This document shows, piece by piece, positions 1 to 48,184 of a DNA stretch of 48,184 nt; the first letter of the stretch is position 1; each line of letters starts with the position of its first letter. Source of the DNA: Candidatus Obscuribacter phosphatis (lineage in GTDB: Bacteria > Cyanobacteriota > Vampirovibrionia > Obscuribacterales > Obscuribacteraceae); assembly GCA_001899315.1 (NCBI GenBank), contig MOYA01000001.1, positions 1,319,544 through 1,367,727 on the forward strand, written 5' to 3'. The notes beneath the pieces were generated by a model. It did no database searches and was not told where the DNA came from. It worked only from the letters and a program-made list of their open reading frames with translations. The position numbers and the translations under genes were made by a program.

Positions 1-109
1 GGTCCAAAGAGTCGTAGCCAGGACAATCAAAGAGCGTCACAGTTCTTGTTCAGTTATTTGATTCCATGAAGTTCACCTCACTTGCATGCGATGACAAGCC
101 AGCTGAGGT

Positions 110-511
110 TCATTTTGATGTAAGGATGGTGAGATCGCTAAGAAAGTCAAAATCTTTTGCATTGTTGGTGACAAGTGGTAATTTTTCTTGCAGGGCAGTC
201 GCTGCAATCCAGGCATCTTGAGCCGAGATAGCGCGTCCCAATGATTCAGCCTTAACTACAACCTCCGCCCACCGCTCACAGAGTTCTAAATCCACCGAAT
301 ACACAATCATTTGCCGAAGATGCTGACTAAACCAGGCCATGCGCTTAGCGCCCCACTTTCTCTTTAGGGCCCATTTTTTGAGCTCTGCTATGGTCATAAA
401 TGAAACAACAGGCTGTTTGCCATCAAGTAATGCTGCATAGCTGGCTGCTCTGGTGTCTCCCTTTAATACAATCGAGATCACGTCAGTGTCAACCACGACT
501 CGCTCAGACAT
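110..511 (-). CDS. PIN-domain ribonuclease toxin (VapC-like)
   Basis: A 133-residue protein, the usual size for a VapC-type toxin. The acidic PIN residues are visible: D8 and D10 in VVVDTDVIS, E43 in TIAELKKWA, D99 in SAQDAWIAATA, and D120/D122 in TNNAKDFDFL. PIN proteins of this type coordinate Mg2+ and cleave RNA, often tRNA or rRNA, when freed from their antitoxin. The start codon abuts the stop codon of the upstream small gene with no spacer, the usual toxin-antitoxin arrangement. The RNA target cannot be read from the sequence. A stand-alone PIN nuclease is the alternative, but the neighbour makes a type II toxin-antitoxin module much more likely. Confidence 0.88.
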   Translation of the reverse strand: MSERVVVDTDVISIVLKGDTRAASYAALLDGKQPVVSFMTIAELKKWALKRKWGAKRMAWFSQHLRQMIVYSVDLELCERWAEVVVKAESLGRAISAQDAWIAATALQEKLPLVTNNAKDFDFLSDLTILTSK

Positions 512-817
512 TTACGAAGCTCTGCTTTCTTTGCGCCACTGGTGGAGGGCAGTAAGTAATTCCTCAATATCCTCGTCTTCTGGCCAAGAATCAAATTTCA
601 AGCTTTCAATGGTACAACTTTCTGGAACGCCCTGTTCAATTGCAAGTTGGTCAATATCAATCCTTTGAACCATAAGCCGGTTTGGAGGAATCGTAGGGAG
701 CTTTTCAGCATCTTCATTTAGCCTAAGCCGTAGCAGCTCCTGTTGCTCCGCAGGCAGCTGTTTGACGAGGTGAACAACTTCGTCCAGCGAAACCTTTTCT
801 GGTTTTGACTGAGTCAT
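512..817 (-). CDS. Probable antitoxin of the PIN toxin
   Basis: A 101-residue acidic protein upstream of the PIN toxin in the same operon. Residues 8-36 form a likely amphipathic helix (VHLVKQLPAEQQELLRLRL), similar in style to the N-terminal helices of small cyanobacterial antitoxins. The C-terminal third is rich in Glu/Asp and ends in EELLTALHQWRKESRAS, which could wrap around the toxin. I do not recognise an AbrB, RHH, Phd or HTH DNA-binding fold, so the family is unassigned. The start is supported by a GGAGG ribosome site 7 bases upstream. The antitoxin role is inferred from position and size. Confidence 0.7.
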   Translation of the reverse strand: MTQSKPEKVSLDEVVHLVKQLPAEQQELLRLRLNEDAEKLPTIPPNRLMVQRIDIDQLAIEQGVPESCTIESLKFDSWPEDEDIEELLTALHQWRKESRAS

Positions 818-824
818 TTATGCA

Positions 825-852
825 CCTCCCGACATATCAATATTATCATGTC
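825..852 (-). promoter_or_regulatory. RBS and candidate operator of the toxin-antitoxin operon
   Basis: On the minus strand GGAGG (825-829) precedes the antitoxin ATG. Just upstream, 831-852 is an imperfect 22-bp dyad, GACAT-N3-AAT/ATT-N3-ATGTC, centred on AATATT. Toxin-antitoxin operons are normally autoregulated through such dyads by the antitoxin or the complex. The operator role is inferred. Confidence 0.45.
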
Positions 853-952
853 CCTGAAACACCGTCATTTCGGAATTAGATTGGAGGGATGAACTGATCA
901 CAATCCGGTTGCCCATGTTTGCCCTCGCCCATAGTATCAGCTGCAATATTGC

Positions 953-1010
953 ATCCAGAGAAGAAGCACATTTCGCGAAGTGGAAGGTGTTTCTTCTCTG
1001 GATATTTTTT
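953..1010 (+). terminator. Long stem-loop with U-tract, no gene upstream
   Basis: A 17-bp stem (953-969 with 987-1003, one G.U pair) with a 17-base loop is followed at once by ATTTTTT, a textbook Rho-independent terminator on the plus strand. No plus-strand gene precedes it, because the toxin-antitoxin pair and the tRNA are both on the minus strand. The rest of the gap 818-1130 shows nothing else. It may end a small RNA, or a transcript opposite the toxin-antitoxin promoter region. Confidence 0.6.
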
Positions 1011-1130
1011 AGAAACCAATGCCCAATAGTTGCAAAGAAACATTCACCACCGTTTCCCTCTACTCACAGAGATTTCTCTCTGACGAGGTACTATCGTGGT
1101 ACCGGCAAATTTCTTAATTCCCGAAAAATT

Positions 1131-1203
<73 letters not shown>

Positions 1204-1296
1204 ACTGCTGCAAGTTATTATAGATGCGAATTATAAAAGATGGGGTCTTATCTCTAACCTGGTTACAAAGTTGCATAGACTTATTAAACTAGAGAC

Positions 1297-1941
1297 ATGC
1301 CAAAAGAAGATGAACTAAGAAGAGCCGAAGCCAAGTCTGAATCGGGGCACAGTAGCGCCGAGGGGCTTGGCAGCCCCGATATCTGGCAGCAGGGCAGAGA
1401 CGCCGCCAAAAAGGCTCTGACGGCGCTTGATGACGCTCTTCGACCTTTGGGCGATGTTTTGAGAGCCCATGACCAAGATGTCTTGAAAGGCCCCGGCTGG
1501 GCTAAAGTGTCATTAGATAAAGAAGGACCGCCGGTTCATAAACTTTTGGCTGCCAAGCCTGTCGACAGCTATAACTGCAAATATTATGTCAAAGCCTGCA
1601 TCGAGGGGCGTCTGCCGCCCGGTGACGGTCGCCATGAAGAGATAGATGCAAACTATCTGAACGCCCACGGCTACAAACAGCTGGTTAAGGGACGTTTTGA
1701 AGCTGGCGATGTTGTGCTTGTGGTCAATAAGAGCGGGCTTAGCCCCTCTGTGTACGCCCATGCCGCCTTTGTTGAGTCTGTTTTGCCGGGCAGCGGCAAT
1801 ATTAAAACACTGGTGCAAAAGCCTGATGCGGTCCATCCGGTCATGCGCTCAGATTTGACTGCATTTGCTTCTGCCTATGGTGTGACAGGTTCTCAAGACG
1901 GCAAGAGCAACTTTCTCATTGTCTTTCGCAAAAGCAAATAA
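1297..1941 (+). CDS. Hypothetical protein, possible NlpC/P60- or CHAP-like Cys/His hydrolase
   Basis: A 214-residue protein whose family I do not recognise with certainty. Residues 1-60 are polar and probably disordered or helical (charged, Ala-rich). From about residue 80 there is a compact domain with C94 at the head of a helix (SYNCKYYVKACIEG), then GDVVLVV (137-143) and a strand carrying H155 (YAHAAFVESV), followed by Q174-K175-P176-D177. A helix-capping Cys followed about 60 residues later by a strand His is the order of papain-like NlpC/P60 and CHAP peptidoglycan amidases. No signal peptide is visible, so an intracellular or contact-delivered enzyme is possible. Flanking genes give no help. 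The enzyme assignment is inference. Confidence 0.5.
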   Translation: MPKEDELRRAEAKSESGHSSAEGLGSPDIWQQGRDAAKKALTALDDALRPLGDVLRAHDQDVLKGPGWAKVSLDKEGPPVHKLLAAKPVDSYNCKYYVKACIEGRLPPGDGRHEEIDANYLNAHGYKQLVKGRFEAGDVVLVVNKSGLSPSVYAHAAFVESVLPGSGNIKTLVQKPDAVHPVMRSDLTAFASAYGVTGSQDGKSNFLIVFRKSK

Positions 1942-1996
1942 GCTAAAGGCAAATATTCAGGTTTTGTTAGATTGTGTGCCCACTGTTAAATGACCG

Positions 1997-2370
1997 CTAG
2001 GGCAACTGAACAATGCTGTTAAGTACGCGTATGGAGTTCGTCCCCAAATGGCGCAATGGCTGTGCCATTCAGTCTCTTGCATGTGTGAATCGTTGCTTAA
2101 ACTTAGATATCTCAAATCTAGGCAGGCCCGGTCTGGAGGACTAGAGTGGAAATACTAACGGTGAGTGGTTAAGCGAAGTGACCGCGAAAGCTGAGGGGCA
2201 TTGTGGAAACGCCAGAAAGGCGCCAAATCGGAAACGAAAGCAAACAGCCCGCATTGCGTGAGGAGCTGGAACGAGCGCAATGAAATACTGTGCCCCGCAA
2301 AGGCATCCAGACAGTAGCTGAAAGTCGCTGCGGCTAAAGGCCGGGCGGCTTTTCAGTATTGGGGGCATTT
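1997..2370 (+). ncRNA. Candidate structured RNA of unknown family
   Basis: This 430-base gap holds no credible gene but much secondary structure. 2318-2356 forms an 11-bp helix with one bulge (CTGAAAGTCGC with GCGGCTTTTCAG) capped by a nested CGGC/GCCG hairpin. 2252-2258 pairs with 2276-2282 (CATTGCG/CGCAATG). AATGGC/GCCATT near 2050 makes another hairpin. GGGGCA at 2195 and GGGGGCA at 2361 compete for TGCCCC at 2291, and GAAATACT occurs twice (2149, 2282) able to pair with AGTATT at 2355. A possible promoter, TTGTTA-16-TTAAAT, lies near 1965-1991. I tested it by eye against RNase P, tmRNA, SRP, 6S and common riboswitches without a match. It could be an independent RNA or the leader of the M16 peptidase gene. 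Strand is inferred. Confidence 0.4.
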
Positions 2371-2402
2371 AAGCTTGTCCGGGGCATTTCGCTTGGTGAG
2401 AG

Positions 2403-2411
2403 TGCTAGAAT
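2403..2411 (+). promoter_or_regulatory. Extended -10 promoter of the M16-dut-dap operon
   Basis: TGCTAGAAT is a TGn-extended -10 element about 50 bases before the GTG start of the M16 peptidase. No good -35 box is seen at the proper spacing, which is common for extended -10 promoters. If active, the transcript would begin downstream of the structured RNA. Confidence 0.4.
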
Positions 2412-2459
2412 ACACTAGCTCTAAAGGCTCAAAATACTTCCCAACCTCAGTTAAGCACG

Positions 2460-3791
2460 GTGCCTGTAACCAGTCTTCCAAATGGGGCGAGAATCGTTAC
2501 CGAAAAGGTCGATTCAGTCTATTCCGCTGCTATCGACCTCTGGGTCGAGGTTGGTTCAGCCTATGAAGAGGCGCTCAATAACGGCGTCACCCATTTTATC
2601 GAGCATATGCTCTTTAAGGGCACAGGCAAGCGCGATGCCGAGAGTCTCATGGAAGAAATCGAAGACGTGGGCGGTATGGTCAGTGCCTCCACTTCTCGCG
2701 ACACAGTCAAACTATATGGCTATGCCCTCGGCGATGCATTACCGGTGGTATCAGACATAATGCTCGATATGGCTTTGGCGCCTCGTTTTGATGCTGTCGA
2801 TTTCGAACTGGAACGTAAGGTCATTTTAGATGAAATAGACATGTATGCCGATGACCCGGTTGATGTTGCCCAAGATCTGCTTTATGCCGGTATGTGGAAA
2901 GGGTCTCCCCAAGCCAGACCGATCACAGGCGGCGCCGAAGAAGTGAAGGCTTTGACTTTGCAGTCTCTGCGTGATCATTTCCAAACTTACTTTAGACCAG
3001 AGCGAATGATTGTATCGGTGGCCGGCAGCTTTGACGAAGAGCGTCTAATTGATTCGGTTTCGCAGGCTCTCAGCCAGGCTTTTCCTGTGGCGGCTGGCGC
3101 CGCAGCGCTAAGTCGTCCCCAGGCGCCGGCTTATTTTGCTGTTGAGGAATTGGTCGATTGGGACACCGAGCAGGCCCAAGTCGCACTGGCTTTTCCAGCT
3201 ATTTCTAGTCTTGATGAGAGGCAAGAGGCTCTGCAGATTCTAGACCTTTGTCTTGCCACTTCCAATTCTTCCCGTCTCTTCAAAGAAGTACGTGAGAAAC
3301 GCGGATTGGCTTATAGTATCGGCTCGATTCAGCATTCTTATAGAGATTTTGGTCTCTATAGTTTTGGGGCTTCGGTTTCATGCGGCAATGCCGAGGCGGT
3401 CATGTCTTTGATATTTGAAGAGTTGGAGAATATCAAGAAAAATGGACTGACCGATAGAGAAATAGCAAGAGCCAAGGCCCAACTGAGAACCGAGATCTTG
3501 ACCGAGAAAGAGTCGATGGCGGCGCGCTCCACTGCTAATGCTTCAGATCTTATGTATTTTGGACGCTTGAGCGATATAGGTGAAAATCTCGCTCGGGTGG
3601 AAAAAGTGGACAACGCCCAGATTATCGATCTGGCTCGATTGATCTTTGTTGATGATTATTCGCTGGTGGCTGTCGGTCCGCAGAACAAGCTGAAATCTTT
3701 GTTCCGCGGTGCCAAAGATTCGCAGGCGGGTAAAGGACACAGGGGCAGAGTTAAGTTTGAAGGTAAGAAAAAGGAGAGCACGCATCAATGA
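2460..3791 (+). CDS. M16-family zinc metallopeptidase (processing-protease type)
   Basis: 443 residues with the inverted zinc motif HxxEH at H45-E48-H49 (THFIEHMLFKGT) and the third ligand E125 exactly 76 residues on (VILDEIDMYADDP). The second M16 half (about 230-430) contains the LFKEVREKRGLAYSI segment. Such small M16 peptidases (MlpA/YmxG type) cut peptides or precursors; the substrate here is unknown. The GTG start is chosen because the protein then begins with the family-typical short leader before SLPNGARIVTE. The gene overlaps dut by 4 bases (ATGA), so the two are translationally coupled. The neighbourhood M16-dap-RNase J resembles the Bacillus ymxG-dapA-rnjB region. Confidence 0.93.
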   Translation: MPVTSLPNGARIVTEKVDSVYSAAIDLWVEVGSAYEEALNNGVTHFIEHMLFKGTGKRDAESLMEEIEDVGGMVSASTSRDTVKLYGYALGDALPVVSDIMLDMALAPRFDAVDFELERKVILDEIDMYADDPVDVAQDLLYAGMWKGSPQARPITGGAEEVKALTLQSLRDHFQTYFRPERMIVSVAGSFDEERLIDSVSQALSQAFPVAAGAAALSRPQAPAYFAVEELVDWDTEQAQVALAFPAISSLDERQEALQILDLCLATSNSSRLFKEVREKRGLAYSIGSIQHSYRDFGLYSFGASVSCGNAEAVMSLIFEELENIKKNGLTDREIARAKAQLRTEILTEKESMAARSTANASDLMYFGRLSDIGENLARVEKVDNAQIIDLARLIFVDDYSLVAVGPQNKLKSLFRGAKDSQAGKGHRGRVKFEGKKKESTHQ

Positions 3792-4261
3792 AACTTTTAG
3801 AGAGAGAAACAGTGAAGCTGAAAGTGAAAAGACTGCCGCATTGTCATAGTCTGCCAAAGTATGCGACAAATGGCTCTGCTGGGCTCGATCTGACTGCTGC
3901 CATCGCCGAACCTATTACTCTGCCGGCTGGCGATAGACGTCGCATTCCCTGCGGCATTCAACTTGAAATACCGGAAGGTTATGAAGGACAAGTTCGTCCT
4001 CGTTCTGGCTTGGCTGACAAAGCCGGCATTTCGCTGACCAACTGTGTTGGCACCATTGATAGTGACTATCGCGGTGAAGTCCAGGTGCTCATCATTAACC
4101 ACGGCTCCCAGGCTTATACTTTTGAGCCGGGTGAGAAAATTGCCCAACTCCTCATTTTGCCTGTACCAAGAGTGGAAATAGAAGAAGTGGAAGTGTTGGC
4201 TGAAAGCAGTGAACGCGGCGAAGGCGGCTTTGGTTCCACCGGTAGAAAAATTGCCGACTAA
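3788..4261 (+). CDS. dut: dUTP diphosphatase
   Basis: 157 residues, the normal size of a trimeric dUTPase, which turns dUTP into dUMP and PPi and so keeps uracil out of DNA and feeds dTMP synthesis. All five motifs are present: I AGLDL (32-36, D34), II RPRSGLA (70-76), III GTIDSDYRGEV (88-98, catalytic D91, Y94), IV PGEKIAQLL (114-122) and V GEGGFGSTG (144-152) near the C terminus, which closes over the nucleotide. The ATG lies inside the stop of the upstream peptidase gene. No irregularity is seen. Confidence 0.97.
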   Translation: MKLLERETVKLKVKRLPHCHSLPKYATNGSAGLDLTAAIAEPITLPAGDRRRIPCGIQLEIPEGYEGQVRPRSGLADKAGISLTNCVGTIDSDYRGEVQVLIINHGSQAYTFEPGEKIAQLLILPVPRVEIEEVEVLAESSERGEGGFGSTGRKIAD

Positions 4262-4294
4262 TCTAGTAAGAGCGCAAATAAATAGGACTTATTT

Positions 4295-5125
4295 ATGACT
4301 AGAGTGAAGGTGGTCATTGCCGGAGTCAACGGCAGAATGGGTCGGGCGGCTCTTGCCGCCATGGCTAATGATCCGGGTATCGATGTGGTCGGGGCCTTTG
4401 GCCGCAAGGGCGCCCATTATGTGGGCAAGCCTCTAAGAGAATTAGTCAGCGAATTAGCACCCGAACATAAGAGCCTGGCTGATCTTTCCATAGCCGATTC
4501 GTTCAGCAGTGTGCTCAAGGCTTCGCCCGATGTGGTCCTCGATTTTATGATTGCAGAAGCCTCACTTGAACTGGCGCAGGAATGCATAGAGAGAGGCATC
4601 CATCCGGTTATCGGTTCGTCGGGTCTAGGGGAAGAGGCAGTGAAAAGTCTGGCTCAGAAAGCAAAGACCAAGGGTGTAGGCGGTTTGATTGTGCCCAATT
4701 TCTCATTAGGGGCGGTCTTGATGATGGAGTTCGCCAAGCAAGCGGCACGCTATTTCGAAAACTCGGAAGTGGTGGAACTGCACCATACCAAAAAACTGGA
4801 TGCTCCATCGGGCACAGCCATGCACACGCTTAATAAAATGGCGGCAAGCGATGGCGCTAAGAAATTCAACCAAAGAGATGTGGAAGAAAGAGAACTGATG
4901 GCGGGGGCCCGCGGCGCTGCCCATGCTTCAGGATTGCGGGTGCATAGCTTGAGGCTGCCGGGCCTCATTTCGCATCAGGAAGTTTTCTTCGGCAGCGACG
5001 GTGAATTACTTTCGGTCAAGCACGACAGCTTCAACACAAGTTGCTTCAACAAGGGCATGGTGATGGCGGTCAAAGCTGCTCCTAAGCTCACTGAACTTCA
5101 AATCGGACTGGAAACAATACTCTAA
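4295..5125 (+). CDS. dapB: 4-hydroxy-tetrahydrodipicolinate reductase
   Basis: 276 residues. DapB reduces hydroxy-tetrahydrodipicolinate with NAD(P)H in the diaminopimelate/lysine pathway, which supplies peptidoglycan. The N-terminal Rossmann motif GVNGRMGRAAL is at 10-20. The signature ELHHTKKLDAPSGTA occupies 161-175 with the catalytic H163/H164 and K167. The usual GTTG loop reads GSSG (107-110), a mild variation. It sits 33 bases after dut and 16 before dapA, making an operon in which two successive lysine-pathway enzymes are encoded in reverse order of action. Confidence 0.96.
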   Translation: MTRVKVVIAGVNGRMGRAALAAMANDPGIDVVGAFGRKGAHYVGKPLRELVSELAPEHKSLADLSIADSFSSVLKASPDVVLDFMIAEASLELAQECIERGIHPVIGSSGLGEEAVKSLAQKAKTKGVGGLIVPNFSLGAVLMMEFAKQAARYFENSEVVELHHTKKLDAPSGTAMHTLNKMAASDGAKKFNQRDVEERELMAGARGAAHASGLRVHSLRLPGLISHQEVFFGSDGELLSVKHDSFNTSCFNKGMVMAVKAAPKLTELQIGLETIL

Positions 5126-5141
5126 CTTAAAGGAGATTACC

Positions 5142-6023
5142 TTGATTAAGACCGAGCCGCTCTTCGGCAGATTGATCACAGCCATGGTCACCCCATTTAA
5201 GGCCGATGGCTCTGCTATAGATTATGACCAATTAGAGACCTTGGTTGAGCATCTGATCAAGACAGGCAGCACGGCCCTAGTGGTTGCCGGTACCACCGGC
5301 GAAAGTCCGACCTTGACTGATGATGAAAAGAAAGAGCTATTGAAGCGCACCATCGCTCTTGTTAAGGGGCGAGTCAAGGTGATTATGGGCACCGGCTCTA
5401 ATATCACTGCTAAAAGCATCAAGGCTACCCAAGAAGCCGAAGCACTGGGCGCCGATGGTGCGTTGGTGGTGGCACCATATTATAATAAGCCCAGTCAAGC
5501 TGGCTTGCTGGCTCATTTTGGCGCGATTGCCTCAGCCGGTTCTTTACCCATTATTGTCTATAACATCCCCGGTCGCACCGGAATCAATATTGCCGTCGAT
5601 ACAATCGTAGAACTGGCGCAGAATCATAAAAATATCGCCGCCCTCAAAGACTCAACCGGCAATGTCGATCAAGCCTCCGACATCGCCGACCGAGCACCGG
5701 AACATTTTCGCATTTATTCAGGCGATGATAATATGACCTTGCCATTTCTCAGTGTGGGAGCTTGCGGTGTAATTTCAGTGGCTTCCCATCTAGCCGGTCC
5801 TCAAATTTCTGAAATGATGGAAAGTTTCTTTGCCGGCAACTTGGATCAAGCCCGGGCCTTGCACTATAAGCTGATGCCTCTCTTTAAGGGGCTCTTTATC
5901 GCCCCCAATCCGACATGTGTTAAGTATTTGCTTGGGCGCCAAGGCCTAATTAACGATAGCTTGCGGCTGCCTTTGGTGCCTCTGTCGGCGGCACAGAAAG
6001 CTTCTATGGATCTGCTCGTCTAA
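5142..6023 (+). CDS. dapA: 4-hydroxy-tetrahydrodipicolinate synthase
   Basis: 293 residues. DapA condenses pyruvate with aspartate semialdehyde, the committed step to diaminopimelate and lysine. The Schiff-base lysine is K169 (AALKDSTGN), the catalytic tyrosine Y140 (VYNIPGRTG, with R145 binding the substrate carboxylate), and GTTGES at 50-55 supplies the hydroxyl relay. The start is TTG, supported by AAGGAG seven bases upstream. Aspartokinase and aspartate-semialdehyde dehydrogenase genes are not in the window. Distinction from other aldolases of the family (N-acetylneuraminate lyase, KDG aldolase) rests on the residues above and on the adjacent dapB. Confidence 0.96.
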   Translation: MIKTEPLFGRLITAMVTPFKADGSAIDYDQLETLVEHLIKTGSTALVVAGTTGESPTLTDDEKKELLKRTIALVKGRVKVIMGTGSNITAKSIKATQEAEALGADGALVVAPYYNKPSQAGLLAHFGAIASAGSLPIIVYNIPGRTGINIAVDTIVELAQNHKNIAALKDSTGNVDQASDIADRAPEHFRIYSGDDNMTLPFLSVGACGVISVASHLAGPQISEMMESFFAGNLDQARALHYKLMPLFKGLFIAPNPTCVKYLLGRQGLINDSLRLPLVPLSAAQKASMDLLV

Positions 6024-6069
6024 GAAGCTAATTCTCGATTCAAAAACTCAAGTAAATAAGGAACAGCAA

Positions 6070-7869
6070 TTGGGATCAACTAGAAAGAAAGTAGAGCCTC
6101 TCAAAACTCTAGCCGGCACCTTGATTGGTGACACCTTGCCCGATGATGGAGTCTTGCGCATCATCGCCTTAGGCGGACTGGGAGAGATTGGCAAGAACAA
6201 TACTGTTTTTGCCTATGGGCAAGATCTATTTATGGTTGATGCCGGGATGGCTTTCCCCACCGAGGAGATGCTCGGCGTAGATGTGGTTCTGCCTGATCTC
6301 ACTTTCTTGAAGCGCAATCAAGACAAGATAAGAGGAATAGCCATCACCCATGGGCACGAAGATCATATTGGCGGCATTCCCTTTATGCTCTCGGAAGTGA
6401 GCGTGCCGGTTATTTATGGACCTTCTTTGGCTCTTGGTCTTTTGGCTGGAAAACTCTCGGAAGTTGGCTTGGAGGGACGCACCGAACTGCGTCAGGTCAG
6501 CCCTAGGCAGACTGTACGTTTCGGTGTATTCGAAGTGGAGTTCATTCGCTGCACCCATTCTATTGCCGACTCATACAGTTTGGTGATCAAGACGCCGGTG
6601 GGTACCGTTGTCCATACCGGGGACTTTAAGTTTGACTTTACTCCGGTTGACGGCGAACAATTTGATATTGCCCGTCTCACTGCCTATGCCGATAGCCCTG
6701 AAGGCATAATGCTCTTGCTCTCCGATAGCACCAATACCGAAAGAGAAGGTTTCACACCCAGCGAAAGAACAGTTTATTCCAAGTTAAACGAAGTTTTTGC
6801 CGGGGCCCAAGGTCGCATCATCGTCACTACTTTTGCCAGCAATGTCAACCGCATGAAGCAAGTCTTGCAGCTGGCTATGGATTATAATCGCAAAGTGGGT
6901 GTGCTTGGTCGCTCGATGCTGACCTTTGCCAGAATAGCCAGAGAACTGGGCTATATGTCTTATCCCGATGATCTGCTCGTACCAATTGAAAGTTTGCGAC
7001 AGATGCCCCTCAATGAAACTATCATTCTCACCACCGGCAGTCAGGGTGAGCCCATGTCTGCCCTTACCCGTATAGCCAACGATGAACATCGTCTGGTGCG
7101 CATCATTAGTGGTGACACTGTGGTTATTTCCGCAACTCCCATTCCGGGCAATGAAAGATCGGTGGCCAATACAATCAATGCCCTCTGTCAGCGCGGTGCC
7201 AAGGTCGTTTATGGCAGAGACGCCGGCGTGCATGTCAGCGGTCATGCTTGTCGGGAAGAGCAGAAACTCATGATCAATCTCTGCAAGCCCCGTTACTTTA
7301 TGCCGGTTCATGGTGAGTATCGCATGCTGGTCAAGCATGGCGAATTAGCGCATGAATGCGGGGTAAAGAGCGAAAATATCTTTATCATGGCCAATGGCGA
7401 TGTCTTGGAAATGAAGAAAGAAGAAGGGGCTAAAGCCGGTGCTGTTACAGCCGGTATTGTCTTGGTGGATTTTAACCGCGATTGGAAAATTTCTGAAGAG
7501 ATCGTCTCTGACAGACGTAAGCTGGCTGATGATGGTCTTGTTTCGGTGGTGCTCACTGTTTCAGAAAAAGGAGCAGTGCTGGCTGGTCCTGATATAACCT
7601 TGCGTGGCATAATCTTGCCGCGCGATATTTCGGCAGAAGACTTTATTTCGCTTTTGCGCAAACAGGTGGAGTCATTTATCAAAGCTGCTTCGGCAAATGA
7701 GAGGGGCAGTGTGGACGGTGTCAAGACTTTGGTGGAACGAGAGCTCTCTGCCTATCTGAAAGAGTCCGATAAGATTGAACCACTGGTGCAAGTTGTGGTT
7801 ATGCGCACCGGTGGCTTAAGTAATCAACAAGAAACAGGCGCCATCACCTTTAAGAGAAGCAAGAGTTAA
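6070..7869 (+). CDS. rnj: Ribonuclease J
   Basis: 599 residues, a metallo-beta-lactamase/beta-CASP RNase acting as 5'-to-3' exonuclease and endonuclease in mRNA decay and rRNA maturation. The zinc motif is H94-G-H96-E-D98-H99 (THGHEDHIGG), followed by HTGDFKFD and LSDSTN, then the beta-CASP insertion and a C-terminal KH-like domain (from about 460). The N terminus is about 20 residues longer than in many homologues. The TTG start has AAGGAA six bases upstream. The dapA-rnj order matches Bacillus (dapA-rnjB), so this is an old conserved linkage. J1 and J2 types cannot be separated by eye. Confidence 0.95.
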   Translation: MGSTRKKVEPLKTLAGTLIGDTLPDDGVLRIIALGGLGEIGKNNTVFAYGQDLFMVDAGMAFPTEEMLGVDVVLPDLTFLKRNQDKIRGIAITHGHEDHIGGIPFMLSEVSVPVIYGPSLALGLLAGKLSEVGLEGRTELRQVSPRQTVRFGVFEVEFIRCTHSIADSYSLVIKTPVGTVVHTGDFKFDFTPVDGEQFDIARLTAYADSPEGIMLLLSDSTNTEREGFTPSERTVYSKLNEVFAGAQGRIIVTTFASNVNRMKQVLQLAMDYNRKVGVLGRSMLTFARIARELGYMSYPDDLLVPIESLRQMPLNETIILTTGSQGEPMSALTRIANDEHRLVRIISGDTVVISATPIPGNERSVANTINALCQRGAKVVYGRDAGVHVSGHACREEQKLMINLCKPRYFMPVHGEYRMLVKHGELAHECGVKSENIFIMANGDVLEMKKEEGAKAGAVTAGIVLVDFNRDWKISEEIVSDRRKLADDGLVSVVLTVSEKGAVLAGPDITLRGIILPRDISAEDFISLLRKQVESFIKAASANERGSVDGVKTLVERELSAYLKESDKIEPLVQVVVMRTGGLSNQQETGAITFKRSKS

Positions 7870-7872
7870 GTC

Positions 7873-8946
7873 ATGACTTGGCGCGAGATCAGTGCTGAAG
7901 ATGTGGCATCTCTCAGTCGTGTTTGCCTGATCGATGTGCGCTCCCCTTGCGAGTATCTAGCCGAGAATATTCCAGGCTCGCACAATGTGCCCTTGTTCAC
8001 CGATGCCGAAAGGGCAGAAATTGGTACCATTTATGCCCAAGAAGGCGAGATGGTGGCAAGAAGAAAAGCGCTCAAGATTATCTCGCCCAAAATTTCAGAC
8101 TTGGTGGAACAGATAGCAGCCCTGAGGCGCAGTGGTGCACCACTGGTAGTGCACTGTTGGCGGGGCGGTCTGCGCTCTGAGGCTGTTGCCAGTTGTTTAA
8201 GTATTGTCGGCATTGACTGCTGGCGTTTGACCGGGGGCTACAAGGCTTTCCGTCGTCATATTGTCGCCGAGTTCGAAGCCGGAACTTTTAATTATCAGGC
8301 GGTCGTCATCGACGGCTTGACCGGCAGCGGCAAGACCGAACTTTTAGGGCGTCTTTCTGAGCGTGGTCAGGCTGTAATAGATTTAGAAAAGTTGGCCAAT
8401 CACCGTGGCTCTATATTTGGTGCTTTAGGGTTGGCGGCTCAACCCAGCCAGAAAAATTTCGAGGCTGAGCTTTTCTTTGCCATCAAGCAGATGAAAGACA
8501 AACTTGCCGCTAACGGTTTTTACTTTATCGAAGCAGAATCGCGCAAGATTGGGCGTTTGCGAGTGCCGGATTTTTTATATCTTGCCATTCAAAACAGTGC
8601 CAAGCGCATTATTGTCGAGAGCAATTTGAGAGTTCGAGCCGAGCGCATTTTGCATGATTATTTAGAGGGCGGAGGCGCTTTTGAGAAATTGCCTGATTCT
8701 ACCGATGAATTACTGCTTAAAGCCATTGAATTACTCGGCTATGTTAAAGGGCTAAGCAAAGAACTGCGCCTAAAGATTAGCGACCAGATTAGTCAAGGTA
8801 AGCTTAGAGAGTCGGTGGAGTTGATCTTGGAGACCTACTACGATCCTCTATATAGCCGCCATTTCGTCGATGAGCCTTTATTGAGGGTGGATGGTTCTGA
8901 TCTTGATGAAGCGGCTGAGCAAATCTTGGCTTTGCTTTCAGCTTAG
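7873..8946 (+). CDS. mnmH: tRNA 2-selenouridine synthase
   Basis: 357 residues with the MnmH/SelU/YbbB architecture: an N-terminal rhodanese domain with active C95 in HCWRGGLRS (94-102), and a P-loop domain beginning GLTGSGKTE (148-156). The enzyme replaces sulfur by selenium at the wobble uridine of tRNA-Lys, -Glu and -Gln through an S-geranyl intermediate, using selenophosphate from SelD. selD is not in the window. Only three bases separate it from rnj, so both are likely co-transcribed. Its presence predicts that the organism uses selenium. No degradation of the reading frame is seen. Confidence 0.93.
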   Translation: MTWREISAEDVASLSRVCLIDVRSPCEYLAENIPGSHNVPLFTDAERAEIGTIYAQEGEMVARRKALKIISPKISDLVEQIAALRRSGAPLVVHCWRGGLRSEAVASCLSIVGIDCWRLTGGYKAFRRHIVAEFEAGTFNYQAVVIDGLTGSGKTELLGRLSERGQAVIDLEKLANHRGSIFGALGLAAQPSQKNFEAELFFAIKQMKDKLAANGFYFIEAESRKIGRLRVPDFLYLAIQNSAKRIIVESNLRVRAERILHDYLEGGGAFEKLPDSTDELLLKAIELLGYVKGLSKELRLKISDQISQGKLRESVELILETYYDPLYSRHFVDEPLLRVDGSDLDEAAEQILALLSA

Positions 8947-9073
8947 TCATAGGCAATTATTGCCGAACTTAACTACTTCTTTGTAAGCCTTTTCTTGAGC
9001 AGGCGCTTTTCACTTTTGCTTAGGCTCTTAGAGGGTACTTCTCGTCCGCCCTCCTAGCTTAAATCAATAATTA

Positions 9074-9129
9074 TTGACCAAACGGTTCCGAACTGCTATC
9101 TTGTTATTATGGACCGCTCGGTTCCGAAC
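9074..9129 (+). promoter_or_regulatory. Promoter and two operators of the ferredoxin-SCP2 gene
   Basis: TTGACC (9074-9079), a 17-base spacer and TATCTT (9097-9102) form a good sigma-70 promoter. The spacer is filled by operator 1, GACCAAACGGTTCCGAAC (9076-9093). Operator 2, GACCGCTCGGTTCCGAAC, follows at 9112-9129, 36 bases further. Each 18-bp site contains two overlapping dyads, GACC-N4-GGT and GTTC-C-GAAC. The same site precedes the downstream TetR gene, so repression by that regulator is the natural reading. Confidence 0.75.
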
Positions 9130-9169
9130 GAGTAAACAGGACATATAAACATAGATGGAGGACCGGGCG

Positions 9170-10513
9170 ATGAAAGAAGTCGGCGGGTCGCTGCGTAGTG
9201 ACACAGAAATGCAGCCAACTGAACTAAAAGAGATTGTCTCTGAGGATGGGACGCTAGACTACGATGCTCTCAAGCAATTCGCTTTGAACTTAGGTGCCGA
9301 CGACGTAGGCTTCGTAGAAATTGATCGACCCTCTATTGCCGACGAGAAGTACGAACTAGAAAAAATTTTCCCTGCTGCCAAATCTTTTATAAGCATTGTC
9401 GTCAGGATGAATCAAGAACCAATTAGGAGTTCTGCCCGTTCCATTGCCAATCTGGAGTTTCACCACCAAGGGGAGGAAGTAAATTCCATCACAAGGAAGT
9501 TAGTGACAAAACTAGAGCGTCTCGGCATTCGAGCCCTCAATCCATCGATGGGCTTTCCGATGGAGATGCAGCGCTTTCCAGGAAGAGTATGGTTGATTTC
9601 CCATAAACCAATCGCCGAAGCCGCCGGCTTGGGAAAGAAGGGCATTCATAGGAACGTCATTCATCCAAGGTTCGGTAACTTCATACTTCTCGGCACTGTG
9701 GCCATAGACGCCCGCATTAGCCGCTATGACAAACCGATTGACTATAATCCGTGCTTTGAGTGCAAACTTTGCGTCTCCGCTTGTCCGGTGGGCGCCATAG
9801 CCCCAACGGGCGAATTCGACTTTTCAGCTTGCTACACCCATAACTATCGCGAATTCATGGGAGGGCTCACTGACTGGGTTGGGACGATAGCAGACAGTCG
9901 TGATCGAAAAGAATACCAAGCAAAAGTAGCGCCAAACGAGACGGCTTCAATGTGGCAAAGCTTATCGTTCGGACCGAACTACAAAGCCGCTTACTGCATG
10001 TCTGTTTGTCCAGCGGGCGATGACGTTATCGGTCAATTTCTCAGTGGTAGAAAAGAATTCCTCGATACAGTACTAAAGCCGCTTCAGAAAAAGGAGGAGC
10101 CCATTTATGTGGTGCCCGATACTGACGCTGAAGAATACGTGAAAAAGCGCTTTCCACACAAAACAATTAGATTTGTGAATAATTCACTGATACCAAATAC
10201 GATTGAATCATTTATCAGCGGTCTTAGATCTGTCTTTCAAAGAAAGCGAGCAAGTGATGTTGATATTAATCTGCACTTCACCTTTACAGGTAAAGAGCCA
10301 GCTATAGCCGGCGTGCAAATAAGCAAAGGCAAGCTCAAAGTGAGCAGAACTCACGAAGGAAAGGCTGACCTAAAGGTGACTGCTGATTCCAGTTTTTGGA
10401 TTGATTTTCTCAATCATCGTTGCTCTATACCGCTGGGGCTGATTACAGGTAAGCTGCGTCTAGCAGGCAATCCAGTGCATTTGCTCAAGTTCCAGAAATG
10501 TTTTCCAGTATGA
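9170..10513 (+). CDS. 4Fe-4S ferredoxin protein with C-terminal SCP2 domain
   Basis: About 447 residues. The N-terminal two thirds resemble the iron-sulfur proteins of the epoxyqueuosine-reductase/reductive-dehalogenase superfamily: a flavin- or cobamide-domain-like region with LGKKGIHRN...HPRFGNFILLG, then a 4Fe-4S motif CFECKLCVSACP and a second cluster using YCMSVCPAGD. The last 100 residues (about 345-445) look like an SCP2 sterol-carrier domain (INLHFTFTGKEPAIAGVQI...LKVTADSSFWIDFLN). It lacks the HEAT-like tail of QueG, so it is not the queuosine enzyme. The start at 9170 is preferred over ATG 9155 because GGAGGA lies seven bases before it. Substrate unknown; a redox reaction on a hydrophobic molecule is inferred. 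Confidence 0.78.
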   Translation: MKEVGGSLRSDTEMQPTELKEIVSEDGTLDYDALKQFALNLGADDVGFVEIDRPSIADEKYELEKIFPAAKSFISIVVRMNQEPIRSSARSIANLEFHHQGEEVNSITRKLVTKLERLGIRALNPSMGFPMEMQRFPGRVWLISHKPIAEAAGLGKKGIHRNVIHPRFGNFILLGTVAIDARISRYDKPIDYNPCFECKLCVSACPVGAIAPTGEFDFSACYTHNYREFMGGLTDWVGTIADSRDRKEYQAKVAPNETASMWQSLSFGPNYKAAYCMSVCPAGDDVIGQFLSGRKEFLDTVLKPLQKKEEPIYVVPDTDAEEYVKKRFPHKTIRFVNNSLIPNTIESFISGLRSVFQRKRASDVDINLHFTFTGKEPAIAGVQISKGKLKVSRTHEGKADLKVTADSSFWIDFLNHRCSIPLGLITGKLRLAGNPVHLLKFQKCFPV

Positions 10514-10528
10514 AATATTTCGGAATTA

Positions 10529-10558
10529 TTGACCAAATAGTTCCGAACAAGTTATTCT
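10529..10558 (+). promoter_or_regulatory. Promoter and operator of the TetR gene
   Basis: TTGACC (10529-10534) followed by TTATTC or TATTCT (10552-10558) at 17-18 bases makes a promoter, and its spacer is operator 3, GACCAAATAGTTCCGAAC (10531-10548), matching operators 1 and 2 except for four bases. Its place between -35 and -10 predicts autorepression. Confidence 0.72.
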
Positions 10559-10585
10559 CATTTTGCATTGAGGAAAAACAAGTGA

Positions 10586-11173
10586 ATGGCTAGACCGAGA
10601 GAGTTTGATATTGAAGAGGCATTGGATGCTGCCATTTCTACTTTCTGGGAGCACGGTTATGAAGCTACATCGATGGATGACCTGCTCAATGCAATGGGAC
10701 TTACGAAAGGAAGTCTCTACAAGGCTTTTGGAGATAAACACAATCTCTTTCTGCTCTCTCTGCAAGATTATCTAGACCACCTCTTTGAAAGAATGAAAGA
10801 GACCGTGGACTCTGATAGCGATCCGGTGCAAGCGTTGAACGCTTTAATGGGTTTGGTCGAGGAGCTTTGCTGCAAGCAAACGACGCCTAGAGGTTGTTTC
10901 GCCGTCAACACAGTCGTGGAGCTTAGCCAGCGCGATGGAAAGGCCGGTGAGATCCTCAAAAAGCACCTAATCAGAGTGGAGAAGCTCTTGGCTAAGCTGA
11001 TAAGCCACGGTCAAGAGAGCGGCGATTTCCGAGTGGATATGTCAGCGGAACATTTAGCCGAGTCCCTTTTCGTTTATATATTTGGTATGTTGGCCCAGTC
11101 TAGGGGAATTACCAACCAAGCTCGAGCGAGGCGTCTTTCAACTTTTGCCCTGGCAATGCTTCAAGCTGCTTAA
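10586..11173 (+). CDS. TetR/AcrR-family transcriptional repressor
   Basis: 195 residues. The N terminus is a typical TetR HTH: MARPREFDIEEALDAA, then TFWEHGYEATSMDDLLNAMG, then LTKGSLYKAFGDKHNLF (residues 1-55). The C-terminal ligand domain, ending in a helical region around RGITNQARARRLSTFALAML, shows the AcrR/YxaF-type TetR_C pattern including the CCKQTTPRGCFAVNTVVEL stretch. It is about 70 bases downstream of the ferredoxin-SCP2 gene and is probably regulated by the same operator. It should release DNA on binding a small hydrophobic or oxidising ligand, possibly related to the substrate of that enzyme; the paired C residues could also sense redox state. The ligand is unknown. Confidence 0.92.
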   Translation: MARPREFDIEEALDAAISTFWEHGYEATSMDDLLNAMGLTKGSLYKAFGDKHNLFLLSLQDYLDHLFERMKETVDSDSDPVQALNALMGLVEELCCKQTTPRGCFAVNTVVELSQRDGKAGEILKKHLIRVEKLLAKLISHGQESGDFRVDMSAEHLAESLFVYIFGMLAQSRGITNQARARRLSTFALAMLQAA

Positions 11174-11265
11174 ACTATTTGCATAGATTTGAGTACTGCG
11201 GCTAATAATTGCCGAGCTGCTCAGACTAAAGACAATCAGAAAGCTGTAGACGATAAAAGACTTTG

Positions 11266-11390
11266 GGTCTAATTTATTGCAGTAATTTAGACCGAAAAAC
11301 AACTTCCCCTCCAGAGACTGAAGGGGAAGAAATGTTGTGGTGGATTAGGATAGGAGGAAACACAGCTATTTGTATGGATGGATTAGCTGT
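11266..11390. other. Cluster of three hairpins in the TetR-sepF gap
   Basis: The 354-base gap between the convergent TetR and sepF genes has no gene. It holds three stem-loops: 11266-11293 (GGTCTAATTTA/TAATTTAGACC, one mismatch), 11303-11329 (CTTCCCCT/AGGGGAAG) and 11362-11390 (ACAGCTA/TAGCTGT). The middle one is the likely sepF terminator. The rest of the gap shows nothing recognisable. Confidence 0.45.
11294..11329 (-). terminator. Rho-independent terminator, minus strand
   Basis: The perfect 8-bp stem CTTCCCCT/AGGGGAAG with an 11-base loop is followed on the minus strand by TTGTTTTT. It lies about 200 bases after the sepF stop and would end the smc-to-sepF direction of transcription. Confidence 0.6.
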
Positions 11391-11527
11391 ACTCCAATAA
11401 TACCAGCGGCAATGAAAGAGGGCTGTTAAAAAACTTGAACTTGGTTTCATAAGCGCCAGGGATGGCGTCTTAAAAAAAACTAACAGAACTTTCTTTCAAC
11501 GAAGTGCTGATAATGTTCGGCTTGGCC

Positions 11528-12085
11528 TTATTGCTTGGTAGACCAAGTGGAAGAATTGGCTGAATCTTGAGCCCTACCTGGATACAAGAAATCAAGCGCA
11601 CCCATGCCGAGACTATTGAGGTTGTTAAGAGACTCGGTGGAGCCGGTAAAGGCATCGCCGTAGTTGGCTGATTCTTTAGCAGCGTTTTTGGTTTGGGCAG
11701 TTATCTTGATATTGGCCGGACAGAAGACATAGACCTGTTCGCTCAACTTGTGGAAGTCGCCATCAAGAGCGGCGGAAGCGCCAGCAACAAAATCAACCAG
11801 TCTGCTGGCATCGAGCTTTTTCATGTTTTCCAATGAAATAGTCGTGGCTGCTCTTGCTCTCAAGCACTCAACTATTTCGAGAGCTTCCTCAAAAGAAACC
11901 GGACTGAAAATGGAGATCTGCGTGCCAATCCTGGTTGGCGCCGCCTGTCTAGCCGAGCCTAGCGCCATCATTCTGCGGTCTTGCAAGGCTGGGAAAAGAT
12001 CAATTTCCCGCTTGTTCGACTTTGTTTCATTGGCGAACTTGGGCTTCTCCTGGGGGCTTTCTCTATAGTCGTCAACCATGGCCAC
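11528..12085 (-). CDS. sepF: Cell division protein SepF
   Basis: 185 residues. The central 75 residues (about 55-130), ISIFSPVSFEEALEIVECL...DASRLVDFVAGASAALDGDFHKLSEQVYVFCP, are the SepF (DUF552) core. SepF polymerises, binds the FtsZ tail and anchors the Z-ring to the membrane in Gram-positives and cyanobacteria. The N terminus is charged and lacks an obvious membrane-targeting amphipathic helix. The C-terminal 45 residues are Ser/Asn-rich and probably disordered. It is 141 bases downstream of ispD on the same strand, next to the smc-scpAB block, so division and segregation genes lie together. In this lineage SepF may replace FtsA; ftsA cannot be checked here. Confidence 0.88.
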   Translation of the reverse strand: MAMVDDYRESPQEKPKFANETKSNKREIDLFPALQDRRMMALGSARQAAPTRIGTQISIFSPVSFEEALEIVECLRARAATTISLENMKKLDASRLVDFVAGASAALDGDFHKLSEQVYVFCPANIKITAQTKNAAKESANYGDAFTGSTESLNNLNSLGMGALDFLYPGRAQDSANSSTWSTKQ

Positions 12086-12226
12086 ACCCTTTTAGTTAAA
12101 TTTGAAAATACGGATAAAAACAGAGATGGAACAATTTTAGTCAATTATCTAGAACTTGCAAGTGGTGTTATTTGTGGTGGCGGAACAAAAACTATAGAAA
12201 TATAGAGGTTGTTCAATATGCACCAT

Positions 12227-12973
12227 CTATGGTTCCATGGGGCTTTTGGACAGATATAAGGGGGCAAGTAGCTGACAAGTCTTAAAATCGTCGGCAAGAG
12301 TAACCTTAATGTTCTGATTTGATCCCTGGAAAATAAAAACCGAATTTCCAAAGCTCTCTAAGATGGCCGCATCATCGGTGACACTAATACCATCCTTGAA
12401 GGCACGCCTATGGCAATCTAATAAAAGAGGGAAGGGGGCACCCTGCGGTGTTTGTACCGACCAGAGCTTTGATCTGTCAAGAGTCTCGACTATTTTCTCG
12501 CCTTCAACTCTTTTGATTGTGTCAGATACCGGCGTGCCGATAGAACAAGCCCCCTTTTCGACCAAGGTCTCAAGACAAAGTCGGAACGAAGAAACCCCGG
12601 CAAAGGGCCTGGCTGCATCATGCACTAGCACATACTGTGGATTGAGCTTACTGAGAAATTCAAGGGCCAAATAAACCGACATCTGCCGAGATGGGCCGCC
12701 GGCTATGGCTTGCACTTTATCGACGACCTTGGGCAAATTAGATTGAGCGGCAAGTTTGGCAAGGTCAACCTTTACCCGATCTATATAAGGCTCGGGCAAG
12801 GTAAGGATTATAGCCTCAAAGACATCTAGCTGCACGCAATTCAATATCGACCATATATACATTGGATAGCCAAACAGGTCGAGAAACTGTTTGGGTTCTT
12901 CCGCACCAAAGCGCGAACCGCTACCACCGGCAGTGATAACCGCGGCGAAAGTATTTTGCTTTAGATCAGACAT
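12227..12973 (-). CDS. ispD: 2-C-methyl-D-erythritol 4-phosphate cytidylyltransferase
   Basis: 248 residues. IspD couples CTP and MEP to give CDP-methylerythritol in the non-mevalonate isoprenoid pathway. The nucleotide-binding loop AGGSGSRFGAEEPKQFL begins near residue 15, with the catalytic Arg and the conserved PKQ lysine, and VLVHDAARPF is at about 115-124. The N terminus (MSDLKQNTFAAVITAGG) fits this start. The scpB stop and the ispD start share a base (TAATG), so ispD is translated by coupling within the smc-scpA-scpB operon. Isoprenoids from this pathway supply undecaprenyl phosphate and quinones. Confidence 0.95.
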   Translation of the reverse strand: MSDLKQNTFAAVITAGGSGSRFGAEEPKQFLDLFGYPMYIWSILNCVQLDVFEAIILTLPEPYIDRVKVDLAKLAAQSNLPKVVDKVQAIAGGPSRQMSVYLALEFLSKLNPQYVLVHDAARPFAGVSSFRLCLETLVEKGACSIGTPVSDTIKRVEGEKIVETLDRSKLWSVQTPQGAPFPLLLDCHRRAFKDGISVTDDAAILESFGNSVFIFQGSNQNIKVTLADDFKTCQLLAPLYLSKSPMEP

Positions 12974-13629
12974 TATTCAGCCAAAGCAGCAGTTTGCGCT
13001 GGTGTCACGTAGGTATTATCAGACTGCCCCTCGGGGGAAGCATCGAACATTCCCAGCTGTACCGGTTGCTCAAGGGCGGCGACTATTTCTTCGGGCACTG
13101 AATAATCATTGACGCCACCATCTGCAGCGGCAACTGCCTTATCGGCACCGGTTTTTTCCATGGTTTTGCGCCAGGTCTGACCATCTTTAGATAGACGGAA
13201 ATATTCTTGGAACTTTTTGGTGGTGGTGAGAATCGGAGAACGTCCCTCTTCTTTGCGGTGAATTAGTTCTCTGATGAGAAGCTCTTTGATGTGATCGTAG
13301 GCACCCGCCCCCCTAAGTTTGATGATTTCAGACTGCATCACCGGTTGCTTGATGGCGATGGCCGAAAGAGTGCGCACCAGTGAGGTGGGCATCTCAAAGG
13401 GAGCAAATTCATCGACTAAATTGGAATATTCATCTTTGACCTGCATCATATAGCCGTCTTCGTCGGCTATTTCGATGGCGCCGTCTCGGCTTTCATAATC
13501 GTTGATAAGCTCGAGCAGAGCTTGACGTACTTCTTGCACATCGTGATTGACACTGCGGGCAATCACAGGCGCTTTCAGGGGCTTGTCGGTTAAAAATAAC
13601 AGGGCTTCGATTTGTTTTTTCAAACTCAT
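12973..13629 (-). CDS. scpB: Segregation and condensation protein B
   Basis: 218 residues. ScpB is the kite subunit of the Smc-ScpAB condensin, a dimer of two winged helices that holds the ScpA kleisin. The start MSLKKQIEALLFLTDKPLKAPVIAR and the IAIKQPVMQSEIIKLRG segment are characteristic. The C-terminal 50 residues are an acidic Ala/Gly-rich tail that looks disordered. It overlaps scpA by 4 bases (ATGA) and ispD by 1, so the three genes are translationally linked. Confidence 0.94.
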   Translation of the reverse strand: MSLKKQIEALLFLTDKPLKAPVIARSVNHDVQEVRQALLELINDYESRDGAIEIADEDGYMMQVKDEYSNLVDEFAPFEMPTSLVRTLSAIAIKQPVMQSEIIKLRGAGAYDHIKELLIRELIHRKEEGRSPILTTTKKFQEYFRLSKDGQTWRKTMEKTGADKAVAAADGGVNDYSVPEEIVAALEQPVQLGMFDASPEGQSDNTYVTPAQTAALAE

Positions 13630-14801
13630 GATTTTCTCGCCTCACTCTCTAGGCTATCACCAGCAGTGGTATCTGGACTTGTATTTGGCAGGGCATTAAA
13701 AATGGTACTGGTGTCGGTGCCGAAGTTGGCACTAATATCAGTGGCAACAGAACGACAAAGACTTAAATATAGCGGGCCATAGAAGGTGTCTTGTTCGAGA
13801 TCTATTTTACCGGCGTTTGATAAAAATAGCGCTGCCAAAAATGCTTCCACCCAGTCTCTTTTTGTACTGTATCTATTTACTAGATCGAAAAGCTCGATAT
13901 TTGTTCCAAGATCGAGATTCTCCGATATCCATTGCTCTATCTTTATGATCGTACTTTCGATATCTTCGTCATGGGCGAGATCTAATATGTCGTCAACGTC
14001 ATGTACTTCATGATAGCCGGATAGATCAATTTTGGCTTTCGGCTTCTTATCCTGTCTAACTTTCTCCAGCTTTTCCGCTTCTTTCAGGGCGGCGATTAGC
14101 TGTTCCAGTGTAACCTTACGTTCTCTCACCGGCTGATGCTTTCTCAGGGCTCGTCTGACAATCGCCCCTTCCAAATCTTTGAAGGTGAGCTGCCTTCCTA
14201 CTTCTTGCTTGGCAGAGTCATAAAGGATAGGGCCGCCATCAGCATCAAAATCTAAGAAGTCATCGACCACAGGTGGATTGATGGTGTTATTCGCTTCGGT
14301 AAGCAAAGCTTCCGCTTTCATGCGCAAAAGTACGGCAGCATGGAATATAACCTTGCCTGATAGTCTCAAACTTTCCTTTGGCGAAGTGGCAATGGTCTTG
14401 AGGAACTTATCGGTGACATCGATGATATCGACGTTCTTTGGATCAATCTCGCCTTTCTCGGCCATCTTGACCAAAATCTCAATACCGGAATCAGCGGAGA
14501 GGACGCCACTATCGAGGCTCATTGCCTCGCTGCTGTTCTCTTCGCGCTTGTTCTTTCCTTTTTTCTTGACCGCTTGACCGCCTTTTGCTGTTGGGGCAAA
14601 CTCTTGCGGCTCATTTTGAGCTTTAATATTTTGAGATTCAATCTTTTGAGAATTAGTCTCTTGAGGTTCTGAAGTCTCTAAAGCATTGCCATCAGCGACT
14701 TTGTCTTCTTCGGCAATTTTAGCTTGTGGTGCAGTCTCTTTGAACTGCACTTCGGCTAAAGCTAATTTGGAAAGCTCGGCGGCTAGATTGATTTCATTCA
14801 T
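13626..14801 (-). CDS. scpA: Segregation and condensation protein A (kleisin), with long N-terminal extension
   Basis: 391 residues, about 130 more than usual. The kleisin core starts near residue 100 (SGIEILVKMAEKGEIDPKNVDIIDVTDKFL) and closes with the C-terminal winged helix that docks on the Smc head (about residues 295-365). The first 95 residues are low-complexity, rich in Glu, Gln, Asn and Lys (SEPQETNSQKIESQNIKAQ) and probably disordered. A second acidic linker lies around 190-270. The stop of smc is three bases before this start. ScpA bridges the two Smc heads to close the ring. Confidence 0.93.
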   Translation of the reverse strand: MNEINLAAELSKLALAEVQFKETAPQAKIAEEDKVADGNALETSEPQETNSQKIESQNIKAQNEPQEFAPTAKGGQAVKKKGKNKREENSSEAMSLDSGVLSADSGIEILVKMAEKGEIDPKNVDIIDVTDKFLKTIATSPKESLRLSGKVIFHAAVLLRMKAEALLTEANNTINPPVVDDFLDFDADGGPILYDSAKQEVGRQLTFKDLEGAIVRRALRKHQPVRERKVTLEQLIAALKEAEKLEKVRQDKKPKAKIDLSGYHEVHDVDDILDLAHDEDIESTIIKIEQWISENLDLGTNIELFDLVNRYSTKRDWVEAFLAALFLSNAGKIDLEQDTFYGPLYLSLCRSVATDISANFGTDTSTIFNALPNTSPDTTAGDSLESEARKS

Positions 14802-14804
14802 AAA

Positions 14805-17800
14805 TTAAGCCAGTGCCTTCAGTGGTTCTTCATCCGGTATGACAACTTCTTTGATGCCGACAGTGCGTGAATAGCCGTCGGCTCTCAGCGATACACCCAC
14901 GGCATGGTCGGCGTTTTCGATCATTGGACGACGCAGGCTGACCACCACAAACTGGGCGCTTTCCGATTGCCGCTTGACCATCTGGGCCAGACGCTCGGCG
15001 TTGGCACCGTCCAACATCATGTCGACTTCGTCAAAGGCATAGAATGGTGCCGGTGCAAAGCGTTGGAAGGCGAACACAAATGAGAGAGCGGTCAGCGACT
15101 TCTCGCCTCCAGACAAAGCTTCGATGCGCTGCATCTTCTTGTCTCTTGGTTGGGCTCTGATAACCAGTCCACCTTCGAATGGGCTTTCCGGATGTTCCAA
15201 TTCCAATCTGCCGGTACCATGAGATAGTTCGGCGAAAATTTGTTGGAAATTGGTATTGATGGCGTTGAAAGCCTCCAAGAAAGTTTCTTTCTTTAGTTGA
15301 CCATAGCCGTCGATGCGCTGAATGATCTCTTCCTTCTCATCGGCAAGTGTATCCAAGTTTTCGGATAGTTCCTGCTGACGCTCGGCAGTCTGATTGTATT
15401 CTTCCAAGGCTTTCATATTGACCGGTTCGAGGGCGCGCATACGGCGCTCCAGTCTTTCTACCTGCTGCTTGAGCTGTTCGACCGTGCCGGCATTTGGTTT
15501 TTCGTATTGCGGATTTTCAGCCAAGATGCGTTCGATTTCTTCTCTGACCAAGACAAGCTGCTGCTCGACATCGTAATGACTGATCTTGCGCTCATTACGC
15601 TGCTCTTTCACTCTAATTAGTTCTTGATCGTGCTTGGTCCGTTCAATTTCGCTCTGAGTTATCTTCTCGTGGATATCTTCCTTAGCCTGGCGCATCGATT
15701 CCAGCTCTTCCGATAGTTCGGAGACTTTGGCTTCCATTTCATTGATAGAGGCGCGCAGGGTGGCGATATTGTTTTCGAAGAGCGGCTTTTGTCCTTCCAG
15801 GTCGTCAAGCTCTACTCCGAGATCGTTGGCTTGCACAGTGAGATTTTCACGATTGGTTATCTCGACACGCTCTTCTGTTTCGATGCGATCCAGATGGCGT
15901 TGAATTTCTTTGTTCTCGGCATCTACTGCGTTGACCGTTTGTCTAAGCTCTTCCGACTGCAAAATGAGATTGTCGAGCTTAGACTTGTGACCTTTGTCAC
16001 GGGCGCTTTCCAGGCTGCCTTCCATTGACTCAATTTTGACGGTAATTTCTTTGATTGAGGCATCGAGGGCGTTCGATTCTGTCTCAAGGGCGTCTATTTC
16101 GTCGCCCTTTTCTCTAAGCTTGGGCTTGATACCTTCCACTTCTTCTTCGGTATCTTTGACCAGCTTGCGTTTGGCTTCCAATTCGGCCAGCTTGTGCGCC
16201 ATATTTTCTTTGGCTTTATTTAGCTTGGCTCTCTCTTCGGCCAGCGAGTTCTCAAGCTCTTTGATGGAATCTTTCAGCCATCTGAGCTGTTCGGCCAGGC
16301 TCTTGGCGGTCTGCTTCAAAACCGACAGGTCGGTCTCGCCGCGACTGCCAAAATGCATTCTGGCTTTGTTATCGTTACCACCCGAGATACTACCCGACTT
16401 GTCGAAAAGCTCTCCTTCCAGGGTGACCATGCGGGCCTGGTTGATTAACTTGCGGGCATTGTCCATGGTGTCAAGCACAATGGTCTGACCGCAAGCATAT
16501 TGAAAAGCTTTAACAAAGCGTGGATTGAAATCGATCAGGTTGTAGGCGAAATCGATTACCCCGGGGCGATTGGGCAAAAGACCCGGGGGTTGAGTTTGAA
16601 TGCGGTTGAGCGGTACGAAAGTGGCTCTTCCTGCTTGATTGGCTTTGAGAAATTCAATGCAACGCTTAGCGATTTCATCATCGTCGACGACTATATGACC
16701 GAGCCTGGGGCCAATAGCAGTTTCAAGAGCAGTTGTGAATCTTTCGTCCACCCGACCCAATTGACCGATAGTACCGTGCACGCCGGCAATATTGGCCGCA
16801 AGTACGGCTTCCACAGCCTTACCATAGCCGCTCTCACCCTGTACTTCGCGGGTGGTTTCCAGTTCTATCAGGCGGCGATTAACCGAATCTTGCGCTTGGC
16901 GTTTGGTTTCGATTTCTTCTCTGGTTGACTCAAGCTCTGCTTCGTATTGCATGATGCTGCGTTCAATACCAGCCACCAAGGCGCGGTGATCTTGATATTC
17001 ACTTTCCAGTTTGCCGAGCAGCCCTTTCACTTGCGATACCCGGCCAATCTGTTCAGTGGCACGGTTACGCAGATTTTCCAGTTCGCGCTCTAAACTTTCT
17101 CGCTTGGTTTTCAGAGCAGTTTTGCGCACTTCAAACTGATGTCTTTCGTCTCTCAGCTTTTGCAAATCGGTATGCAAACCGGCAATCTTGTCTGAAGATT
17201 TGTCTTTTTCGGCGCGCAAGCCGTCGATTTCAGCCAAAATAGCATTGAGTGCCGCCTGCTTCTCGCCAAGCACTTCGCGCACTGCCTGTTGGTCGGCCGT
17301 GTGTTGTTTCTTTTGCTTGCCAAGGTCGCTCAAATGTCTATCAATAGTCTTGATTTGCGAGCCTATCTGTTTGGCTTGCTTGGTTTTCTCACCAATGACG
17401 CCTTCCAAGTTGGAGAGTTTGTTCTCTTCCCTGGTCAGTTCGCCTCGCTTGTTTTCCAACTCCTGTCTAATCAGAAGCTGCTCATTACCGCCTTTTTCTC
17501 TAATTTCTTGTTCGATGCGACCAAGCTCGGCTCTCAGGCTAACCAAGGCAACTTCGGTCTTATCCAGCTTTTCATTGAGGCTCTCTTCTTTGGCGTTGAG
17601 CTTTTCAATTTCTTTCAGCTCGGCTGCTGCTTTCTCTTCTAATTCAGCCGCTCTGACAAAAACCAAATCTCTTTCGACTGTTTCTTTCTGAGTTTTCAGA
17701 TCAAGATATTTCAAAGCTTGATCTCGATCAGTCTTCAAAACCTCAAGCCTGGCCAAGATTTCAGTGAGTACTATCTTTTGTAGCTCAATTTTCTCGCCCA

Positions 17801-18329
17801 CAGCCGTGAGTTCGTTCTGGGCTTGATCTATACGCCGATCGAATTCTGCCACACCGGCAAGCTCGTCGATAATCTTGCGCCTTTCGGTGGCGCTCATGGT
17901 GACAATGCCGGTGACGTCGCCCTGCATGATCACGTTATAGCCTGTGGGGCTGACATTATATTTGATCAGCTCTTCATGTACTTCTGAAAGAGTAGAGACC
18001 TTACCGTTCAGTATATAGGTCGAGGTATAGCCGTTGTCTTTCACTTTGATGCGGCGAGTTACTTCCAACTCGTCGCCTTCGTCGTTGGTGAACTTTACTC
18101 GCACCCTTGCTTCATTTCGCCCACTCAAGTTATTGAGCAAGTCGGGTAATCTCTCAGCTCTCATGGTGCGGGTCGAAGACAAACCAAGGGCAAAGAGCAA
18201 GCTGTCGATGATATTCGACTTGCCAGAACCGTTTGGTCCCGATATGGTGGTGAATCCGTCTAAGAGCGGGACCAGTGTTTGCTTGCCGAATGACTTGAAA
18301 TTATCAAGTTCGATTTCTTTGATTCGCAA
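14805..18329 (-). CDS. smc: Chromosome segregation ATPase SMC
   Basis: 1174 residues, normal size. Walker A GPNGSGKS at 31-38; long coiled coil with many Glu/Lys/Leu heptads; hinge near 500-660 (VHGTIGQLGRVDERF to GSISGGNDNKARMHFGS); second coiled coil; then the ABC signature LSGGEKSLTALSFVFA and Walker B FYAFDEVDMMLD near the C terminus. SMC forms the ATP-driven DNA-loop-extruding ring that individualises sister chromosomes. The start fits the family consensus MRIKEIELDNFKSFG. It is the first gene of the operon smc-scpA-scpB-ispD. Confidence 0.98.
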   Translation of the reverse strand: MRIKEIELDNFKSFGKQTLVPLLDGFTTISGPNGSGKSNIIDSLLFALGLSSTRTMRAERLPDLLNNLSGRNEARVRVKFTNDEGDELEVTRRIKVKDNGYTSTYILNGKVSTLSEVHEELIKYNVSPTGYNVIMQGDVTGIVTMSATERRKIIDELAGVAEFDRRIDQAQNELTAVGEKIELQKIVLTEILARLEVLKTDRDQALKYLDLKTQKETVERDLVFVRAAELEEKAAAELKEIEKLNAKEESLNEKLDKTEVALVSLRAELGRIEQEIREKGGNEQLLIRQELENKRGELTREENKLSNLEGVIGEKTKQAKQIGSQIKTIDRHLSDLGKQKKQHTADQQAVREVLGEKQAALNAILAEIDGLRAEKDKSSDKIAGLHTDLQKLRDERHQFEVRKTALKTKRESLERELENLRNRATEQIGRVSQVKGLLGKLESEYQDHRALVAGIERSIMQYEAELESTREEIETKRQAQDSVNRRLIELETTREVQGESGYGKAVEAVLAANIAGVHGTIGQLGRVDERFTTALETAIGPRLGHIVVDDDEIAKRCIEFLKANQAGRATFVPLNRIQTQPPGLLPNRPGVIDFAYNLIDFNPRFVKAFQYACGQTIVLDTMDNARKLINQARMVTLEGELFDKSGSISGGNDNKARMHFGSRGETDLSVLKQTAKSLAEQLRWLKDSIKELENSLAEERAKLNKAKENMAHKLAELEAKRKLVKDTEEEVEGIKPKLREKGDEIDALETESNALDASIKEITVKIESMEGSLESARDKGHKSKLDNLILQSEELRQTVNAVDAENKEIQRHLDRIETEERVEITNRENLTVQANDLGVELDDLEGQKPLFENNIATLRASINEMEAKVSELSEELESMRQAKEDIHEKITQSEIERTKHDQELIRVKEQRNERKISHYDVEQQLVLVREEIERILAENPQYEKPNAGTVEQLKQQVERLERRMRALEPVNMKALEEYNQTAERQQELSENLDTLADEKEEIIQRIDGYGQLKKETFLEAFNAINTNFQQIFAELSHGTGRLELEHPESPFEGGLVIRAQPRDKKMQRIEALSGGEKSLTALSFVFAFQRFAPAPFYAFDEVDMMLDGANAERLAQMVKRQSESAQFVVVSLRRPMIENADHAVGVSLRADGYSRTVGIKEVVIPDEEPLKALA

Positions 18330-18594
18330 GAGTGCTTCCCCGAAGAGCTGAAATGGAGATCGGACAGAGGACCTTATACAGCTAATTGTCAGTGTACAGC
18401 CGAATTAGACTACACACTGCATTTGGTGTCAAGTATAGGGTTCCATTCTAGCTGGAAAGCCGCAGTCTGTCACCTTCTGTCGATTTGATATACATTAGTG
18501 TATGTATTTATCGCTTTTAGCAGTCTTGCTTAGGCTGGCTTCTGATCGCACTAGGCGATATACTTTACTGGTTCTACTAATCATAAAAAGGATA

Positions 18595-18605
18595 GCGATC
18601 GCTTG
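18595..18605 (+). promoter_or_regulatory. RBS/start region with a GCGATCGC octamer
   Basis: AAGGA (18588-18592) stands ten bases before the TTG start of the repeat protein. Between them lies GCGATCGC (18595-18602), identical to the cyanobacterial HIP1 palindrome. I noticed only this copy, so it is probably chance. Confidence 0.3.
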
Positions 18606-19790
18606 TCACAGTTTACATCTAGTCAGCTAGGGGACCTGCTTAGCGCTTCAGGTCTGGTCAAACGAGAAAATATTGACGGCGCTCTATCTATGTCTGGTAC
18701 CAGAAGACAACCTCTTGGAAAGATCTTAATTGAATCTGGGTTGATGACCGAAACCGAGTTGCTCGGTACCTTGCAAGCCCAGAACTTGATTAGAGAGAAG
18801 CTTTTAGAGAGCGATGCCGCCCTGCAGTTGCTTTCTAGAGTACGCCAGTCGGGCAAGAGCTTTGTCGACTGCCTGCTGGAAAGCTCTTATAGAGTTGAAG
18901 CTCTAGATTTTGGTATTGCTCTTGGGCGTCTGCTTATTGATGCCGGGGCAATTAGTGAAGAGGCTCTGCGCGAAGCTCTGGACACCAGCATAGTTTCTGG
19001 GCTGCCTCTCGCCCGGGTCTTGATTTTGCACCGAGATCTAAGCGAACAGACTGCTTATGCCGGTCTCACAGCCATGCTCTTGGTCAAAGAAGGCCATATA
19101 GCCCGAGGCGAAGCGGTCGGTGCTCTCAAACTTTCCCATATGCATGGTGAAAATATAGAAGAGATTCTCGAATTCGGCGGTTTCAAGAAGTTCAGAGACG
19201 GCAATATAGTGCGGTTAGGCGAACTTTTGGTCCTGTCCGAATTAATTAGCGAAATTGATTTGCTCACCTGTGTGGAGCGCAGTCTTGCTTTGGCTATGCC
19301 TCTGGGGCAGGTGCTTGTGGATGAAGGCATCATGGCCGAAGAGCTGGTGCAATCGGCATTGCGTGCTCAGAAATATATCGAGCAGGGCACGGTGGATGCT
19401 TTGCGCGCTGCTCAGATGCTGAAGTATTGTGCTCGCACCGGGCAACTGCTTGAATTTAGTCTGGAAGAGTTGGCGTCTATCAAGCCTCGCCAGTTTTTTG
19501 AAGAAAGACCCGCTGATCAGGTGGAGCTTTTGGAGTTACTTGGATTGATCAGCAATGCAGATCTAGATCAGATCAAATTAGTGAAACAAGAAGCCTTGGA
19601 CTTACAGAAAGTAGAGGACTTTATTATTGAAAAGGGCATTCTCAGCCCAGAAGCTCTAGCCGCATTGCGCCTGGGTCTTGATATGGTGCACAGCGAGAAG
19701 ATTAGCCTGGAGCAACTAGTCTTTGCTATGCATGTCTGGCTCTGGGAAAGAGGCGATTTTGCCAAGCTCGTGAAAAACTTAGGCTGGTAA
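18603..19790 (+). CDS. Tandem MshEN-like repeat protein, candidate c-di-GMP receptor
   Basis: 395 residues of internal repeats and nothing else. Three units have motif pairs with the same register: L9-G10 and L38-G39, L107-G108 and L136-A137, L205-G206 and L234-G235. Partners are 29 residues apart and units exactly 98 apart; a fourth, degenerate unit covers about 306-365. Each motif follows the MshEN pattern LGxxLLxxGLIxxxxLxxAL, the c-di-GMP-binding half-site of type II secretion and pilus ATPases, where two 24-residue motifs are separated by five residues, giving the same 29. Here no ATPase domain follows. A 45-residue helical segment separates the units. The TTG start is supported by AAGGA. 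Binding of c-di-GMP is inferred; several first-position arginines are replaced. Confidence 0.7.
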   Translation: MSQFTSSQLGDLLSASGLVKRENIDGALSMSGTRRQPLGKILIESGLMTETELLGTLQAQNLIREKLLESDAALQLLSRVRQSGKSFVDCLLESSYRVEALDFGIALGRLLIDAGAISEEALREALDTSIVSGLPLARVLILHRDLSEQTAYAGLTAMLLVKEGHIARGEAVGALKLSHMHGENIEEILEFGGFKKFRDGNIVRLGELLVLSELISEIDLLTCVERSLALAMPLGQVLVDEGIMAEELVQSALRAQKYIEQGTVDALRAAQMLKYCARTGQLLEFSLEELASIKPRQFFEERPADQVELLELLGLISNADLDQIKLVKQEALDLQKVEDFIIEKGILSPEALAALRLGLDMVHSEKISLEQLVFAMHVWLWERGDFAKLVKNLGW

Positions 19791-19832
19791 CTTCGTTTAA
19801 AGGGTCTTGTTTTGCTTAAGGGTCTACTTTGC

Positions 19833-21062
19833 TTACAGGGTCTTACCCTTAGAACCAGCCGGACTGGCGATTTGCACAGGCTTGACTGCCTTTTCGTTCA
19901 ACTTAAGCAGAGCCGGGCTGTAGGCGATGTCGTCTTTATCGGCTTTGATGATTGAGGTGACCTGACTAATAAAGCGCTGTCCACCCTTATGATTGAGGTG
20001 CACGGTGTCATAGAAGTCGTCATCTTGGTAGCCGCCAAGCGCTGCCATATCAACCAAAGGCACTCCCACCTTGGCTGTTTCTTCTTGTAAGGTGGCCATA
20101 TATTTGTCGTACAAACCGGGCGGCAAGAGCTGCCTATTTGCTGTCGATATAGGCATAGCCACCACATATAGTTTTATGTTGCGCTGACGGCAAAGTTGTA
20201 AGAGCGCCTGTAAGCACTTTCTCTGCTTGGCAAAAAGCGCCTCGTTCGGCTCTTTATAGCGCTTGCTGTATTCTTTCAGGCTGGTTTTCCAGACTTCATC
20301 CCGGTTGGTGCCCATCAAAAATGGCGTCAGGTTCTTGTTTTCTTCTTTCTCTAAAAATGGATCAAAGCGAGAGGCAATGCGCTCGGCTGTTTCAGCCGTC
20401 TTGATTTTGTAGCGGCCGCGCTTGTGATAGAGAAAAACAGTGCGCTCCAGCATGAAATTGACTTTCTCATCGAAAGTTTCGAGGAAGAGTCCATCTATTT
20501 TGGACATATCGCCCAGTCCGACCAATTTATTGAAGACTGAGGTGACCAAACCAGAGGCTGTATTGTCGATGAAATCGCGCGGAGCAATTCCATATATAAG
20601 GATTTCCGGAGGTGCCTTTTCAGTAAGGCACTTGTCTACTGCCAAATAAGCATCAGAAACAAACTGCCCGGGTGTGGCCAGTGAGACTACGTCTTTTTGA
20701 ATGCCTACTTTCGATAGGTCTTCTCTCAGACCTATCGAGCGGTGGTGCATATTAACGTCTTTGCCGAAATGTCCTCTCTTGACATCGACCGCCCAGAGTG
20801 GCGACATCACCAAAGAAGAGCCCAAAAGTACTACCGGTGAGCCGATTAGATGACGCGGTGTTTGATCGAGGGCTTCTTTCGCCTCGACCAGATTGCGCTG
20901 AATTTGGTCGCCGAGATCTGCGCCGGCGCCGGCTTTAGACTTGGCCGAGAGATTGTTTATAACACCGCTGTCGCCGCCAAGCGGCACGCCCAGGCTCACA
21001 TTCAGAGCCATAAAAGCTAGAGCTGCCGTGCAACCACTGCTGAATTTTCTCGCCGTGCCCAT
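19833..21062 (-). CDS. Secreted SGNH-hydrolase-like protein (DUF1574 type)
   Basis: About 409 residues from the preferred ATG at 21062; the frame is open upstream to a TTG at 21101. Numbering from that TTG, a signal-like hydrophobic stretch follows GTARKFSSGCTAALAFMALN (15-34). The SGNH block I serine lies in VVLLGSSLVM (S95/S96) and the catalytic D365 and H368 in FYDTVHLNHKGGQ. Proteins of this cyanobacterial type are extracytoplasmic esterase/acyltransferase-like enzymes thought to act on surface glycans. The gene follows a TPR protein gene by about 80 bases on the same strand and is probably co-transcribed. The substrate is unknown. Confidence 0.7.
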   Translation of the reverse strand: MGTARKFSSGCTAALAFMALNVSLGVPLGGDSGVINNLSAKSKAGAGADLGDQIQRNLVEAKEALDQTPRHLIGSPVVLLGSSLVMSPLWAVDVKRGHFGKDVNMHHRSIGLREDLSKVGIQKDVVSLATPGQFVSDAYLAVDKCLTEKAPPEILIYGIAPRDFIDNTASGLVTSVFNKLVGLGDMSKIDGLFLETFDEKVNFMLERTVFLYHKRGRYKIKTAETAERIASRFDPFLEKEENKNLTPFLMGTNRDEVWKTSLKEYSKRYKEPNEALFAKQRKCLQALLQLCRQRNIKLYVVAMPISTANRQLLPPGLYDKYMATLQEETAKVGVPLVDMAALGGYQDDDFYDTVHLNHKGGQRFISQVTSIIKADKDDIAYSPALLKLNEKAVKPVQIASPAGSKGKTL

Positions 21063-21146
21063 AAAACCCCATGTGGATGTCAGTATATTTAACCGCAGCA
21101 AGCCAGGCTTTTCCTTAACTGCAATTAGTTTTCGCTTCTTCTACTT

Positions 21147-22943
21147 TCATTTTTGCTTAGCCAATTCTTTGAGCATCAGGCGCACTCTCTGCCTGTCTTC
21201 TTCATTTGAGCTGTTTTCTAGAAACTGTTCGCCTTCCAGTTTAGCCCTATCTAGTTGCTTATCTTTATAGAGAAGATAAATAAGGTTGTAGCGAGCTAGA
21301 GTCATTTTGGGATCAAGCTTGAGAGCCTCTCCATAAGCCTTGATCGCTTCTTTTGTATTGCTGCCGCTCTTTCCTGAATTCTTCTCTTCGTCTTGTTTAG
21401 CTAAAAACCAGCCGCGATTGTAATGCACTATGGCTTGATCCGGATATTCCTGCGCCCAGGTGCGGGTCCACTGGTCTAGTGCCTTATCGTCGTTCATGGC
21501 ATTCAAAACTTTCATGAAGCCGCTGAATAACTGTCTTTTCTCTTCAAAGCCCGGCTTTACTTCAAGAGCCCGCTCAAATTGCAGTCGAGCCGGAATAAAT
21601 TCTTTTGCAGCTAAGTAGCACTGGGCCAGTTGGAAATGAGCCTGAAAACTTTCGGGCATTTGATCGCAGACTTTATTGAGCAGCTTGATGGCACCGGTGG
21701 TGTCACCATCAAGCTTGAGGCACTGAGCTGCCTTTAGGCTAAACTGCGCCTGACCGGTTTGCTCCGCCAGCTGCTTGTATAGAGTTTGGGCTTGGCGATA
21801 GTCTTTCTGGGCAAAGCTTAGCTCAGCCTTAAGCAGTTTACCTTCCAGTGCAGCCGGATAGGAAGCCGAAAGCTCGTTGCCCAATTTAATCGCTTCATCT
21901 AATCGCCCTTCCATCATGGAAAGACGGGCAAGGCTCTCGAGGCTATAGAGTCTTAAGCGACTGTTGCCGCCGTCAGAGTTACTGCTAAGGTTCTTTAGAC
22001 AGGTGCGGGCAAAACCGGTCTTGCCAGAATATATGCGAAGAAAAGCAAGATCATAGAGGGCGGCTCCCTCTTTCTCTGGCTCGCTGAGCCTATTCATTAT
22101 GTCAATAGCTTTTTTGAGGTCGCCGGCTTTGGCCTCCAGCATGGCCAGATTAACCAGCATGGTGCACTGCAAATCTTGTTTTTCGTTTAGTTTGCGCAAG
22201 AGCTTAAGAGCCTGACTCGGCTTGCCTTCCACTAGTAAAGGAAAGAAGGAATTAGAATCATCCGAAACTTTAACTAAATAAGGATCTGGTGGTTCTTTAC
22301 CGTATTCGTCCAGCAAGAGGGTATTGCGGTCGCTGTCTCTGAGCAGGCTAAGACCCTCTTTCTTTACTGCTTCGAAGAGTTTTTCTTTTCCGGTTTTTGA
22401 ACTGTTCTTAGAAATATTTCTTGAACTGTCGGCGGTGCCCTGCGGACCAGTCTGCTCCTGATAGCGTCCCATTATATAAAAGTATGTGAGAGGGTCACTC
22501 TTCTGGGCCAGCACAACTTCAAATCTGCCACCAGAGATGGTATTCACAAAAATGCGCTTGTCCTTTTCCAACCAGCGCTTCAGTCTGGAGTTGGATCGAA
22601 CTAGTTTCATTACTTCTTCTTTAGTTTCGGCAGTTTGAGCCGCTTCGGCGGAATCTGTGCCAGCCTCTCTATCAGTGTCTTTATCAGTGCCTGTATCGGT
22701 CCCTTTATCAGGGACTGTCATAGTCTCTGTGGCGGTCTGACCGGCAACAGGGGCAGCCAAGGCTAAGTCTAGGGGCAGAGCTAAGGCTGGATTTGAGACT
22801 ATATTTAAGGCTAGAGATAAAGCTAGAGATAAAGCTAGGCATGAACCTAGATTTATTCCCAGAATCGAGCCAATTAATGACGGCGTGGACTTAGGAAATG
22901 GATTGGCTTTTGATCTGTTGATAGACACAGGCGGCAAGCTCAA
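21147..22943 (-). CDS. Secreted TPR-repeat protein
   Basis: 598 residues. A long Leu/Ala-rich hydrophobic N terminus (about 25-65) probably serves as signal peptide or anchor. A Thr/Asp/Gly-rich linker follows (75-105, with TDTGTDKDTD-like repeats). From about 230 on there are many tetratricopeptide repeats, for example ALYDLAFLRIYSGKTGFARTC, AQFSLKAAQCLKLDGDTTGA and AIVHYNRGWFLAKQDEE. TPRs are protein-binding scaffolds; this one should work outside the cytoplasm or at the membrane, perhaps with the SGNH protein encoded next to it. No enzymatic domain is seen. Confidence 0.75.
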   Translation of the reverse strand: MSLPPVSINRSKANPFPKSTPSLIGSILGINLGSCLALSLALSLALNIVSNPALALPLDLALAAPVAGQTATETMTVPDKGTDTGTDKDTDREAGTDSAEAAQTAETKEEVMKLVRSNSRLKRWLEKDKRIFVNTISGGRFEVVLAQKSDPLTYFYIMGRYQEQTGPQGTADSSRNISKNSSKTGKEKLFEAVKKEGLSLLRDSDRNTLLLDEYGKEPPDPYLVKVSDDSNSFFPLLVEGKPSQALKLLRKLNEKQDLQCTMLVNLAMLEAKAGDLKKAIDIMNRLSEPEKEGAALYDLAFLRIYSGKTGFARTCLKNLSSNSDGGNSRLRLYSLESLARLSMMEGRLDEAIKLGNELSASYPAALEGKLLKAELSFAQKDYRQAQTLYKQLAEQTGQAQFSLKAAQCLKLDGDTTGAIKLLNKVCDQMPESFQAHFQLAQCYLAAKEFIPARLQFERALEVKPGFEEKRQLFSGFMKVLNAMNDDKALDQWTRTWAQEYPDQAIVHYNRGWFLAKQDEEKNSGKSGSNTKEAIKAYGEALKLDPKMTLARYNLIYLLYKDKQLDRAKLEGEQFLENSSNEEDRQRVRLMLKELAKQK

Positions 22944-22999
22944 AAAGTACTGTGAAGTAGTAAAGCATTATGGCATAGCTTGATTTCCCCGGCTGTGCT

Positions 23000-24160
23000 A
23001 TGACTATGCATTGTATGCAATCTATATTCAAAACCAGCAGTTTGACCTACGAGGTCGAAGCCGTCTGTCCCTGGTCGGGAGCCAGAGCCGGCATTTTGAC
23101 TACACCCCATGGTCGTATTGAGACACCGGTATTTATGCCGGTCGGCACCAATGCCGCCCTGCGAGCGCTGACTTGGGAGCAGACTGCCGATTGCGGCGCC
23201 CAGATAGTGCTTTCCAACTCATATCATCTTTATTTGAGACCAGGTCACGAGCTTATCAAAGAGGCTGGCGGTCTGCATAAGTTTATGAACTGGTCGCGGC
23301 CCATTCTTACAGACTCAGGTGGGTTTCAGGTATTCAGTCTTGATCAGTTGCGCAAAATCACCGAGGATGGTGTCTTTTTCAAAGACCATCGCGGCGGTAA
23401 AAAGCATTTCATCGGACCAAAACAGTCGATGGAGATTCAAAATGCCATCGGCCCCGACATTATGATGGCTTTTGATGAATGTGTGAAGAACCCCGCCACT
23501 GAAGAAGAGGCGCGCAAGGCTATGGAGCGCACCCACCGCTGGCTCAAAGTTTGTACTGAAGAACACAAGCGCAAAGAAGATCAATCTTTATTTGGTATCG
23601 TCCAGGGCAGTATGTATGAGCATCTACGCGAAGAATCGGTGGCGGCGGTCACTGCTTTCGACCTGCCCGGATATGCTGTCGGTGGCGTGGCTGTCGGCGA
23701 AGACAGACGCACCATAGAAAGAATAGTCGCCCATACAACCCCTCTCTTGCCGCGCGAAAGACCGCGCTATCTTATGGGTGTTGGTACGCCTTGGGATATT
23801 GTATATGCCATTAGATGTGGTATCGATATGTTCGACTGTGTGTCGCCCACTCGCTTGGCAAGGCATGGCACGGTCTTTACCACTAATGGTCAAATGGCTG
23901 TGAAAAATGCTGGTTTTCGCAAAGACTTTTCACCCCTCGACGAAAACTGTTCTTGTTCGACCTGCAAAAACCATAGCAGGGCTTATCTGCACCATCTAGT
24001 CAGGCAAGGTGAAATGGCCGGGCTAATGCTCTTAGCCATTCACAATGTCACATTCTTGATTGAAGAAGCACAGAGCTGCCGCAAGGCTATCTTGGAGGGA
24101 CGCTTCCAAGAATACTTCAGTCGTTGGTCTTTAGCTCGCGGACCTCTTGCAGTTCAATAG
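23000..24160 (+). CDS. tgt: Queuine tRNA-ribosyltransferase
   Basis: 386 residues. Tgt swaps guanine 34 in tRNAs with GUN anticodons for preQ1. D105 in LTDSGGFQVFSL is the general base, D279 in MFDCVSPTRLARHG the nucleophile, GIVQGS (199-204) binds the base, and zinc is held by C317, C319, C322 and H348 (C-S-C-S-T-C ... AIHNV). The N terminus is about 15 residues longer than in E. coli, with ATG also at codons 3 and 6, so the exact start is uncertain. Its 3' end overlaps the convergent pspA gene by 44 bases. Other queuosine genes are not present here. Confidence 0.96.
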   Translation: MTMHCMQSIFKTSSLTYEVEAVCPWSGARAGILTTPHGRIETPVFMPVGTNAALRALTWEQTADCGAQIVLSNSYHLYLRPGHELIKEAGGLHKFMNWSRPILTDSGGFQVFSLDQLRKITEDGVFFKDHRGGKKHFIGPKQSMEIQNAIGPDIMMAFDECVKNPATEEEARKAMERTHRWLKVCTEEHKRKEDQSLFGIVQGSMYEHLREESVAAVTAFDLPGYAVGGVAVGEDRRTIERIVAHTTPLLPRERPRYLMGVGTPWDIVYAIRCGIDMFDCVSPTRLARHGTVFTTNGQMAVKNAGFRKDFSPLDENCSCSTCKNHSRAYLHHLVRQGEMAGLMLLAIHNVTFLIEEAQSCRKAILEGRFQEYFSRWSLARGPLAVQ

Positions 24161-24899
24161 CCGAATCATCGGCTGGTTTTTCCAACAAGATTGCCTCCGC
24201 TTGTTTTTCCCCAACAATTAGCTTGCTTGAACTCTCGCTTTTGCCCATCTCGCCTTTCAGCGCCAGTAGCTCAAGCTCGATATCGCTCTTGCCTTCAAAA
24301 CTCTTGAACTGCTTTTCTAGAGAGTCGCCTGAAAGTTCACCTAGAGCAAGGGCTTTTGCCTCTTTCTCTTGTACTTTAGATTCCATGCGCTCCATGACGC
24401 TCAAGGCGCCGGATGTGCTGGTTTTAGAAAGAATTTCGTTGGCCTTGATGGTAGCCTTGGCTGCCTTGTCTCGGGCAATGAGCACTTGTTTCTTGGTATT
24501 GGCTTTCTGCAGTTCGTTTTCCAACTCGGCTAGGCGCTGTCTCAGCCCGGCGGTTGCTTCTTTCTGCACCTTCAACTGGGTCTCAAGGTCAGAAACAGCC
24601 TGGGCATAGCCCTGTTTGCGCTGTAGAGCTTGTCTGGCTAGGTCGTCACTGTTTTGTTGCACAGCCATGGCGGCGCGATTCTGCCAGGTTGCTGCCTGGT
24701 CTTTGTTCTTTTGTAAATCTCTCTCAAGCTGCTTTTCGGTGGCGATGGCTTGCGCCACTGCTTGCCTGACCGAAATGACATTGCTTTGCAACTCGTTGTA
24801 CGACTGTTCAAGCATCATGGCCGGATCTTCAACCTTACCCAATAGGTGGTTGAAAGCGGCTTTGATGACTTGTACTAAACGGTCCAGCATCGACGGCAA
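24117..24899 (-). CDS. pspA: PspA/IM30 (Vipp1) family membrane-stress protein
   Basis: 260 residues, almost wholly helical. The N terminus MLDRLVQVIKAAFNHLLGKVEDPAMMLEQ has the amphipathic membrane-binding helix and the conserved EDP, followed by the long coiled coil (about 30-200). PspA/Vipp1 proteins form ESCRT-III-like rings and rods on the inner membrane and preserve proton-motive force or help build thylakoids. The C-terminal tail (about 215-260) is acidic and could correspond to a Vipp1-type extension, but without thylakoids a PspA role is more likely. It lies beside the ATP synthase genes, divergent to atpI. The true start may be M4. Confidence 0.87.
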   Translation of the reverse strand: MPSMLDRLVQVIKAAFNHLLGKVEDPAMMLEQSYNELQSNVISVRQAVAQAIATEKQLERDLQKNKDQAATWQNRAAMAVQQNSDDLARQALQRKQGYAQAVSDLETQLKVQKEATAGLRQRLAELENELQKANTKKQVLIARDKAAKATIKANEILSKTSTSGALSVMERMESKVQEKEAKALALGELSGDSLEKQFKSFEGKSDIELELLALKGEMGKSESSSKLIVGEKQAEAILLEKPADDSAIELQEVRELKTND

Positions 24900-25080
24900 C
24901 TCCTTCCTGTTAGACCCGCCTCAATTAACATCTAGTCATAGCATGAATTTGCTCTTAACATGATAGTAGACGAATCGCTTGTAACTCTTATGCCCCGGTT
25001 TTTATTTAGCCAACCGCCCCTGCAAATAACTGTTTAACCTCAAACAGTGAGCCTTTACCCCCTTCTAAGTTGAAGACATT

Positions 25081-25356
25081 ATGAAGAATGAAAGTCAGCC
25101 GCCGGAGGACCCGGCAAAATCCGCAAACGAAGGCGGGCAAAGCCTTGGAGCCCAGATCCTCATAGCTTCAGAGATGGGCTCGGCCATCGTTTTCTTGTCT
25201 CTGGCTGGCTATTTTGCCGGCAACTTCCTCGACCAACAAGTGCATTGTGCTCCATACGGTGTGGTGGTGGGCATTTTGCTTGGTTTGACCCTGGGGCTGG
25301 CTTTTGTCGTCAAGCGCAGCAACGAGCTTGATAAGAAGGCTGTATCCCGCAAATAG
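25081..25356 (+). CDS. atpI: AtpZ/AtpI-family ATP synthase assembly protein
   Basis: 91 residues with two membrane segments (about 32-50 and 58-78: EMGSAIVFLSLAGYFAGNFLD and GVVVGILLGLTLGLAFVV). This is the small AtpZ/AtpI protein that opens bacterial atp operons and assists c-ring assembly or Mg2+/Ca2+ uptake. About 200 non-coding bases separate it from atpB. A cytoplasmic Pro/Glu/Lys-rich N terminus precedes the first helix. Assignment rests on position plus the two-helix pattern; AtpI and AtpZ are not easily told apart. Confidence 0.8.
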   Translation: MKNESQPPEDPAKSANEGGQSLGAQILIASEMGSAIVFLSLAGYFAGNFLDQQVHCAPYGVVVGILLGLTLGLAFVVKRSNELDKKAVSRK

Positions 25357-25555
25357 TCGTTTAATTAGGTTTGATTCAGGCAATTCCTGCCTTGTCTGGG
25401 CGTCTTCAGCCATCTGTTATCATAATTGCCGTTACAGAGTGCCTTTTCAGGTCCTCTCTTGATAAGTACTGCGTTCTGCGCACGAAATTCAAAGCCCAAA
25501 AAGAAAATTTAGTCCTCATTAAGTCACGAAACCCTCCAGAGAGTTATCTAACAGA

Positions 25556-26317
25556 ATGCTTGGAAAGAATCTGCCGCTTTCAACACTGGTTCATGATCAG
25601 TCCCTTACCTCGATACAGTTCCCCATGGGTCTCGGCACTGTCGGCGACATACATGCCGATACAATCATCCTTACCTGGGTGGCGATGATAGTCATCCTTG
25701 TAGGTTGTGCGTCGATAAGCGGCTCACTGGTGGCTGAAGGACCAGGCGGTAAAGGTCAGGCGGTTCTAGAAGGTATCTATACATTCGTATCTGATATCGC
25801 CAAAGGTTCTATCGGCGACCATCGCTACAAACCCTATTTGCCTTTACTTTGCGGACTATTCCTCTTTATTTTGGTTTCCAACTTGATAGGCATCTTCCCC
25901 TATCCTGTTTTCGAGCATATGGAAGGCTGGCCCCATGTTGGTCATGAGCATTTCGAAGTGGCAGCCGCCACCACCGATTTCAACTTGACTGCCGGTCTGG
26001 CTGCTATCTCAATCCTCACCTATCTCGGCTCCGGCGTTATGGTGCATGGTTTTGAGTATGTGAAGCTCTTCTGTTTGAAACCAATAGCGCCGCTTGAGTG
26101 GCTTGACCTTGTGATCAGACCCTCAACCCTGGCACTCCGTCTTTTATTGGTTATTACAGCCGACGAAATGTTGAGAACTGCCTTCTTGAAAATCTGCCCC
26201 ATGCTTGTTCCTACGGCAATTATGGGTTTCGAAACTTTCATCGCCTTGGTGCAGGCTTTCGTATTTACACTTCTCACTTCGATTTATATCGGAGCCGCTG
26301 TGGCTGAACACCACTAG
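25556..26317 (+). CDS. atpB: ATP synthase F0 subunit a, with altered arginine motif
   Basis: 253 residues and five or six membrane helices. Subunit a provides the two proton half-channels beside the c-ring. Family marks are present: SNLIGIFPYP (108-117), TDFNLTAGLA (140-149), the essential R195 in TLALRL, E204 (E219 in E. coli) and Q233 (Q252) in FETFIALVQAFVFTLLTSIYIG. The normally invariant RLFGN reads RLLLV (195-199), so the Gly-Asn pair next to the arginine is replaced by Leu-Val with no change in length. The reading frame is intact. A strong terminator follows the gene. Confidence 0.93.
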   Translation: MLGKNLPLSTLVHDQSLTSIQFPMGLGTVGDIHADTIILTWVAMIVILVGCASISGSLVAEGPGGKGQAVLEGIYTFVSDIAKGSIGDHRYKPYLPLLCGLFLFILVSNLIGIFPYPVFEHMEGWPHVGHEHFEVAAATTDFNLTAGLAAISILTYLGSGVMVHGFEYVKLFCLKPIAPLEWLDLVIRPSTLALRLLLVITADEMLRTAFLKICPMLVPTAIMGFETFIALVQAFVFTLLTSIYIGAAVAEHH

Positions 26318-26342
26318 GTTAGAAGATATTGTCAAGATATAG

Positions 26343-26370
26343 AACGGGGGAGGATTCTCTCCCGTTTTTT
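26343..26370 (+). terminator. Rho-independent terminator after atpB
   Basis: A 9-bp stem (ACGGGGGAG/CTCTCCCGT, one G.U) with tetraloop GATT is followed by six T. It ends the atpI-atpB transcript and splits the ATP synthase genes into two units. Confidence 0.9.
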
Positions 26371-26382
26371 CTTAGGTCTTGT

Positions 26383-26418
26383 TTTTGGCTTTAAACCGAT
26401 ATCGGTTTAAAACCAAAA
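26383..26418. repeat. 36-bp near-perfect palindrome, copy 1
   Basis: TTTTGGCTTTAAACCGAT faces ATCGGTTTAAAACCAAAA with one mismatch in 18 pairs. It lies 12 bases after the atpB terminator and about 230 before the atpE promoter. A close relative stands at 48060-48093; both share the 16-bp core AACCGATATCGGTTTA and the TTTGGCT/CCAAA ends. No U-tract follows. It is either a binding site of a symmetric regulator or a dispersed palindromic repeat. Confidence 0.8.
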
Positions 26419-26473
26419 TCGAACCTTCAATTTTTCATTGCTAAGACTGTCTAAACCCGCCGCTTTGCAACCG

Positions 26474-26497
26474 GCTTGCCAAGCGCTTGTGGCAAGC
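26474..26497 (+). other. Stem-loop in the atpB-atpE gap
   Basis: GCTTGCCA/TGGCAAGC is an 8-bp perfect stem around an 8-base loop containing AGCGCT. It has no U-tract and no known function. Together with the terminator, palindrome and promoter it accounts for the visible structure of the 413-base gap. Confidence 0.4.
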
Positions 26498-26643
26498 ATT
26501 AATAGACTTGCTTAGGAAATTGTTCACTTTTGATTGATGAAAATATTGGCGGTTTGCTTTCTCCAGCCCTTCAAAGCTGCCTGGTGTTCGGGTTTTGAGA
26601 CGTGTTAACGGTCTCTCACCCCCACAGGATGGCACTTTCAGCC

Positions 26644-26652
26644 TGATATAAT
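26644..26652 (+). promoter_or_regulatory. Extended -10 promoter of atpE-F'-F-H-A-G
   Basis: TGATATAAT is a perfect TGn-extended -10 box 79 bases before the atpE start. The -35 region is poor (ACAGGA), as is usual for extended -10 promoters. It gives atpE and the downstream genes their own start after the atpB terminator. Confidence 0.65.
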
Positions 26653-26730
26653 CTGATTGCCTCGTGGAGAACCAGGTAGGGTCTCTATTTTGGGGCGGCT
26701 GGCGAAACGGTCATTTTAAGGAGAATTGCA

Positions 26731-27027
26731 GTGGACCACCAATTGATTGCCCAGGCTGGAACAGCGGCAAGCGGTATTGACAATATTACCCTGATCAAGT
26801 GCGCAGCGCTTCTCAGCGCAGGTATCGGCGCAATCGGCGTAGGCGTTCCTGGTATCGGTATCGGTATTGCCGCCTCTAGAGCTCTCGAAGGTATGGCTCG
26901 TCAACCCGAAATGCAGGGCAAACTTCTCGTCAACGGCATCATCTTCGCCGCTTTGATGGAAGCTCTCGGTCTCTTCGCCTTCCTCGTCGCTCTTCAGCTC
27001 GTCGGTATCGGCAACGCCAATCACTAA
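26731..27027 (+). CDS. atpE: ATP synthase F0 subunit c
   Basis: 98 residues, two helices joined by the polar loop RQPE. E77 in FAALMEALGLFAF is the proton-carrying carboxylate. Helix 1 has the tight Gly repeat (GIGAIGVGVPGIGIGIA) that packs the ring. The Na+-binding Gln of helix 1 and the Ser/Thr after the Glu are absent, so a proton ring is inferred. The GTG start is supported by AAGGAG eight bases upstream. The N terminus is about 15 residues longer than in cyanobacteria. It is the first gene of the second atp transcription unit, and translation is probably strong because c is needed in many copies. Confidence 0.96.
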   Translation: MDHQLIAQAGTAASGIDNITLIKCAALLSAGIGAIGVGVPGIGIGIAASRALEGMARQPEMQGKLLVNGIIFAALMEALGLFAFLVALQLVGIGNANH

Positions 27028-27117
27028 TATTGGCAAGCAGCTCCTCCTCATGCAAGGAGGAGCTGTGCTATGGGCTCAGCCCGTCGGTAGCAACATCTGA
27101 AGAGAGAAACAGGCAAG

Positions 27118-27597
27118 ATGCTCGAAGTAAACGGCACATTACTGATTCTGGTGGTGAGCTTTCTAGCATTTATCTATTTGCTAGACAAAGTTTTCGTATC
27201 ACCAGTTTCCAGGGTTCTGGAAGTCAGAGCCAAGAAAATACAAGACGACCTTGATGCCTCCAAAAAGGCACGGGTCGAAGCTGAAGAGATTCTCGCCCAG
27301 TACCAGAAGCATCTGGCTGAAGTGAGAGACAAGGCTCAAGCCACCATCAGTGATGCAGTGGCGGCGGCTCAGAAAACTCGTAGCGAAGAACTAGGCAAGA
27401 TAATGGAGCAGGGCCGTGAAAAGCTTACTGCCGCCAAAGTCACACTGCAAGCTGAAAAACAGCAGCTTGTCGACCAGTTGGTCGATGAGCAGGTGAAGCT
27501 TGTGCAGACCATAATTGCTAAGTTAGTTGGAGTCGGAGGCGGTAACCACGGCCTTGACAGAGAGAGAGTCAAACGTTCGCTCGAGGAGGCTTGCTAA
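27118..27597 (+). CDS. atpF': ATP synthase F0 subunit b'
   Basis: 159 residues: an N-terminal membrane helix (LLILVVSFLAFIYLLDKVFV, about 8-27), then a charged coiled coil to the C terminus. b' pairs with b to form a heterodimeric peripheral stalk; the b/b' pair is a mark of Cyanobacteria and a few phototrophic Proteobacteria. A GC-rich stem (GCTCCTCCT...AGGAGGAGC) lies between atpE and this gene at about 27040-27065 and may tune the ratio of c to the other subunits. The stop overlaps the atpF start by one base (TAATG). Confidence 0.9.
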   Translation: MLEVNGTLLILVVSFLAFIYLLDKVFVSPVSRVLEVRAKKIQDDLDASKKARVEAEEILAQYQKHLAEVRDKAQATISDAVAAAQKTRSEELGKIMEQGREKLTAAKVTLQAEKQQLVDQLVDEQVKLVQTIIAKLVGVGGGNHGLDRERVKRSLEEAC

Positions 27598-28157
27598 TGT
27601 TTTTTGCAGAAGTGGAAGCGCCCGGCATCATGAGCATCTTTGAAAATAACTTGATCAACTGGCTTTTGCTGGTTGCTTTCATGTATTGGGTGCTCGCTAA
27701 ATTTTTGCCTCCGGCTTTCAAGTCTAGAGAAGATGGCATCAACGCCACTCTTACCGCCGCTCGTGAAGCTCGCAGCCAAGCCGAAGCTCTGCTCGCCAAG
27801 CAGAAGGAAGCCGTGGCAAACGCCGAGAAAGAAGCTGATCAGATTTTGGATGAGGCTAAGAAAGCCGCCAAAGATATGCAGGCTTCCATCGAAGAGCAGA
27901 CCCGTAAAGATGTTGCCGACATGCTGGCAAAATTTGAGAATGCTGTTGCTGCTGAGCGTCAAATGCTGGTCACCGAGATGCGTCAAGCTTCGGTGAAAGC
28001 AGCTATGGAACTCGCCCGCGAGCAACTAGCATCTGCTGTCACCCCTGAGGTTCGCTCTCAGTTGCTCAATCAGTTTATGGAGCAGCTTGAGACCATGAAC
28101 ACTAGTAAAGGATCGATGACTGCCGGCTCCGGCGCATCGCTCTCGGCAACAAAGTAG
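27597..28157 (+). CDS. atpF: ATP synthase F0 subunit b
   Basis: About 186 residues: a membrane helix (NLINWLLLVAFMYWVLAKFLPP, about 15-36) followed by a long coiled coil rich in Ala, Glu and Lys, and a short Ser/Gly tail. The ATG at 27597 is chosen because GGAGG lies seven bases before it and the b' stop shares its A; an in-frame TTG lies two codons upstream. With b' it makes the stator linking subunit a to the F1 head through delta. The second-helix region (ERQMLVTEMRQASVKAAMELAREQL) matches the C-terminal delta-binding part of b subunits. Confidence 0.92.
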   Translation: MFFAEVEAPGIMSIFENNLINWLLLVAFMYWVLAKFLPPAFKSREDGINATLTAAREARSQAEALLAKQKEAVANAEKEADQILDEAKKAAKDMQASIEEQTRKDVADMLAKFENAVAAERQMLVTEMRQASVKAAMELAREQLASAVTPEVRSQLLNQFMEQLETMNTSKGSMTAGSGASLSATK

Positions 28158-28190
28158 CAAGTAGGGAGTGATGCAAGTGGAGAGTAGTAA

Positions 28191-28736
28191 ATGAATACTG
28201 AACTGCAAGGCATAGCTGCACAATATTCAGAAGCTGTTTTGGATTTGGCTGAAAAGGCTAATGAAGCAGATAAAGTTCTGGCTGAGATCAAGCTGGTAAA
28301 TGAAGTAATCGGTTCGGACCGAGATATGACCGTGGTGCTGAACCACCCGTCCATTTCATCAGAAGAGAAGAAGAAGTTTCTTTCTTCATTGTTCAGCGGC
28401 AAATTGAGTGAGCTGACAGGCACTTTGCTCAATCTTTTGGCAGACAAGCGTCGACTCGATATTCTTCCTTTTATTGAGTCGAGTTATCGTGGTCTGCTCA
28501 ATAAGCGCAAAAACATTCTCACCGCCTCTCTCAGCTGTGCCGAGCCCTTGGGTGATGCCGCCATCGCCAATATCAAGGCTCAGCTCACTGAACATCTGGG
28601 CAAGAAGCTTGAACTGGAAGTGAAAGTTGATAGCTCGCTTATCGGCGGAGTGGTGCTCAAGATAGGTGACCAGGTCATTGACGGCAGTTTGAAAGGCAAG
28701 CTCAAGACCATAGAGAAAGCACTACTTTCAGTTTAG
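28191..28736 (+). CDS. atpH: ATP synthase F1 subunit delta
   Basis: 181 residues. The N-terminal helical domain (IAAQYSEAVLDLAEKANEADKVLAEIKLV) and the C-terminal signature LEVKVDSSLIGGVVLKIGDQVIDGSLKGKL (about 140-170) identify delta (OSCP). It caps the alpha3-beta3 head and joins it to the b/b' stalk. It begins 33 bases after atpF and ends 62 before atpA. Confidence 0.94.
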   Translation: MNTELQGIAAQYSEAVLDLAEKANEADKVLAEIKLVNEVIGSDRDMTVVLNHPSISSEEKKKFLSSLFSGKLSELTGTLLNLLADKRRLDILPFIESSYRGLLNKRKNILTASLSCAEPLGDAAIANIKAQLTEHLGKKLELEVKVDSSLIGGVVLKIGDQVIDGSLKGKLKTIEKALLSV

Positions 28737-28798
28737 AAACCGGTTTTACAAATAACGATAGTACGGAACATCAAAGAAGCAGAGGTTAAAGACGAACC

Positions 28799-30322
28799 AT
28801 GGCAATCAGGCCCGACGAAATTACATCAGTTCTCAAAAGCCAGTTGGAAAATTATCGTTCTTCGCTGAACGTCACCAATGTCGGCAGCGTACTGCAGGTG
28901 GGCGATGGTATCGCTCGCATTTACGGCATGGAAAAAGCCATGGCTGGTGAACTGGTCGAATTCGATGACGAAGAAAAGACCATGGGTATGGTCTTGAACC
29001 TTGAAGAAGACAACGTCGGTGTGGTTGTGCTTGGTGAAGGCCGTAAGATTTTTGAAGGCATGGAAGTGCGCACCACCGGCAAGATCGCTTCTGTACCAGT
29101 GGGTGAAGCTCTGCTCGGTCGCGTAGTCAACGCTATCGGTCAGCCCATGGACGGTAAAGGTCCGATCAACTCCAGCGAGTTTTCGCCTATCGAAGTGAAA
29201 GCACCTGGTATCGTCAGCCGTAAGTCTGTACACGAGCCGCTCATGACCGGTATCGCCGCTATCGACGGCATGATCCCGATTGGTCGCGGACAGCGCGAAT
29301 TGATTATCGGCGACCGTCAAACTGGCAAAACCGCCGTCGCCATCGATGCCATCATCAACCAGAAGAATCAGCCCAACCGCCCCATCTGTATTTATGTAGC
29401 CATCGGTCAGAAAAACTCCAACGTCGGTAAAATCCAGAAAATTTTGGAAGAGCACGGCGCCATGGAATACACCATCATCGTCAATGCTCCGGCAACAGCC
29501 GCTCCCGCTCTCCAATTCCTCGCCCCTTACGCCGGCGTGGCCATGGGTGAGTACTTTATGAAGAGAGGACAGCATGCCCTCTGCGTTTATGATGACCTCT
29601 CCAAGCACGCCAACGCCTACCGCGCCATGAGCTTGCTGCTTCGTCGTCCTCCGGGTCGTGAAGCTTTCCCTGGAGACGTTTTCTATCTGCACAGCCGTCT
29701 TTTGGAGCGTGCCGCCAAACTGTCCGATAAATTGGGCGCTGGTTCACTGACCGCCTTGCCAATTATCGAAACACAAGCCGGTGACGTATCCGCTTACATT
29801 CCCACCAACGTTATTTCAATCACCGACGGTCAGATCTTCCTTGAGACCGACCTCTTCTACGCCGGTGTCCGTCCCGCTATCAACGCCGGTATCTCGGTTA
29901 GCCGCGTCGGCGGTTCCGCCCAGACCAAGGCGATGAAATCGGTAGCTGGTAAATTGCGTCTCGACTTGGCTCAGTTCAGAGAATTGGAAGCTTTCGCTCA
30001 GTTCGCTTCCGATCTAGACAAGTCCACTCAAGATCAGATTCGTCGCGGTCAGAAACTGACCGAGGTTCTGAAACAGCCTCAGTATCAGCCTCTTAGCTTG
30101 GCTCAACAGGTATCGATTATCTTTGCCGCAAACAAAGGCATTCTCGACGATGTCGAAGGCAAGAACATCTCTAAATTCAAAGCCGAGTGGTTCAAATATC
30201 TTTCCACCCAAGCTAAAGATCTCGAGACCAAACTCTTGAGCGGCGACAAACTCAGTGATGCTGAAGAGCAATCAATGGTCGACCACCTCAACAAGTTCAA
30301 GTCAAATTACTTCAAACCCTAG
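28799..30322 (+). CDS. atpA: ATP synthase F1 subunit alpha
   Basis: 507 residues. Walker [10 protein letters not shown] near 170; the non-catalytic nucleotide site and the arginine finger region are in [21 protein letters not shown] (about 365-385). The N-terminal [19 protein letters not shown] is typical of delta-binding alpha subunits. The gene shows strong, regular codon use, as expected of a highly expressed protein. Alpha alternates with beta in the catalytic head; the beta and epsilon genes are not in this window, as in Cyanobacteria where they form a separate operon. Confidence 0.98.
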
Positions 30323-30335
30323 GCTAGGATAAACA

Positions 30336-31220
30336 ATGGCTAACCTGAAAGCTATTAGACAAAGAATCAAATCTGTTCAGTCGACGCAGAAAATCACCCG
30401 AGCCATGCGACTTGTTGCTGCTGCCAAGGTGCGTCGCGCGCAGATGCGTGTGCAGGGTGCCAGACCTTTCACCCAAGCTGTGGTAAGGATTTTGCGGGAA
30501 GTAGTGGCTGAAGTCAGCCCTATCGACTTGCACGGTATCCCACTTCTAGAGAAGCGCCCGATCAAAAAAGTAGCGATTATCGTGCTTTCTTCCGATCGCG
30601 GTCTCTGCGGCGGCTACAACACCTCGGTCTTCCGTGAAGTGATGAGCCGAATCAGTGTGCTGCAAGGTGAAGGCAAAGAAGTGGGGCTGATCTTGGTCGG
30701 CATGAAGGCGAATTCCTTCTTCAAGTCGATCAAAGTAGAAAAGTTGAAGAGCTATACTCTCCTGCCCGCTATTCCCACTGTGGAAGAAGCCAAGCTTATC
30801 GCCGGTTATGCCGGTGAACTCTATACAGAGGGCAAGGTCGACGCCGTAGAGGTAATTGGCACCGATTTCATTTCGCTTCTGCGCTCTGAAGTCGTGAACA
30901 CCAAATACTTGCCTGTGGAACTACCAGCCGCCATGGAAAAGTCGACAGTGGCCACGCCTCTTAGACTTTTCGAGCCTTCCATCCTAACGGTCATGGAAGA
31001 AGAGCTTCTCCCTAAGTACATTGAGAACGTCATTTTCCAGGCTCTGCTCGAAGCCTCAGCTTCAGAGCTTGCCGCGCGAATGAATGCCATGACCAATGCT
31101 TCGAACAATGCTCGTGATCTGATAAGCAGCCTCACCCTGGTCTATAACAAAGCCAGACAAGCGGCGATCACACAAGAATTGCTCGAAATCGTCGGTGGTG
31201 CCGAAGCTCTCAAAGGCTAA
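30336..31220 (+). CDS. atpG: ATP synthase F1 subunit gamma
   Basis: 294 residues. N-terminal helix NLKAIRQRIKSVQSTQKITRAMRLVAAAKVRRAQ and C-terminal helix ARMNAMTNASNNARDLISSLTLVYNKARQAAITQEL form the central rotating shaft. The roughly 35-residue regulatory insertion of cyanobacterial and chloroplast gamma subunits, expected after about residue 195, is missing: FISLLRSEVVNTKYLPVEL passes directly to TPLRLFEPSI. Last gene of the atp block, 13 bases after atpA. Confidence 0.97.
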   Translation: MANLKAIRQRIKSVQSTQKITRAMRLVAAAKVRRAQMRVQGARPFTQAVVRILREVVAEVSPIDLHGIPLLEKRPIKKVAIIVLSSDRGLCGGYNTSVFREVMSRISVLQGEGKEVGLILVGMKANSFFKSIKVEKLKSYTLLPAIPTVEEAKLIAGYAGELYTEGKVDAVEVIGTDFISLLRSEVVNTKYLPVELPAAMEKSTVATPLRLFEPSILTVMEEELLPKYIENVIFQALLEASASELAARMNAMTNASNNARDLISSLTLVYNKARQAAITQELLEIVGGAEALKG

Positions 31221-31350
31221 TTAACGCCATACTGATGGGTATCAAGCCTTGCATACAAATGTGCTGCCCGGCAGCCTATTTTGTGGCGCATATAATTAAT
31301 TCCATACTTGCTTTCTCTGGCTATATAATGCCCTTAGGTCTTTTCTTTGG

Positions 31351-31378
31351 GCTAAAGCATGATGGCTAAAGCATGATG
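31351..31378 (+). repeat. Exact 14-bp tandem duplication across a start codon
   Basis: GCTAAAGCATGATG occurs twice head to tail. Each copy holds an ATGATG, so the duplication creates two possible starts; only the second lies directly on the SpoIID-protein frame used here. Confidence 0.85.
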
Positions 31379-33106
31379 GATAATAAGAAAATCTCTGTCG
31401 AAATATCTCGCTCAACCGGCTATTTGGACATCAGCGGTGGCGCCATCAGTGATGATGAGGCAGCCGGTGTCATGGCCGCTTTGCGAGCCTATTTGCAGTG
31501 GCAAGATGAAAAAAAAGCAGGCAAGCCTAAGTCTGACGACGGCAGCAATTGGGCAAAATCGGGGCGACCGACCACACCGTCTGTGATGCCTTCTTCTTGG
31601 CGCAACCTCACTTTGTCTTTTACAGTTTTGCTGGCTTCCGCCTTTTCTGCCACCGGCGCCGGTGCCCAAGAGCTTTACAGCGATAAAGAGCAAACAAACT
31701 TGGCTCTGGCGGCCCCCCAGTTTGCGCCTGAAACTTCGGCTAAGCCGTTAGAAATTAGTTTGGCAGCCGCCAAGACCGCTCCACCCTTTCATATCAGAGT
31801 GCTGGTCAAGGAAGGCGAGCGTCTCGACCTTGATATTCCTGATGGTGCCGCTGTTTATAGTGTCGCAGATGGTGCTTTAGTGGGTAACTTGCCTGCCGCC
31901 ACCGGCTTCTCCGCCTTGCTCGATTTCAAGCAAGGCAAGCAACTGGCATTGCGGGGCAAGGGTGCCGGCGATCGATTCTTGGGACCGGTCGAGAATGTCG
32001 TCTTTACACCCACCACTGCCCCTTCTCTAAAGGGCGTCACCGAAAAGCTTTTGCCCTTAGCGGCGCCGCAAGACTTGCTTACTTCTTCTGAAGGAAGTTC
32101 TAGCAAGGTCAAAATTGACGGTTCGCAAGGCTATATTATTGTGCCGCCCGAGGGACGCCAAGCCAATTGCTTGATCGGGGTGGGCAATCGGTATTATCGC
32201 GGCTCAATCTTGCTTAAGCCGACCTTGAAAAATGGCGCTACCCAAATCAGTGCCATCAATCTTTTGCCGATAGAAGACTATTTGCTTTCGGTGGTACCGT
32301 CAGAGGTGCCAAGAAGTTGGCCGGCTGAAGCCTTGAAGGCTCAAGCCGTAGCCGCCCGTTCCTACGCCTATGCCAATTTAAACAAGAATCAAAAACTTGG
32401 TTTTGATGTGAGAGACACAGTGGACGACCAGGTTTATTTGGGGGTTCAGTCTGAAAGCGAAGAGACCAACCGAGCCTGTGCCGAAACCCGCGGCATAGTC
32501 TTGAAACATAATGGTAAGGTGATTTCAGCTTTCTTTCATAGTACCAGCGGTGGCACCACCGAAGTTTCCGAGTCGGTTTGGGGTAAGCCTCTCCCTTATT
32601 TGAAGGCAGTCTACGACTATGACGATGAATCGCCCCATTTCAATTGGCAGCGCGAGGTGAAAGTACCGACTTTAACCAATTTATTGCAACAGCAGCCTAG
32701 TTTGAACCAGAGCCAAAGCGGCCCGCTTTTGTCGGATGGCAGTAGCCGCAGTGAAAAGGTGCTTGCTCTTTTGGTTGTCAGTCGTTACCCGGGAGAAGCC
32801 AAGCGCGTAAAGAATCTTATGGTAGTCGGTGAATCGCGCATAAGGCTCTTATCGGGAGCGGAAGCCAGAAAGCTCTTTAACCTGCCCAGTACGCAGTTTT
32901 CGGTTTATCAGAATGGTGACGCCTTTATTTTTGGGGGACGCGGTTTCGGCCACGGTCTCGGACTATCTCAATGGGGAGCTAAAGCCTTAGCCGATCGCGG
33001 TTATAATGCAGCACAGATTCTTTCGTATTACTATAAAGATGTGACGATCGAGTCTCTTCCCGGCACCAGCCTCCTAGATGGACTGAGGCAGGAGTCGTCC
33101 ATATAG
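31373..33106 (+). CDS. SpoIID/LytB-domain protein
   Basis: 577 residues. Residues 1-60 form an unrecognised small domain (SVEISRSTGYLDISGGAISDDEA), then a membrane anchor at about 79-98 (LTLSFTVLLASAFSATGAGA). The SpoIID domain follows: VVPSEVPRSWPAEALKAQA, then VISAFFHSTSGGTTEVSE and the final GRGFGHGLGLSQWGAKALA near 520-540. SpoIID proteins are lytic transglycosylases acting on peptidoglycan; outside spore formers, and in cyanobacteria, they are wall-remodelling enzymes. Conserved glutamates occur in PSEVP and in TEVSE. The gene is followed 17 bases later by a site-2 protease, so an envelope role is likely. No sporulation is implied. Confidence 0.88.
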   Translation: MMDNKKISVEISRSTGYLDISGGAISDDEAAGVMAALRAYLQWQDEKKAGKPKSDDGSNWAKSGRPTTPSVMPSSWRNLTLSFTVLLASAFSATGAGAQELYSDKEQTNLALAAPQFAPETSAKPLEISLAAAKTAPPFHIRVLVKEGERLDLDIPDGAAVYSVADGALVGNLPAATGFSALLDFKQGKQLALRGKGAGDRFLGPVENVVFTPTTAPSLKGVTEKLLPLAAPQDLLTSSEGSSSKVKIDGSQGYIIVPPEGRQANCLIGVGNRYYRGSILLKPTLKNGATQISAINLLPIEDYLLSVVPSEVPRSWPAEALKAQAVAARSYAYANLNKNQKLGFDVRDTVDDQVYLGVQSESEETNRACAETRGIVLKHNGKVISAFFHSTSGGTTEVSESVWGKPLPYLKAVYDYDDESPHFNWQREVKVPTLTNLLQQQPSLNQSQSGPLLSDGSSRSEKVLALLVVSRYPGEAKRVKNLMVVGESRIRLLSGAEARKLFNLPSTQFSVYQNGDAFIFGGRGFGHGLGLSQWGAKALADRGYNAAQILSYYYKDVTIESLPGTSLLDGLRQESSI

Positions 33107-33123
33107 TCCTTGAGAGGTTTCCC

Positions 33124-34284
33124 TTGTTTGAACAGGCTCTAGGTATCTTCTTGATGCTCGCCATTTTGAGCGTGCTCATTGTGGTACACGAATGCGGTCA
33201 CTTTCTGGTGGCGCGCTTGTTTGGTTTTCAGACTCCAGTCTTTGGTGTGGGTCTGCCCTTTGGTCCCTATATCAGTCTGGGACGGAAGTGGAACACCGAG
33301 TTCAGAATATATGCCTTTCTTTTGGGTGGCTTTGTCGCCATTCCTGAATTGGGCGATGAAACCAATGCCAGCAATTCTTCCGAAGCTTTCGGTGTAGAAC
33401 TCAATCCTTTCAAAAAATTTCCCATCTGGCAAAGAGCCTTGGTGGCTGTGGCCGGCGTTACTTTTAATGCCATTTTTGCCTATTTCTTGATGGTTGTCAT
33501 GTTCTTTTCCGTGGGAAGGCAAGTTGAGCAAACCTATGTTTCCGCCCTTGATCCCAGTAACCCCATAGCCAAGCAAGCCGGAGTCTTAGCCGGTGACGAT
33601 ATTGTCGCCTTGGACAAGCATCCGGTGACCAGCACCCACGAGGTTATTGCCTATCTGGGTAACCGCAAGTCTACCCCGGTCACTCTTAGTCTGATCAGGG
33701 ACGGCAAACCATTAGATTTAGTCATGACCACAAGCCCCAAGGGTAAAGTGGGCATGGTCTTGGGTCAAAAACCAGCCCAATACATCAAAATAGACGCCGG
33801 ACCGGTTGAAACATTAGGTCTGGCCGGAAGCGAACTGGTAGACCGCACCCGTCTAATGGTGGTGGGTTTGGCTGAGATGGTGCAAGCTCTCACTCCTGAT
33901 TTTGGACCAGCCCAACCAGGGGCGCCCCCCAAACCTGGTTTCAAAAATCTGCATGGTGTCTTGGCTGTGGTCAAGATTGGTGCCGGTATGGTGCAGATAG
34001 ATTGGCGCTCGATGTTCATGTTTACGATCATGATTTCTATGGACCTGGCTATTATCAACCTTTTGCCCTGGCCGGCTCTTGATGGCGGTCATTTGGCTTT
34101 CATGTTGGTGGAAGCAATCAGGGGCAAACCAATCGAAGAGAGAGCCCATGGAGAGATGGTTAAATGGGGTTTTCTCAGCCTTATTGCCTTGATGGTTCTG
34201 GTTATGGTCAATGATGTTTCAGCCCTAATGAATGGTGAGCTTGATATCAAGCCTGAGATGAAGGAAAAGCTTAAGGGGCGCTAG
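33124..34284 (+). CDS. rseP: Site-2 (M50/RseP-type) intramembrane metalloprotease
   Basis: 386 residues. HExxH at H22-E23-C-G-H26 lies in the first membrane helix (LIVVHECGHFLVARLFGF); a PDZ domain follows (about 130-210, AKQAGVLAGDDIVALDKHPV); the second zinc motif is NLLPWPALDGGHLAF in a later helix, where LDG supplies the Asp ligand. Such proteases cut membrane-bound anti-sigma factors or clear signal peptides. The start is TTG, with GAGAGG six bases upstream. The position between a SpoIID-domain protein and an FmdB zinc ribbon gives no clear substrate. The dxr-rseP-bamA neighbourhood of Proteobacteria is not seen. Confidence 0.93.
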   Translation: MFEQALGIFLMLAILSVLIVVHECGHFLVARLFGFQTPVFGVGLPFGPYISLGRKWNTEFRIYAFLLGGFVAIPELGDETNASNSSEAFGVELNPFKKFPIWQRALVAVAGVTFNAIFAYFLMVVMFFSVGRQVEQTYVSALDPSNPIAKQAGVLAGDDIVALDKHPVTSTHEVIAYLGNRKSTPVTLSLIRDGKPLDLVMTTSPKGKVGMVLGQKPAQYIKIDAGPVETLGLAGSELVDRTRLMVVGLAEMVQALTPDFGPAQPGAPPKPGFKNLHGVLAVVKIGAGMVQIDWRSMFMFTIMISMDLAIINLLPWPALDGGHLAFMLVEAIRGKPIEERAHGEMVKWGFLSLIALMVLVMVNDVSALMNGELDIKPEMKEKLKGR

Positions 34285-34318
34285 AGAAAATAAGATAGAG
34301 AGCAGAGAGAGAAGATAG

Positions 34319-34567
34319 ATGCCGAGTTATGATTACCGCTGCCAGGGTTGCGACTCTTACTTTACAGTAGAGCGCTCGATGACTGATTCGAGCGAGACTA
34401 GTTGTCCCCATTGCCAAAGCGCTAAAGTATCGCGCATTTGGAACATGTTTATCCGTGCCGGTGGTACCACTCCCGATGTCGGGCAGGGCACGCGCAAAGA
34501 AGCAAGCGGCGGAGGCGGACACGGCTGCGGCAGTTGCAGCAGTCATTCTTGCGGCACTTGTCACTAG
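34319..34567 (+). CDS. FmdB-family zinc-ribbon regulatory protein
   Basis: 82 residues. The N-terminal zinc ribbon has C8/C11 and C29/C32 (PSYDYRCQGCDSYF ... SCPHC), the FmdB-type putative regulatory domain. The C-terminal 20 residues are Gly-rich and contain H68, C70, C73, H76, C78, C81 and H82, a second metal-binding cluster of unknown use. Function in this family is not established; the first member was linked to formamidase/amidase regulation. It is 34 bases downstream of the protease gene. Confidence 0.87.
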   Translation: MPSYDYRCQGCDSYFTVERSMTDSSETSCPHCQSAKVSRIWNMFIRAGGTTPDVGQGTRKEASGGGGHGCGSCSSHSCGTCH

Positions 34568-34572
34568 ATCAA

Positions 34573-34606
34573 ATTAGGTGCTGCAAAAGCTTTTGTGGCA
34601 CCTAAT
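34573..34606. terminator. Bidirectional terminator-like palindrome
   Basis: TTAGGTGCTGCAAAAG faces CTTTTGTGGCACCTAA; the two central mismatches are G.U pairs in RNA, so a continuous 16-bp stem can form. It sits between the convergent fmdB-like and panB genes. No long U-tract follows, so efficiency is uncertain. Confidence 0.55.
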
Positions 34607-34684
34607 CTTAGAGAATCTAATTTCAGAAGCTAATATCAGGTGCTAATTTTACTTAGCTGATCTTTGACAGCCAAGCAAAGATGT

Positions 34685-35542
34685 CTAAACTTCGGCCTCT
34701 ACCTTTTTGCTGAGCAAAGCTTCTTCTTCTCTGGGAAAGAGGAAGGATTCAGATGCGTTTGGAAAGTCACCACTTTTCACATCGGCGGCATAATTGGCCA
34801 CAGCCTCCTGGCAGACCGAAGACAAGTCGGCATAGCGTCTGACAAAGCGCGGTAGAAAGTCGGTGAACTTGCCGAGCAAGTCGTCGGTGACAAGAATCTG
34901 CCCGTCACAGCTATTGCCTGCCCCAATACCAATAGTGGGAATTGCCAGCTTTTCGGTGACCAGTTTGGCCACAGCGGTCGGCACCATTTCCAGTACCACT
35001 GAAAAACAGCCGGCTTTCTCAAGAGCTTTGGCTTCCTCCACAAGTTTAATTGCTTCATCGGCAGATCTGCCCTGTACCCTTGCGCCACCTAGACCATGAA
35101 TGGCTTGCGGGGTATAGCCCAAATGTCCCATCACTGGAATACCCATGCCGGTCAGTCGCTCAATTATCTCGAGATTGAGCTTGGTGGCGCCTTCTAGCTT
35201 GACTGCATGGGCCTGGGCTTCTTTCACAAAGCGGCCGGCATTCATAATTGCTTGGGTGACATCAACTTGGTAGCTCATGAAAGGCAGATCGGCCACAACC
35301 ATGGCTGTACTGACGCCACGGGTGACTGCCCTTGTGTGGTGCAGCATTTCTTCCATGGTTACGGCATGGGTGGTGCGATGACCGAGTGCCACCATAGCCA
35401 AGCTGTCGCCTACCAAAATGAGGTCTACACCGGCACGGTCCAAAATCTTGGCCATCGAATAATCATAGGCAGTCAGACAAACGATCTTGCGACCGTCTTT
35501 CTTGCACTTTTGCAGAGTTAAGGTTGAGACTGCCTTTGTCAT
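34685..35542 (-). CDS. panB: 3-methyl-2-oxobutanoate hydroxymethyltransferase
   Basis: 285 residues. PanB adds a hydroxymethyl group from methylene-tetrahydrofolate to ketoisovalerate, the first step to pantothenate and coenzyme A. Family blocks: VCLTAYDYSMAKILDRAGVD, VGDSLAMVALGHRTTHAVTM (metal-binding Asp in VGDS), GIPVMGHLGYTPQ and IGIGAGNSCDGQILV. It begins three bases after the end of an upstream TPR gene, so the two are co-transcribed. panC and panD are not here. ACP synthesis genes (acpP) in the same window depend on coenzyme A, but no direct link is visible. Confidence 0.96.
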   Translation of the reverse strand: MTKAVSTLTLQKCKKDGRKIVCLTAYDYSMAKILDRAGVDLILVGDSLAMVALGHRTTHAVTMEEMLHHTRAVTRGVSTAMVVADLPFMSYQVDVTQAIMNAGRFVKEAQAHAVKLEGATKLNLEIIERLTGMGIPVMGHLGYTPQAIHGLGGARVQGRSADEAIKLVEEAKALEKAGCFSVVLEMVPTAVAKLVTEKLAIPTIGIGAGNSCDGQILVTDDLLGKFTDFLPRFVRRYADLSSVCQEAVANYAADVKSGDFPNASESFLFPREEEALLSKKVEAEV

Positions 35543-35545
35543 GAT

Positions 35546-37096
35546 TTATCGTCCTGATTGTCGCATTCTCTCGCGGGCTTCATCTTGTTGCAGCGAGACA
35601 ATATGTTTAGGGTCGTAGGGATACTTGCCAGCCATTTCATGGAAACGCTTATACCAGCGACCGGCTTCGCTGCGCATATTTAGCTTTTCGAGAAGATAAG
35701 CCATATTGTAATAGAGCCCGTCGTATTTAGGTCTTAAGTCTAAAGCTGCTTGATACTTTTCAGCTGCCCCCCTCAAATCACCTTGGGCTTCCAAGATGGC
35801 GCCCCAGCCTTGAAAAGCCAGAAATGAATTGGGATCAAGCTCGCAAGCCTTGCTGTAGGAAGCGGCGGCACTTTCACTTTGACCACTTTCGCTTTCAGCG
35901 ATGCCTGTCAATATAAGCGACTTGATTTCTTCCGGATCGGCTTCGCCCTTGCGTCGTTTGCCGCCTGAACGGGCGAGCCGATTTAGCTCGGTGACCTTTT
36001 TCAAGGTCTCCTTATTGTTAGCCTGCAAGGAAGCTACTTCTTTAGTTGTTTCGGCGGCAGCTTGATAGTCGTCCAACAATTCTTCGCACTTGGCTTGCAA
36101 TTGTTTGACCTTGATGCGGTCTAAGACCGGATAGTTCTTGCTTTCGTTATACATTGGACTGGCTTTCTGAGCCAGCTTGACTTCGTGCAGAGCGCGGTTG
36201 GGGTCGCCTCTGAGATAACGCAGGCGGGCCAGTTCAAAATGGGCCGCGGCAAGATTGCCGTCACGAGAGAGCGCTTGTCTAAATTCAGCTTCGGCCTCGT
36301 CTAAATTGCCGTCGGCGCAATGAATATTGGCTAAATGATAATGAATCATGGCATTGGCCGGCAGCAAACGCGCAGCTGTGGTGAGCTTATCGAGACATTC
36401 GGCAATGTCTCCGCCGTCGCCTCGTTCAAACTTTTGATAGATTGCCAAACCCAGATCTCTCTGGGCTTCAAAATAAGTCGGCTTGAGGCGCACTGCGGTC
36501 TTTAACTCGGTGACTGCGGCGTCTAAGTCGCCCCTTTGCATATAAAGCGCGCCCAAATTGTAATGGGCATTTGGGTAATTGGCATTGGTTCTGATGCACT
36601 CTTTGAACTGTCTCTGGGCTTCTTCCAGATCGCCAGTTTTTTTGAGCATGACACCATAGTTATTGCGACATTCGACAAAATTAGGATCAAGCTGCAATGC
36701 GCCCTTGAACTGCATTTTTGCATTATAGCTGTCATTATTTTCGCAGTAGGCAAGGGCAAGCAGATGAAAGACATTCTTGTTGAAGGCTTCCAAAGTGGAA
36801 GCTTGCTTCAAGATTTGAATGCAGGTGGAATAATCGCGGGCATTGAAGGCCTGTACTGCCTTCATATAGAGCATTGAGCCTTTGGCATTGCTAGCCTCGA
36901 AAGTGGGCGGCGCCTGGGCCAAGCCGGGGCTGCAAAGCGAAGCAGTGAGACCTATGGCTGAAGTCAGAGAAACTGAAATAAGAGATACGGAAAGACCCAA
37001 AAAGCCAAGCCGAGAGAGCGAGGAACAATCTCGAAGAATCCCTAAACGAGGCTTCTTACTAGTTTGTCTGGCTTTGAAGAGATTAAAAGGCATCAT
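35546..37096 (-). CDS. Secreted TPR-repeat protein
   Basis: 516 residues. A long N-terminal signal region (charged residues 1-30, hydrophobic about 31-58, ending ...SPGLAQAPP) suggests export. At least eight TPR units follow from about residue 72, such as YMKAVQAFNARDYSTCIQIL, VECRNNYGVMLKKTGDLEEA and YPNAHYNLGALYMQRGDLDAA. A central Lys/Arg-rich linker (about 360-390, RLARSGGKRRKGEADPEE) separates two TPR blocks. It is upstream of panB with three bases between. Function: binding scaffold in the envelope; partner unknown. Confidence 0.78.
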   Translation of the reverse strand: MMPFNLFKARQTSKKPRLGILRDCSSLSRLGFLGLSVSLISVSLTSAIGLTASLCSPGLAQAPPTFEASNAKGSMLYMKAVQAFNARDYSTCIQILKQASTLEAFNKNVFHLLALAYCENNDSYNAKMQFKGALQLDPNFVECRNNYGVMLKKTGDLEEAQRQFKECIRTNANYPNAHYNLGALYMQRGDLDAAVTELKTAVRLKPTYFEAQRDLGLAIYQKFERGDGGDIAECLDKLTTAARLLPANAMIHYHLANIHCADGNLDEAEAEFRQALSRDGNLAAAHFELARLRYLRGDPNRALHEVKLAQKASPMYNESKNYPVLDRIKVKQLQAKCEELLDDYQAAAETTKEVASLQANNKETLKKVTELNRLARSGGKRRKGEADPEEIKSLILTGIAESESGQSESAAASYSKACELDPNSFLAFQGWGAILEAQGDLRGAAEKYQAALDLRPKYDGLYYNMAYLLEKLNMRSEAGRWYKRFHEMAGKYPYDPKHIVSLQQDEARERMRQSGR

Positions 37097-37160
37097 ACTG
37101 GTTATGATATCCGATTCTCTTTGAAAATCAGATTAGCCTCCCAGATAAGCCACTTATATT

Positions 37161-37185
37161 AGTCTATTAGTTAAGTCTATTAGTT
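37161..37185. repeat. 12-bp direct repeat with one-base spacer
   Basis: AGTCTATTAGTT occurs twice (37161-37172, 37174-37185) in the 121-base gap between the TPR gene start and the end of the 1043-residue protein gene. It could be a paired regulator site for the TPR-panB promoter. Confidence 0.4.
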
Positions 37186-37217
37186 CAGATGTTTTTGCCT
37201 TTCTCCCTGGTCAAGTT

Positions 37218-40200
37218 CTAGATTTCAGGTTTTTGCTGGGGGTTGACTATTTCCTGACCGGCTTTTTGCATAAAGAGTATGTTTTGCATGGTGCGGTCTT
37301 TGTTCTGCAGCCATTCAAGATCTTTGCCGTTGGTCGGCAGGGCCGAAATTATTGGACGGTCTGCTTCTTTGCTGTTTTCGCGCATGACTTTGTCGGCATA
37401 GAGAGCGCCATAGGCACCGCTATAGGCAGCGGCTCTTTCTGCCACATAATCGCGTATAGCAGGGTTAGCTCTTAGTGCTTTGCTTACTGCATTCTTGGTC
37501 TCGGTGCCCAGTATTCGGGTACCGTCCACGAAAGAGCGAGGAGAGTTGAGCTTGATCGCCTGCAGTGATGTCGGGCGCAGAGGTGAGATGTGCGGGTCGT
37601 TGGCGTGGAACTGCGAGCGCAGGAAGTCGGACATCCGGTTCACTTCGGCATTGGCCTTGGTGGCATCCATACCGCCGGCCACAAGTTTAAGAGCAGCAGG
37701 CATGCCGGCCCCGAAAACTTGGTTGATGGTGTACTGGCTGGTGTCGAAAGGAATTTCTTGGGGACGTTTGCCTTTCAGTACAGCATCGGCCATTAGCTCG
37801 GCCAGGGTGTCCATTTTTGCCACATGGCTCGGTAGGTCGGGCAGAACATCACCGAAAGTTTTGCCTTGCAAGGCCGGCAAAGGTGTATTCATCTGAGCCT
37901 TGATAAGCTCGGGCACGACCGCCTCTAACTCTTGTCGAGGAATGACGATGCGCTCGGCCGGTGTATCTATATTGGCAAAGACATAATCGCCCGGTCTAGA
38001 AGCTTCTGCTCCATAACGTTCCAGGGCGTCGGCATGTTCCAAGACTCGCTTGTCGCCGTTGGCTCTTGCTCTCATTGTCTCGGCCACTATCTTTGGACGC
38101 AGGGCGTCGAAAGCGTGCACTTCAAAACCGAGTGGATTTTCTACAGGATCGACGAATTCTTTACCATAGACGTTGCGGGTTTCGAGTTTGCCGCCGGTAC
38201 GCAGCGACTGCAAGAGAATACCGAGGGCGCCGCCGCCATTGTGTCCAGTCCAGGCTGCACCCCAAATGTCGGCTGTATTTTCGTCGGCTTGTGCCTTGAA
38301 AATGTGTTCGTAGAGGTCAGCCTTGGTCATTTCACCGTGACCGGGCACAGTTATTTTCTCGCCGGCTAGCTTGCCGGTTTCGGTGCCGTAGAGTTTCTTC
38401 TCTAGGGCCATAAGACCGTTTTTGACCGCATCTTTGATCACCTGTTCACGGATAGACTCATCGAACTTCAAGATGCCGCCGTATTGATCGTGTCCGATTT
38501 CATGACCATAGATACCGCTGGCGGTGACACTTCTGGTTCCCACCATATTGCGTGGATAGAGGACATGGTCTAGAGGCCAGACGCCGTCTATCTGTCTCAT
38601 TGTATGGGGACCGGCGCCGCCGTCTGCCGAAATAGAGAAGAGCGGCGGGTTCTTGGAGCGCAATACGGTATCGGGGTCGATACCATTGGCCTTCATATTT
38701 TTAACTAGGGATGAGTGGATCTCGCGACCGAACAAGTTGAATTCATGCGAGTAGCCGTTTACTTCCGATAGACCGATGCCGATGTGCTGGTTGGCAGCCA
38801 TCCAGGCTCTGTTGAAGAGTGGATAAACATGCTTGAGGTCGGCTTGACTTTGCACCTGATTGCCAATTTGCACCATAGCATTGCGAATAGTCATATAGCC
38901 TGGATCTAAAGGCTTGTAGCTTGGTGAGGTGGCAGCGTGCATGGGACCAATCATCTGCCCAAGCGCATCTTGCACCATGACCGCTTCTTCGGTCCAGCTA
39001 TCCATGTCTTTCTTATTCATCTCAGCCAGCTTGCTGACTGTGTTTACGTTTAGCTCTTGCTCGGCCCTGGTGACATATTTGCCTGCCGCCGCCACTGGTG
39101 CAGTAGCTGGAATTTGATCGCCTGGTTTGGCCGGCACTTCCGGTGGAATCTTAGCGGCATCGCCGCCCTTGCTCGTCTCTGCCCCAGCGTCTTTTCCAGT
39201 CTCTTTACCAGAATTAGACCCTGGTACTTGCGGCTCTTCACCTTTAAAGTTGTCCTTGCCGACAATACCTCTGGTCTCAGTTCTGACGCCATTTCTAGCC
39301 AGCAGTCGGGCTGCTTCTTCGGTGGAAACATTGCGTGGATCGACGCCCATTTCAAGCAAGTCGTGCATGCGTGAATAGCCGTGATGCTTGCCGTCCTTGC
39401 CGGTCACACCAAATAGATACATATCTACTGATTTGAAGTCGGCAGCATGCTGGGCATGAGCCTCAGACATTTTCTTGATGGCCTCTGGCGTCACTTTGAT
39501 CTCTTGTTCTTTCGGGGTCAAGCGATCGGCAGTTTTTGCCGCCCAGGCATCAACTGGTCTGGCAATGCTATTGAGTGTGCGACCAATCAAATATTCGTCG
39601 GAAGAGAAGATATCCACTTTCTTGTTTTCAAAAGCAGCATAACGAGCCGTGCCCATTCTCGCTTCTAAAAAACGACCGGTCATTCTTTCCGCTTTTAGAC
39701 CGACGACGCCGCCTGCCACAGTATCCCAGGCGAACATTCCCACTCCGTCGCCCAATTTGCTGGCTGACTTATCCAACTGATCCATGGTTTTGGCTTGGCC
39801 AGCCTCGCCCATCGATTCATAAAAGGGTCTGACCACATCTCTGGCCATGGCGCCGAGCATCACCGTTCCCACTACGGCTTTACCGACTCCGGTCTTGGGC
39901 AAGATTGTCTTCATCACCACACCGATACTGGCAGCCACTCCCATCTTGGCTGCAAACTGATCTAAATGGGTGGCGTCATGCACTACGGCATTGATTACAC
40001 CTTCAGGGGCTCTGGCTAAGCCGCGGCTCAGCACATAAGTTCTGCGATCCATGGAAGACTCGGGGGCAGAGGCGGCGCCACCTTTAACAGCCGCCACATT
40101 CATTGTCTCGAAATCATAGGCATTGCCGTTCAGTAGCTGAAACTGGTAGCCGGCTTTGAGATTTGGTCCTTTGCCAGTGAGGCTGGTCTCGGTCAAAGCA

Positions 40201-40349
40201 GCATCAGAAAGTTTCTGCGCTGCTTGTTTGCTCTCTAATGCCGCTTGTTCGGCAGCGGTTCTTGCTTTTGTTTCTCCTTCCGAATCTTTAGCAATGTTCG
40301 GATTTTTCCCAGCGTCCTGCCCTTCTTCCAAAGGTCGTTTTTCTACCAT
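37218..40349 (-). CDS. Large protein with gluzincin-like HExxH...ExxAD signature
   Basis: 1043 residues, family not recognised. Residues 1-55 are charged and Ala/Glu/Lys-rich. A Gly/Ala-rich region at about 130-175 (AAKMGVAASIGVVMKTILPK, VVGTVMLGAMARDVV) could insert in membranes. A disordered Pro/Gly/Glu linker lies at about 370-420. The centre carries H616-E617-I-G-H620 (YGHEIGHDQYGG) and, 70 residues on, E690-N-T-A-D694, the order of zinc ligands in M48-like gluzincins. The C terminus is helical and contains many Arg/Ala. No classical signal peptide is seen. It may be a secreted or surface protease or a toxin-like effector; both are inference. Divergent from fabG. Confidence 0.6.
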   Translation of the reverse strand: MVEKRPLEEGQDAGKNPNIAKDSEGETKARTAAEQAALESKQAAQKLSDAALTETSLTGKGPNLKAGYQFQLLNGNAYDFETMNVAAVKGGAASAPESSMDRRTYVLSRGLARAPEGVINAVVHDATHLDQFAAKMGVAASIGVVMKTILPKTGVGKAVVGTVMLGAMARDVVRPFYESMGEAGQAKTMDQLDKSASKLGDGVGMFAWDTVAGGVVGLKAERMTGRFLEARMGTARYAAFENKKVDIFSSDEYLIGRTLNSIARPVDAWAAKTADRLTPKEQEIKVTPEAIKKMSEAHAQHAADFKSVDMYLFGVTGKDGKHHGYSRMHDLLEMGVDPRNVSTEEAARLLARNGVRTETRGIVGKDNFKGEEPQVPGSNSGKETGKDAGAETSKGGDAAKIPPEVPAKPGDQIPATAPVAAAGKYVTRAEQELNVNTVSKLAEMNKKDMDSWTEEAVMVQDALGQMIGPMHAATSPSYKPLDPGYMTIRNAMVQIGNQVQSQADLKHVYPLFNRAWMAANQHIGIGLSEVNGYSHEFNLFGREIHSSLVKNMKANGIDPDTVLRSKNPPLFSISADGGAGPHTMRQIDGVWPLDHVLYPRNMVGTRSVTASGIYGHEIGHDQYGGILKFDESIREQVIKDAVKNGLMALEKKLYGTETGKLAGEKITVPGHGEMTKADLYEHIFKAQADENTADIWGAAWTGHNGGGALGILLQSLRTGGKLETRNVYGKEFVDPVENPLGFEVHAFDALRPKIVAETMRARANGDKRVLEHADALERYGAEASRPGDYVFANIDTPAERIVIPRQELEAVVPELIKAQMNTPLPALQGKTFGDVLPDLPSHVAKMDTLAELMADAVLKGKRPQEIPFDTSQYTINQVFGAGMPAALKLVAGGMDATKANAEVNRMSDFLRSQFHANDPHISPLRPTSLQAIKLNSPRSFVDGTRILGTETKNAVSKALRANPAIRDYVAERAAAYSGAYGALYADKVMRENSKEADRPIISALPTNGKDLEWLQNKDRTMQNILFMQKAGQEIVNPQQKPEI

Positions 40350-40588
40350 TGGCTTTTCCCCTGTTTCCTACTTGGCGCCGACTTGGACGCGACAAAACAG
40401 CCAGATAGCCAAAGCCTTCTGATGTTCCGAAATGTTTCACGCCCGCCGGTTATGTCAAGAGATTAATAGAGAAAGTATTTCATGTCACTACGAGTTAATC
40501 CGCTCATCTACGTGGAAACCCCACTGCAAGTAAGGTTTTTTCTATGGATTAAGGTGAGTTTTTATATTAGCTGGGTATCACAAAAAAA

Positions 40589-40636
40589 ATACCCCCTGCG
40601 GGAGGGGGTGTCTTAGAAGAGTCTAAGAGTTTTTTT
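40589..40636 (+). terminator. Tandem hairpins upstream of fabG
   Basis: Hairpin 1 (ACCCCCT-GCGGG-AGGGGGT, 40589-40611) has eight A on its left, so it is a good terminator for minus-strand transcripts. Hairpin 2 (CTTAGA-AGAG-TCTAAG, 40612-40627) is followed by AG and seven T, a terminator form for plus-strand transcripts. They lie in the 370-base divergent gap between the gluzincin-like gene and fabG, about 85 bases before fabG. Otherwise this gap shows only an AT-rich possible -10 (TATATTA near 40562). Confidence 0.6.
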
Positions 40637-40719
40637 CGGACTTTTAGCTTTAGAGTTGCTCTTGCATCCGGGGCAGCCCGGAAATCTTATCTATATAGAG
40701 AAGTGAGAGTACTAAGAAA

Positions 40720-41469
40720 ATGACTACATCAGCCAGCCTAGCTAATCAGGTCGCTGTGGTCACCGGTTCCGGCAGGGGTATTGGTAGAGCCATAGCAGAG
40801 GCCCTCATGAAAGAAGGCGCCAGAGTCGTAATTTCAGACATTAACGAAGAACTGTGCAGCAAAACAGCACAGGAACTTGCCGCACAGGGCGGCGAAACCC
40901 TTTCCGCTCCCTGCAATGTCACTCAGTCTGAGAGTGTTGCCAAAATGGTGGAAACTGTGATGGCAAAATGGGGACGTATTGACATACTTGTCAACAATGC
41001 CGGTATCACCCGCGACAATCTCTTTATGAGAATGTCCGAAGGCGAGTGGCAAGCTGTCATCGATACCAACCTGACTTCGGCCTTTAAGGTGACCCAGCCT
41101 GTCTTGAAGATTATGAGCAAGCAGAGAAGCGGTCGCATTATCAATATTGCCAGCACCACTGGTGTTCATGGCAACTTTGGACAGGTCAACTATGCCGCTG
41201 CCAAAGCCGGCATGATTGGTTTCACCAAAACAGTAGCCCTTGAATATGCCAGCCGCAACATCACAGCCAATGTGGTCGCTCCCGGCTTTATCGATACCGA
41301 TATGACAAGAGCTCTTGGTGAGGAAATTATAAATAAATACGTGGAGCGTATTCCGCTCAAACGTATGGGAACACCAGACGATATTGCCAGAGCCGTATGC
41401 TTTTTCGCCGGTCCCGGTGCCTATGTAACCGGTCAGGTCATGGAAGTGAACGGCGGGCTTTACACCTAA
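40720..41469 (+). CDS. fabG: 3-oxoacyl-ACP reductase
   Basis: 249 residues, short-chain dehydrogenase fold. NADPH-binding TGSGRGIGRA (15-24) and NNAGITRDNLFMRM; catalytic Ser, Tyr and Lys in NIASTTGVHGNFGQVNYAAAK (about 140-160). FabG reduces the 3-oxoacyl-ACP intermediate in fatty-acid elongation. It is the first gene of fabG-acpP-fabF-gatA and follows the tandem hairpins, so transcription may be attenuated. Other SDR enzymes are unlikely given the acpP and fabF neighbours. Confidence 0.96.
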   Translation: MTTSASLANQVAVVTGSGRGIGRAIAEALMKEGARVVISDINEELCSKTAQELAAQGGETLSAPCNVTQSESVAKMVETVMAKWGRIDILVNNAGITRDNLFMRMSEGEWQAVIDTNLTSAFKVTQPVLKIMSKQRSGRIINIASTTGVHGNFGQVNYAAAKAGMIGFTKTVALEYASRNITANVVAPGFIDTDMTRALGEEIINKYVERIPLKRMGTPDDIARAVCFFAGPGAYVTGQVMEVNGGLYT

Positions 41470-41576
41470 TTCACAAAACTAATGTTGTACTTCGTACGTG
41501 TTATTCTATTTTGCCTTGGCACTCCTTAGTGTCCAGCTTAGATTTACGTGCGTTTTCAGGGGGGAGTTAAATACTC

Positions 41577-41816
41577 ATGGAAGAGAAGGAAGCCTTCGAA
41601 AGAGTCAAGAAGGTCGCCGTGGCTCAGCTTAATGTCAATGGTGATGAAGTGACCATGGAAGCAAGCTTCACTAAGGATCTAGGTGCTGATTCGCTCGATA
41701 CAGTAGAACTCGTCATGGCTCTTGAAGAAGAGTTCGGAATGGAAATTCCGGATGAGGACGCTGAGAAAATCACCACCGTCGGTGAAGCCGTTAAATACAT
41801 TGCATCGCACCTCTAA
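41577..41816 (+). CDS. acpP: Acyl carrier protein
   Basis: 79 residues, acidic, four-helix ACP. S39 in [18 protein letters not shown] takes the phosphopantetheine arm. It carries growing acyl chains between FabG, FabF and the other enzymes. The RBS GGGGGGAG precedes the ATG. A possible own promoter, TTGTAC-16-TATTTT (about 41494-41521), lies in the 107-base gap after fabG, which would allow higher expression than fabG. Confidence 0.98.
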
Positions 41817-41853
41817 AAATCAGTTTTTAGCAGGCGTTTGCCAGAGTATTGTT

Positions 41854-41890
41854 CAGAACGGGGCCGCCCTTCGGGTGTCGGCCCTTTCTG
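41854..41890 (+). other. Stem-loop between acpP and fabF
   Basis: GGGCCG/CGGCCC with an outer CAGAA/TTCTG stem and an inner CCC-TTC-GGG loop makes a stable structure, with TTT at its 3' side. It may partly terminate transcription, or protect acpP mRNA ends, so that ACP outnumbers FabF. Confidence 0.5.
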
Positions 41891-41920
41891 GTTGGATTTA
41901 GCTAGAGAAAAGTTGTCACA

Positions 41921-43177
41921 ATGACTAAAGAGCGTGTAGTCGTAACCGGTCTGGGAGTTGTCTCCGCCGTTGGCGTCGGCATCCAAGACTTTTGGCAGGG
42001 CATAGTGCAAGGCAGATCCGGCGTCAAGCTGGTGCAGCGCATTCCTGTTGAACTGCGACCCTCTTGCAAGATAGCTGCTGAAATGCTCGATTTTGATCCA
42101 GCGCAGTTTATGGATCACAAAGCAGTGAAGCGGACCGACCGCTTCATTCAATTTGCCATTGCCGCAGCCAAATTAGCCGTTGAAGATGCCAAACTCGATA
42201 TGTCCAAAGAAAACCCTGAACGGGTTGGTACTTCAGTAGGATCTGCAGCCGGTGGCTTTCAGACTATCGAAGACCAGTACAAAGTTTTGCTCGACAAAGG
42301 TCCAGACCGTTGTTCGCCATTCACTGTACCCATGCTGATCGTCAATATGGCAGCCGGCTGGGTTTCGATGCTCAACAACGCTAAGGGACCGAATACTTGT
42401 ACCGTCACTGCTTGCGCCACCTCCTCGCATTCCATCGGTGATGCCTATCGCATCATTGAAAGAGGCGAAGCCGATATCATGCTCGCCGGCGGTTCGGAAG
42501 CACCAATAGCGGCTCTGGTTATGGCAGGCTTTGCCTCGGCTCGTACTTTGAGCACCCGCAATCATGAACCAGAAAGAGCCAGTCGTCCTTTCGACAAAGA
42601 CAGAGACGGCTTTGTCATGGGCGAAGGCGGCGCCATCTTGATCTTGGAATCGCTCAGTCATGCCCTCGCCCGTGGTGCTCACATTTATGCCGAGCTGGTG
42701 GGCTTTGGTAGCACCGGTGATGCCTACGACATCGTTCAGCCCTGTGCCGACGGCGCCGGTGCCGCCCGGGCCATGCAGGCGGCTCTAGACCAGGCAGGGC
42801 TTAGACCAGACCAAGTCGATTATATAAACGCCCACGGCACCTCGACTCCGCTTGGCGATAAAGCCGAGACCAATGCCATCAAGCGCGTTTTTGCTGAGCA
42901 TGCTACTTCGCATAAATTGGCTGTTTCGTCCACCAAGTCTATGACCGGACACCTTCTTGGTGCAGCCGGTGCCCTAGAAGCCGCCGTGTCGATTATGGCC
43001 ATCCAAGAATCTATATTGCCGCCTACGATCAATTTGGAAAATCCCGATCCCGAATGCGATCTCAATTATGTTCCTAATAAAGCAGTCCACAATGCCTCGA
43101 TAGACATTTCTATGTCTAATAGTTTTGGCTTTGGTGGACATAACTGTTCTCTGATTTTCAAACGGTTCAAGCAATAA
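41921..43177 (+). CDS. fabF: 3-oxoacyl-ACP synthase II
   Basis: 418 residues, thiolase fold condensing enzyme. Nucleophile C165 in TVTACATSSHSIGDA; the two His of the Cys-His-His triad in NAHGTSTPLGDKAE (about 306) and KSMTGHLLGAAGALEA (about 343). It condenses malonyl-ACP with acyl-ACP and elongates palmitoleoyl chains. It follows acpP by 104 bases and precedes gatA by 12. FabF and FabB are not separable with certainty, but the length, start VVVTGLGVVSAVG and tail fit FabF. Confidence 0.96.
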   Translation: MTKERVVVTGLGVVSAVGVGIQDFWQGIVQGRSGVKLVQRIPVELRPSCKIAAEMLDFDPAQFMDHKAVKRTDRFIQFAIAAAKLAVEDAKLDMSKENPERVGTSVGSAAGGFQTIEDQYKVLLDKGPDRCSPFTVPMLIVNMAAGWVSMLNNAKGPNTCTVTACATSSHSIGDAYRIIERGEADIMLAGGSEAPIAALVMAGFASARTLSTRNHEPERASRPFDKDRDGFVMGEGGAILILESLSHALARGAHIYAELVGFGSTGDAYDIVQPCADGAGAARAMQAALDQAGLRPDQVDYINAHGTSTPLGDKAETNAIKRVFAEHATSHKLAVSSTKSMTGHLLGAAGALEAAVSIMAIQESILPPTINLENPDPECDLNYVPNKAVHNASIDISMSNSFGFGGHNCSLIFKRFKQ

Positions 43178-43189
43178 AACAGGTGTCGA

Positions 43190-44725
43190 ATGTCTAGCGA
43201 AAAAGAACTTGTCGGCGCATCAATCAAAAGCCTGCAAGACCTGATAGCTAAGCGAAAAGTCTCAGCAGTCGAAATTACCAAGGCGCACATAGCCCAAATA
43301 GAAGCGCACGAAAGTGAAGTAGGCGCCTTTCTCGAATGTAATTTCGAAAATTCGCTCAAACGAGCTGCCGAACAAGATGCCCTCCTCGCTTCGGGGGCGG
43401 AGCAAGCGCCGCTTGCGGGTATTCCGGTGGCATTGAAAGACAATATGTGCGAGCCCGGCTTTCACACCACCTGTGGTAGCAAAATTTTAGCTGGTTTCGC
43501 CAGTCCTTATCGGGGCACCGCTCCTCAAAAGCTGCACGATGCAGGCGCCATTGTCTTAGGCAAGACCAACCTGGACGAGTTTGCTATGGGATCATCCACC
43601 GAGCATTCAGCTTACAAGCAAACTCGCAATCCCATCAACTTGGAATACGTCCCCGGTGGCAGTTCCGGCGGTTCAGCCGCTGCGGTCAAGGCGGGGTTCT
43701 GCACGGCTTCACTTGGTTCAGACACCGGCGGCTCCATCAGACAACCGGCAGCCTTTTGCGGTTTGGTGGGCATGAAGCCAACCTACGGCACTGTTTCACG
43801 CTTTGGTTTGGTGGCTTTTGCTTCCAGCCTCGACCAGATTGGTCCGTTTGCGCGCTCTGTCGAAGATTGCGCCACAATGGTCAGCCTCATTCAAGGCTTT
43901 GACCCCAAAGATTCAACCAGCTTGAACCCCGACTATCGCCAGAAAAACACCCGCGAGCCCGTGAACGCAGCCTTTATAGCCAAGCTGGCTGCTAGCTCTT
44001 GCGAAGAGAAACTGAGGGGTCTCAAAGTTGGTTTGATCAAAGAGCTTATGGGTGAGGGCATCGATGCCAGTGTCAGAGAATCAGTTAGGCAGGCTGCCGA
44101 GAGACTGAGCCAGGCCGGCGCCATAGTGGAAGAAGTATCACTACCCCATGTACGCTATGCCTTGCCGGTCTATTACATTGTCGCCACCGCCGAAGCCTCG
44201 GCTAACTTGGCACGCTTTGACGGAGTTCGCTATGGACACCGCAATCTCGATGCCGAGGAACTTCATGCCATGTACTATGCCACCCGGGGCGAGGGCTTCG
44301 GCGCCGAGGTGAAGCGACGCATAATGCTCGGTACTTATGCGCTCAGCACTGGCTATTACGATGCCTATTACAAGAAGGCACAACAGGTGAGAAGGCTTAT
44401 AACAAATGACTTCAGCAAGCTTTTCGAAACCTATGACCTGCTTATCTCGCCAACCTCGCCTACTACCGCCTTCAAACTCGGCGAGAAAACGAGTGATCCC
44501 CTGCAGATGTACATGTCCGATATTGCCTCGATTCCAGCCAATTTAGCCGGACTGCCTGGTATTTCTTTGCCCTGCGGCGTGGCTGATGGACTACCCATTG
44601 GTTTACAAATGCTGGGGGAACCGCTTAGCGACGGCACTCTCTTGAGAGCCGCTCATGGTCTAGAAAGTCTACTTAACCTTGAGATAGACAGTCTCTTTCT
44701 CAAGGCAAAAATTAAGAGCAGTTAG
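43190..44725 (+). CDS. gatA: Glu/Asp-tRNA amidotransferase subunit A
   Basis: 511 residues, amidase-signature protein. GIPVALKDNM supplies the catalytic Lys; PGGSSGGSAAAVKAGF and LGSDTGGSIRQPAAFCG carry the cis-Ser and nucleophile Ser. In the GatCAB complex GatA frees ammonia from glutamine, which GatB uses to convert Glu-tRNA(Gln) to Gln-tRNA(Gln). gatB and gatC are not here, as in Cyanobacteria where the subunits are scattered. It is the last gene of the fabG unit, and linkage to the fab genes is only positional. Other amidases of the family are possible but the length and conserved tail fit GatA. Confidence 0.93.
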   Translation: MSSEKELVGASIKSLQDLIAKRKVSAVEITKAHIAQIEAHESEVGAFLECNFENSLKRAAEQDALLASGAEQAPLAGIPVALKDNMCEPGFHTTCGSKILAGFASPYRGTAPQKLHDAGAIVLGKTNLDEFAMGSSTEHSAYKQTRNPINLEYVPGGSSGGSAAAVKAGFCTASLGSDTGGSIRQPAAFCGLVGMKPTYGTVSRFGLVAFASSLDQIGPFARSVEDCATMVSLIQGFDPKDSTSLNPDYRQKNTREPVNAAFIAKLAASSCEEKLRGLKVGLIKELMGEGIDASVRESVRQAAERLSQAGAIVEEVSLPHVRYALPVYYIVATAEASANLARFDGVRYGHRNLDAEELHAMYYATRGEGFGAEVKRRIMLGTYALSTGYYDAYYKKAQQVRRLITNDFSKLFETYDLLISPTSPTTAFKLGEKTSDPLQMYMSDIASIPANLAGLPGISLPCGVADGLPIGLQMLGEPLSDGTLLRAAHGLESLLNLEIDSLFLKAKIKSS

Positions 44726-44805
44726 TCTCACTCTTAGAAACCTGGCTTAAAATACTCCTTCTGAAGGCAATAATTCCTTCGCCAAGAAAGTATTCAGCTC
44801 TGGAG

Positions 44806-44865
44806 TCTTTGTCTAAGAAATCTTTGTCTCAAAAATCTTTGTCTGAGAAATCTATTTCTAAGGAA
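44806..44865 (+). repeat. Four 15-bp tandem repeats
   Basis: The unit TCTTTGTCTAAGAAA is repeated four times with changes: TCTTTGTCTCAAAAA, TCTTTGTCTGAGAAA and TCTATTTCTAAGGAA follow. Translated in one frame they read SLSKK-SLSQK-SLSEK-SISKE; that frame is open from the gatA end to 44900 but has no ATG. It is probably a non-coding repeat or a decayed gene tail. Confidence 0.8.
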
Positions 44866-44920
44866 TCTTTCGCCCTGCTTCTACGTCACCATATTTTATG
44901 ACGGTTGCAGAAAGCCAAAT

Positions 44921-44953
44921 AAGCAGCAAACAAGCAGCAAACAAGCAGCAAAT
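44921..44953 (+). repeat. Three 11-bp direct repeats
   Basis: AAGCAGCAAAC is repeated three times without spacer (last copy ends in T), 38 bases before the next start codon. An 11-base period is close to one helical turn, so all copies face the same side of DNA, as at some activator sites. Confidence 0.8.
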
Positions 44954-44990
44954 AAGCCGAAATTAGTTCGGAAACTGGGAGGACCAAAAC

Positions 44991-45485
44991 ATGTTGCAAA
45001 CGACGAGAAAACCCGAACTCGATACTGTCGAATTTAGCCAACTTGGGTGGCCTAGATTTTTGACCCTCTCAGTCGTTTTGTCATCTCTTACTCTTACTTC
45101 GCTAGCGGCTAATCCGGCTTTTTGCGGCACCAATGATTTTTTCGGCAACAGCATACCGACAGTGGGCGACCCCTCCGGTTCCTCTAGACCTGCTGCCTCT
45201 TCTTCCTCGCCTTCTGAGATAAGCTCGTCACCAAGTGCTTCCGAATTCACCGATGACGAGAAGCGCATGCAGAAAAAATACAAACTAGCCATCAAGCACG
45301 CTCAAACTTTGATTGCTAAAGCCGATAAGATGATCAAAGACGGAGAAGCGAGAAAAGACAATAAGCTGCTCAAGAAGGGTCAAGTACTTAAAGGGGTCGG
45401 CGAAAGAGCCCTTGAGAATTTGAAAACAAACAATCCGCTTCCTGGTCAGTCGATGCAGGCAAGTCCGGAAGAGGCTAAACAGTAA
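44991..45485 (+). CDS. Small secreted protein, unknown
   Basis: 164 residues. A hydrophobic export signal at about 21-45 ([20 protein letters not shown], then NPAFCG) with a possible cleavage after the Ala-x-Ala-like site or a Cys at CG. A Ser/Pro-rich disordered stretch follows (62-85), then a basic helical part ([37 protein letters not shown], 90-125). No known family. Four bases separate its stop from the cysK start, so both are co-transcribed. Length, signal and Ser/Pro linker suggest a small envelope protein. Confidence 0.6.
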
Positions 45486-45489
45486 GAAG

Positions 45490-46440
45490 ATGCCACTACA
45501 AGCAAGTATTTCTTCTGCCGTCGGCAACACGCCCTTGATTCGCCTCAACAGACTGGCTCTTGGTTTGGAAGCAGAAGTCTATGTGAAAGTGGAATCTATG
45601 AATCCACTTGGTTCAGTGAAAGACAGAATCGGCATCTCGATGATCGAAGATGCTGAGAAGCGGGGACTGATTGAACCGAGCAAGACCGTACTTGTCGAGC
45701 CGACTTCTGGCAACACAGGCATTGCTCTAGCATTTGTCGCCGCAGCCCGGGGCTATAAACTGATCATAGCCATGCCCGAGACAATGTCGCAGGAGCGCCG
45801 CCGGATGCTCAAAGTCCTCGGAGCCGAATTGATTTTGACACCGGGACCGGAAGGAATGAAAGGTGCAGTGGCTAAAGCCGAAGCTTTAGTGAAAGACCGC
45901 CCCAATGCCTACATGCTTCAGCAATTCGATAATCCTGCCAATCCCAAAGCTCATTACGAAAATACCGGACGAGAAATATGGAAAGATCTCGATGGTCGCG
46001 TGGACATTCTTGTCGCTGGCGTGGGCACCGGTGGTACTATCAGTGGTGCTGGACGCTTTCTTAAGGAAAGAAATCCCGCTGCCAAGGTAATTGCTGTGGA
46101 GCCTGCAGACAGCCCAGTAATCAGCCAGAAACTAGCTAACAAGCCATTGCAGCCTGCCCCCCATAAGATTCAAGGAATCGGCGCCGGTTTTATTCCTGGA
46201 GTGCTAAATCTCGACCTTATAGATGAAGTTTTCCATGTCACTAATGAGGAAGCCTTAGAAATGGGACGACGTCTACCCACTCAAGAAGGCATACTGGCAG
46301 GAATTTCTAGTGGGGCAAATGTACACGCTGCTTTGTCTATCGCCAATCGCCCAGAGAACAAAGGGCTCAAGATCGTCACCTTCATTTGCAGCACTGGCGA
46401 AAGATATTTTTCAACGGCTCTCTTTGAAGATATTATCTAG
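45490..46440 (+). CDS. cysK: Cysteine synthase (O-acetylserine sulfhydrylase)
   Basis: 316 residues. PLP lysine K44 in [20 protein letters not shown] binds the cofactor phosphate or substrate; GTGGTISG (about 176-183) is the PLP-phosphate loop; [16 protein letters not shown] closes the protein. It makes cysteine from O-acetylserine and sulfide. Cystathionine beta-synthase-like PLP enzymes are the alternative, but the N-terminal [17 protein letters not shown] and the size support CysK. A gene for serine acetyltransferase is not in the window. Confidence 0.95.
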
Positions 46441-46524
46441 GAGCTAGCTGCTCTGGCTGGTTGATCTATAGTTGTTGAAGGAGCCCTGGCTCTTGAGGTC
46501 TCAATAAATAAGATATAGATTGAG

Positions 46525-47988
46525 TTAGACCCGAACAAACGGCGGGGAGCCTGTGGCGCGCAGCAGAGGCGATCCTAAATAGCCCAGAGATAAGCACACA
46601 TCAAAAAGCTGATTCTTGCAGGCTTCACTACTATTGAGCGTCAATGAACCACCAAAATCTTCTACTAAAGAAGAACTTGCTTGGTCTATCTTCTCTATGT
46701 TTCCTTTGAAGTATAGAGAAAGATTGACCAATAGTTGAATGTGCTTTCTCGCTGAGCCGATGCCTAGAGTCTTCAATATTGATATCAGGCTCGAAGTCTT
46801 CCGGAATAGTTCATTTGTAGCAGAGGCTCCAATTGCGGTCGTGCACAAACTGCAGCTAGATGCGTCGCAGCGCGCGCGGCTGAACGCACTCAGGTCCTTC
46901 TGCTCTCGTTTTATAATGCGTGCTCTTGCAATTTGCCACATCGATAAATTGCGCAGGAGTCCATGCTCTTCAATGGCTTCGAATGTTGACTTCTGCGCCT
47001 GACCGCGCTTCAGGAGGTCTTGCCAAAGAAGCTTGGTTGATTCGCTATCGATGAATTCCCACCAGTATCTCTCGGTATCTTTAGAATTCTTTCCATCCGA
47101 TGAACTTGGAACCAGTGTAAGTTTGAACTGCTTTCTTTTTTCGCTGCGGTTAAATCTGCCTCCTGGTTGAGGCTCAATCTCGCCGCTTAGCTCAAGCTCA
47201 ATTAAGGACTCATATACTTGAGAGTGACTCAGTCCGGCCGCTGCTGCTAGTTCGTCAATTGTCATTGAACCATGATTGAGGCAAGAGAGTACAAGTGAAT
47301 CTGTTTCCGAGAGACTTTGGCAATCTTGTAGGTCTTTCTGCTGATCTATTGGTGCTGGATTTGCTGCCACTTTAGCGTCCATTCCATTTTCTTGGTTAGC
47401 CTCAGAACTATCGAAGGCTCGGCTTTCATTGTTTCTTGCTGATGCCTCTTGTTCTTCTAGATATGGCGGCATCAAGCGGTATGTCAATATGCTTCTTCTA
47501 TCAAATAGCTCTATAAAATGGACTGTGTTGACTGGCAACCGTGAATCCACATTCTCAGAGCAGTACAGGTCAATTGCTCCTCTAATACTTTTTACTATGT
47601 GCAGTGCTGATGACTGGGCTACTCTCAGAAATTTCGAGAATGTCGTGGAGCAAATCAAGGCACCATTTTCACTGAACCAAATAGCTGCGAACCAAGCCCT
47701 TAGTTTTCTGACTCTATGAAAAAACGTTCCTGCTGTGATGGAAGAATTCATGTGGCATTCACTGCACCGGAATCTTCTTTTACCCGGCTTAAGGTCGATA
47801 TTCTCATTGTTGCAGTTTCTACAGAAGAGTAGGTTCCGCTCTTTCAAGAGCACATAGAGTCTGAGCCAGCAACTCTCCTCGCTGGGAAATTGCTTCTCGA
47901 AATGCTCCCAAACACTTTCAAGGAAAGCGCTATAAGCTTCTCTGTATTGTTTTTTGTCTAGACCAGAGTCAGCAGGGCTCTTTAGCAT
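46525..47988 (-). CDS. IS1595-type zinc-ribbon/HTH fused to DprA-type winged helix
   Basis: 487 residues. C56-xx-C59 and C75-xx-C78 (FCRNCNNENIDL ... FRCSECHMNSS) followed by TAGTFFHRVRKLRAWFAAIWF (86-105) form the zinc-ribbon and HTH head of IS1595/ISXO2 transposases. No DDE catalytic domain follows. At 228-281 lies a clear DprA C-terminal winged helix: SMTIDELAAAAGLSHSQVYE, then SLIELELSGEIEPQPGGRFN. A third segment (300-487) is unknown and has a C374-C379-C382 cluster (RCDASSCSLCTTAIG). The two DNA-binding domains are joined by a polar linker (180-228). I infer a domesticated DNA-binding protein. A palindrome stands 72 bases upstream. Not an active transposase. Confidence 0.72.
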   Translation of the reverse strand: MLKSPADSGLDKKQYREAYSAFLESVWEHFEKQFPSEESCWLRLYVLLKERNLLFCRNCNNENIDLKPGKRRFRCSECHMNSSITAGTFFHRVRKLRAWFAAIWFSENGALICSTTFSKFLRVAQSSALHIVKSIRGAIDLYCSENVDSRLPVNTVHFIELFDRRSILTYRLMPPYLEEQEASARNNESRAFDSSEANQENGMDAKVAANPAPIDQQKDLQDCQSLSETDSLVLSCLNHGSMTIDELAAAAGLSHSQVYESLIELELSGEIEPQPGGRFNRSEKRKQFKLTLVPSSSDGKNSKDTERYWWEFIDSESTKLLWQDLLKRGQAQKSTFEAIEEHGLLRNLSMWQIARARIIKREQKDLSAFSRARCDASSCSLCTTAIGASATNELFRKTSSLISILKTLGIGSARKHIQLLVNLSLYFKGNIEKIDQASSSLVEDFGGSLTLNSSEACKNQLFDVCLSLGYLGSPLLRATGSPPFVRV

Positions 47989-48059
47989 AGTGCAACTCCA
48001 AGAAGGGCTCTGATATATAGACGTATTTTGACGAGAAAAAGTTCAAAGGCTTTCATTAA

Positions 48060-48093
48060 TTTGGCTATGAACCGATATCGGTTTATAGCCAAA
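48060..48093. repeat. 34-bp near-perfect palindrome, copy 2
   Basis: TTTGGCTATGAACCGAT faces ATCGGTTTATAGCCAAA with one G.T in 17 pairs. It shares the core AACCGATATCGGTTTA and both ends with copy 1 at 26383-26418. Here it lies upstream of the minus-strand fusion-protein gene, just beyond its likely promoter region (TATATAT at 48013-48019). Confidence 0.82.
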
Positions 48094-48184
48094 ACCAGAA
48101 ATCTTCTGCCGAAAATAGCTGCAGAGACTTTAGAACCTTCACCCCTCTTGGAATCGCCCGATACTGTCCACGGAAATTTAGACC

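Follow-up and report, generated by a model that had tools for sequence, protein, structure and literature searches.

In c-di-GMP biology, synthesising and degrading enzymes have long outnumbered the known receptors. Among the described domains close to the protein presented here is the N-terminal domain of VcMshE (MshEN, 5htl), in which two 24-residue motifs placed 29 residues apart make up a four-helix bundle. A single copy of this domain is present in VcMshE, where it is joined to MshEN_C and an ATPase, and its pocket has glycines, leucines, and the motif-II Gln, with both Gln and both Arg residues present. Binding of c-di-GMP has been demonstrated for several MshEN constructs (Wang et al. 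2016, PMC5013675). The same source gives many architectures with other partners, in which MshEN_N is found outside ATPases and also paired, as in (MshEN_N)2, so the premise of our first-pass annotation, that MshEN is otherwise tied to secretion or pilus ATPases, was wrong. Consecutive MshEN-type domains, only some of which bind, are reported for Thermus thermophilus PilF (GSPII-A, -B, and -C); they are about 140-170 residues long, include MshEN_C, and are located on an ATPase (PMC11731258).

The gene addressed in this work occupies positions 18603-19790 on the plus strand of the window, the term used here for the whole 48,184-nucleotide stretch of DNA that was analysed. Its host, Candidatus Obscuribacter phosphatis, is an uncultured, non-photosynthetic relative of cyanobacteria, and the nearest named record is a 96% identical copy in a metagenome-assembled Candidatus Obscuribacterales genome. 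The ORF encodes 395 amino acids from a TTG start codon, and this start is supported by close orthologues which begin at the matching position. Based on the translation and on Pfam and NF053729 searches, the whole product is a tandem MshEN_N array devoid of a catalytic domain.

Three units open at L9, L107, and L205, with a period of exactly 98 residues, and their motif partners L38, L136, and L234 follow at a distance of 29 residues each. This regularity, proposed already in the first-pass annotation, was confirmed in the translation. Starting from residues 8, 106, and 204, the units can be aligned without gaps across 53 residues, and each comprises two 24-residue motifs coupled by a 5-residue joint. 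The annotation was right about these three units but missed a fourth, divergent one, which follows unit 3 at about residues 304-395 (19512-19787, plus strand, as are all segments of the array). With the local profile, just three units of the window protein exceed the threshold; unit 4 was recognised from the fourth units of paralogues and from conservation in 17 aligned rows. These rows consist of the window protein and 16 smc-linked syntenic relatives (36-97% identity), with row L080 and the L004-type paralogues left out of all conservation counts. Unit 4 is a divergent cap without pocket residues, and it terminates in a conserved tail in which Gln371, Phe374, His377, Trp379, Trp381, Gly384, and Gly394 are invariant in 17/17 rows. 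Units are separated by spacers of residues 61-105 (18783-18917), 159-203 (19077-19211), and 257-303 (19371-19511). Spacer 1 is predicted to be a two-helix hairpin in the model of unit 1, spacer 2 is delimited by the unit spacing and contains helices in a low-confidence full-length model, and spacer 3 is placed by the unit spacing.

The NCBIfam profile NF053729 (c-di-GMP_motif, MshE-related) matches the protein in four stretches, the best one in unit 1, with 85.5 bits and E 1.5e-24. Because this score is far over the cut-off of 38 bits, the match of repeat and motif, as judged from sequence, is beyond chance. In a phmmer search against the PDB (E up to 10), all 11 distinct sequences found are PilF, MshE, or PilB chains, with the best E of 5.9e-5. 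The Pfam search revealed no ATPase or other catalytic domain in the window protein, PilZ (PF07238) is not among the families reported for it, and both PF05157 (T2SSE_N, named MshEN in Pfam) and PF00437 (T2SSE ATPase) are absent at E up to 10. The same library detects PF05157 and PF00437 in two ATPases of the same genome, L049 and L033. In L049, the motif unit extends from 63 to 115 and PF05157 from 116 to 202; judging by this layout, PF05157 models MshEN_C, located after the motif, and the window protein is without MshEN_C. The absence of PF05157 does not speak against the assignment, because this profile covers the C-terminal subdomain missing here. The first-pass annotation would have been contradicted by the lack of any MshEN or T2SSE_N profile match; a match was obtained through NF053729, with PF05157 itself unmatched. 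In addition, DUF4388 (PF14332) scored 32.4 bits against a gathering score of 25, its best stretch covering only positions 23-76 of 122 and straddling spacer and motif. We read this and FumaraseC_C matches as probable cross-matches, and NF053729 fits far better than DUF4388.

For structure prediction, unit 1 was modelled with an alignment consisting of the protein's own other units and the units of the 96% identical relative. The model (pLDDT 86.3, pTM 0.77) has six helices, of which helices 1-4 correspond to the MshEN_N bundle and helices 5-6 to the spacer. Its top PDB match is the c-di-GMP-bound MshE structure 5htl, with 1.3 A over 54 columns, 41% identity, and probability 1.00 in Foldseek, and Z 8.3 in VIA-align; Foldseek superposes it on c-di-GMP-bound PilF GSPII-B at 1.0 A over 52 columns. 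Foldseek E-values for this model are above 0.5. Helical bundles reach middling Z by chance, and E 0.7 for 5htl together with Z 8.3 is modest for a small helical bundle, so it is the sequence match that carries weight in the domain assignment. Profile match, solved relatives, and predicted fold are all consistent with the MshEN-like identity first proposed, specifically for the units as MshEN_N. The single-sequence AlphaFold2 fold of the full-length protein (mean pLDDT 45.5, pTM 0.28) was set aside, and its helix pattern alone is mentioned here.

The unit-1 model also resembles the C-terminal domains of class II fumarases (VIA Z 4.4-5.9, rmsd about 1.8 A). A weak resemblance exists in sequence too, as PF10415 (fumarase C-terminal) matches in three arrays, each time below cut-off. 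Either shared ancestry or a common helix arrangement may explain this likeness.

To evaluate the ligand pockets, 14 unit positions chosen from published contacts (PMC5013675) were scored. Unit 1 (residues 8-60, 18624-18782) keeps 12/14 of them, with Arg1 replaced by Gln and Gln24 by Ser. Unit 3 (residues 204-256, 19212-19370) also keeps 12/14, with Glu at the structural Gly of position 10 and Ser at position 24. The set comprised of Gly3, Gly32, six hydrophobic residues, and Gln53 is complete in both. It is incomplete in unit 2 (residues 106-158, 18918-19076; 9/14), in which motif I is kept and motif II is degraded by changes of Gly32 to Ala, Gly39 to Arg, Leu46 to Ala, and Gln53 to Met. Loss of all ligand contacts in every unit, which would have argued against the original proposal, is thus not what the units display. 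That proposal, a multi-site receptor, survives in so far as the pockets of units 1 and 3 look competent for binding, but this concerns just two units, and the motif-I Gln is gone from every unit of the protein.

Conservation follows the same division. Units 1 and 3 have Gly3, Gly32, Leu50, and Gln53 in 17/17 rows, while in unit 2 Gly32 is kept in 1/17 rows and Gln53 in 12/17. The mean entropy of nine contact positions is 0.27, 0.51, 0.23, and 1.92 bits in units 1, 2, 3, and 4, and random sets of nine positions are as conserved with p of 0.00015, 0.05, 0.007, and 0.85, respectively. When random sets are limited to hydrophobic and Gly positions, the values become 0.004, 0.06, 0.04, and 0.95. This pattern would result from two sites that have been retained, a third that has decayed, and a cap, although it is not proof of binding; from sequence, two c-di-GMP sites would be expected in the window protein, not four.

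The same counts bear on the possibility that the array is a ligand-free scaffold, in which MshEN_N units form an alpha-solenoid that makes protein contacts, its pockets being relics retained for the sake of folding. Such a role would agree with the loss of pocket residues in units 2 and 4, with the family-wide loss of Gln24, and with the fusion of some paralogues to TPR repeats. It would also agree with the broad conservation of the L009 paralogue, whose pockets are poor in units 1 and 2 (6/14 and 8/14) and good in unit 3. Matches to this paralogue (orthologues L118-L147) occur in 41/53 Obscuribacterales genomes at E up to 1e-60, and some arrays may accordingly need no ligand in their units 1 and 2. 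However, contact positions of the window protein are more conserved than its other hydrophobic and Gly positions in units 1 and 3, and not in unit 4. Furthermore, Gln53, a residue with no evident role in folding, is invariant in units 1 and 3 and varies in unit 2. We therefore regard a ligand-free scaffold as unlikely.

The arrays depart from the published motif at position 24. Gln24 together with an Arg heading both motifs is not found in the window protein: Ser24 is present in units 1, 2, and 3, and the head residues of the two motifs are Q/P, A/P, and R/P. Across the family, Gln24 is replaced by Ser, Ala, or Gly, and Gln is present in just 6/70 units of the genome. In four other genomes of the phylum, it occupies this position in 19/21 listed units (domains above 25 bits, one locus counted twice). 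Units 1 and 2 of the arrays carry Arg or Lys at position 57, one helix turn beyond Gln53. Among otherwise intact pockets it is found in 13/16 units 1 and 11/11 units 2, as opposed to 1/10 units 3 and 3/17 units elsewhere. In the window protein this residue is Arg64, in spacer 1, and it is invariant in orthologues (17/17 syntenic rows).

Published mutants suggest that a site can function without residues of the Gln24 or head-Arg type. The PilF change Q190E, which matches the change of Gln24, is reported to lower affinity 158-fold, to 950 nM, with binding remaining, and a double Gln change to abolish it (PMC11731258). Single changes of Arg9, Asp12, or Gln32 in MshE reportedly cost no more than about fivefold. 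Because such changes weaken binding and need not abolish it, the departure at position 24 and at the motif heads lowers the claim of a canonical site and not that of domain membership. Arg/Lys57 could be a replacement phosphate contact, with a helix-capping role equally plausible.

Loss of Gln24 and gain of Arg/Lys57 could also mean that the phosphate contact has changed to suit another cyclic dinucleotide or a linear guanine nucleotide, and the contrast with the four other genomes and the uneven distribution of Arg/Lys57 among units are what such a change would produce. We consider a different ligand quite improbable, given that the guanine-reading glycines and stacking leucines are retained, as suits c-di-GMP, and that MshEN is reported to bind cGAMP weakly and c-di-AMP not at all (Wang et al., PMC5013675). 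In addition, Arg57 may merely cap the turn into the spacer helix.

The array gene stands alone in its neighbourhood. It is divergent from smc (14805-18329, minus strand; context, and not part of the mechanism proposed below) and the smc-scpA-scpB-ispD series, and convergent with a gene without a Pfam match, after which a TPR gene and a queuine tRNA-ribosyltransferase gene follow. An orthologue with 36-97% identity was found in 16 other genomes of the order, distributed over seven genera, and it is divergent from smc in all 16. The search of the order at E up to 1e-60 disclosed 27 places in total: the gene itself, the 16 smc-linked relatives, and ten loci of L004-type paralogues. Since smc is retained in 16/16 relatives and the TPR gene beyond the array in 15/16, the whole block is syntenic. 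For this reason, a link to chromosome segregation based on smc is kept only as a lead, although smc and the array (together 14805-19790) may share a control region. Rfam at gathering scores gives one tRNA alone across the window, and at those scores no c-di-GMP riboswitch precedes the gene. No relative was found in the viral contigs scanned with the alignment of the four-unit array (A1). That the protein serves the pilus or secretion ATPases of its own genome as an accessory subunit is highly improbable: MshEN is familiar from such systems and two MshEN-T2SSE ATPases (L033 and L049) are encoded in the genome, but the gene adjoins smc-scpA-scpB-ispD, none of the nine neighbouring ORFs scanned is a pilus gene, and the window protein has neither MshEN_C nor an ATPase.

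Similar arrays are abundant in the genome, where NF053729 gives 86 matches (E up to 1) and 29 ORFs containing such matches were read. Among 44 unit-to-unit spacings in these paralogues, 22 are exactly 98 residues and 39 lie within 96-104. Some arrays are fused to other repeats, as in L007 and L017, which carry TPR repeats. A serine/threonine kinase (L019, G000 C4:95502-97403; PF00069, E 1.4e-45) bears degenerate MshEN_N units at its C-terminus, and is a candidate for a nucleotide-tuned or scaffolded kinase.

A profile of the four-unit array (A1, E up to 1e-20) has matches in 50/53 Obscuribacterales genomes. They total at least 798, with a median of at least 17 and a maximum of at least 32 per genome, and at least 34 genomes have ten or more; these are lower bounds, as scoring was limited to 32-36 candidates per genome. 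Among 291 sampled genomes of the phylum, with at most six candidates per genome scored at a strict threshold and no other Obscuribacterales genome among those listed, the genome studied here is the sole match (0/290 others). Tandem MshEN_N proteins (L106-L117) are present in the other phylum genomes G053, G056, G065, and G078, with periods of mostly 57-59 or 63-69 residues. Tandem arrangement thus appears wider than the order, and the four-unit form with the 98-residue period appears to be a product of Obscuribacterales.

Genes for c-di-GMP signalling, which the first-pass annotation suggested looking for, are indeed present elsewhere in the genome, where profile searches gave 37 GGDEF and 2 EAL matches. 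The signature GG[DE]EF is found in 9 of the 20 best GGDEF matches. PilZ (PF07238) was detected neither in this genome nor in any of three genomes of the genus. An absence of PilZ throughout the order is ruled out, as 30/53 Obscuribacterales genomes have it, in one or two copies each. A GGDEF gene is located within 3 kb of 4/28 MshEN ORFs, whereas shifted positions predict 0.79 (p 0.010); this comparison used 35/37 GGDEF matches and all MshEN ORFs except L041 (28/29), the ends of some genes were approximated, and a length was assumed for contig C5. Over six settings p ranged from 0.010 to 0.084, and proximity is only suggestive.

The L004 paralogue is followed downstream by a GGDEF-domain gene at 10/10 loci of its type; the neighbour in the genome studied is degenerate (DTDTF), which tells against a cyclase role. 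The GGDEF neighbour of L015 is also without the signature (QVNEF). The L009 paralogue is located downstream of a REC-REC-GGEEF gene at 5/11 loci examined, its own included, in several genera. A possible c-di-GMP cluster was observed at G000 C1:2244000-2260000, where three MshEN-related ORFs (L021, L024, and L010) and an intact GGEEF gene (C1:2252928) lie in about 16 kb; two of these three ORFs contain long Pro-rich stretches.

Combining these observations, we consider it fairly probable that the window protein is a bivalent c-di-GMP-responsive adaptor with sites in units 1 and 3. An adaptor role is the most likely because no catalytic domain is present, and binding is expected in these two units because they keep the pockets, the two glycines, and the motif-II Gln. 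The protein would be all-helical and presumably cytosolic, each of its four units of about 98 residues comprising an MshEN_N four-helix bundle and a two-helix spacer that connects it with the following one. In units 1 and 3, one c-di-GMP each would be bound by the hydrophobic pocket, the motif-II Gln, and the two glycines, whose backbone NH groups would be presented to guanine. Unit 2 and the spacers would provide linkage and distance, and unit 4 would act as a cap. Filling of one or both sites could alter the packing of units along the rod or expose the C-terminal tail, and control a partner protein in this way; unit 4 with its conserved tail is the likely partner-facing end. The protein would belong to a large order-specific set of arrays, the effectors through which the numerous GGDEF proteins of these genomes would act.

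More tentatively, the arrays may represent a modular class of c-di-GMP effectors specific to Obscuribacterales, built as four units with a 98-residue period, with as many as 32 copies or more in a genome. Its phosphate contact would be rewired (Gln24 lost, Arg/Lys57 gained in units 1 and 2), and binding units (1, 3, and sometimes 2) would be combined with a non-binding cap (4). If so, each array could read c-di-GMP at its own threshold through differing site occupancy, which would be one way to resolve the "too many officers, too few soldiers" problem where PilZ proteins are few or none. It looks as though one order has expanded a single receptor module into dozens of array proteins that stand alone, and PilZ was detected in 0/3 genomes of the genus studied here. 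Arrays that bind would make up a ready set of testable receptors in which intact and broken pockets occur naturally side by side in the same protein, and their variant motif would bear on which contacts MshEN truly requires.

As far as literature searches go, what is new is a four-unit form that stands alone, has expanded across the order, and carries an altered motif, and these searches found no paper on stand-alone MshEN arrays in Obscuribacterales. Already known are the domain itself and its many architectures (PMC5013675), as well as consecutive domains with partial binding in PilF (PMC11731258). With VcMshE the window array shares the motif pair, the bundle, and the pocket glycines, leucines, and motif-II Gln; it differs in having four units, no MshEN_C, and no ATPase, in the loss of Gln24, and in the change of Arg30 to Pro. 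Pro is reported to head motif II in PilF GSPII-C too (PMC11731258), and the array resembles PilF in its consecutive domains and differs in their length, in MshEN_C, and in the ATPase. The sections of Wang et al. 2016 (PMC5013675) consulted here describe neither a 98-residue unit with a spacer nor a four-unit array. Finally, the tandem arrays of G053, G056, G065, and G078 are alike in carrying several NF053729 units in one frame, and are set apart by their mostly shorter periods and by the retention of Gln24 in 19/21 units.

Follow-up and report, generated by a model that had tools for sequence, protein, structure and literature searches.

Domesticated transposases associated with dispersed palindromes are known from the RAYT/REP systems, in which the RAYTs are catalytic HUH transposases and the REPs are mobile. 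A second precedent for host use of transposon proteins is provided by the TldR proteins, nuclease-dead repressors derived from TnpB (PMC13418256). The winged helix that forms the C terminus of DprA/Smf (DML1, PF17782) is present in the DprA proteins of Helicobacter pylori and Escherichia coli (PMC12386762). Here, we describe a gene that resembles each of these systems in part, encoded on the minus strand at positions 46525-47988 of the window, by which we mean the whole 48,184-nucleotide stretch of Candidatus Obscuribacter phosphatis DNA that was analyzed.

Like the IS1595 transposases (ISXO2/ISPna2-like, PF12760 plus PF12762), the encoded protein has a zinc ribbon and helix-turn-helix head and a homologous, collinear C-terminal end, but it and its relatives lack both catalytic Asp residues, carry a linker and a winged helix in their place, have lost the third Glu, and occupy fixed loci without transposon ends. 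With DprA/Smf the family shares the winged helix and some promoter usage, whereas SAM and Rossmann RecA-loading domains are missing and the winged helix is internal. As in TldR (PMC13418256), a transposon nuclease has been inactivated while DNA binding was presumably retained, possibly for host regulation; in contrast to the RNA-guided, TnpB-derived TldR proteins, these are relatives of DDE transposases whose core was replaced, with no evident guide RNA, and they form a set of about 20 paralogues with putative palindromes of their own. The combination of a domesticated transposase with dispersed palindromes recalls RAYT/REP, yet the palindromes examined here stay at orthologous positions and the proteins have no nuclease. 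No description of this architecture was found in the literature searched.

An IS1595 transposase whose DDE core was replaced

The open reading frame is intact, encodes 487 amino acids and converges with a cysteine-synthase-like gene (45490-46440); its full-length orthologue is 72% identical (dN/dS 0.215). All parts of the protein lie on the minus strand. The IS1595-type head (residues 28-146; 47551-47907) contains zinc-ribbon cysteines 56, 59, 75, and 78, which are invariant or nearly so in an alignment of 38 family members, and is followed immediately by a conserved motif, HFxxLFxRRSxLT...E (residues 155-180; 47449-47526), in which F158, R165, S166, P175, and E178 are conserved in at least 90% of members. 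At the position of the transposase DDE core there is an unconstrained linker (residues 181-224; 47317-47448) and then the DprA-type winged helix (residues 225-277; 47158-47316), and the retained IS1595 C-terminal end occupies residues 388-478 (46555-46827), with a block that reads GSARKHIQL in this protein and GISRKYLQLYL in the family consensus. Selection differs by region: dN/dS is 0.80 in the linker (residues 171-222) but 0.08, 0.21, and 0.14 in the head, winged helix, and C terminus, respectively. An AlphaFold model built with 48 sequences was confident for the head (pLDDT mostly >90) and the winged helix (94-98), moderate for the C terminus, and below 50 for residues 200-223; a Foldseek search against the PDB gave no match to the whole protein, returning winged helices only, none below E 0.02.

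Single-sequence hmmscan did not find the PF12760 zinc ribbon in the 487-residue protein, and we therefore turned to profile-profile comparison; across the family the PF12760 match was weak and seen in 6 of 38 members (best E 0.017). Aligned by hhalign with genuine IS1595 transposases from relatives, the head matched with probability 99.5 (E 3e-22) and the C-terminal block matched the last 70 residues of the transposases with probability 94.6 (E 6e-8), whereas 40 column-shuffled profiles reached at most 2.6% and 0.9%, respectively. An earlier note, made from the letters of the sequence, had proposed an IS1595-type head, and this assignment was borne out even though hmmscan of the single protein missed it. 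The same note had left the Cys-containing C terminus as unknown; it is the remaining end of an IS1595 transposase, and in two relatives this region is matched by the NCBIfam model transpos_IS1595 (NF033547).

That no DDE nuclease is present, as the note also held, is right for the catalytic core: both catalytic-Asp segments of IS1595 are absent, the interval between head and C terminus is unmatched in hhalign, and PF12762, the DDE core, has no match anywhere in the genome. The third catalytic Glu has no counterpart in the retained C-terminal end. Since both ends are homologous to, and collinear with, IS1595 transposases, the intervening Asp-bearing region has been replaced by the linker and winged helix, and the family is an IS1595 transposase whose DDE core was physically replaced with both flanks kept. 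The joining of head and winged helix described in the note thus stands, but a simple fusion does not, because the transposase C terminus was retained as well and the winged helix therefore occupies the former site of the DDE core. In a relative, a degenerate IS1595 copy (L210, G022:C38) has its DDE core deleted internally while head and C terminus are kept, so loss of the core does occur.

The winged helix itself was correctly placed mid-protein by the note, with PF17782 (DprA_WH) matching residues 225-277 at E 6.5e-12, above the curated cut-off. It is matched by all 38 family members, and the 20 DprA_WH matches in the genome comprise the family members and a single true DprA, which is encoded separately; the closest sequence relative in the PDB is DprA (3maj, E 1.5e-5). 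In a score-based comparison meant to relate the winged helix to the DprA of the host lineage itself, no DprA from outside the family cleared the filter. A Pfam scan found no Rossmann RecA-loading domain in the 487-residue protein. Within the family-level group the DprA-type winged helix seems to have been reused repeatedly. Three loci in relatives (L292, L293, and L295) join it to XRE/HigA-like helix-turn-helix heads.

Family distribution, synteny and selection

What had been presented as a single odd gene belongs to a family of about 20 paralogues. The genome of the window has 19 paralogous loci and its sister species (G002) has 20; in the former about 20 paralogues are intact or nearly so and mostly 29-38% identical. 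At one locus (L069, G000:C2:688-690 kb) a member is broken into two open reading frames, with a masked stretch nearby; its orthologue (L075) is unbroken. Members occur in most genomes of the family-level group, a single family within the cyanobacterial phylum, with 19-20 in one genus, and the fused architecture recurs in well over 100 open reading frames across them, with full-length profile matches as low as E 1e-122. The search at E 1e-10 also covered 292 genomes from the rest of the phylum, where, among the matches listed, head and winged helix never shared an open reading frame: winged-helix matches fell in frames of DprA length and head matches in IS1595-like frames, so the fused architecture is confined to the group as far as sampled.

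Given so unusual an architecture, a chance fusion of two adjacent genes or an assembly artefact might be suspected, but its repetition in that many open reading frames, at such profile scores, leaves this a negligible probability. We rejected accidental gene fusion on the presence of the same architecture across most genomes of the group.

By their flanking sequence, all 19 loci correspond one-to-one with loci in G002, dN/dS over 18 orthologue pairs is 0.13-0.26, indicating purifying selection, and no transposon-type terminal inverted repeats were found around the gene at 46525-47988. The note's idea of a domesticated transposase is upheld, and the architecture proved to be conserved across many genomes. 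Descent from a transposase and the many copies would also suit an element that still moves through the genome, as such or as a recent non-autonomous copy; we regard this as very improbable, as the loci are syntenic, the paralogues are mostly only about 30% identical to one another and under purifying selection, and the DDE core is missing. Synteny and the lack of end repeats led us to reject mobility.

A promoter motif common to DNA-uptake genes

Upstream of the gene lies a promoter-like element of ECF-sigma type, TTGAACTTTTT-N12-CGT (48021-48046, minus strand), which we found upstream of all 39 family genes in the two species (38 of them in a scripted scan limited to a fixed search range) and, in other genera, at 16 of the 23 family genes that were checked. 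The exact motif occurs 46 times in the genome of the window (control, 0), with 19 copies before family genes and 12 before a second expanded family; others precede comEC, comM, radC, dnaE, and Spy-like genes, and one-mismatch versions precede comF, yraN, and dprA, although dprA bears the motif in a minority of the relatives checked. The second expanded family encodes proteins of about 190-300 amino acids with weak similarity to AbiEi antitoxins and the motif upstream (L120, L122, L127, L128, L132, L136, L137, L139, and L142-L145, plus L147 and L148). Of the 36 genomes in the family-level group, 35 have the motif, which is almost never seen elsewhere and occurs even in group genomes that lack the transposase-derived family; the regulon therefore either predates this family or extends beyond it.

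An exact copy also precedes an operon that encodes an ECF sigma factor, a CxxC anti-sigma-like protein and a Spy-like protein, in that order (L133, G000:C1 about 3.0754 Mb). The AAC-N17-CGTC spacing resembles that of ECF promoters, and from the motif's position we infer that it is read by the ECF sigma factor of this operon, which is probably autoregulated.

The common promoter bears on our main rival explanation, in which the proteins act directly on DNA in natural transformation, as a DprA partner or as a protector or sorter of incoming DNA, with the palindromes described below acting as single-stranded hairpins. A promoter held in common with comEC, comM, comF and radC, and with dprA in part of the genomes, would fit such a role, as would the DprA-type winged helix; the missing RecA-loading domain and the motif-bearing dprA of only a minority of the relatives checked do not. 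Of the two roles that the earlier note had offered, regulator or DNA uptake and repair, the first is the better supported, and the second gains an indirect link through this promoter.

Palindromes and a proposed regulatory role

Upstream of the promoter of the gene is an extended palindrome, TTTGGCTATGAACCGATATCGGTTTATAGCCAAA (48060-48093, core 48071-48082), a putative operator whose 17-bp arms are 94% complementary and whose core is kept in the orthologue. In 9 of the 19 family genes of this genome its core motif, ACCGATATCGGT, precedes the promoter in exact form, and in several more a variant does, while no palindrome was recognizable upstream of two of the 19 (L066 and L068). Exact copies number 78 in this genome and 77 in G002, dispersed over genic and intergenic sites, with some tandem arrays, and we therefore rejected the palindrome as a family-only operator. 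The arrays (G000:C1:478862-478993, C1:2873774-2874000, and C2:680586-680777) have periods of about 40, 57, and 45 bp, respectively.

At the orthologous sites examined, including those inside genes, the core was unchanged while the flanks were 70-90% identical, and at intergenic sites six arm positions were altered on both sides, all six being re-paired. A mobile repeat is not supported, as the sites examined stay at orthologous positions. A second palindrome in the window, TTTTGGCTTTAAACCGATATCGGTTTAAAACCAAAA (26383-26418), lies between atpB (25556-26317) and atpE (starting at 26731); it is conserved in G002, core included, with arm changes re-paired, and its arms are identical to those of the operator at 48071 at 16 of 20 positions, the best of nine operators. 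This long palindrome sits just past a terminator-like hairpin.

Palindrome site statistics cover this genome and G002. On contig C1, 11 of 23 palindrome clusters have a family gene at most 30 kb away, a number reached by 29 of 10,000 random placements. For clusters that are not operators themselves and are no more than 30 kb from a gene whose operator has the exact core, summed arm identity with the nearest gene's operator was 216, against 137 +/- 15 in permutations, none of which (0/5000) reached it, and that operator was the best of the nine in 12 of 17 clusters; similar arms around one gene could be due in part to local duplication. Both distance cut-offs, 30 and 50 kb, were picked once the pattern was visible and the statistics were built stepwise on the same genome, so the clustering numbers describe this genome. 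Across 36 genomes, palindrome number correlates with member number (rho 0.69, p 3e-6; rho 0.63 excluding the genus of the window), whereas the count of promoter motifs does not (rho 0.26), and family-free genomes have 0-2 palindromes. Exceptions are G025, with 68 palindromes and about 3 members, and G013, with 1 palindrome and 13 members.

Several long-armed intergenic copies resemble bidirectional terminators, and the palindromes might accordingly be terminators or insulators unconnected with the protein, the family regulating through other sites. We think this quite unlikely, as the core is invariant even in intragenic copies, the arms match the paralogue, and where the family is absent 0-2 copies are found. 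Re-pairing of arm changes would suit the hairpins of a direct role in transformation, but about 78 palindromes per genome are few for an uptake signal, and some 20 paralogues that have diverged and whose palindromes cluster locally suit regulators better; we consider direct action on transforming DNA unlikely, though the most serious competitor, and regulation the better supported role.

About 20 fixed genes with a common promoter and palindromes of their own suggest an unrecognized family of DNA-binding regulators, and we consider it probable that the family consists of lineage-specific, nuclease-free, transposase-derived regulators, probably transcriptional, expressed from an ECF-sigma-type promoter and autoregulated through the palindrome. 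We propose that a DprA-type winged helix took the place of the lost DDE core in an IS1595 transposase that retained both flanks, and that the gene would then have multiplied within the genus to copies at about 20 fixed places in the chromosome, each of them diverging. Each copy would be transcribed from the ECF-sigma-type promoter that it has in common with DNA-uptake and DNA-processing genes, and each paralogue most likely recognizes a palindrome with the core CCGATATCGG and partly paralogue-specific arms. Binding is predicted because the arms match the nearest paralogue, an indirect support; placed upstream of the gene's own promoter, a bound palindrome would bring about autoregulation, and recognition may extend to a few more sites, most of them no farther than about 30 kb away. 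Any regulatory outcome of this putative binding is likewise predicted. Counting against regulators are the exact core before only 9 of the 19 genes and the many palindromes located inside genes or in tandem arrays a long way from any family gene. More tentatively, the family may form a network linked to competence and the ECF regulon, in which each of some 20 core-replaced transposases co-diverges with extended palindromes of its own, clustered within about 30 kb of the gene, and so marks or regulates its own neighborhood; if true, such a local paralogue-site system would be of a kind not described before.

The family offers a clean case in which a transposase core was swapped for a host-type DNA-binding domain with the flanks kept, giving rise to a large, vertically inherited family, and the motif yields a predicted DNA-uptake regulon for a lineage of the cyanobacterial phylum that is little studied and for the most part uncultured. 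The role of these proteins can be tested directly through the promoter that they have in common with DNA-uptake genes and through the palindromes matched to each paralogue; both would show a route by which a transposase can seed a new regulatory network.
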